Assembly: GCA_016873795.1 (NCBI GenBank)
Contig: VGWA01000012.1
Location: 1-35,647, forward strand
DNA length: 35,647 bases
Direction of reading: 5' to 3'
Origin: Ignavibacteria bacterium
GTDB lineage: Bacteria > Bacteroidota > Ignavibacteria > Tepidaquicellales > Tepidaquicellaceae
In this document: positions 1-35,647 of the stretch, piece after piece
Layout of the letters: each line of letters begins with the position of its first letter
Position numbering within the stretch: position 1 is the stretch's first letter
Notes under the pieces: model-generated
What the model saw: only the letters and a program-made list of their open reading frames with translations
What the model was told of the DNA's origin: nothing
The model's database searches: none
Program-made: the position numbers and the translations under genes

Positions 1-1178
1 TTTAAGAGAAGTTATATATTAGTAGGCATTAACATCCCGAAGAAAAGTTAATCAGACTTTTGTAGTTTTAAAAAAATCCCAGACTACAAACGTCCACCCC
101 CAAACTACAAAAGTCTTAATTACAGCTTCATCAATTTCAGTTAAGTTATATATTTCAGATATTGATATCTTTATGATTAGTTTTTCAGACTTTTGTAGTT
201 TTCCAAACATCAGACTACAAAAGTCCGACACCAGACTACAAAAGTCTTAGTTGCTGACGAATGATTTATGTGAAGTTATATATTAGTAGGCATTAATATT
301 CCTAAGAATAGTTTTTCAGACTTTTGTAGTTTTAAAGAACCCCCAGACTACAAAAGTCTTAGTTGCCACTGAATAATTTAAGTGAAGTTATATATTAGTG
401 AGATTTAACATCCCGAAGAATATTTTTTCAGACTTTTGTAGTTTTAAAAGCCCCCAGACTACAAAAGTCTTAGTTACTGCCGAATAATTTAAGTGAAGTT
501 ATATATTAGTGAGATTTAACATCCCGAAGAATATTTTTTCAGACTTTTGTAGTTTTAAAAAAATCCCAGACTACAAAAGTCCGTCACCAGACTACAAAAG
601 TCTTAGTTACAGCTTCATCAATTTCAGTTAAGTTATATATTTCAGATATTGATATCTTTATGATTAGTTTTTCAGACTTTTGTAGTTTTCCAAACCCCAG
701 ACTACAAAAGTCTTAGTTGCAGCCGAATAATTTAAGTGAAGTTATATATTAGTAGGCATTAATATTCCGAAGAATAGTTTTTCAGACTTTTGTAGTTTTC
801 CAACCATCAGACTACAAAAGTCTTAGTTGCTGCCGAATGATTTATGTGAAGTTATATATTAGTAGGCATTAATATTCCGAAGAATAGTTTTTCAGACTTT
901 TGTAGTTTTAAGAACCTCCAGACTACAAAAGTCTTAGTTACTTCCGAATAATTTAAGAGAAGTTATATATTAGTAGGCTTTAATTTTCTGAAGAAAAGTT
1001 AATCAGACTTTTGTAGTTTTAAGAACCCCCAGACTACAAAAGTCTTAATTGCAGCCGAATGATTTATGTGAAGTTATATATTAGTGAGATTTAACATCCC
1101 GAAGAAAAGTTAATCAGACTTTTGTAGTTTTAAAAAAATTTTAACATCCTGAAGAAAAGTTTTTCAGACTTTTGTAGT
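1..1178. repeat. Tandem array of REP-like hairpin units next to a RAYT gene
   Basis: No gene is visible here. The stretch is a tandem array built on a 13-bp perfect inverted repeat, AGACTTTTGTAGT and ACTACAAAAGTCT. Hairpins lie at 54-116, 187-247, 318-359, 430-470, 541-603, 674-713, 784-823, 894-934 and 1005-1045. Two left arms without partners follow at 1116-1127 and 1166-1177. Left arms recur every 110-112 bp, or 131-133 bp where the right arm is doubled (84/105, 215/236 and 571/592). Between hairpins is a conserved spacer containing GAAGTTATATATTAG and then CATCCCGAAGAA or ATTCCGAAGAA. The array runs off the left edge of the window and stops at the 3' end of the transposase gene, so it is probably that enzyme's substrate family. 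The spacers are themselves repeats, which excludes CRISPR. Confidence 0.85.
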
Positions 1179-1760
1179 TTAGAAAAGTAATTTTCTGTCT
1201 TCTAATAATGTAGAATAGTATTTATGATATTCCGCAAAATTATTCAAACCCCCAAATAAATTCAGCACTTCTTTTCTTTTTATATTTGTCTTTTTCTCAC
1301 TTATGATACTGTTATAAGAACTGAACTTCCATTCTTTTAATTCATTACAAAGTTTTTTCCTGACTGGATTTCCATGTATATATGGTATTATCCTTATCAG
1401 ATATGATTCGTTGTTTATTAATTTTCTTTTAAATTTGTATTGAAATAAACTTCCTGTTCTGCTGTATCTTTTATTGAAAGCTTTTGAATAACTTATGAAA
1501 AAGTCTCTGAATGCTTTTTCTATTGGTGTGAGTTTTGAAACATATGTATCTGATTTAATTGTTGCGGATTCTGATAATACTCTTACTTTAATCAAAAAAT
1601 GAAAATGTTCCGGCATTAAGCAATAGGCATAGACTTTCACATATTTATTTAAAAAATTGTAGAATCTTTTGAGGAAATAATAATAATTACTTTCTTCTCT
1701 GAATATCAATTCTTTATTATTTCCCCGGTTGTAAATATGGTAATAATATCCTTGTAACAA
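1179..1760 (-). CDS. REP-associated tyrosine transposase (RAYT, Y1/HUH family)
   Basis: A 193-residue Y1 single-strand DNA transposase of the IS200-like, REP-associated branch. The N-terminus has the YHIYNRG motif typical of RAYTs. The metal-binding HUH motif is His52-Phe53-His54 (in MPEHFHFLIKV). RTGSLFQYKFKRK follows at about 101-113, and the likely catalytic Tyr127 lies in PYIHGNPVRKK. Family members nick and join single-stranded REP hairpins. The start is a TTG at 1758-1760: an in-frame stop lies directly upstream, so no longer version exists. The gene begins 12 nt after hldD on the same strand. Its stop codon (1179-1181) lies one base beyond the last hairpin arm of the array. The frame is intact, so the enzyme may be active. 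The family call is secure; that this array is its substrate is inferred from position. Confidence 0.9.
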   Translation of the reverse strand: MLQGYYYHIYNRGNNKELIFREESNYYYFLKRFYNFLNKYVKVYAYCLMPEHFHFLIKVRVLSESATIKSDTYVSKLTPIEKAFRDFFISYSKAFNKRYSRTGSLFQYKFKRKLINNESYLIRIIPYIHGNPVRKKLCNELKEWKFSSYNSIISEKKTNIKRKEVLNLFGGLNNFAEYHKYYSTLLEDRKLLF

Positions 1761-1772
1761 TTAATTTATCTT

Positions 1773-2750
1773 TCAATGTAAGTACGGATTATCTGTATTC
1801 AGGTAGTTTGTTACATAATCCGTAACTGCATCTTCGATGGGTGTTATATTGCTTTTATAGCCGGCATTTCGGAGTTTAGTGGTATCTGCCCGAGTATAGT
1901 CCTGATATTTACCCTTGAGATAATCGGGCATTTCGAAATACTCTATTTGTTCGGGCAGATTCAATGCTTTGAAAATCGGTTTAATAAATGAGTTGAATGT
2001 GTTTGCCGTTCCTGTGCCAACGTTGAAAATACCGTTTACTTTTTTGTTCTCATGAAAAAAGATTGTCATCTCGACTGCATCTTTTATATAAATAAAATCC
2101 CTCTTCTGTTCGCCGTCCCCGTAATCAGAAGAGTAAGAACGGAATAATCTTGCTTTTCCGGTTTCTTTGATTTGATTAAATGCCTTATTTACTACACTCA
2201 GCATATCGCCTTTGTGGTATTCGTTCGGACCGTAAACATTGAAGTATTTAAGCCCGGCTATTTTGTCCAGAAAGCGGTTTTTCCAGGCCCATAAATCAAA
2301 CTGATATTTTGAATATCCGTATGCATTCAAAGGAAAAAGTTTATCGAGTTTTCTCTCGTCGTCCTGATATCCTTTTTTTCCGTTTCCGTAAGTGGCTGCC
2401 GAAGATGCATATATAAATCTGATGCCGTTGGCAACTGAATTAATGCACAATGTTCTTGTGTATTCGTAGTTATTAATGTGCAGATAAGAGACATCGGTTT
2501 CCGTAGTTGAACTGCAGGCGCCCATATGGTATATGTATTTCACCGGATTCTTTACGAGAAAACCTTTATCGATTTTTACCAGAAATTCTTTTTTATCTAT
2601 GAAATCGAGATATTTTAACTGTATGAGATTTTTATATTTCTCGTTTTTTTCGAATTCGTCAACGATGATTATTTTTTCTTTCCCGAGCTGGTTTAATTTC
2701 CAGACTATTGCACTGCCGATGAATCCGGCTCCGCCTGTTACTATTATCAT
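1773..2750 (-). CDS. hldD: ADP-L-glycero-D-manno-heptose 6-epimerase
   Basis: A 325-residue extended short-chain dehydrogenase/reductase. It converts ADP-D-glycero-beta-D-manno-heptose to the L-glycero form, the last step in making the heptose donor for LPS inner core; it is cytosolic and NADP-dependent. The Rossmann motif TGGAGFIG starts at residue 5. GACSSTTETD at 77-86 is the signature that separates HldD from other epimerases. The catalytic dyad is Tyr144 and Lys148 (YGYSK), preceded by ASSAATYG near 115-122. The length matches the family. The start ATG overlaps the stop of the upstream Nudix gene as ATGA, suggesting translational coupling in a polA-nudix-hldD operon. It implies a Gram-negative outer membrane carrying heptose. 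Confidence 0.93.
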   Translation of the reverse strand: MIIVTGGAGFIGSAIVWKLNQLGKEKIIIVDEFEKNEKYKNLIQLKYLDFIDKKEFLVKIDKGFLVKNPVKYIYHMGACSSTTETDVSYLHINNYEYTRTLCINSVANGIRFIYASSAATYGNGKKGYQDDERKLDKLFPLNAYGYSKYQFDLWAWKNRFLDKIAGLKYFNVYGPNEYHKGDMLSVVNKAFNQIKETGKARLFRSYSSDYGDGEQKRDFIYIKDAVEMTIFFHENKKVNGIFNVGTGTANTFNSFIKPIFKALNLPEQIEYFEMPDYLKGKYQDYTRADTTKLRNAGYKSNITPIEDAVTDYVTNYLNTDNPYLH

Positions 2751-3199
2751 AATATTTTTTTTATGTAGGTTTTATTTTTTAAATTTTTGTTGATCGACTT
2801 CAGGATGTCTTTCTGGCTCTGCCAGTATAACTTTTTTACTGCTTCTTTTTCTGTCAGCCATTGATATTCGCTGTGTTCGGGGGATATTCTGACTTTATCT
2901 TCTGCAACTTCGGCAAGAAAAACCGGTACAAGGTGTATTGAATCACTGTTGGCAAGATAAAATTCGTTTATCGTATTAACTATGTAAAAATTTTTATAAT
3001 TTAATCCTGTTTCTTCTTTTAATTCCCGTAAAGCGGTTTCGTATGCTTTCTCGCCTCTGTCTATTCTGCCTGTTACCGGCTGCCAGATTCCCGGATATAC
3101 GTCCACGTCTTTGCTCCGTTTAAGCAGTAAATATTTGACAGTCTTGTTTATTCTTAATATTATATAACATTCAACAAACTTTGTTACAATTTTGCTCAT
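2747..3199 (-). CDS. Nudix hydrolase (NudB-like NTP pyrophosphohydrolase)
   Basis: A 150-residue Nudix-fold pyrophosphohydrolase. The Nudix box is complete: Gly44, Glu50, Arg58-Glu59, Glu62-Glu63 and Gly65, matching GX5EX7REUXEEXGU. The metal ligands Glu59, Glu62 and Glu63 are all present. The sequence before the box (YPGIWQPVTGRIDRGE) resembles dATP pyrophosphohydrolase / dihydroneopterin triphosphate pyrophosphatase (NudB), but substrate specificity in this superfamily cannot be read from the box alone. It lies 21 nt downstream of polA and overlaps hldD by 4 nt (ATGA). The polA neighbourhood would suit a nucleotide-pool cleansing role; that is inference. Confidence 0.85.
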   Translation of the reverse strand: MSKIVTKFVECYIILRINKTVKYLLLKRSKDVDVYPGIWQPVTGRIDRGEKAYETALRELKEETGLNYKNFYIVNTINEFYLANSDSIHLVPVFLAEVAEDKVRISPEHSEYQWLTEKEAVKKLYWQSQKDILKSINKNLKNKTYIKKIL

Positions 3200-3220
3200 A
3201 ATCCGGTTTATTTTGGTTTG

Positions 3221-6052
3221 TCAATGTGCTTCGTACCAGTTGCCGCCCGTGCCGATTTCTATTTCTATCGGAACATCCAGCTTTATTGCGCTTTTCATCT
3301 CTCTCTGAATGATTTTTTTAACTTCATCCAGTTCAGTGATTTTAGCTTCAAAAACAAGCTCGTCATGTACCTGCAGAATCATTTTTGATTCTAACTTCTT
3401 TTTCTGAAAATCGTCGTAAATATTAATCATCGCAATTTTTATCATATCGGCAGCAGAACCCTGTATCGGCATATTTATTGCCGCTCTTTCGTCTTCTGCT
3501 CTTGCGTTTAAATTCTGATTGTTGATTTGAGGCAGGTATCGTCTCCTCCCCATTAATGTCTGCACGTAACCGTTTTCACGGGCGAATTTTTTGGTCTTTT
3601 CCATATAATCTTTTACATTCGGATATTCATTGAAATATTTATCTATGATTGCTTTTGCCTCAGTGTTCTTTATTTCGAGGCGTGTTGCCAGTCCGAATGC
3701 TCCTATCCCGTACATTATTCCGAAATTTACTTCTTTTGCCTTGCGCCTCATATTGGGAGTTATGTCTTTTGAAGATTTGACGTTGAATATTCTCATAGCG
3801 GTCTCGTTGTGTATGTCGTGTCCGCGGCGGAATGCGCTTATCATATTCTCGTCTTTTGAAATGTGTGCCATTATCCTCAGCTCTATCTGAGAATAGTCGG
3901 CTGATAAAATTAAAAATTTATCGTTTTCCGGAACGAACGCTTTACGGATGCTTTTGCCTGCATCTGTCCGAATCGGAATGTTCTGCAAATTCGGATTGTT
4001 GCTTGCTAAACGGCCCGTTGTGGTTGCAACCTGATTGAATGAGGTATGTATGCGTCCGGTGTTCCTGTTGATTGCCTGAAGCAGTCCGTCTATGTATGTG
4101 GATTTCAGTTTAGTCAGCATCCTGTAATCGAGTAGCTTGGATATAATCGGATGTTCAAGACGAAGTTCTTCAAGCACACTTACGTCAGTCGAGTAACCTG
4201 TCTTTGTCTTTTTGGTTGTCGGTAATTTCAGCTTGACGAAAAGTATTTCCGATAATTGTTTGGTCGAATTTATGTTGAATTCCGTTCCTGCAAAATTATA
4301 AATTTTATTTTCAAGGTTGGTTATTAATTTTGTTATTTCTCCGCCCAGATAATTTAATATTTTTTTGTCTGTCTTTACACCGGTGAATTCCATCTCCGCA
4401 AGAACTTTTATCAGCGGAATTTCAATATCGGAACATAATTTATATAAATTTACTTTCTGCAGTTCGTATTTTATACGGTGAAAGAGCTGCAGTGTAATGT
4501 CTGCATCTTCGCAAGCGTAATCTTTTACCGATTCGGGAGGCAGTTCGGTCATGCTTATTTGCTCTTTACCCTTGCCGATTAATTCCTCGATACCGATTGG
4601 TGTGTATGAAAGATATTTTTCAGCAAGGTAATTCATTTTGAATTCACCACCCGGCTCGAGTATGTAAGCTCCTACCATAGTATCAAAAATGATATTCTTG
4701 ATTTCTATACCGTGGTTTTTCATTACGAGGTAATCGAATTTTATGTTTTGTCCGACTTTTTTTACATTGTTGTCTTCGAGTATCGGTTTTACGAGATTTA
4801 AAACCGTTTCGATGTCTATACCGCTCTGCGGCAGTAGTGACTCCGTTCCTGTTCCTTTTAAAGAACCGAACACCGGAACGTAAAAACCGAATGTCTCGCT
4901 GTATGAAAAAGACATTCCTGCAAGTTCACAGTTGAGCGGATCGAGCCCGGAGGTTTCAGTGTCGAATGAAATAAATTCCTCGGCTTTGATTTTATTTACG
5001 AGACGCCTGAGTTCATCTTCGTTCTTAATCAGAAAATAATTGTGCTTTGTGTCTTTTATCGTCTTCAGTTTCTTGAATACGGGAGGAATGTTGACTTTTA
5101 TGTCTTCGGTTTCTTCCTTTTTTCCCAGAATTAATATTTTTATGTCCTCGTCTTGTTCTTTTTTGACCTTGGCAGACTGAAATTTTTTTGCTAAACTTTT
5201 GAATTCGAGTTCTTCGAATAATTTGTATGCTTCTTCGAAATTTGCCGTCTTGAGCCTTAAGTCTTCAAGCGAATAATTGAGAGGAACATCTGTCGATATC
5301 GTTACAAGTTTTCTGGCAAGAAATGCGTCGTCTTTGTATTTGATAAGATTTTCTTTTAATTTCGGTTTTTTGATTTCTTCAATGCTGTTGTAAAGATTTT
5401 CAATTGAACCGTACTTTCTGATTAATTCCGCTGCTGTTACCTCTCCGACTCCTTTTACACCCGGGATATTATCCGATGTGTCCCCCATCAGTCCCAAAAT
5501 TTCTGTTATTTTATCCGGAGTAACTTTGAATTTGTCTTCCACCTTGTGTTCGTCCATTACTTCAACATCGCTTACCCTGCTGCCCGAAAAGGTTTTCGCG
5601 GGTTTGTATATTAAAATATTATTTGATACCAGCTGTGTGAAATCTTTGTCCGGAGTAACCATATAAACTTTTATGTCTTCATTCGATTCTCTCTTTGCTA
5701 TTGTTCCGATTAAATCATCTGCTTCGTATCCGTCAAGTTCAAGTAGTGATATGTTGAATGCTCTTATCAGTTCCTTGACTTTTTCTATCTGCCAGGGCAT
5801 ATCGGTTGGAATTTCCTGCCTTTGTGCCTTATAAAGCGGGTATTCAACATGCCGGAAAGTCGGTTTTTCGGTGTCAAAACATACGGCAAGATACGACGGT
5901 TTTTCGTCTTCTATTATTTTCAGCAGAAAATTAGTAAAACCGTAAACTGCGGATGTATTTTGCTTTTTTGAATTAATCAGTGGACGGGAAATCAATGCAA
6001 AATATGCCCGGTAAATCATCGCCATTGCGTCTATTAAAAATAATTTTTCCAT
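3221..6052 (-). CDS. polA: DNA polymerase I with intact 5'-3' and 3'-5' exonuclease domains
   Basis: A 943-residue family A polymerase for Okazaki-fragment processing and repair gap filling. The N-terminal 5'-3' exonuclease/FEN domain covers about 1-290, with LGLMGDTSDNIPGVKGVG near 186-203. The 3'-5' proofreading domain covers about 335-535 and keeps its acidic residues: Asp364 and Glu366 (FDTET), Asp440 (NIKFD) and the YxxxD motif Tyr512-Asp516. The polymerase domain has motif A DYSQIE at 719-724, motif B RRKAKEVNFGIMYG at 769-782 and motif C VHDE at 895-898. All three activities should work, unlike in the many bacteria whose proofreading site has decayed. AAAGGG just upstream of the ATG serves as the ribosome binding site. 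It is the first gene of the leftward operon, divergent from galE. Confidence 0.97.
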   Translation of the reverse strand: MEKLFLIDAMAMIYRAYFALISRPLINSKKQNTSAVYGFTNFLLKIIEDEKPSYLAVCFDTEKPTFRHVEYPLYKAQRQEIPTDMPWQIEKVKELIRAFNISLLELDGYEADDLIGTIAKRESNEDIKVYMVTPDKDFTQLVSNNILIYKPAKTFSGSRVSDVEVMDEHKVEDKFKVTPDKITEILGLMGDTSDNIPGVKGVGEVTAAELIRKYGSIENLYNSIEEIKKPKLKENLIKYKDDAFLARKLVTISTDVPLNYSLEDLRLKTANFEEAYKLFEELEFKSLAKKFQSAKVKKEQDEDIKILILGKKEETEDIKVNIPPVFKKLKTIKDTKHNYFLIKNEDELRRLVNKIKAEEFISFDTETSGLDPLNCELAGMSFSYSETFGFYVPVFGSLKGTGTESLLPQSGIDIETVLNLVKPILEDNNVKKVGQNIKFDYLVMKNHGIEIKNIIFDTMVGAYILEPGGEFKMNYLAEKYLSYTPIGIEELIGKGKEQISMTELPPESVKDYACEDADITLQLFHRIKYELQKVNLYKLCSDIEIPLIKVLAEMEFTGVKTDKKILNYLGGEITKLITNLENKIYNFAGTEFNINSTKQLSEILFVKLKLPTTKKTKTGYSTDVSVLEELRLEHPIISKLLDYRMLTKLKSTYIDGLLQAINRNTGRIHTSFNQVATTTGRLASNNPNLQNIPIRTDAGKSIRKAFVPENDKFLILSADYSQIELRIMAHISKDENMISAFRRGHDIHNETAMRIFNVKSSKDITPNMRRKAKEVNFGIMYGIGAFGLATRLEIKNTEAKAIIDKYFNEYPNVKDYMEKTKKFARENGYVQTLMGRRRYLPQINNQNLNARAEDERAAINMPIQGSAADMIKIAMINIYDDFQKKKLESKMILQVHDELVFEAKITELDEVKKIIQREMKSAIKLDVPIEIEIGTGGNWYEAH

Positions 6053-6294
6053 TACCCTTTATTTTTGTAACTTCTGAAAATTCCTAAATTTAATGATTAT
6101 AAACAATATAAAATTATAACCATATTTTTCAATCTTTAGTTTTTTTTATTTTACCGGTTTATTGGAATTTTCTTAATGCTTCATACAAAAAACCGTGAGA
6201 ATTATATGTATAAAATAAAATGAATTCGGATAATATTTATTACAGTTAATTTATTTTTTTAATTAATTAAATTAAAAGTTTATATTAAAATAAT
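6053..6294. other. AT-rich divergent intergenic region between polA and galE
   Basis: This 242-bp gap separates the leftward polA operon from the rightward galE run, so it must hold two promoters facing away from each other. It is very AT-rich, with an AATTAATTAAATTAA stretch near 6260-6274. I see no gene, no convincing hairpin and no unambiguous promoter match. Confidence 0.5.
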
Positions 6295-7266
6295 ATGATT
6301 TTAGTAACAGGCGGCGCGGGATATATAGGCTCTCATACGGTAAGATTTCTGCTGAAAAACGGTTTTGAAGTTGCTGTATTGGATAATTTATCGAGAGGAC
6401 ATATAGAATCAGTTCCGCAGAATGTCAGGTTTGAAAAAATCGATTTACTCGATTATAACGGTCTATTAAAGGCATTTAAAAAATATAAAATTGAAGCAGT
6501 TATACATTTTGCAGCTTTTGCTTATGTCGGGGAATCGGTAGGAAATCCCGGACTTTATTACAGAAATAATGTGATTGGCAGTTTTAACCTGATAGATGCG
6601 GCGCAGAAAAACGGAGTTGAAAAATTTGTTTTTTCATCTACCTGTTCTGTTTACGGAAATCCGGTTATACTGCCGATTCCGGAAGAACATAAATTAGAAC
6701 CGCTGAATCCTTATGCACGAACAAAACTGGCAATAGAAGGAATACTGAGTGATTACGGAAATTCATACGGGATGAAATATGTTTCATTGAGATATTTTAA
6801 TGCTGCAGGTGCATCGGAAAATATGGAAATCGGAGAAAGCCACGATCCGGAACCGCATTTGATTCCGCTTGTTCTTTTTACTGTATTGGACAGAAAAGAA
6901 AAAGTTTCGGTGTACGGAAACGATTATCCGACAAAAGATGGAACGTGTATAAGAGATTATGTTCACGTTAATGACCTTGCGGATGCACACGTTAAAGCAC
7001 TGAATTTTTTAAACGACGGAATGCCTTCTGATGTTTTTAATATAGGAACAGGTAAAGGTCATTCCGTAAAGGAAATAATCGATATTGCGGAAAAAATTAC
7101 AGGCAGAAAAATTAAATATGAAATTACCGACAGAAGACCGGGTGACCCCGGCGTTTTGATTGCCGATAATACCGGTGCAAAGATAAAACTCGGCTGGTCC
7201 CCCAAGTATGATATCGAATATATTATTGAATCTGCCTATAAATGGCATAATAATCAAAAATTTTAA
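6295..7266 (+). CDS. galE: UDP-glucose 4-epimerase
   Basis: A 323-residue extended SDR enzyme that interconverts UDP-glucose and UDP-galactose using bound NAD. The Rossmann motif TGGAGYIGSH is at 5-14. The catalytic Ser/Thr lies in FSSTCSVYG (about 113-121), and the YxxxK pair is Tyr140-Lys144 (NPYARTKLAIEGIL). RYFNAAGA (166-173) and RDYVHVNDLADAH are typical of GalE rather than of the related dehydratases. The length is normal for a short GalE. It is first in a rightward run of sugar-nucleotide genes, with rmlA 14 nt downstream. Relaxed specificity, such as UDP-GlcNAc or uronic acid epimerisation, cannot be excluded. Confidence 0.9.
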   Translation: MILVTGGAGYIGSHTVRFLLKNGFEVAVLDNLSRGHIESVPQNVRFEKIDLLDYNGLLKAFKKYKIEAVIHFAAFAYVGESVGNPGLYYRNNVIGSFNLIDAAQKNGVEKFVFSSTCSVYGNPVILPIPEEHKLEPLNPYARTKLAIEGILSDYGNSYGMKYVSLRYFNAAGASENMEIGESHDPEPHLIPLVLFTVLDRKEKVSVYGNDYPTKDGTCIRDYVHVNDLADAHVKALNFLNDGMPSDVFNIGTGKGHSVKEIIDIAEKITGRKIKYEITDRRPGDPGVLIADNTGAKIKLGWSPKYDIEYIIESAYKWHNNQKF

Positions 7267-7280
7267 AAATATTATATTTT

Positions 7281-8147
7281 ATGAAAGGAATAATTTTAGC
7301 AGGCGGTTCGGGTACGAGAATGTATCCTATTTCGAAAGTTTACAGTAAACAGTTGACTCTTATTTATGATAAACCTTTAATCTATTATCCGTTGTCGATT
7401 TTGATGCTCGGCGGAATAAGAGAAGTAATGATAATTTCGAACAGTGAAACAATACCGTTGTATAAAAAACTGTTCGAAGACGGTTCGCATATAGGAATGA
7501 ATATTTCTTATGCCGTTCAGGCTGCACCTAACGGTATTGCAGAGTCATTTATTATCGGAGATAAATTTACAGGAAACGATTCGGTGACGTTAATACTCGG
7601 AGATAATATATTTTATGGAAAACTCGATTTCTTTTATAATGCCCTGAAAAATAATGACGGAGCAACAATATTCGGATACAGAGTAACCGACCCGGAAAGG
7701 TACGGTATTGTGGAGTTTGATGAGACTGGTAAAGCAATTTCACTTGAGGAAAAACCGAAAATGCCGAAATCCAACTATGCAATCCCGGGTTTGTATGTGT
7801 ATAATAACGAAGTAGTGAGTATTTCCAAAAATTTGAAACCGTCTGAAAGAGGCGAACTCGAAATTACGGATGTCAATAAGGAATATTTGAATAAAGGAAA
7901 ATTGCAGGTTGTTAAAATCGGCAGAGGAGTAGCATGGCTGGATACGGGAAACCCGCAGTCTCTGCTTCAGGCATCGAATTTCTTCGGAGTAATAGAAGAC
8001 AGACAGGGTTTGAAAGTCGCCTGTCCCGAAGAAATTGCTTATCATAATAAGTTTATTGACAGAGCAGATTTCGAAAGAGTAATAAAAAATATGCCGGATT
8101 CTTTGTACAGAAACTATCTTGAGAGAGTCCTGAATGATGAATTTTAA
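7281..8147 (+). CDS. rmlA: Glucose-1-phosphate thymidylyltransferase
   Basis: A 288-residue nucleotidyltransferase that makes dTDP-glucose from glucose-1-phosphate and dTTP, the entry step of dTDP-sugar synthesis (rhamnose, fucosamine and others). The N-terminus is the nucleotide-binding signature MKGIILAGGSGTRMYP, followed by SKQL and YDKPLIYYPLS. The metal-binding Asp lies in LILGDNIFYG (about 104-113), and GEKP-like LEEKPKMPKSNYAIPGLY follows. The length is the family norm. It is probably cotranscribed with galE (14-nt gap). Neither rmlB nor rmlD is in this window, so the dTDP product depends on genes elsewhere. The symbol rfbA is equivalent. Confidence 0.94.
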   Translation: MKGIILAGGSGTRMYPISKVYSKQLTLIYDKPLIYYPLSILMLGGIREVMIISNSETIPLYKKLFEDGSHIGMNISYAVQAAPNGIAESFIIGDKFTGNDSVTLILGDNIFYGKLDFFYNALKNNDGATIFGYRVTDPERYGIVEFDETGKAISLEEKPKMPKSNYAIPGLYVYNNEVVSISKNLKPSERGELEITDVNKEYLNKGKLQVVKIGRGVAWLDTGNPQSLLQASNFFGVIEDRQGLKVACPEEIAYHNKFIDRADFERVIKNMPDSLYRNYLERVLNDEF

Positions 8148-8267
8148 TCTGATTTTTTTTAATTCCGTTTTCAGGATTATTGATTGAAAAATTCTGCCTG
8201 CGTTCTGATTTGCGATTGAATGTTTTATTCAATAAGTTTTTAATAATAACTTTTATCATAATTATAT

Positions 8268-8816
8268 ATGAAAGTACTTAAAACATCTTTCAGAGACCTG
8301 CTGGTAATCATTCCGGATGTTTTTCCCGATGCACGGGGATATTTTTTTGAATCATACAACAGCGAAAAATTTATAAATGCCGGACTGGATTTAAAATTTG
8401 TTCAGGATAATATTTCGAAATCGATTTACGGTACCGTAAGAGGATTGCATTATCAGACAGGCGAATATGCACAGGGAAAACTGTGTCAGGTGATTAACGG
8501 AAAAGTACTGGATGTGGCGGTTGATATAAGATCCAATTCACCGACTTTCGGAAAATATTTTTCGGTAGAACTGACTGAAGAAAATCATAAGCAGCTGTTT
8601 ATTCCGCCCGGATTCGCACACGGATTTTCTGTATTATCGGAAATAGCCGTTTTTCACTATAAATGTACGGCTTTGTACAGCAGGAAAGATGAAAGAGCAA
8701 TAAGATATAATGATGAAGATTTGAATATTGATTGGAAAATAAAAAAACCTCTGGTGTCGGAAAAAGATGTTCAGGGAAAATCATTCAGGGAAATTGAAAA
8801 AGATTTTTTTTATTAA
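8268..8816 (+). CDS. rmlC: dTDP-4-dehydrorhamnose 3,5-epimerase
   Basis: A 182-residue cupin-fold epimerase acting on dTDP-4-keto-6-deoxyglucose, third step of dTDP-L-rhamnose synthesis. The active-site residues are His61 (TVRGLHYQ), Lys71 (QGKLCQV) and Tyr131 (FHYKCT). They sit at the same spacing as His63, Lys73 and Tyr133 of the characterised Salmonella enzyme. IPPGFAHGF at 112-120 is also conserved. A 120-nt gap separates it from rmlA. Within that gap, 8215-8233 forms a weak AT-rich hairpin (ATTGAAT / ATTCAAT) followed by TTTTT, which might attenuate transcription. The 3' end overlaps the next gene by up to 50 nt. Confidence 0.93.
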   Translation: MKVLKTSFRDLLVIIPDVFPDARGYFFESYNSEKFINAGLDLKFVQDNISKSIYGTVRGLHYQTGEYAQGKLCQVINGKVLDVAVDIRSNSPTFGKYFSVELTEENHKQLFIPPGFAHGFSVLSEIAVFHYKCTALYSRKDERAIRYNDEDLNIDWKIKKPLVSEKDVQGKSFREIEKDFFY

Positions 8817-10857
8817 TATATTGATTTTAATGTGTCTTCCTTCTGTGCTGTCTGCACAGTGGACTCAACTTTCTATGCCCGGAAACGGCAGTGTTTATGC
8901 ATTCATTTATAAAGATAACCGCCTTTTTGCCGGCACTTATTACAGCGGTGTGTATGCATCAACAAATGAAGGCGAAAGTTGGATTCCGAAAAATTTCGGT
9001 ATGCAAAACCTGAATATAACAAGTTTCGCTGTTTCTGGAAATAATCTGTATGCCGGTACTGCTTTCGCTCCTTCTAACGGTGGAGTGTTTTTGTCAACTA
9101 ATGACGGCGAAATTTGGAATAAGATTAGTTTCAATACTCATATTTTTACCCTGAAAACTTACGGAAATAAATTGTATGCGGGAACGTGGGACGGTTTGTT
9201 TGTTACGGAAAATAACGGAACAAACTGGCAGTTGATTAATGCAAGTCCTCCGCTTTCACTTGTGATTTACGACTCGACAATTATTGCGGGTATTATAGGA
9301 GGCGGAGTACAAATCTCGACTAACAGCGGAACAAATTGGCGGATTGTTAATAATGGTATTCCTGAAAAAATAAGTATCCTTTCGCTTTTGAAAATCGGTG
9401 ACAGAGTTTATGCCGGCACTTATGCAGCGGGAGTTTTTATGACAACTAATTACGGACAGACGTGGAGTGTCTTATCGAATGGAATTCCTACTTACAGTGC
9501 CTATTGGGGACTGGCTCAGGTCGGAAATTCGATTTTTGCGGGCAGTTACGGAGAGGGGATTTTTCGTTCGGATAACTTCGGGAAAAACTGGCGGCAGGCG
9601 AATAACGGATTAACATATAAATGGATTAATACTCTGTATCCTCTGGGAACAAAATTGTTTGCGGGTACAATCGGATTTCCGAGCGGAGGCGGGGTTTTTT
9701 TATCAAATGACCTGGGAGAAAATTGGTATCTGAAAAATAACGGAATTTCAAATGCTATCTCTGCACTCATCGAACATAACGGAAATTTGTATGCAGGAGC
9801 GTATCACGGCAGCATTTATAAATCTACTAATTCGGGAAGCTTGTGGACGGAAGTGAATAATGATATCACTAATCTTAATATATCGGCTTTTTATAAAGAC
9901 GGAATGAGATTATATGCCGCTACTGCAGGTAACGGTATATTGATATCTACTAATAACGGAAATAACTGGAATATTTTAAATAATGAGTTTAAAGAATCTG
10001 TGGCTTCCGTTGTTGCCGATGGTTTGAATATTTATGCGGGTACTTACAGAGGGGTGTTTTATTCTTCGAACGGAGGAAGCGACTGGAGCGATATTACTTC
10101 TAATATTCCTCCGTTGTATGTTTCGTCAATGGTGCTGAAAAACAATAAACTCTATGCCGCACTTCACGGCTACGGCTTGTATTCCACTTCGAATAACGGT
10201 CAGACATGGGATACACTGATTTTTAAAGCTTATAAGTTTACTTCTTTACTTTTCGAAAATGATAATTTTTATTTTACTGCTTTCGACTCGGGAGTGTACA
10301 GGTCAACCAATTACGGATTGAACTGGACTAAAATTACCAGCAATCTTGGTAATTATATGGTTACTTCTCTTGTTAATGTCAGTGAGAATCTTATAGCCGC
10401 TACGTACGGAGGCGGAGTCTATCTGTCTACAAACTACGGACAGGAATGGAGTAATGTAAGTACCGGTTTGATAAATTATTATTTATTCTGTCTGCAGCCG
10501 ACTGAAAATTACGTCTTTACCGGAACTTATGGAAGCGGTGTATGGAGAAGAAATCTGAATGAGATTGTGAATGTTTCGGGTGCTGCCGTACCGGATAAGT
10601 TTTATCTGCTGCAGAACTATCCGAATCCGTTTAATAATTCTACAAATATACAGTTTCAGATTCCTGCGGGCGGACGTGTCGTTATCAAGATTTATGATAT
10701 TACAGGCAGGGAAGTAATGACTTTATTTGACGGCTTTAAATTTCCCGGTGTGTACAATATAAAATGGGAAGCGGCGGGATTCAACAGCGGTGTTTATTTC
10801 TGCAGAATGAAATATGCGGAAATAATAACTACTAAAAAAATGATTTTAATAAAATAG
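8767..10857 (+). CDS. Secreted beta-propeller (BNR/Asp-box) protein with type IX sorting domain
   Basis: A 696-residue exported protein of unknown function. A signal peptide (KKIFFINILILMCLPSVLSA, cut before QW) is followed by about 14 repeats of roughly 40 residues. These carry Asp-box/BNR-like motifs of the form GVYxSTNxGxxW and LYAGTY, which fold as beta-propeller blades. From about residue 603 comes a type IX (Por) C-terminal sorting domain with LLQNYPNPFNNSTNIQFQ, KIYDITGREV and a basic hydrophobic end (KKMILIK). The cargo should therefore cross the outer membrane and be anchored or released. The start is uncertain. ATG 8767 has GGAAAAAG just upstream and overlaps rmlC by 50 nt; TTG 8794 would give an MKKIFF start like other secreted proteins here. 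It lies between rmlC and ugd, so expression may follow the surface-sugar genes. Confidence 0.85.
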   Translation: MFRENHSGKLKKIFFINILILMCLPSVLSAQWTQLSMPGNGSVYAFIYKDNRLFAGTYYSGVYASTNEGESWIPKNFGMQNLNITSFAVSGNNLYAGTAFAPSNGGVFLSTNDGEIWNKISFNTHIFTLKTYGNKLYAGTWDGLFVTENNGTNWQLINASPPLSLVIYDSTIIAGIIGGGVQISTNSGTNWRIVNNGIPEKISILSLLKIGDRVYAGTYAAGVFMTTNYGQTWSVLSNGIPTYSAYWGLAQVGNSIFAGSYGEGIFRSDNFGKNWRQANNGLTYKWINTLYPLGTKLFAGTIGFPSGGGVFLSNDLGENWYLKNNGISNAISALIEHNGNLYAGAYHGSIYKSTNSGSLWTEVNNDITNLNISAFYKDGMRLYAATAGNGILISTNNGNNWNILNNEFKESVASVVADGLNIYAGTYRGVFYSSNGGSDWSDITSNIPPLYVSSMVLKNNKLYAALHGYGLYSTSNNGQTWDTLIFKAYKFTSLLFENDNFYFTAFDSGVYRSTNYGLNWTKITSNLGNYMVTSLVNVSENLIAATYGGGVYLSTNYGQEWSNVSTGLINYYLFCLQPTENYVFTGTYGSGVWRRNLNEIVNVSGAAVPDKFYLLQNYPNPFNNSTNIQFQIPAGGRVVIKIYDITGREVMTLFDGFKFPGVYNIKWEAAGFNSGVYFCRMKYAEIITTKKMILIK

Positions 10858-10909
10858 TTTTGTTTATTAAAAAATTATTCGTATTTTAAAAAAATAAATT
10901 ATTAATACT

Positions 10910-12238
10910 ATGAATCTTTCTGTTATTGGTACCGGTTATGTCGGTCTTGTGGCGGCTACTTGTTTTGCCGAAATGGGTAATGATGTTATTTGCATGGATA
11001 ACAGCCCTGAAATACTAGAAAAACTCAAAAAATCAATCGTACCGATTTATGAACCAGGACTGGATATAATATTTCAGAGAAACATCGAAAAGAAAAGATT
11101 ATCGTTTACGGGCGAATTAATAGATGCAGTGCTTAATTCGGATATAATATTCTATTGCCTGCCTACTCCGCAGGGCGGAGACGGTTCTGCCGATTTAAGA
11201 TTTGTGCTCGGCGTGGCTGATGAAACAGGAAAAATTCTGAAAGAAAACAACGATAACAATTATAAAATTATTGTAAATAAAAGTACTGTCCCCGTGGGCA
11301 CTGGACAAAAAGTGAAAAAAGTTATCGAGAGTCACGGTGTAAAAAACTTTGATATTGTATCTAATCCCGAATTCCAGAGGGAAGGTTTTGCAGTTGAGGA
11401 CTTTATGAAACCGGACAGAATTGTAATAGGTTCATCCAGTAAAAAAGCCCTCTCTGTTATGAAAGACCTGTATGTTCCTTTTGTAAGACAGGGAAATCCG
11501 ATTTTCGAAATGGATCTTGAAAGTGCTGAAGTTACCAAGTATGCATCGAACTCCTACCTTGCAATGAGAATTACTTTTATGAATGAAATCGCGAATTTTT
11601 GCGAAAAAGTAGGCGCAAACGTAGATATGGTCAGACGGGGTATTGCATCGGATAACAGAATAGGTAAGCGTTTTCTGTTCCCGGGTATCGGTTACGGCGG
11701 CTCTTGCTTTCCAAAAGATGTCAAAGCCCTCATAAAAACTTCTTCGGAATTTAAATCGGAAATGACAATCCTTAAACAGGTGGATATTGTTAATAGTAAA
11801 CAAAAACTTGTTTTAATCGGAAAGATACTCGAACATTTTAAGAATTATATTAAAAATAAACATTTCGCGGTTTGGGGATTGTCGTTTAAACCCAATACGG
11901 ACGATATGAGAGAAGCTGCTTCAATTGTAAATATCAATAAATTGATTGAACACGGTGCGACAGTTTCTGCGTATGACCCTGCAGCTATGGAAGTTGCCAA
12001 ATCCATTTTTAAAGATTCGATTGTTTATGCGGAAAATCAGTATGATGCATTGAAAGATGCAGATGCTTTACTGATATTCACGGAATGGAATGAATTCAGA
12101 TATCCCGATTTTAATAAAATCAGAAGTTCGTTGAAAAATCCTTTAATTTTCGACGGAAGAAACATATATGACCTTGAAAAAATGGAAGAACTCGGATTCT
12201 GTTACTACAGCATCGGGAGAAAAACTATAGAAAAATAA
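10910..12238 (+). CDS. ugd: UDP-glucose 6-dehydrogenase
   Basis: A 442-residue NAD-dependent dehydrogenase oxidising UDP-glucose to UDP-glucuronate for capsule, exopolysaccharide or lipid A decoration. The N-terminal Rossmann motif is VIGTGYVGLVAATCFAEMG at 5-23. NKSTVPVGTG at 123-132 and SNPEFQREG at 151-159 are diagnostic. The catalytic nucleophile is Cys266 in GYGGSCFPKD. The C-terminal UDP-binding domain begins near 310, with WGLSFKPNTDDMREA. The length is usual. The GDP-mannose dehydrogenase alternative is less likely given the overall match to the UgdH/TuaD type. The next gene, for 2-oxoglutarate dehydrogenase, starts 14 nt downstream, so the two may share a transcript despite unrelated roles. 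Confidence 0.92.
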   Translation: MNLSVIGTGYVGLVAATCFAEMGNDVICMDNSPEILEKLKKSIVPIYEPGLDIIFQRNIEKKRLSFTGELIDAVLNSDIIFYCLPTPQGGDGSADLRFVLGVADETGKILKENNDNNYKIIVNKSTVPVGTGQKVKKVIESHGVKNFDIVSNPEFQREGFAVEDFMKPDRIVIGSSSKKALSVMKDLYVPFVRQGNPIFEMDLESAEVTKYASNSYLAMRITFMNEIANFCEKVGANVDMVRRGIASDNRIGKRFLFPGIGYGGSCFPKDVKALIKTSSEFKSEMTILKQVDIVNSKQKLVLIGKILEHFKNYIKNKHFAVWGLSFKPNTDDMREAASIVNINKLIEHGATVSAYDPAAMEVAKSIFKDSIVYAENQYDALKDADALLIFTEWNEFRYPDFNKIRSSLKNPLIFDGRNIYDLEKMEELGFCYYSIGRKTIEK

Positions 12239-12252
12239 AACAGAATTATACA

Positions 12253-15200
12253 ATGAGATTAGAGAAACTTAACGAATATCAAAAAGAACAATTATCGGAA
12301 TTCGGAGTCAATCTTTGGTATGTGCTGGAAATAATGGGAAGATATGAAGATAATCCCGAATCAGTAAGCAATGAATGGAGAAAGTATTTTCAGAATCTGG
12401 GTATATTTCCTGTTTCTGATTCCTCAATATCAGGTAAAAGTAAAAAGGAAAAAGAACCGGTCGAAAAACCTTCGGGAAAATCTGCTTACGCACCTGTTGA
12501 TGGAGAAGAAGCCGTCCCTATCAGAGGCTCCTCGGCAAAAATAGTGGAGAATATGAACACGAGTATTTCGATACCGACTGCAACATCCCTGCGAACAATT
12601 CCGGTAAAAATTCTCGAAGAAAACAGAAAAATTATAAATAAAAATTTACAGAATTTCAAAAAGGGAAAAATTTCTTATACGCATATCATCGGGTGGGCGA
12701 TTGTCAGGGCATTGAAATATGTTCCTGTTATGAATAATTCCTTTGCGGTTATTGACGGCGAACCTAATTTAATAAAAAAATCTAACGTCAGTTTGGGTAT
12801 TGCTGTTGACGTCGAAAAAAAAGACGGAACCCGCTCGCTTGTCGTTCCAAATATTAAGAATGCGGAACAATTGTCGTTTATTGAATTTTTTGAATACTAT
12901 AACCTTCTAATTAACAAAGCAAAAAATAATAAACTCGATTTATCTGACTTTTTAGGTACTACTATTACTGTTACAAATCCCGGAACAATCGGAACTGTAT
13001 CGTCAAATCCGAGACTAATGCTCGGGCAGGGGACTATAGTCGCAGCCGGAGCAATAGAGTATCCGGCGGAATTTCAGGCTTCGACTGATGAAATAATTTC
13101 GAGACTCGGTATAAGCAAAATAATGAATATTACTTCGACTTACGACCACCGCATTATACAGGGTGCGGAATCAGGAATGTTTCTGAAAAAAATAAATGAA
13201 ATGCTCATCGGGAATGAGGGATTCTATGAAGAAATTTTTCAGGGTCTTGGTATTCCCGTTAAACCTGTAGATTGGAAAAAAGATAATTATCCCGATGAAA
13301 CAGAAAGTCATACTAATATAAAGCTTCTCGAAAAACAGGCGCATACCCTGCAGATGATTAATATGTTCCGTGTAAGGGGGCATCTGCTGGCAAACCTCGA
13401 CCCCCTTCAACATCAGATGCATTATCACCCTGAACTCGACCCTTCAAATTACGGATTTACAATATGGGATTATGACAGAGAATTTATTACGGAAGGACTC
13501 GGCGGTTACAGAACAGCTAAACTGAGAAACATACTGGAGATGCTCTATCAGACATACTGCGGCAATATAGGCGTGGAATATAAACATATACAAAATCCCG
13601 AAGAAAAAGACTGGCTGCAGAATAACATGGAATCCATCAGAAATAGTCCTGAATTTAATAAACACATCAAGAAAAGGATTTTATATAAATTAATACAATC
13701 AGAAAGTTTTGAAAAATTTATAGATAAAAAATATATAGGACATAAGAGATTTTCGATTGAAGGTTCCGAAATATTAATTCCGGTGCTCGATTTTCTTTTA
13801 AATGAAGCAGCTAATGATAAAGTACGGGAGGTTTTTCTGGGAATGGCTCACAGAGGACGCCTTAATGTACTCGCTAATATTATCGGAAAACCTCTCTATG
13901 CTATTTTTTCAGAGTTTGAAGATATTGTCAATCCCGATACAGTACAGGGTTCGGGCGACGTCAAATACCATCTCGGTGCCAGCGGAATTTATAAAACATT
14001 TGATGAATATGAAATTAAAGTGTCGCTTGCTTCCAATCCTTCACACCTTGAGTTTGTTAATCCTGTTGTGGAAGGTATTGTAAGAGCAAAACAGCAAAGA
14101 CTGAATGATGAAGAACGAAATATGGTTATTCCTGTACTTATTCATGGTGATGCCGCTTTTGCGGGTGAAGGTATTGTGGCGGAAACATTAAACCTGTCTC
14201 AACTTAAAGGTTATACTACGGGCGGAACAATTCATTTCATTATTAATAATCAGATTGGCTTTACGACTACACCAGTGGAAGCACGCTCTTCGGTTTATGC
14301 TACAGACGTGGCTAAAATGATTCAATGTCCGATATTTCATGTTAACGGCGATGACCCGGAAGCGTCTTTGTGGGTGACTAAACTCGCTTATGAATACCGG
14401 ATGAAATATAATAAGGACGTTGTTGTGGATATATTTTGCTATAGAAGACTCGGACATAACGAAACTGATGAACCTGCATTTACACAACCCGTAATGTATA
14501 AACTTATCAAAGACCATCCGCCTGTTAAGGAAATTTATAAATCAAAATTAATCGGGGATAAAGTAGTTACTGAAGACGAATATGCAGCAACGGAAAGGGA
14601 AATACTGGGTTTGATGGAAAAGGATTTTGACTTTGCACATAAAAAGGAAAAAATAGAATTTGTGTTTGATAAACCTCTTGCAGTATCGGACGAGGAATTG
14701 AAATTAATGAAAAATAATTCTGCTACGCATATTAATCCTGAAACACTGCAAACAATAATGAAAAGTGTTTCCGGATTACCTCAGGATTTTATGATACATC
14801 CTAAACTGAAAAAGCTTTTCGGTTACAGGGAAGAAATTCTGAAAGATGTATTAAATAATAAATTCGATACGGATGTTGACTGGTCGCTCGGTGAGTCTCT
14901 TGCCTTCGGTAGTTTACTGCTCGAAAAAGTTCCTGTAAGGTTAAGCGGACAGGACAGCACAAGGGGAACATTTTCGCAAAGGCACTGCGTAGTTGCGGAT
15001 TATAACACCGGAAAAGAATATATCCCGCTGAATCATATGAATTCCGAACAGGCATATATAGAGCCGCTTGACAGTATGTTGTCCGAATCTGCAGTGCTCG
15101 GCTTTGAATACGGCTATTGTACGGCTGACCCTGTTACGCTTGTTTTATGGGAAGCACAATTCGGTGATTTTGCTAACGTTGCTCAGGTGATTATTGATAA

Positions 15201-15900
15201 TTTTATTGTCAGTTCGAATTCGAAATGGAAACAACCTAATAATATTGTAATGCTGCTCCCGCACGGGCAGGAAGGTCAGGGTTCGGAGCATTCCAGCGCC
15301 CGTCTGGAAAGATTTCTGATTCTTTGCGCCGAAGATAATATGCTCGTTTGCAATCCTACTACTCCGGCTCAGTATTTTCATTTACTCAGAAAACATGCTA
15401 AATCAAGTGCCCTGAGACCGCTTGTCATTATGACTCCTAAAAGCCTGCTGAGAAATCCTCTTTCTTATTCGTATGCAAATGAATTTCTTAACGGCAAATT
15501 TATGGAAGTTGTTGATGATGATATAAAAGATAAAAATAAAATAAAAAATATAATACTTACAAGCGGTAAAGTTTATTATGATTTGCTGAAACATAAAAGA
15601 GAAAATAATATTGATGATTATGCCATTGTCAGAATTGAACAGTATTACCCGTATCCCGTACAATCAATAGAAAGTACAATAAAACCATATAAAAATGCGA
15701 AAGTATTAAAATGGGTACAGGAAGAACCGGAAAATATGGGTGCCCTCAATTTTATCAAATGCCGGTTGACAGAAAATTTTCCGAAATATGTCCTGAAATT
15801 CGTTTCGAGAAAAGAAAATCCGAGTCCCGCTCCTGGATCATATAAGGTTTATATAGAAACCCAATACCGCCTTATAAATAATGCATTTAAAGTAGAATAA
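12253..15900 (+). CDS. kgd: Fused 2-oxoglutarate dehydrogenase E2-E1 (Kgd type)
   Basis: A 1215-residue multifunctional TCA-cycle enzyme. Residues about 14-48 are the E1 N-terminal segment (FGVNLWYVLEIMGRYEDNP). A low-complexity Lys/Glu/Ser linker follows (55-85). Residues about 87-330 are an E2 succinyltransferase catalytic domain, with DHR at 298-300 (His299 catalytic). The rest is E1: HRGRLNVLAN at 533-542, the ThDP/Mg motif GDAAFAGEG at 632-640, NNQIGF, and RRLGHNETDEPAF near 731-743. The length and order match actinobacterial Kgd (about 1230 residues) and similar fusions annotated in Bacteroidota and Ignavibacteria. No lipoyl or E3-binding domain is present, so lipoyl groups must come from another protein. 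It is followed 26 nt later by an ABC importer operon. The symbol sucA is also used for this gene. Confidence 0.93.
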   Translation: MRLEKLNEYQKEQLSEFGVNLWYVLEIMGRYEDNPESVSNEWRKYFQNLGIFPVSDSSISGKSKKEKEPVEKPSGKSAYAPVDGEEAVPIRGSSAKIVENMNTSISIPTATSLRTIPVKILEENRKIINKNLQNFKKGKISYTHIIGWAIVRALKYVPVMNNSFAVIDGEPNLIKKSNVSLGIAVDVEKKDGTRSLVVPNIKNAEQLSFIEFFEYYNLLINKAKNNKLDLSDFLGTTITVTNPGTIGTVSSNPRLMLGQGTIVAAGAIEYPAEFQASTDEIISRLGISKIMNITSTYDHRIIQGAESGMFLKKINEMLIGNEGFYEEIFQGLGIPVKPVDWKKDNYPDETESHTNIKLLEKQAHTLQMINMFRVRGHLLANLDPLQHQMHYHPELDPSNYGFTIWDYDREFITEGLGGYRTAKLRNILEMLYQTYCGNIGVEYKHIQNPEEKDWLQNNMESIRNSPEFNKHIKKRILYKLIQSESFEKFIDKKYIGHKRFSIEGSEILIPVLDFLLNEAANDKVREVFLGMAHRGRLNVLANIIGKPLYAIFSEFEDIVNPDTVQGSGDVKYHLGASGIYKTFDEYEIKVSLASNPSHLEFVNPVVEGIVRAKQQRLNDEERNMVIPVLIHGDAAFAGEGIVAETLNLSQLKGYTTGGTIHFIINNQIGFTTTPVEARSSVYATDVAKMIQCPIFHVNGDDPEASLWVTKLAYEYRMKYNKDVVVDIFCYRRLGHNETDEPAFTQPVMYKLIKDHPPVKEIYKSKLIGDKVVTEDEYAATEREILGLMEKDFDFAHKKEKIEFVFDKPLAVSDEELKLMKNNSATHINPETLQTIMKSVSGLPQDFMIHPKLKKLFGYREEILKDVLNNKFDTDVDWSLGESLAFGSLLLEKVPVRLSGQDSTRGTFSQRHCVVADYNTGKEYIPLNHMNSEQAYIEPLDSMLSESAVLGFEYGYCTADPVTLVLWEAQFGDFANVAQVIIDNFIVSSNSKWKQPNNIVMLLPHGQEGQGSEHSSARLERFLILCAEDNMLVCNPTTPAQYFHLLRKHAKSSALRPLVIMTPKSLLRNPLSYSYANEFLNGKFMEVVDDDIKDKNKIKNIILTSGKVYYDLLKHKRENNIDDYAIVRIEQYYPYPVQSIESTIKPYKNAKVLKWVQEEPENMGALNFIKCRLTENFPKYVLKFVSRKENPSPAPGSYKVYIETQYRLINNAFKVE

Positions 15901-15926
15901 TTAATGTATATTGTATTGCATTTTCT

Positions 15927-17408
15927 ATGCCCGATATAGAATTTTTTAATATTACAAAAAAATTCGGTGAACTAACTGCAAATGATGATATTTCGTTCAA
16001 AATATTATCTGATACGGTGCATTGTATTGTAGGTGAAAATGGAGCCGGTAAATCAACTTTAATGAAGATTCTTTTTGGAGTATACCATCCTGATAAAGGT
16101 TACTTCTGTATCGGAAATGATAAAAAAGTTTTTAGCTCTACTTATGATGCAATTAGTAACGGAATCGGTATGCTGTTTCAGCATTATATGCTGATTGATG
16201 ATTTTACTGTTCTCGAAAATGTTATTCTGGGTAGAGAACCGGAAAAGAAATTTTCGTTGGATTACAGAAAATCTGAAAATATCCTGAGAGAATTGATAGA
16301 TAAATATAATCTTAATCTTAGTCTCGATAAAAAAATAAGTGATTTAAGCATCAGCGAGCAGCAAAAAGTTGAAATATTGAAAATTCTTTACAGAAATTCG
16401 GATATAATTATTTTTGATGAACCTACGGCAGTTTTGTCTCCGCTCGAAGTCAGGGAATTTTTTAATATTGTCTTGAAATTCAAGGAAGATAATAAAACGA
16501 TTATACTGATTACGCACAAATTAAACGAAGTAAAGGAAATTGCAGACAGAGTTAGCGTTTTACGTAGAGGAAAACTTGTGTACGAATGTACAAAAGAAGA
16601 ACTGGATATAGAAAAATTAAGCATTAATATTATTGGGGAAATAGGAGAGAAGGATATCGTAACCCGGAAAGAAGATGTAAGTGAAAAGAAAACGTTGATA
16701 AATTTTAAAAATGTCGGTTATATCAGCGGAAACAGAAAAATTCTTGATAATCTTAATCTTGAACTGAAAACATACGAAATTTTTGGAATTTGCGGGGTTG
16801 AAGGAAACGGACAAAGCGAAATAGTACGCCTGATGATGGGTATGATAAAACCGTCTGAAGGCAATATGTATAAGATTATCGGTGAAATTTCGCTGGTCCC
16901 TGACGACAGGATTAAAAAAGGTATGATAGAGAACTTTAATATAGGGGAAAATATTTTGTTGAAAAGTCCTTTACATTATATATCAAAAAAAAATATTAGA
17001 AATATTTCGAAGAATATCATTTCCAAATATGACGTAAGGGTTCCGGATTTTAATGTACCGATGAGTGCATTATCGGGAGGCAATCAACAGAAAGTAATCG
17101 TTGCGCGGGAGATAGAACTTGATAATAAAGCAATTATTTTTTATCACCCTACAAGAGGTGTGGATATAAAAGCTACGGGTTTTATTAATAGTAAAATTAT
17201 TGAGATGCGTAATTCAGGCAGGGCGATTTTGCTGATTTCATCGGATATTGACGAACTTCTCGGATTATCGGATAGGCTCGCAGTGCTTTACAGGGGAACA
17301 GTTTCTAAAGTATTTGAAAAGAATGAAATTGATTTTAAAGACGATATATCACGGAATGTACTCCTCGAAAAACTTGGTAAACTAATGATAGGTATAAATC
17401 AGGAATAA
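15927..17408 (+). CDS. ABC importer ATP-binding protein, two fused NBDs (nucleoside/sugar type)
   Basis: A 493-residue protein with two nucleotide-binding domains, like RbsA, YufO and NupO. NBD1: Walker A GENGAGKST at 36-44, Q-loop Gln85, signature-region SISEQQKVEIL near 141, Walker B IIIFDEPT with Asp164-Glu165. NBD2: Walker A is the variant GVEGNGQSE, the signature is the full LSGGNQQKV, and the Walker B region reads IIFYHPTRGVD, with His where the catalytic Glu would stand. A degenerate second ATP site is normal for this family, so this is not decay. It ends in a TAATG overlap with the first permease. The closest known systems import nucleosides via a BmpA-type lipoprotein. No binding protein is encoded nearby, so the substrate is open. 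Confidence 0.88.
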   Translation: MPDIEFFNITKKFGELTANDDISFKILSDTVHCIVGENGAGKSTLMKILFGVYHPDKGYFCIGNDKKVFSSTYDAISNGIGMLFQHYMLIDDFTVLENVILGREPEKKFSLDYRKSENILRELIDKYNLNLSLDKKISDLSISEQQKVEILKILYRNSDIIIFDEPTAVLSPLEVREFFNIVLKFKEDNKTIILITHKLNEVKEIADRVSVLRRGKLVYECTKEELDIEKLSINIIGEIGEKDIVTRKEDVSEKKTLINFKNVGYISGNRKILDNLNLELKTYEIFGICGVEGNGQSEIVRLMMGMIKPSEGNMYKIIGEISLVPDDRIKKGMIENFNIGENILLKSPLHYISKKNIRNISKNIISKYDVRVPDFNVPMSALSGGNQQKVIVAREIELDNKAIIFYHPTRGVDIKATGFINSKIIEMRNSGRAILLISSDIDELLGLSDRLAVLYRGTVSKVFEKNEIDFKDDISRNVLLEKLGKLMIGINQE

Positions 17409-18451
17409 TGAGAAAAAAAATAATTTCCGATATTATTGCTTTATTCGTATCGCTTCTGGCGACTTTTTTTATTGTTTCGGTAATCATACTCCTGACAGGA
17501 AAAGACCCATTTTTTATATTCGGAAAAATGTTCGGTGAAGTGTTCGGTACGGGATACGGGTTCGGACAAACTTTATTCAAGACTACTCCTTTGATTATTT
17601 GCGGATGTGGAATTGCTGTGTGTTTTCATGCTTCACTCTTTAATATCGGAGCCGAAGGACAACTTAATGCCGGTGCGTTTGTTGTCTCGTTAATCCCTCT
17701 TTATATGTCAGATCTTCCGCCTATTCTGACGATTTCCGTTGCATTGATATCGGGCTTTATAGTGAGCGGTATATTCGGCATAATTCCTGCGGTGATTAAA
17801 ATCAGAAAAGGAGTGTCTGAGGTTATTACAACAATTATGATGAACTTTGTCGTTTTGGCACTGCTGAACTTCTTTCTGAATTACTACTTTGCGGTTCCTT
17901 CAACAGTCAGAACAAATAATGTATCGGAAAATTTTATGATACCAAAATTTTCCGAATACTTTCCGTTCTTTCAGGGTTCTTCTTTGAATTTTACTCTGTT
18001 TGTAGCGCTTGCTGTTGCAATTTTAACATATATTCTGATTTATAAAACAAAATTCGGTTATTATATAAGAGCTGTCGGCTATAATGAAACTGCGTCTAAA
18101 TATATTGGTATTAAAGTTAACAGAATTCTGTTTACTGCATTCTTTGTCGGTGCCGGTGTTACGTCTCTCGTGGGAATGAATTTTATTCTCGGATATAAAG
18201 GGTATTATGAACTTGGATTTTCAAACAATCTTGGTTTTACTGCTATTGCAGTCAGCCTGCTGGCGAGAAATCATCCCATAGGTATTATTTTTTCTGCTTT
18301 TCTTTTCGGAATACTGGATTTCGGCGGTCTGTCGGTTAATGAATTTATTCCGAAAGAATTAATGCTGGTTGTACAGGCAGTAGTGATTTTGTCCATACTC
18401 ACTGTAAATAAATTTTTTGAAAATTTATCACACAAATTAAACTGGAATTAA
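17408..18451 (+). CDS. ABC importer permease 1 (BPD_transp_2 family, YufP/NupP-like)
   Basis: A 347-residue integral membrane protein with about nine or ten hydrophobic segments. HASLFNIGAEGQLNAGAF near residues 71-88 is the signature of the nucleoside/simple-sugar permease family and marks this as the first of a permease pair. KIRKGVSEVITTIMMNFV near 135-152 and AVGYNETASKYIGI near 219-232 are further family hallmarks. The start ATG overlaps the ATPase stop as TAATG, so translation is coupled. The gene ends with TAA at 18449-18451, overlapping the probable start of permease 2 by one base. Confidence 0.87.
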   Translation: MRKKIISDIIALFVSLLATFFIVSVIILLTGKDPFFIFGKMFGEVFGTGYGFGQTLFKTTPLIICGCGIAVCFHASLFNIGAEGQLNAGAFVVSLIPLYMSDLPPILTISVALISGFIVSGIFGIIPAVIKIRKGVSEVITTIMMNFVVLALLNFFLNYYFAVPSTVRTNNVSENFMIPKFSEYFPFFQGSSLNFTLFVALAVAILTYILIYKTKFGYYIRAVGYNETASKYIGIKVNRILFTAFFVGAGVTSLVGMNFILGYKGYYELGFSNNLGFTAIAVSLLARNHPIGIIFSAFLFGILDFGGLSVNEFIPKELMLVVQAVVILSILTVNKFFENLSHKLNWN

Positions 18452-19350
18452 TAAGTTCAATATTAACGGTTACTTTTTTTGTACAGATTTTCAGACTCTT
18501 TACACCTTATTTTCTCGGAGCAAGTGCTGCTGTTTTTTCGGAAAGGGGAGGAGTAATTAATATCGCAATAGAGGGTTTTATAATTTCTTCTGCATTTACT
18601 TTTTCTCTTTTCAGTATTTTGTATAATAGTATCTTTGCCGGGTTTGTTGCGGCGGTATTTATTAATTTGCTGTTGAGTATACTGTTTTCTGTCTTTACGG
18701 TGAAGTTGAAAATTAATCAGATCGTTACAGGCGTCGGATTTAATCTGTTGATTGCAGGACTTGCAAAGTTTTTGTTGATTCTTATCTTTCACAGTTCAAG
18801 CAATACTCCGAGATTTGAAAATTTCCCGTCTTTCCCACTTTTTAAAAATATACCGGGTGTCGGAGAACTGCTCTCCGATTATATAATTTTGTTTTCATTT
18901 GCCCTCGTGTTTCTGTCACAGTATGTTTTATTTAGAACAACTTTCGGACTGAGACTGAGGTCTGCAGGAGAAAATCCCGAAGCGGCAGAATCACTTGGTG
19001 TTAAAGTCAGAAATTATAAATTTTACGGCGTTCTGATAAGCGGATTTCTGACTTCGCTTGCGGGTATATGGCTTGCATCCAATCAGAACGGTTTCAGCGA
19101 CGGAATGGTTGCAGGTCGCGGCTATATTGCACTTGCGGCTATGATTATAGGTAAGTGGAAACCTTATAACATTTTTTTTGCCTGCCTGATGTTTGCTTTT
19201 TTTGAAGCGTTCGAAATTACAATTCAGATTTCAGGATTCGGAATTCCTTCGCAGCTGATTCAAATGCTGCCTTATTTAATTACTATTCTTGTGCTTGTCG
19301 GTTTTATCGGTAAAACCAAACCACCCGCTTCGGACGGCATACCTTATTAA
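18451..19350 (+). CDS. ABC importer permease 2 (YufQ/NupQ-like), non-ATG start
   Basis: A membrane permease of about 299 residues, partner of permease 1. The first ATG/GTG/TTG in frame is the TTG at 18619, but the frame is open from 18421. The upstream part encodes the conserved family N-terminus, including TPYFLGASAAVFSERGGVINIAIEG, so the TTG start would delete essential sequence. No ATG, GTG or TTG exists between 18421 and 18618. The best candidate is ATA at 18451-18453, forming TAATA with the stop of permease 1 and mirroring the TAATG junction upstream. ATT 18436 or CTG 18442 are alternatives. Family landmarks downstream are RSAGENPEAAESLGV and GRGYIALAAMIIGKW. A base error or a true ATG-to-ATA change cannot be told apart from one sequence. 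Confidence 0.8.
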   Translation: MSSILTVTFFVQIFRLFTPYFLGASAAVFSERGGVINIAIEGFIISSAFTFSLFSILYNSIFAGFVAAVFINLLLSILFSVFTVKLKINQIVTGVGFNLLIAGLAKFLLILIFHSSSNTPRFENFPSFPLFKNIPGVGELLSDYIILFSFALVFLSQYVLFRTTFGLRLRSAGENPEAAESLGVKVRNYKFYGVLISGFLTSLAGIWLASNQNGFSDGMVAGRGYIALAAMIIGKWKPYNIFFACLMFAFFEAFEITIQISGFGIPSQLIQMLPYLITILVLVGFIGKTKPPASDGIPY

Positions 19351-19988
19351 TCTCTGAAATGTTTTTTTATAATTATTAAATCACCTTCCCGGAATCTTAT
19401 TACGATTTTGTTATTTACCGATTTGTTTAAGGCACCTTCCCTTATACCGAGTTCGAGGGTTTCGTTGTTTAATATGTATTTTAATCCTTTTGTTGTTATA
19501 CCTGCGGCTCTGGGAAACGGAATTAAAGAAATTAAATGCCCCTTCCTGTATTTGAATGATGTTTCATTCCTTATGAAATAAATTTCGTGTTTGTTGTCGT
19601 ATACTCTTACGTTTAATAACTTATAGTATCTTTGTAATATACTGTAGTTGTTTAATGTATGGTCCTGACGTCTGCCTGTCATACCGAAAATTATGATGCC
19701 TCTCAAATTGTTTTCTATGCAGTACATCAGGCATTTTTCCATATCGTTTGTATTCTGGTCTTTGATTTCCATTATTCTCACCCGTTTTTTCCTGTAATAT
19801 TTTAAAGTATTTGGTTTTGCCGAATCCATATCACCTATTATTATGTCGGGTTTTATTCTGTATTCTTTTAACTTATTTGCCGCTCCGTCCGCACAGATTA
19901 TATATTGCTTTTTACGGGATATATTACGGACTATACCGTATTTTGGAATTCTTCCGTTTAAAAAAATTATCGCAGTATTATCTTTCAT
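19347..19988 (-). CDS. thiN: Thiamine pyrophosphokinase
   Basis: A 213-residue kinase that transfers pyrophosphate from ATP to thiamine, giving thiamine diphosphate. Motifs in order: ICADGAANKL (31-40), PDIIIGDMDS (47-56) with the metal-binding Asp pair, DQNTNDMEK (77-85) in place of the usual DQDxTDLEK, and GMTGRRQDHTLNN (102-114) with the conserved RxDH. The C-terminal beta-sandwich is more divergent but of normal length. The gene converges on permease 2 with a 4-nt overlap at the 3' ends, and diverges from the BatA-like gene across 72 nt. No TPP riboswitch is recognisable upstream. Its product is the cofactor of Kgd encoded nearby. Confidence 0.88.
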   Translation of the reverse strand: MKDNTAIIFLNGRIPKYGIVRNISRKKQYIICADGAANKLKEYRIKPDIIIGDMDSAKPNTLKYYRKKRVRIMEIKDQNTNDMEKCLMYCIENNLRGIIIFGMTGRRQDHTLNNYSILQRYYKLLNVRVYDNKHEIYFIRNETSFKYRKGHLISLIPFPRAAGITTKGLKYILNNETLELGIREGALNKSVNNKIVIRFREGDLIIIKKHFRD

Positions 19989-20060
19989 TTTAATATATAT
20001 ATTTATAATTTTACATAAATGTATCTTGAAATTTTATATTTCTAAAGTCAATAATTATTA

Positions 20061-22226
20061 ATGACATTTCTTAATCCGTCTATATTATTTGCACTCTTTT
20101 TAGTCGCTGTGCCTGTTATTATACATTTACTGAACCTGAGAAAATTAAGAAAAATCGAGTTCAGTTCGCTTATGCTTCTTAAAGAAATAAAAAAATCAAA
20201 GATAAAAAGAATCAGAATCAAAGAATGGCTGCTGATGGTATTGCGTATGCTGCTTATAATATTTCTCGTGATGTCGTTTTCCAATCCGGTTGTAAAAAAT
20301 ATTAATTTCGATTCCGGTAAATCCATTTCTAAAACCTGTATTATTATCATTGATGACTCGTACAGCATGGAAAGGATTAAGGATTCACTTACGTTATTTG
20401 AAAAAGCAAAAAAAGATGCAATCGATATAACAGGTTACTATGAACCGAACGACAGGGTGTTTGTTGTCCCTTATTCAAAAATTCTGATGAGGAATGAAAG
20501 GAAATATTTTAATTTCGTTGATAATATTTCTGATTCTGTTGATAATCTGAAAATCTCGGACGTCAGTTTTTCTATGCAGGTTGCGATGGATTATGCTGCA
20601 GGTATTATCAGTAAAAATTATTCCTTAATAAACGAAATTTTTATCCTTACGGATAATCAGAAAGGAAATTATTCGGATTTTAAATTTGAAAGTATTTTCC
20701 GGGGAATTGACAGCGAAAATATTTTTTTGTATGTACTTGATTATTCCGCAGACTTTAATAATAATTTATCGCTCGATAATCTGTCTTTTCGGACTAAAAT
20801 ATTTGAAACCGGAAAAAAAGTTAATATTGATGCCGAAATAAAAAATTATTCAGGTGCTCCCGTCAATGATAAATCCGCTATTCTGTATATTGACGGACAG
20901 AAAATATCCGAAAGAAAAATCAGTCTTTACCCGAATGAATACAAAAAAGTAAATTTTGAATTTACTCCCGAAAGAAAGGGCAGAATTTACGGATATATTG
21001 AACTTAAAAGAGATGCGGCGAACGAAGATGTTCTTGTAAATGATAACTGCATTTATTTTACGTTTAATATTCCGGAAAATATTAATGTCGGAATAATAGG
21101 CAGAGATAAAAAATATATCAATTACCTGATTGAATCGGCAGGTTCATTTATGTCACAGGATAATCGCGGAAATCAGACTGTAATTTCTTTGAAAGAATAT
21201 TCTTCGGTTACTGATAATATTTTTAACAATGATATGATAATATTATCAGGTTATACGGGAATCGGAGAAAAAGAATCCGAAATACTGCAGAATTATTATA
21301 ATTCCGGTCTTAACATTTTAATCTTTCCTGCTTTTGAAACAGATTTGATTTCCTGCAATAAATTCCTTTCGGAAATTTCTGATATTGTGCTGACTGGAAA
21401 AATCGGGATAAATGATAATGAAAAAATCAGATTTGATTTCGTTGATTTTTCTCACCCTTTATTTTCCGGAATCTTTGAAAAACACAAGGTCGATAATTTA
21501 AATGATAATTTTCTCGGTAATCTGTTAATTAAATATTATTATAAACTCTCAACACACGGTTCGAGAAACATCATATCGTTTGACGGCGGAAAATTGTTTC
21601 TTGCCGAAACGGTTGGTTCCCCCGGAAAAATATTGATTTTTTCGGTTTCATCATCGCTTGAAATGAGCAACTTCCCTCAAACCGAACTGTTTCCCGTACT
21701 GATTTTCAGAATTATCAACTATCTTTCGGGAAATAATGAACCCCAATCGGATGATTTAATAGGGAAAACAAATTTCATACCGGTTAATAATAAAAAATAT
21801 TTGTACGTGGAAAATCCCGATAAAATAAAATTGCAGTTTGATTATTTATTTGATACTGCTGCTTATAAAGAAAAAACGAAGAATATATTACTTGCAGTAC
21901 CGTTTTCAGAGTATTTCAAAAAACAGGGAATTTATGCAATAAATGATGAAAACAGCAAATTGAATGAATATTTTGCTCTGAATGCAACCAGAAAAGAAAG
22001 TAATCCCGAAGCGTTCGATATGAAAAATTTATCGGAAAACTTCAAAAAGTCTGGTATCAAAACCTTTATCTCTAACGATAAAAACGAAATCAAAAACAGG
22101 GTTTATGAAACCAGAGAAGGTACAGGTTTGTGGAAGATTTTCCTGATTATTGCATTAATTATTTTAATGATAATATATTTTGTCGAAAAAAGAATTGAAA
22201 AGGGAACTGTTGCGGACTTATATTAG
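20061..22226 (+). CDS. BatA-like membrane protein with von Willebrand A domain
   Basis: A 721-residue inner-membrane protein. The N-terminus (about 1-75) is the two-helix BatA N-terminal domain, with FLNPSILFALFLVAVPVIIH and a second segment LLMVLRMLLIIFLVMSF separated by a basic loop. A vWA domain follows with a complete DxSxS MIDAS start, Asp98-Asp99-Ser100-Tyr101-Ser102. Residues about 250-330 look like an Ig-like sandwich, and about 345-560 like a class I amidotransferase/DUF4159-type fold; both are weak guesses. A last transmembrane helix (IFLIIALIILMIIYFVEKR) leaves a short cytoplasmic tail. Bat proteins usually sit with a MoxR ATPase and BatB-E; none is present here. Lone long proteins of this layout are common in Bacteroidota. 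Function unknown. Confidence 0.8.
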   Translation: MTFLNPSILFALFLVAVPVIIHLLNLRKLRKIEFSSLMLLKEIKKSKIKRIRIKEWLLMVLRMLLIIFLVMSFSNPVVKNINFDSGKSISKTCIIIIDDSYSMERIKDSLTLFEKAKKDAIDITGYYEPNDRVFVVPYSKILMRNERKYFNFVDNISDSVDNLKISDVSFSMQVAMDYAAGIISKNYSLINEIFILTDNQKGNYSDFKFESIFRGIDSENIFLYVLDYSADFNNNLSLDNLSFRTKIFETGKKVNIDAEIKNYSGAPVNDKSAILYIDGQKISERKISLYPNEYKKVNFEFTPERKGRIYGYIELKRDAANEDVLVNDNCIYFTFNIPENINVGIIGRDKKYINYLIESAGSFMSQDNRGNQTVISLKEYSSVTDNIFNNDMIILSGYTGIGEKESEILQNYYNSGLNILIFPAFETDLISCNKFLSEISDIVLTGKIGINDNEKIRFDFVDFSHPLFSGIFEKHKVDNLNDNFLGNLLIKYYYKLSTHGSRNIISFDGGKLFLAETVGSPGKILIFSVSSSLEMSNFPQTELFPVLIFRIINYLSGNNEPQSDDLIGKTNFIPVNNKKYLYVENPDKIKLQFDYLFDTAAYKEKTKNILLAVPFSEYFKKQGIYAINDENSKLNEYFALNATRKESNPEAFDMKNLSENFKKSGIKTFISNDKNEIKNRVYETREGTGLWKIFLIIALIILMIIYFVEKRIEKGTVADLY

Positions 22227-22317
22227 TTACAAGACTTTAAATTTAATACTTGAATTTGAATAAAAATAACGATAATTTTACTAATTATTTATTAATTAAA
22301 AAGAAGGAGAAAACTAA

Positions 22318-23322
22318 ATGAGGAATAAATTCACATCACTGTTGGTCTTACTCATTATAGCAGCTGTGGTTGTTACCTTTTCTTATACCGGCTGTAAAAA
22401 AGACGAAACAGTTACACCAGCTCCACCGGTGACATCAATAACGGCAACAGGAACAATAAGAGGTGTTACTCCGGATACTGCAACCGGAACTCTTATAGTA
22501 ACAGACCAGAACGGAAATCCGATTCAGGGATTGCAGAGCAATAATGTAGTAGCTACGTTAAGCTGGAACAACAAAGGACCTGATACAATATCCTGTCAGG
22601 GTGTTGTAACACTTGTGCCGAATACGGGCGGCGGAAAGAATGTCGCTTCTGCAATAACTATGGATTACAGCGGCAGTATGTATCAGTCATGGATCGTACT
22701 GATGAAAAAGGCAATTAAAACTTATATTTCAAAAATGCAGACGAATGATATTTCGGAAATTATTAAATTTGATGATCAAGTTGTTGTTGTAAGACCATTT
22801 ACTTCAGACAAAAACTTACTGAACAGAGCAGTTGATAGTCTTGATAATTATTTCGGAGGTGCTACGGCACTTTATCAATCGATAAACCAGGGGATTAATG
22901 ATGCAGCTATGCAATCTGCACAACAATATATCAGGGCAGTCGTTGCTTTTACCGATGGAGGAGAAAATTCTTCATCCGTATCAAAGGACTCAATAGTAAG
23001 AAATGCAAAGAGGAATGCAATACCGATTTATACCGTAGGATTCTTTTATGATACTACAGGTCAATATGCATGGTATGATCTAAAGAGTATTTCGGATTCA
23101 ACGGGAGCATTTGCATTCTGGGCAAACACACAGGATACAACGGGTGCCGGACTTGAAGATATCTATAATAAAATATCAGGTCAGCTCGCAAATTCGTATA
23201 CAATTACGATTTACTGGCCCTGCGGTACTCAAATACCTTCGGGTGTGCTTGTTAATGTCAGAACTACCGTAACTTATAATAACCTTGTAAGTACTTTCAA
23301 CACTACATACATACAACCGTAA
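22318..23322 (+). CDS. vWA-domain lipoprotein, paralogue 1
   Basis: A 334-residue probable lipoprotein. The signal sequence ends at YTG-Cys26, followed by KKDE. Residues about 40-100 form an Ig/Big-like segment with VTDQNGNPIQGL and NNVVATLSWNNK. A vWA domain follows with MIDAS Asp116-Tyr-Ser118-Gly-Ser120 (MDYSGSMY), the GGATALY turn carrying the second MIDAS Thr, and FTDGGENSS. A short C-terminal beta-rich tail ends near ...TTYIQP. AAGGAG at 22304-22309 gives an unusually good ribosome binding site 8 nt before the ATG. The strongest relative in view is the lipoprotein at 27006-27995. A metal-dependent protein-binding role in the envelope is likely from the domain; the partner is unknown. 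Confidence 0.82.
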   Translation: MRNKFTSLLVLLIIAAVVVTFSYTGCKKDETVTPAPPVTSITATGTIRGVTPDTATGTLIVTDQNGNPIQGLQSNNVVATLSWNNKGPDTISCQGVVTLVPNTGGGKNVASAITMDYSGSMYQSWIVLMKKAIKTYISKMQTNDISEIIKFDDQVVVVRPFTSDKNLLNRAVDSLDNYFGGATALYQSINQGINDAAMQSAQQYIRAVVAFTDGGENSSSVSKDSIVRNAKRNAIPIYTVGFFYDTTGQYAWYDLKSISDSTGAFAFWANTQDTTGAGLEDIYNKISGQLANSYTITIYWPCGTQIPSGVLVNVRTTVTYNNLVSTFNTTYIQP

Positions 23323-23343
23323 GTCTTGATAAATATTTAAATG

Positions 23344-23376
23344 AAAAAGGTTGTTTTGTAAAACAGCCTTTTTTTT
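23344..23376. terminator. Rho-independent terminator between convergent genes
   Basis: AAGGTTGTTTT at 23347-23357 pairs with AAAACAGCCTT at 23360-23370, with one G-T pair and a tight loop. Flanking A and T runs extend the stem, and a T tract follows to 23376. It lies 22 nt after the stop of the vWA lipoprotein gene and 20 nt beyond the stop of the convergent STAND gene. It should stop the plus-strand transcript efficiently; the shorter T run on the other strand could also terminate the STAND transcript. Confidence 0.85.
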
Positions 23377-23395
23377 ATTATTTTTTTTTAAAATG

Positions 23396-26300
23396 TTACT
23401 TTATGTTGTAATTTTTGTATTTCTTTAGTATGTCGCTTATTTCTTTATTTGGATTTTCTTTTAGCGTATTTTCCAGTTCTTTTATTAGTGACTGAATTTT
23501 CTTTTTTATTGTTTTTACGATTTCTGCCGCTTCTTGCTTCCTCACACCTTTTTTAATGCGGTTTTCTTTACTTGTAAGTTCCAGATTCTTACAGTAAGCT
23601 TCAAATAAGGATTTTATAGATTTTAATGTCTCCTGATTTTCCTTTCCGTAAATATTTCTGTTTTCTGTTACAACTTTTTCGAATATATCCGCTGCTTTTC
23701 CGTAATTCTTCATTTCCATATATAAATTTCCAAGATTGTATTCACATCTGGTCTTATCATGCTGCTCTGTATCCCCGAACAGCGTTTTATATATCTTAAG
23801 TGCCTGAATGAAATTAATTTCGGCTGACTTGTATTCATTCAGGCTTTGATGCAGTATGGCAAGATTATTATAACTGTCCGCTGTTTCAAAATGATTTTTC
23901 CCGAATATTCTTAATCTTATATCCAATCCTTTCTCTATTAATTCTTTTGCATTTTCAAGCATACCCTGCTCCTGATAAAATGCACCTACGTTATTGTAAC
24001 TCTGTGCCGTTATCGGATTATCAAATCCGTAAACTTTTTCTCTGATTCTTAATGACCTTAAATACAGCGGCTCGGCTTTCTTGAACATTCTCTGTACTCT
24101 GTATAACTTCGCCAGATTGTTTAAGGTTTTTGCGGTTTCGGGATATTCCGGTCCTAATATGGTTTCGTTTGCTTTTAATGCTTTTTTAAATAATACTTCG
24201 GATTCCTGAAATTTACCCTGCATTCCGAAAATGGTTGCAAGATTGTTGTAACCTTTCGCCGTTTCAAGATGCTCGGAACCGAATAGTTTTTCGAATATGT
24301 GAAGCGATTTTTCGAATAATATTTCCGCTTCCTTTATTTTTCCGAGATGTGTCTTTAAGTATGCAAGATTGTTTATGGTTGTAGCGGTATCGTAGTGATT
24401 ATCACCAAATGTTTTTTTTCTTATTTCAAGTGACTTGTTTAATAGCGGCTCGGCTTGCTTGAATCTTCCTTCCTTGCTTTGAAGAACTGCAAGATTGCTT
24501 AAACCCCTTGCAATTTCCGTATGCTCTGCCCCGTAAATACTTTTTTTTATCTGAAGCGACTTTTTATAGTTTAACTCCGATTCCCTGAAATCTCCTAATT
24601 CGGCATATACTGTCGCAAGAGAATCGATTATTTCGGCTTTTAAAGAATCTTTTTTTAATTCAGGTGAAGATAAAATATCTATTGCATTAATCAGTAATGT
24701 TTTTGCTTCCCTGAATTTTGTGTTGTATGTGTAAAATTTTGCGATGTTGTAATATACAAGACTTAACTCTTCAGGATTATCTTTGTGTCTTTCTGTATAT
24801 TCTTTTAAACTCCGGTTGTAAATCTCGTGTACATCGTAAATATTAATGATTTTAGTCCATAGGGCAAGTACTTCATAGAAATCTTTTTTCCATAATTTCA
24901 TAAATACATCAATATTCGAAAGATAATTTTTCAGCCGTTCCCATTCTTCCGCTTCGACTAATAAATACGGAAGTTCGTCGATTGTTCTTTCACTCAGTAA
25001 ATCATTTTCGAAATATTCTGCTAATTTAATGTAATTGTTTTTTTTCTTCTTTTTGGTTTTCAGGTAAGTATGCTCTACAGTCTGTCTTAAAAAATCGTTT
25101 GATATATTCAGCAAACCGTTGTTTTTGATTAAGTGATTTTCCAGCGAATTGTAAATCGGCGACCAGTATAATGGAGGAATTTTTGCAATATTTAAAAGTT
25201 CTGTTTCGGACATTCCTTTTCTTGATGCCCATATCATCGAAAGCAGTTCTCCAACCAACCCCGGTTTCTCTTTTTCGTAATCCTGCTCCATTCGCGAGAG
25301 TATCAGGCGGAATAGCTCTTCCGTGCTTTCCGTACTGATGTATGTTTCTATTCTTTCTTTGATTTTTTCGTGAACTCCGAAAATTCTTAGCTCATCGAGT
25401 TCAGTCCTTAAAATCAGCGGATTTTCGGATTCCTTATCGCTTGCTATTAAATCGACATTGTCTTCTGATAACTCCTTGCTGTAATGATGAAGATAATCCA
25501 CTATCAGTTTTTTTCTCTCCTCGAAGTCTAATGGGTGCACTTCCATTATTTCATAATTTCTCTTCTTAAGTATCTCGAGTATATCTCCGTGAAGTGTCGT
25601 CAATACTACTCTTACATAAGGAGGGAAATATTCCGGAAGCCAGTTCAGAAGATGCGATTTGTTGTCCGGGTCAAGCTGATTGAGAGCGTCTATTATCAGA
25701 ATCCACTTGCCGAATTTTCCTGTTTGAGCAAGAAAACCGGGAAGCATTGGTATTAATTTATCGGTATCATCAGGAAGTTCATCCTTAATGTCAAATTTTA
25801 TTTTCAGCTCTTCCATCAAACGCCTGACAAGTCTGACGTAATCCGTACTGTCCGATGCGCCTCCGATAAAATGGATATGATAGAATAAATCGGAATATGA
25901 ATCTTTGAACCTGCACAACCAGTTGGCAAGCAAAGCGGATTTTCCCGAGCCCTGCTCTCCTGTTAAAACAAGCGGCTGTTTGTTGCTGTTGTAAAATTCA
26001 TCAAGTTTGTTGAAGTATTTTTCACCACCGATATATACTCTTAACCTGCTGCGTGCGAATTTTGAGTGCTCGTTTCTTAATTTTGTTATCGGGTCGGGTA
26101 CGGTTTCGGGAGGGAATAATTCGTTAATTACTTTTAATAAATCATTGTATACATAATCACCCAGCCTTTCTATACTGCCGTAATCTTTTACGGGACAGTA
26201 TTTCTGAGTTCTTATTATATCTTTTAATTTGAATAGTTTTTGTTCTGCTTCCGAGTTGTGGGCTTCTTTAAATTCAGAAGGTGTAATTTTTGGGTCTCTC

Positions 26301-26740
26301 AGATAAAAAAATGCATTAGGATGCATCTTCGGATTTTTTAATACTCCATACTGTATCTCCATTTCCGTTATGCTTAAACCCTGGTCTATGTCTTCTTTTA
26401 CCCATGGAAATTCCTCGAGTATGATGGAATATTTTTTGTATTCACCAGGCTCCGGTACCCAGCCGTATCTGCCGCCTATTAATCCTAAGAAATATGGACG
26501 GCATCTGTCTATTTCCTTTAAACATATTTCAATTACCTTCCCTTCTTGTGCCTGTGATTCCGTTACGCCCCATCGTAAATCTACGTCCGTTAAATCAGCA
26601 CCCCGCTCGCGGCAAATAGTCCGCAGTTTAGGAAAAATCTCCTTTACAAGATAATCTCTTTCCGGCATCATATCCCTGAATGTCGAGGATATAAATATTC
26701 GTATCTCCCGTTCGCCCTGCTGCGCCGATAATAAATCCAT
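23396..26740 (-). CDS. DUF4062 - STAND NTPase - TPR protein
   Basis: A 1114-residue three-part protein. Residues about 11-135 are a DUF4062 domain: RIFISSTFRDMMPERD (14-29), VDLRWGVTESQAQ (53-65), GLIGGRYGWVPEP (86-98) and SITEMEIQYGV (123-133), the last with conserved acidic Glu126/Glu128. Residues about 235-480 are a NACHT/STAND-like P-loop NTPase: Walker A GEQGSGKSAL (261-270), Walker B ILIIDALNQLD (347-357), and ENPLILRTELDELRIFG (439-455). A helical region leads to eight or nine kinesin-light-chain-type TPRs of 42 residues (about 676-1040), then a Lys/Glu-rich tail. The layout recalls animal TEP1/NWD/NPHP3 proteins and bacterial STAND conflict or signalling proteins: N-terminal effector, NTP switch, C-terminal sensor. 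The gene is monocistronic, on the opposite strand to both neighbours. The target and activity are unknown; a defence role is inference. Confidence 0.88.
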   Translation of the reverse strand: MDLLSAQQGEREIRIFISSTFRDMMPERDYLVKEIFPKLRTICRERGADLTDVDLRWGVTESQAQEGKVIEICLKEIDRCRPYFLGLIGGRYGWVPEPGEYKKYSIILEEFPWVKEDIDQGLSITEMEIQYGVLKNPKMHPNAFFYLRDPKITPSEFKEAHNSEAEQKLFKLKDIIRTQKYCPVKDYGSIERLGDYVYNDLLKVINELFPPETVPDPITKLRNEHSKFARSRLRVYIGGEKYFNKLDEFYNSNKQPLVLTGEQGSGKSALLANWLCRFKDSYSDLFYHIHFIGGASDSTDYVRLVRRLMEELKIKFDIKDELPDDTDKLIPMLPGFLAQTGKFGKWILIIDALNQLDPDNKSHLLNWLPEYFPPYVRVVLTTLHGDILEILKKRNYEIMEVHPLDFEERKKLIVDYLHHYSKELSEDNVDLIASDKESENPLILRTELDELRIFGVHEKIKERIETYISTESTEELFRLILSRMEQDYEKEKPGLVGELLSMIWASRKGMSETELLNIAKIPPLYWSPIYNSLENHLIKNNGLLNISNDFLRQTVEHTYLKTKKKKKNNYIKLAEYFENDLLSERTIDELPYLLVEAEEWERLKNYLSNIDVFMKLWKKDFYEVLALWTKIINIYDVHEIYNRSLKEYTERHKDNPEELSLVYYNIAKFYTYNTKFREAKTLLINAIDILSSPELKKDSLKAEIIDSLATVYAELGDFRESELNYKKSLQIKKSIYGAEHTEIARGLSNLAVLQSKEGRFKQAEPLLNKSLEIRKKTFGDNHYDTATTINNLAYLKTHLGKIKEAEILFEKSLHIFEKLFGSEHLETAKGYNNLATIFGMQGKFQESEVLFKKALKANETILGPEYPETAKTLNNLAKLYRVQRMFKKAEPLYLRSLRIREKVYGFDNPITAQSYNNVGAFYQEQGMLENAKELIEKGLDIRLRIFGKNHFETADSYNNLAILHQSLNEYKSAEINFIQALKIYKTLFGDTEQHDKTRCEYNLGNLYMEMKNYGKAADIFEKVVTENRNIYGKENQETLKSIKSLFEAYCKNLELTSKENRIKKGVRKQEAAEIVKTIKKKIQSLIKELENTLKENPNKEISDILKKYKNYNIK

Positions 26741-26760
26741 ATTTTTTATTTATATATAAA

Positions 26761-26815
26761 TATTATCAGTAATTTTTATAAAATCAATTGCAATATACTG
26801 TCTTATTATCAGTAA
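26761..26815. repeat. 12-bp direct repeat upstream of the STAND gene
   Basis: TATTATCAGTAA occurs at 26761-26772 and again at 26804-26815, 43 bp apart (about four helical turns, so on the same DNA face). The first copy starts 21 nt upstream of the STAND gene start codon. It could be a regulator site or part of the promoter region, but the DNA is AT-rich and chance is possible. Confidence 0.3.
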
Positions 26816-26888
26816 ATTATCATTTTTAAAACTTGAAAACTGTAATTTAAACGTAAAAAAATAAATATTGATTTATTAATCATTATTG

Positions 26889-26917
26889 TTTACATTTATC
26901 TATATTTATATTAATAT
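26889..26917 (+). promoter_or_regulatory. Candidate sigma70-like promoter for vWA lipoprotein 2
   Basis: TTTACA at 26889-26894, a 17-bp spacer and TAATAT at 26912-26917 fit a housekeeping -35/-10 pair. It lies about 90 nt before the ATG at 27006, in the 265-bp divergent gap shared with the STAND gene. Background AT content is high, and promoter consensus in this lineage may differ, so this is tentative. Confidence 0.25.
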
Positions 26918-27005
26918 GTATTGGTACTATAAGAAGGTATATGGTAATTATTCATTTTAAGGAAATTAAAAATGAAAATTATTTCAAAATATAAAATAAA
27001 TAAAA

Positions 27006-27995
27006 ATGAGTACCAAAAAATTTACCCGTTTCACCCCATCATTACTCCTTCTGATTTTTCTTATATTCTGTGTTTCGTGTAAAAAAGACGAAACCTCCGT
27101 CGGACCGACCCCGCCTGCAGTTACGCAGATAATTTCAAATTCGAGTTTAATTCCGACAACAGCGGATTCCTTAATCGGGGATTTGATAGTCACCGACCAG
27201 AATGGAAATCCTATACAGGGATTGGACAATAATAATGTGGTTGCAACATTGTCATGGAATAACAAAGATAAAGGCAGAGACTCGGTATTCGGAATAATAA
27301 ATCTGACACCGGCGATTAAAAGGATATCTGCATCTCTATCGATGGATTACAGCGGAAGTATGTATATAGATACTGCAAGAATTCCCGAAATGCAGCGCGG
27401 AGCAAAGAAATACGTCGAGAAAATGAATACAAACGATTATTCCGAAATAATCAAATATGATAATCATGTCCTGCTGATGCAGGGATTGACAAATAATAAA
27501 CAGCTTTTATATAATGCAATTGACAGTGTGATATATTTTGGAGGCGGAACTGCACTCTATTCGGCAATGTATATGGGTTTAGGTCATCTCGAAAATGTTA
27601 ACTTCCGAAATTATATACGTGTAGTTGTAAATATAACCGATGGAGGTGAAAATGCTTCCACGGTTCCGAGGGAAATGATGATAAATAAAGCACTCATTAC
27701 CGGAATACCGATTTATACACTTGGAATAATGGACGATACGACTACATCACAGGCACTCGATATAAGGAATATATCCGACACAACTGGCGGATTCTGCAAA
27801 TATATTAAAGCAAATCAGGTATCACAACTGGCTCAATTATACGATAATATTAGTTCTCAGTATAACGGCGCATATTCTTTAGCTATCTTTTGGCCCGGGA
27901 CGCTTCCGTCGCAGGGAACTCTCGTTTTGTGCAGAATTATAATAACGTATAATAATTTTACCCAAACGATTCTTAGAAATTATAATTTACCTTAA
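27006..27995 (+). CDS. vWA-domain lipoprotein, paralogue 2
   Basis: A 329-residue lipoprotein with signal LLLLIFLIFCVS-Cys25 followed by KKDET. It aligns along its whole length with the lipoprotein at 22318-23322, sharing VTDQNGNPIQGL, NNVVATLSWNNK, MDYSGSMY (MIDAS Asp114-Ser116-Ser118), NDYSEIIKYD, GGGTALY, TDGGENAS and IPIYTLG. It lacks the CPC-type cysteine of paralogue 1 near the C-terminus but ends with the same ITYNN block. The start ATG at 27006 has no clear Shine-Dalgarno. An out-of-frame ATG at 26972 with AAGGAAA upstream opens a 36-codon ORF that overlaps the start. It is followed 49 nt later by the giant secreted protein, on the same strand. Function unknown. Confidence 0.82.
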   Translation: MSTKKFTRFTPSLLLLIFLIFCVSCKKDETSVGPTPPAVTQIISNSSLIPTTADSLIGDLIVTDQNGNPIQGLDNNNVVATLSWNNKDKGRDSVFGIINLTPAIKRISASLSMDYSGSMYIDTARIPEMQRGAKKYVEKMNTNDYSEIIKYDNHVLLMQGLTNNKQLLYNAIDSVIYFGGGTALYSAMYMGLGHLENVNFRNYIRVVVNITDGGENASTVPREMMINKALITGIPIYTLGIMDDTTTSQALDIRNISDTTGGFCKYIKANQVSQLAQLYDNISSQYNGAYSLAIFWPGTLPSQGTLVLCRIIITYNNFTQTILRNYNLP

Positions 27996-28044
27996 TTAAA
28001 TACAAAAATATAATGAAATTGATAAAAATTTAAAAAATAAGTAT

Positions 28045-31000
28045 ATGAAAAAAATATATATTTTAATTTGCTTTTTGTTTTTATCGCTGTTCATCTTAAT
28101 AAATAGTTCAAATTCGCAGTGGTTTCAGTACACAGCAGGAATTTACGGAGGCAGGATTTATAGTTTTGTAAGTTCTGGAACAAAATTATATGCAGGAACT
28201 CAGGGAGGTGTTTATTTGACGACTGACGGAGGTACGGTATGGTCAAAAATGAATAACGGATTGACTTCACTTATTGTATATGCCCTGGCAAACAGCGGTA
28301 ACATAGTATTTGCCGGAACAGACAACAAAGGCGTATTTATAACATATGACGGAGGAAATAATTGGACACAGACAGGATTGTCAAATCAAACAGTATGGGC
28401 TCTTGCTGTTAACGGTGCGTCTCCCGACACTACGATATACGCCGGACTATACAACAGTGTAATGAAAAGTACAAACAGGGGTACTACATGGTCAACCGCA
28501 AGCAGCGGTTTACCTGCAAATTATATAACATGTTTCAGCGTAAATGAAGCTTATAACACGGTTTTTGCAGGGATGCAGGACAGCGGTGTCTATAGAACAA
28601 CAAATAACGGGGTAGTTTGGATAGCCGCAAACGGAGGACTGACAAATAAAAGAATAATGGATTTATATTATGACGGCAATAATCTGTATGCTGCAACTCA
28701 GGGCGGCGGGATTTTCAAGTCTTCTAATTCCGGAAATAGCTGGACAACGGTTAACGGCGGGATGTTCAGTATGTATGTAAATAGTCTTACTCAAAATTCC
28801 GGGTATATGTATGCCGGTACAACAAACGGAATTTACAGGTCAACAAATTACGGCACAAACTGGACGGTAATAAATACAGGATTGGGACTGGATTATTATA
28901 TAGAAGCTCTCGGCACTTATAGCACAAAAATAGTGGCGTCTCCTTATCATTACGGAGTTTATAGTATTCTATATAACGGAAATACATGGAGTGAAATTAA
29001 TTACGGTATGACGCCAGTTACTATTCAGGGTCTCGCTTACGACGGTTCATATTTGTATTCGAGCGCATATAACGGTATATTCCGTACGAACGATTACGGA
29101 TTTTCTTGGACTAAAATAATCAGCGGACTCAACGTCAAAGATATTCTTGAATTATATTCTTTTTTAGGCACTCACGTTTTTGCAGGCACTTATTCAGACG
29201 GTGTGTATATGAGTTCGAATTCCGGAAATAACTGGTCTGCGGTTAATAGCGGTTTAGCAACACCCTTTCAGGCATTTTATGCCTTTACGAGTATAGGAAC
29301 CAATTTATTTGCAGGGAATGACGGAAACGGAGTCTATGTGACTACAAACTATGGGACGAATTGGACTACGGTGAATTCAGGACTGTCTAATTTACAGGTA
29401 AGAGCCCTTGCTAATGATGCTCCGAAAATTAATACATTGGATAAAGTAGAGGAAGCCTTTCTGGACTATAATCTCTATGCAGGAACGTATGGAGGAGGAG
29501 TATTTAAAAGTACGAATCAGGGATTAAACTGGAGTGCAGTAAACAGCGGTTTGACGAATTTTTATATATATTCTCTTGATGCAAGCGGACAGGTGGTTTT
29601 TGCATCGACTTTTAACGGCGTATTCAGAAGTACAAACGCCGGTGCAAACTGGACAACTGTAAATAGTGGTTTGGCAACGGGCGAACTTATTTACAGTACA
29701 AAAATAGTCCAGACTACAAACGACGGCGGCAACTGGTCATCGTTAGGTAATGTTATCGCAGGAGGATACTATGGAATGTATATAAATACATTTACGGGTA
29801 GTACATGGAAAACATCAATAGCATTAGGACTGCCGCCTTCTTTGCCGGTGAATAAAGTGATGAAAATTCCAGATTATCTCTTTAGCGGTTTGCAGGGCGG
29901 CGGAGTTTATCGAAGACAAATATATGAATTACAACCGGGAATTACTACTTTGCTTACACCGGCAAATAATGCTACCGGAGTAGCAGTCAATCCGTTGTTT
30001 GATTGGACTGATGTTTCAACAACAACAAATTATCTTATCCAGATTTATTCGAATGCCGCTGGCACGGCTCTCGTATTTGCAGACAGCGGATTCACATCGT
30101 CTCAGTATCAGTTAGGCACAGGGATTCTTAATACGGGTACGGATTATTGGTGGAAAGTTACAGCAAAAAATTTTGCAGGCAGCTGGATGCCGAGTTCTTT
30201 GTATAAATTTACAACTTCGTCTCCTATCCCTTCTCCGCCGGTTCTGTCTTATCCTCCTTTGGGGGCTTCCTATCTGCCTTCTAATATTAATTTCAAGTGG
30301 TTTAAATCACAGGGCGCCTTGACGTATCATTTCCAGTTATCATCAGACGAAAGTTATAATAATATAGTTGTAAACGATTCAACTATTACTGACTCGCTTA
30401 AATATGTTACGGGTCTTCTGCCGTCACAGACCGTACCTTATTATTACTGGCGAGTAAGGGCAAAAAATGTAAGCGGATATAGTGCCTTTTCATCAGGATA
30501 TTTTTCGACAAAAGGTCTGCCGGGATATGTTGACCTTGTTTATCCGTTACACCTGTCTTTTAATCTTCCGGTTAATTTGAGTTTTCGATGGAATAAAGTA
30601 TGGGATAGTACAGGTTCATCGGGAAAAAATATATTGAAATACTGGCTTGAATATTCGACCGACTCGTCGTTTTCTACTAAATTGCTTGATTCGAATTTGA
30701 CCGATACAATAAAAACAGTTTCGGGTCTTATGAACCATGTAAGATATTTCTGGCGCGTGAAAGCAAAAAATGAAATAGGATGGGGGAATTTCAGCGGACA
30801 TAATATGTTTTATACCGTTGTACCGTCACCAACAATACCGGCGTTGATTAGTCCGTCTAACGGCAGTATAAATCAACCTCTTACTCCCACGCTGGACTGG
30901 AGCGATGTTCTGTGTGCAAATTCATACAAACTTCAGGTATCGACTAATTCAGGATTTACAACAACAATTAGTATGGACAGTATTCTTTCATATAATTGGA

Positions 31001-34000
31001 TTTACAGAAATACAGGAATAGCAACGGGTAATGTACAATCGTTTGTCGTAAAAGGAACTACAATATTTGCGGGTTTGTATTCAGGCGGATTATATAAAAG
31101 CACGAATTACGGGCAAAACTGGACTTTGACTAATTTTTCTGCGGCTTATGCTGTCTATTCGCTTTTTATAAAGGGAACATTATTACTTGCAGGGTCGTCA
31201 AACGGCGTATGGAGCAGTACCGACGACGGGAATACATGGTCTCAAATAGGATTATCGGGTACGCCTGTATATACAATGTCAACTAAAGAACCGCCTTCTG
31301 TTGCTCCGAAAGAAAAGATTTTTTTAAATGAAAATATGAACGACGGTACGTATCTGTTTGCCGGAACAAATAACGGAGTATACAGAACAACAAATGACGG
31401 ACTGAACTGGACGATAATGAATTCCGGACTTACTAATTTAAATATTACATCCTTTACAAAAATTAATAACTCATTATTTGTATCTACAGCCGGGGGCGGA
31501 GTATATGTGTTTGATGACGGAACTTGGTTTACAAAAAGTACGGGCCTTGGCTCAAATAATGTGAAAGCCATTGCCTCACTCGGAACAGATTTATATGCAT
31601 GTATTACAAACTTCGGAGTTTATAAATCCACTAACTATGGGGATAACTGGTATGAAACAACAAGCGGAGTTTTCGGTACGCAGGTGTATTGCCTGTACGC
31701 TGACAAGGAAAAAATGTTCGTGGGACTTCAGGGAGGAGCAGCCGTCAGTACGAACGGCGGTACGAACTGGCTTAGACTTAATAAGGGCTCTTATGGTACT
31801 TATACAAACGCAATGACTGCGGTAGGGGACAGTATCTTTATCGGAACTTCTAATGCCGGAGTGTCAATTGGAAATGTACTCTCTCAATATTCTATACCTT
31901 CAGGAAAACTAAGCAACGGGACTTTGTATTACTGGCGTGTAAGAGCGGAAAATATAGCAGGTATCGGTTCCTATTCTTCTCCTTATACTTTTACCACAAT
32001 AGCGCTTGCTCCTGACCCGCCCGTCTTGTCCTATCCTTCTTCTGGGCAAACCGGAATACCGATTATGCCTGCACTTGAATGGAGTGACGTTCAGGGGGCA
32101 GAAAAATATTTTATTCAGTTGTCCGGAGATTCGCTCTTTACAGCTACAATAATAAATGACAGCAATACAAGTTCATTTTACTTTATTCCGTCAGGGAAAT
32201 TAGCACATTTAACAAAATATTACTGGAGAGCAGCATCAAAAGGTGCCGGCGGTACAAGTCAGTGGTCAACTATATTTAACTTTACAACTGTTGTGTCACT
32301 GCCCCCGGTCGTCACGCTTACATCTCCTTCGAATGGGGCAACAAATGTATCTGTTACTCCTACTATGAACTGGAGTACTTCAGGTTACGAATATGGTCTG
32401 CAAATTGTAACTGATGCAAATTTCACTGCAAATCTTATCGCAAGTACTCCTAATCAGTTAAGTATTTCGACAAATAACGGTACAAATTGGAGCAACTACC
32501 CGAACCCGCCTACTTATTCTGTGTTTCAATTTTATAAATTCAATCAGATATTGTTTGCCAGCGGAACTGCGGGGCTTTTTAAAACTTCAAACAACGGAGT
32601 CAACTGGACTCAGTGTTTCTCAACATATACATCGGGAATAACTAGTATCGGAAATAATTTATTTGCTGCAACCGATGGGGGAATATTACGTTCTTCTAAT
32701 AATGGAAATAATTGGAATACCGTTAACAACGGACTGACATCAGTGAATATTAAATCGATAATTTCTGCTGGAAGTTACCTGGTTGCAGGTTCTAATGACA
32801 GCGGAATATTCCGCTCAACTAATATGGGGAATGTATGGATTAGAACATATTCGTTGCCTTCTCAGATAAACTCATTATCAACTAATGGATTTTATGTATA
32901 TGCGGGAAAATATGGAACGAATCAGTTCCTTGTCTCAAATGATTTTGGATTGACGTGGATTGAGACTGGAAGCGGTACGCTTGAATTAACAAAATATAAA
33001 CTTTTATCTTTTGATAATTATGTTCTTGCAGGAACTGAAAACGGAGTATTTGCATCATCAAATAATGGATATCAATGGAATACTTTGGGATTGTCAGGAC
33101 AGACAGTGATGAGCTTTGCTAAATATGATTCATATATTTTTGCGGCGACTTTGTCGGGCGTTTACAGAACGACTAACTTGGGAGTAAACTGGATACAGAT
33201 GAACAGCGGATTGCCGGATGTAATGGTTTATTCTATATATAATTTCAATAATACTGTGTTTGATACAACAGGAATTACTGTTCCTCAATATAATGTGCAA
33301 TCCGGATTATTAAACTATGGTACACAATATTATTGGAGAGTGAATGCTAAGAATGCCGGAGGGTCAAGTTCTTGGTCAATCCCGTTTAATTTCACAACCT
33401 TATCTCAGGTTCCGGCTGTTCCTGTTTTAGTCTCGCCTATGAATTCATCGACGGGGAATCCGTTAAGTCTGAATTTAATCTGGCATAAATCATTATATGC
33501 GACAAATTATCACGTTCAGGTATCGACTGATACACTGTTTGCGACGTTGATAGTTAACGACAGTACACTTACCGACAGTATAAAGGCAGTATCCGGATTA
33601 AGTTCACTTACAAATTATTACTGGCGGGTGAGGGCAAAGAATGCATCGGGTTCGAGTGCATTTACTTCGAGATGGTCATTCAGGACCCTGGGTCCGCCTG
33701 CACAAGTGACTCTGAATCAGCCGTTAAATAATTCTGTAAATCAACCGGTGAATAATGTTATTTTCAAATGGTTTAAACCTGCGGAACAAACAGATGAACA
33801 ATTGATAAAAAGTAACGAATTACAAAAACAGGGTGGTAATGAGAGTAATGAATTTCTTACAATAAGCAAGTACTGGTTTGAATATTCAACCGACAGTAAT
33901 TTTGCAGTATCTATTATTGATACGACATTAACAGATACTTTAAAAACGTTATCCGGTTTGTTAAACAACACAAAATATTACTGGCGTGTAAAGGCGAAGA

Positions 34001-35343
34001 ACGAAATCGGCTGGGGAATTTTCAGCAATGTATGGAATTTTACAACAACACCAGTACCTGCACCAACTACGCCTGCTTTGGTTAGTCCCGCAAATAATAC
34101 AATTGATTTAATCCCGCCGGTCACGCTGGATTGGAGTACCAGTTCGGGAGCGGCATTTTATCATATACAGTTATCAACGAATATTGGATTTACTTCATTA
34201 ATAATAAACGATTCGTTAAAGAATTCGACAGATACTACAATAACAAACCTTTCTTCATATACAAATTACTACTGGCGGGTTAGGGCAGGTAATGCAGGAG
34301 GCTATAGTTCGTTTACATCTGCATGGACATTCAGGACACTTGGTTTGCCGAATCAGGTAGTATTGAATTCGCCTCCGAACGGAGGAATAAATATTCCGGT
34401 AAATGTTACTTTCAAATGGTATAAACCGGGCGAGCAAACGGATGCATTGAATAACAGCAAACAACAGGAAGAAAATATTAATCTGAAAATATTAAATAAA
34501 CTCTCGGGTGATGCCATACTCAGAAATCAATTGCCGGTCAGAATTGTTAATGGTTCTGACGCACTGACAATTACCAAATATTGGTTTGAATATTCTACCG
34601 ATTCTCTGTTTGCAAGCTCTGTAATTGATACGACCGTAACCGATACGCTAAAGATGGTAAGCAATCTGTCATTTCTGACTAAATATTACTGGCGTGTGAA
34701 AGCGAAGAATTCAATGGGATGGGGAGCATTCAGCGAGGTTTGGGAATTCCGGACACGGTCGTCGGTGATACCTGCTCCTGTATTGCTGCAGCCGGTAAAC
34801 GGAGCGACTGGATTGACACTGACGCCGGTGCTCGACTGGGATACGCTGACTATGGCATCGGGTTATCAACTGCAGTTATCGATAGACTCAAGTTTCAGTA
34901 CGAACATAATCGACAGCAGTAATATACCGGTAACGAATTATCTTGTTCCGGGTACGTTACTGGATGATACTACGTTATATTACTGGAGGGTCAGAGGAGT
35001 AAATCCGTTCGGATTCGGAAACTGGTCGTTTGTGTTTAATTTCAGGACTAAGAGCATCATCACTTATCCGGTAATCCCGCAGGCATTCAGATTGTATGAG
35101 AACTATCCGAATCCGTTCAATCCTGCAACAAAGATAAAATTCGATATACCCGAACCGACAAAGGCAACAATAAAAATCTATGACATTACCGGCAGGGAAG
35201 TCTCGAAATTGCTTGATAGATATCTCGAAGCCGGCAGTTATGAAGTGGATTTCAACGCAATGAACCTTTCCAGCGGAGTGTATTTCTACAGATTAGAAAC
35301 CGAAAAATATATCAACGTGAAACGTATGGTATTGATTAAATAA
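28045..35343 (+). CDS. Giant secreted beta-propeller / fibronectin III-like protein with type IX sorting domain
   Basis: A 2432-residue exported protein. A signal peptide (MKKIYILICFLFLSLFILIN, cut near SNS-QW) leads into Asp-box propeller blades (about 30-628; motif STNxGxNWTxVNSGL). Then come about eleven FN3-like domains, each with an LxxPxNGA...P.L.W start and a YYWRV...N strand. Two of them appear split: blades occupy about residues 980-1277 and 1471-1735, between an FN3 N-terminal half and its YYWRV half. The end (from about 2343) is a type IX sorting domain with LYENYPNPFNPATKIKFD, KIYDITGREVSKLL and KRMVLIK. Charged loops with Lys/Glu interrupt the otherwise Ser/Thr/Asn/Gly-rich repeats at 29411-29472, 31279-31344, 33784-33858 and 34432-34569. 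It is a likely surface adhesin or structural protein; no catalytic motif is seen. Confidence 0.85.
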   Translation: MKKIYILICFLFLSLFILINSSNSQWFQYTAGIYGGRIYSFVSSGTKLYAGTQGGVYLTTDGGTVWSKMNNGLTSLIVYALANSGNIVFAGTDNKGVFITYDGGNNWTQTGLSNQTVWALAVNGASPDTTIYAGLYNSVMKSTNRGTTWSTASSGLPANYITCFSVNEAYNTVFAGMQDSGVYRTTNNGVVWIAANGGLTNKRIMDLYYDGNNLYAATQGGGIFKSSNSGNSWTTVNGGMFSMYVNSLTQNSGYMYAGTTNGIYRSTNYGTNWTVINTGLGLDYYIEALGTYSTKIVASPYHYGVYSILYNGNTWSEINYGMTPVTIQGLAYDGSYLYSSAYNGIFRTNDYGFSWTKIISGLNVKDILELYSFLGTHVFAGTYSDGVYMSSNSGNNWSAVNSGLATPFQAFYAFTSIGTNLFAGNDGNGVYVTTNYGTNWTTVNSGLSNLQVRALANDAPKINTLDKVEEAFLDYNLYAGTYGGGVFKSTNQGLNWSAVNSGLTNFYIYSLDASGQVVFASTFNGVFRSTNAGANWTTVNSGLATGELIYSTKIVQTTNDGGNWSSLGNVIAGGYYGMYINTFTGSTWKTSIALGLPPSLPVNKVMKIPDYLFSGLQGGGVYRRQIYELQPGITTLLTPANNATGVAVNPLFDWTDVSTTTNYLIQIYSNAAGTALVFADSGFTSSQYQLGTGILNTGTDYWWKVTAKNFAGSWMPSSLYKFTTSSPIPSPPVLSYPPLGASYLPSNINFKWFKSQGALTYHFQLSSDESYNNIVVNDSTITDSLKYVTGLLPSQTVPYYYWRVRAKNVSGYSAFSSGYFSTKGLPGYVDLVYPLHLSFNLPVNLSFRWNKVWDSTGSSGKNILKYWLEYSTDSSFSTKLLDSNLTDTIKTVSGLMNHVRYFWRVKAKNEIGWGNFSGHNMFYTVVPSPTIPALISPSNGSINQPLTPTLDWSDVLCANSYKLQVSTNSGFTTTISMDSILSYNWIYRNTGIATGNVQSFVVKGTTIFAGLYSGGLYKSTNYGQNWTLTNFSAAYAVYSLFIKGTLLLAGSSNGVWSSTDDGNTWSQIGLSGTPVYTMSTKEPPSVAPKEKIFLNENMNDGTYLFAGTNNGVYRTTNDGLNWTIMNSGLTNLNITSFTKINNSLFVSTAGGGVYVFDDGTWFTKSTGLGSNNVKAIASLGTDLYACITNFGVYKSTNYGDNWYETTSGVFGTQVYCLYADKEKMFVGLQGGAAVSTNGGTNWLRLNKGSYGTYTNAMTAVGDSIFIGTSNAGVSIGNVLSQYSIPSGKLSNGTLYYWRVRAENIAGIGSYSSPYTFTTIALAPDPPVLSYPSSGQTGIPIMPALEWSDVQGAEKYFIQLSGDSLFTATIINDSNTSSFYFIPSGKLAHLTKYYWRAASKGAGGTSQWSTIFNFTTVVSLPPVVTLTSPSNGATNVSVTPTMNWSTSGYEYGLQIVTDANFTANLIASTPNQLSISTNNGTNWSNYPNPPTYSVFQFYKFNQILFASGTAGLFKTSNNGVNWTQCFSTYTSGITSIGNNLFAATDGGILRSSNNGNNWNTVNNGLTSVNIKSIISAGSYLVAGSNDSGIFRSTNMGNVWIRTYSLPSQINSLSTNGFYVYAGKYGTNQFLVSNDFGLTWIETGSGTLELTKYKLLSFDNYVLAGTENGVFASSNNGYQWNTLGLSGQTVMSFAKYDSYIFAATLSGVYRTTNLGVNWIQMNSGLPDVMVYSIYNFNNTVFDTTGITVPQYNVQSGLLNYGTQYYWRVNAKNAGGSSSWSIPFNFTTLSQVPAVPVLVSPMNSSTGNPLSLNLIWHKSLYATNYHVQVSTDTLFATLIVNDSTLTDSIKAVSGLSSLTNYYWRVRAKNASGSSAFTSRWSFRTLGPPAQVTLNQPLNNSVNQPVNNVIFKWFKPAEQTDEQLIKSNELQKQGGNESNEFLTISKYWFEYSTDSNFAVSIIDTTLTDTLKTLSGLLNNTKYYWRVKAKNEIGWGIFSNVWNFTTTPVPAPTTPALVSPANNTIDLIPPVTLDWSTSSGAAFYHIQLSTNIGFTSLIINDSLKNSTDTTITNLSSYTNYYWRVRAGNAGGYSSFTSAWTFRTLGLPNQVVLNSPPNGGINIPVNVTFKWYKPGEQTDALNNSKQQEENINLKILNKLSGDAILRNQLPVRIVNGSDALTITKYWFEYSTDSLFASSVIDTTVTDTLKMVSNLSFLTKYYWRVKAKNSMGWGAFSEVWEFRTRSSVIPAPVLLQPVNGATGLTLTPVLDWDTLTMASGYQLQLSIDSSFSTNIIDSSNIPVTNYLVPGTLLDDTTLYYWRVRGVNPFGFGNWSFVFNFRTKSIITYPVIPQAFRLYENYPNPFNPATKIKFDIPEPTKATIKIYDITGREVSKLLDRYLEAGSYEVDFNAMNLSSGVYFYRLETEKYINVKRMVLIK

Positions 35344-35463
35344 CCGTGATGCACTTAATCGGAGATAAGTAACTGAAAATTTAATGAGAAAAAAAAATAT
35401 ATTGCTTATTAAGTTTAAAAAAGTGAAATTAAATTTTAATAACTTTAAAAAGAAGAGGTAGTA

Positions 35464-35647
35464 ATGAAAAAATCTTTATTTCTGATTTTAGTTGTTCTGT
35501 TTGCGTTCAGCCTTTCCGTGTACGGACAAAGAATTTTAATAAACGAAAACTTTGAAGGTACAACATGGGGTACGGATAGTCTCCCCACCGGCTGGGCAAA
35601 ATTTAAAATTAACGGTCCCGGCGTATGTACCTGGGCGAACTGGGCGG
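35464..35647 (+). CDS. Secreted protein, start only (cut by window edge)
   Basis: An ATG at 35464, preceded by AAGAAGAGG as ribosome binding site, opens a frame that is still open at the window end (61 codons). It begins with a signal peptide (MKKSLFLILVVLFAFSLSVYG, cut before QR). The following NENFEG...LPTGWAKFKIN stretch resembles the opening of choice-of-anchor J / MAM-like domains (ENFEG..PTGW), which are frequent in type IX cargo of this phylum. The 120-bp gap before it (35344-35463) shows no clear terminator. The product and its C-terminus cannot be judged from this fragment. Confidence 0.75.
   Translation, partial: MKKSLFLILVVLFAFSLSVYGQRILINENFEGTTWGTDSLPTGWAKFKINGPGVCTWANWA

Follow-up and report, generated by a model that had tools for sequence, protein, structure and literature searches.

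At one end of a contig from an Ignavibacteria draft genome (2.7 Mb in 273 contigs), positions 54-1178 are filled by nine complete hairpins, all sharing one 13-bp stem, together with two single arms, and the final arm ends at 1178, directly abutting the stop codon (1179-1181) of a gene resembling those of the REP-associated tyrosine transposases (RAYTs). The locus raises the question of what the repeated unit is, and whether the neighbouring enzyme, rather than general recombination, has driven its growth into an array. The window, by which we mean the whole stretch of DNA analysed, is the entire 35,647-bp contig (C12), which means that the array is interrupted where the contig stops.

The array and its repeat unit

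Exact AGACTTTTGTAGT arms start at 54, 187, 318, 430, 541, 674, 784, 894, and 1005, each followed by its inverted partner, and the two single arms lie at 1116-1128 and 1166-1178; three more arms, degenerate ones with 1-2 mismatches, start at 83, 214, and 570. The hairpin period is 110-112 nt, lengthening to ~131-133 nt with the insertion of an additional arm, and the array has a G+C content of 30% versus 36.6% in the rest of the window. At its other end the RAYT-like gene starts at 1760, 12 nt from the stop codon (1773) of an hldD-like gene. The original prediction had described this set of hairpins and single arms, a period of about 110 bp, AT-richness, an array running up to the RAYT stop codon, and a 12-nt gap to hldD, and each of these was located as described.

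The same prediction had taken the unit to be a hairpin with a loop, which turned out to have loop and spacer swapped. Writing '<' for ACTACAAAAGTCT and '>' for AGACTTTTGTAGT, the arrays of this genome read <-83..86->-26..37-<-83..86->, with occasional extra arms. The start-to-start distance from '<' to '>' is 83-86 nt in every array, corresponding to a spacer of 70-73 nt, while the joint from '>' to '<' is short (26..37) and variable. Because the arm distance is constant across arrays while the joint varies, the conserved element is a REPIN of ~97 bp ('<N70-73>'; 96 nt as '<N70>') and not the 41-nt hairpin, whose supposed loop is the variable joint between REPINs. The features of the locus are as follows:

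1-66, forward strand: truncated first REPIN (right part of the spacer and right arm 54-66), cut at the contig end and continuing in C37
83-95, forward strand: degenerate extra left arm, 2 mismatches; like arms at 214-226 and 570-582
104-199, forward strand: REPIN 1, left arm-N70-right arm, spacer type b
235-330, forward strand: REPIN 2, spacer type a
347-442, forward strand: REPIN 3
458-553, forward strand: REPIN 4
591-686, forward strand: REPIN 5, spacer type b
701-796, forward strand: REPIN 6
811-906, forward strand: REPIN 7
922-1017, forward strand: REPIN 8
1033-1128, forward strand: REPIN 9
1129-1178, forward strand: half REPIN that has lost its left arm; its right arm (1166-1178) directly abuts the stop codon of the RAYT-like gene
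1179-1760, reverse strand: RAYT-like HUH/Tyr transposase, 193 aa, TTG start
1773-2750, reverse strand: hldD-like neighbour gene (named as in the original prediction), same strand as the RAYT-like gene

Contig C37 ends in 134 nt that recur, with 1 mismatch, at the start of the window, and the array is therefore probably longer than the window shows, carrying on into C37 by ~450 bp for a total of ~1.63 kb and 13 REPINs. The half REPIN at 1129-1178 is found again in C37 at 19416-19478. Within the hldD-like gene we found no arm at up to 4 mismatches except a single 4-mismatch match at 1871. Promoter-like sites were at chance level only, an Rfam scan of the array returned only sub-threshold, microRNA-like chance matches, and most of the few terminator-like matches involved the arms themselves.

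The transposase

The protein has an intact HUH motif (EHFH, residues 51-54) and an intact tyrosine motif (YIHGNP, Y127), in agreement with the prediction of an intact RAYT, and an SS motif is present beside them; the catalytic tyrosine is invariant in 30 relatives. Against the NCBIfam model NF047646 (REP-associated tyrosine transposase) it scored 57.2 bits (E-value 1.7e-15), which is below the 80-bit cut-off; the same model was matched by all 30 aligned relatives, the best with an E-value of 1.5e-34. The match to Pfam Y1_Tnp was weak, and a sequence search of the PDB gave one chance match only. The AlphaFold model (pLDDT 94) had as its closest fold 4er8, the E. coli RAYT with a bound REP hairpin (E-value 1.1e-7, TM 0.71 by target), ahead of the IS200-family transposases. 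A single such gene was found in the source genome. We found no relative in phage records, and plasmid records held distant relatives only, at most ~35% identical among the matches listed.

An arm adjoins the 3' side of the gene, and none is present on the 5' side, where the hldD-like gene is 12 nt away. Judged by these sequence features, the protein is RAYT-like and the locus is not a complete REPtron (two flanking inverted REPs). GTAG-type REPs carry a conserved GTAG/GTGG tag at the hairpin's foot; the tetranucleotide GTAG occurs inside the arm here, the same place being GAAG in the relatives G039 and G053.

Arrays across the genome

Exact copies of the 13-nt arm number 164 in the 2.7-Mb genome compared with 2 for a reversed control, and base composition predicts ~0.1 per strand, so the arms are not a chance occurrence. 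All but three of them (161/164) lie within tandem arrays, and there are almost no scattered single copies. We counted 69 REPIN units, with 65 exact matches to the pattern in the source genome, in seven array types: A (C12 and the end of C37), B (C25), C (C37, 13.2-14.3 kb), D (C56 and C86), E (C77), F (C147), and G (C190). The arrays sit between long open reading frames, and the short frames within array D, which has at least 26 units in 3.2 kb, are the repeat itself translated. Contigs C86 and C56 overlap by 60 nt with 2 mismatches and may join, as C37 and C12 probably do.

It is extremely unlikely that this is something other than a REP system, namely a CRISPR-like array, an IS200/IS605 element with degenerate ends, or an artefact of assembly, even though the repeats have a regular repeat-spacer appearance, the enzyme belongs to the IS200 superfamily, and arrays reach contig ends in C12, C37, C56, C86, and C190. 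A CRISPR array was rejected since the spacers are not unique, being 77-90% alike inside one array, and the orientation of the repeat alternates. An IS200/IS605 insertion sequence was rejected since the gene occurs as a single copy, not as several near-identical full copies, and its predicted fold is nearer to a RAYT than to IS200 transposases. As for assembly, arrays B, C, E, and F lie complete inside contigs (C25, C37 at 13.2 kb, C77, and C147), so a contig-end artefact does not apply to these four.

Spacers of 70-73 nt differ in sequence between arrays, and most are unrelated. The arms are asymmetric, one side mostly extending to the 15-nt palindrome AGACTACAAAAGTCT, and when spacers were compared in the orientation predicted by this asymmetry, kinship appeared between arrays A and F (z 7.2) and between C and E (z 10.5); the opposite orientation gave no kinship signal between the spacers of arrays. 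A common ancestor for all spacers was thus partly supported, with B, D, and G not clearly related. Since the related A-F and C-E spacers are on different contigs, we conclude from this kinship that REPINs whose spacers are related have spread to separate loci; dispersal to several loci was mainly as arrays and hardly ever as single copies.

At one end of array G (locus L066 on C190; 481-582 of L066), right arms point the same way and recur every 44 nt, in a register different from that of the REPIN units.

Palindromes beside related transposases

Rarity of such systems outside Gammaproteobacteria, which the original prediction had implied, was not supported: Bacteroidetes genes with palindromes have been described (PMC6006769), and RAYT relatives were present in 81 of 391 genomes of the class at E-values of 1e-25 or less. 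The RAYT genes of G031 (protein 53% identical to that of the window) and of the Chloroflexota MAG loci L068 and L070 (about 52-55%) are flanked on each side by AGACTACAAAAGTCT-3 nt-AGACTTTTGTAGTCT, exactly or nearly so, and the same palindrome was seen on the 5' side at L072, L074, and L076, the chosen RAYT frames of L074 and L076 containing stops. The genome of L070 (G393) holds 56 arms and that of L072 (G395) holds 38, against 0 in controls; these are scattered, mostly as compact doublets. The one-letter variant ACTTCAAAAGTCT adjoins the RAYTs of G039 and G053. Another genome in the same order as the source genome carries the palindrome of the Chloroflexota loci both next to its RAYT relative and at other sites. 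In some relatives REPINs occur singly, with either this arm or its one-letter variant and with spacers of 50-61 nt, which in a by-eye comparison look mutually unrelated. The long-spacer REPIN pattern itself was found in none of the other 390 genomes of the class. The prediction of a lineage-specific system therefore stands for the long-spacer REPIN; its reading of the locus as a REP/RAYT system is supported by the single RAYT-like gene, the 164 arms, the palindrome at relatives in another phylum, and the fold nearest to 4er8. The one-sidedness of the array is right for this locus, where the 5' arm is absent, and is not supported as a property of the system, since many relatives, among them G031, G039, L068, and L070, have flanking palindromes on two sides.

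We assigned palindrome types by eye from the flanks of 33 RAYTs and placed them on a tree of the proteins; the labels required 10 changes versus 20.6 when shuffled (0 of 200 shuffles as low), which argues that palindrome type follows the RAYT tree. As the original prediction expected, relatives of the RAYT often adjoin such palindromes. Among 40 RAYT loci from the class, the window included, hairpins with stems of at least 9 bp occurred upstream at 26, downstream at 27, and on both sides at 21, compared with 1.5, 1.2, and 0.1, respectively, for composition-shuffled flanks. Both results speak against an incidental adjacency of RAYT and array, with the arms being sites for another DNA-binding protein or element, a reading we consider very unlikely. 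In its favour, G036, G038, and G042 (all drafts) have 6-12 arms of either variant, and no RAYT relative was found in them at E-values of 1e-5 or less. Arms without a detected RAYT in these three genomes weaken the link between gene and arm without breaking it, and REPs may there outlive a lost RAYT. Repeats without a detected RAYT, which the prediction had not expected, were found as arms in these genomes; long-spacer arrays were found only in the source genome, together with its RAYT.

Several further observations concern other RAYT loci. L054 (G010, contig C100), from the same family, has a different RAYT lineage and GC-richer CGTTCCCAATC palindromes, with REP tandem arrays on both sides of the gene (~782-1478 and 2183-2542, periods ~55-95 nt), so RAYT-abutting arrays recur in the same family. 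At L071 a REP-like arm (5194-5222) lies inside the RAYT frame (5001-5579), with weaker examples at L072 (5184) and L076 (5182); these intragenic arms of the Chloroflexota relatives sit between the HUH and Tyr motifs, where the sequence is variable, and REP-like arms within RAYT genes have been described for subclass 2.4 (PMC6006769). In the RAYT flanks of many relatives from the class (among L092-L112 and L034-L049) each arm is itself near-palindromic, e.g., AACCTTGTCAAGGTT and AAAGATGACATCTTT, and the REPs there are therefore nested double palindromes of lineage-specific sequence.

Arm conservation and array turnover

Reading arms at fixed offsets from the spacer cores that located the units (84 arms in four arrays), we found 2 mismatches in 1092 sites, while 3-11% of sites in the spacer cores differ from the consensus. 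Such conservation of the arms suggests that the arrays may still be amplifying, as the original prediction had proposed. Across the 26 units of array D, identity did not drop with distance, remaining at 0.89 for lags 1-12; because identity does not fall with lag, this array is well mixed and not freshly copied from neighbour to neighbour.

Taken with the flanks of the relatives, this is probably a RAYT (TnpAREP) system with non-autonomous REPINs of ~97 bp, each with two identical inverted 13-nt arms 70-73 nt apart. TnpAREP enzymes nick single-stranded REPs and join ends (PMC8266576). In such a system, the RAYT would bind the arms as hairpins in a single-stranded region, nick beside them with its HUH/Tyr site, and excise, copy, or rejoin the segment between them; moved or copied '<N71>' segments would have seeded several loci, and at each of these a REPIN with its short joint would have multiplied in tandem by RAYT nick-primed repair synthesis, strand slippage, or unequal recombination. 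The arrays would be homogenised within themselves, and copies with damaged arms would not be propagated, leaving the arms exact while the spacers drift. Binding and nicking of the arms by the RAYT are inferred, as is its role, in place of general recombination, as the driver of tandem growth. In favour of the reading are the single RAYT and its 164 arms, the constant arm distance and near-exact arms, spacer kinship between some distant arrays, the palindromes at RAYT relatives and their agreement with the tree, the hairpin-rich flanks, and the predicted fold. Against it stand the absent 5' REP, the NCBIfam score under the cut-off, the arms in relatives with no detected RAYT, and the lack of a lag effect in array D, where recent neighbour copies made by the RAYT are thus not visible. 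A narrower version can be offered tentatively, that a REPIN population has turned into satellites policed by the RAYT, with nearly all copies in long tandem arrays; by copying only units whose perfect arms are about eight helical turns apart, the RAYT would itself drive array growth and keep the arms exact, the spacers being free to diverge.

In the main alternative, growth and homogenisation of REPIN-seeded satellites would be due to host recombination or slippage only, with the RAYT no longer involved and the arms kept exact because they serve the host (as sites for gyrase or some other protein, in transcription termination, or in mRNA stability); we regard this as unlikely. The well-mixed units, with no lag effect in array D, are what gene conversion would give, the arrays are confined to few loci with almost no single copies, and in an E. 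coli mutation-accumulation line five copies disappeared from a tandem REPIN cluster in a single step (PMC8049555). Against this alternative, the RAYT is intact with its 3' end touching an arm, and the arms match those beside RAYT relatives in another phylum, a match that host-specific use would not predict.

Comparison with known systems

The RAYT system proposed here resembles that of P. fluorescens SBW25 in having inverted REPs at fixed spacing and ordered tandem clusters including their flanks, with a cluster beside each RAYT (PMC3116915); in SBW25, 71 bp is the commonest inter-REP spacing of group I, the largest REPIN cluster is four, and tandem REP arrays reach up to 12 (PMC3116915). The REPINs of SBW25 are mostly dispersed, however, whereas here nearly all of them form arrays, one of at least 26 units, with AT-rich arms. 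Tandem REPs of alternating orientation, some directly beside a RAYT, are also known from the BIME-2 elements and rayT (yafM) of E. coli, and one third of the RAYTs covered by the same source are directly associated with BIMEs (PMC2817692). In E. coli, GTAG-tagged Y/Z palindromes are on both sides of the gene, in contrast to the AT-rich arms, locus-specific 70-73-nt spacers, and 3' side only of the present locus.

By its motifs, the window RAYT resembles TnpAREP subclass 2.6 (RAYT group 5), a placement by motif only, the reference sequences lying outside our tree. That group is mostly from Bacteroidetes, has the motifs NH[LIV]H, YIH[QN]NP, and SS, and has genes flanked by "atypical secondary structures" (PMC6006769); the likeness extends to the HUH, YIHxNP, and SS motifs, the atypical flanking palindromes, and their copies in the genome (PMC6006769). 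It differs in that E, not N, precedes the HUH motif here, and in an HUH-Tyr distance of ~75 aa versus a median of 82. TIRtrons (TIRYT) likewise pair RAYT-like genes with inverted repeats of a non-GTAG type (double-palindromic TIRs), which are partly self-complementary and can make up families in dimers or clusters; as far as the available part of that source goes, the families are moderately abundant and arrays like those of the window are not described (PMC3733652). A literature search judged by title gave nothing relevant on palindromic repeats with transposases in Ignavibacteria.

The REP/RAYT kind of system, shorter tandem REPIN clusters, and Bacteroidetes RAYTs with atypical palindromes are thus already known. 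What looks new is a matter of degree, i.e., at least 26 units in 3.2 kb and almost no scattered copies, and the system is distinct in form: its arms are AT-rich, its spacers are specific to each locus and of constant length, and its RAYT lacks a 5' REP. The source genome cleanly separates the parts that matter for REPIN copying by RAYTs and for the origin of tandem REPIN/BIME arrays, namely a single RAYT, an exact 13-nt arm, constant spacing, freely varying spacers, and arrays of up to 3 kb. Relatives in which the same arm occurs as compact doublets with a 3-nt loop allow testing of which feature (arm, spacing, or loop) the enzyme reads, and the same setup allows testing of whether the RAYT makes arrays. 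A RAYT lineage with the same palindrome is hereby documented in MAGs of both Bacteroidota and Chloroflexota.

Elsewhere in the window, a 21-bp tandem repeat of two copies (20503-20546) lies within a 721-aa open reading frame (20061-22226).
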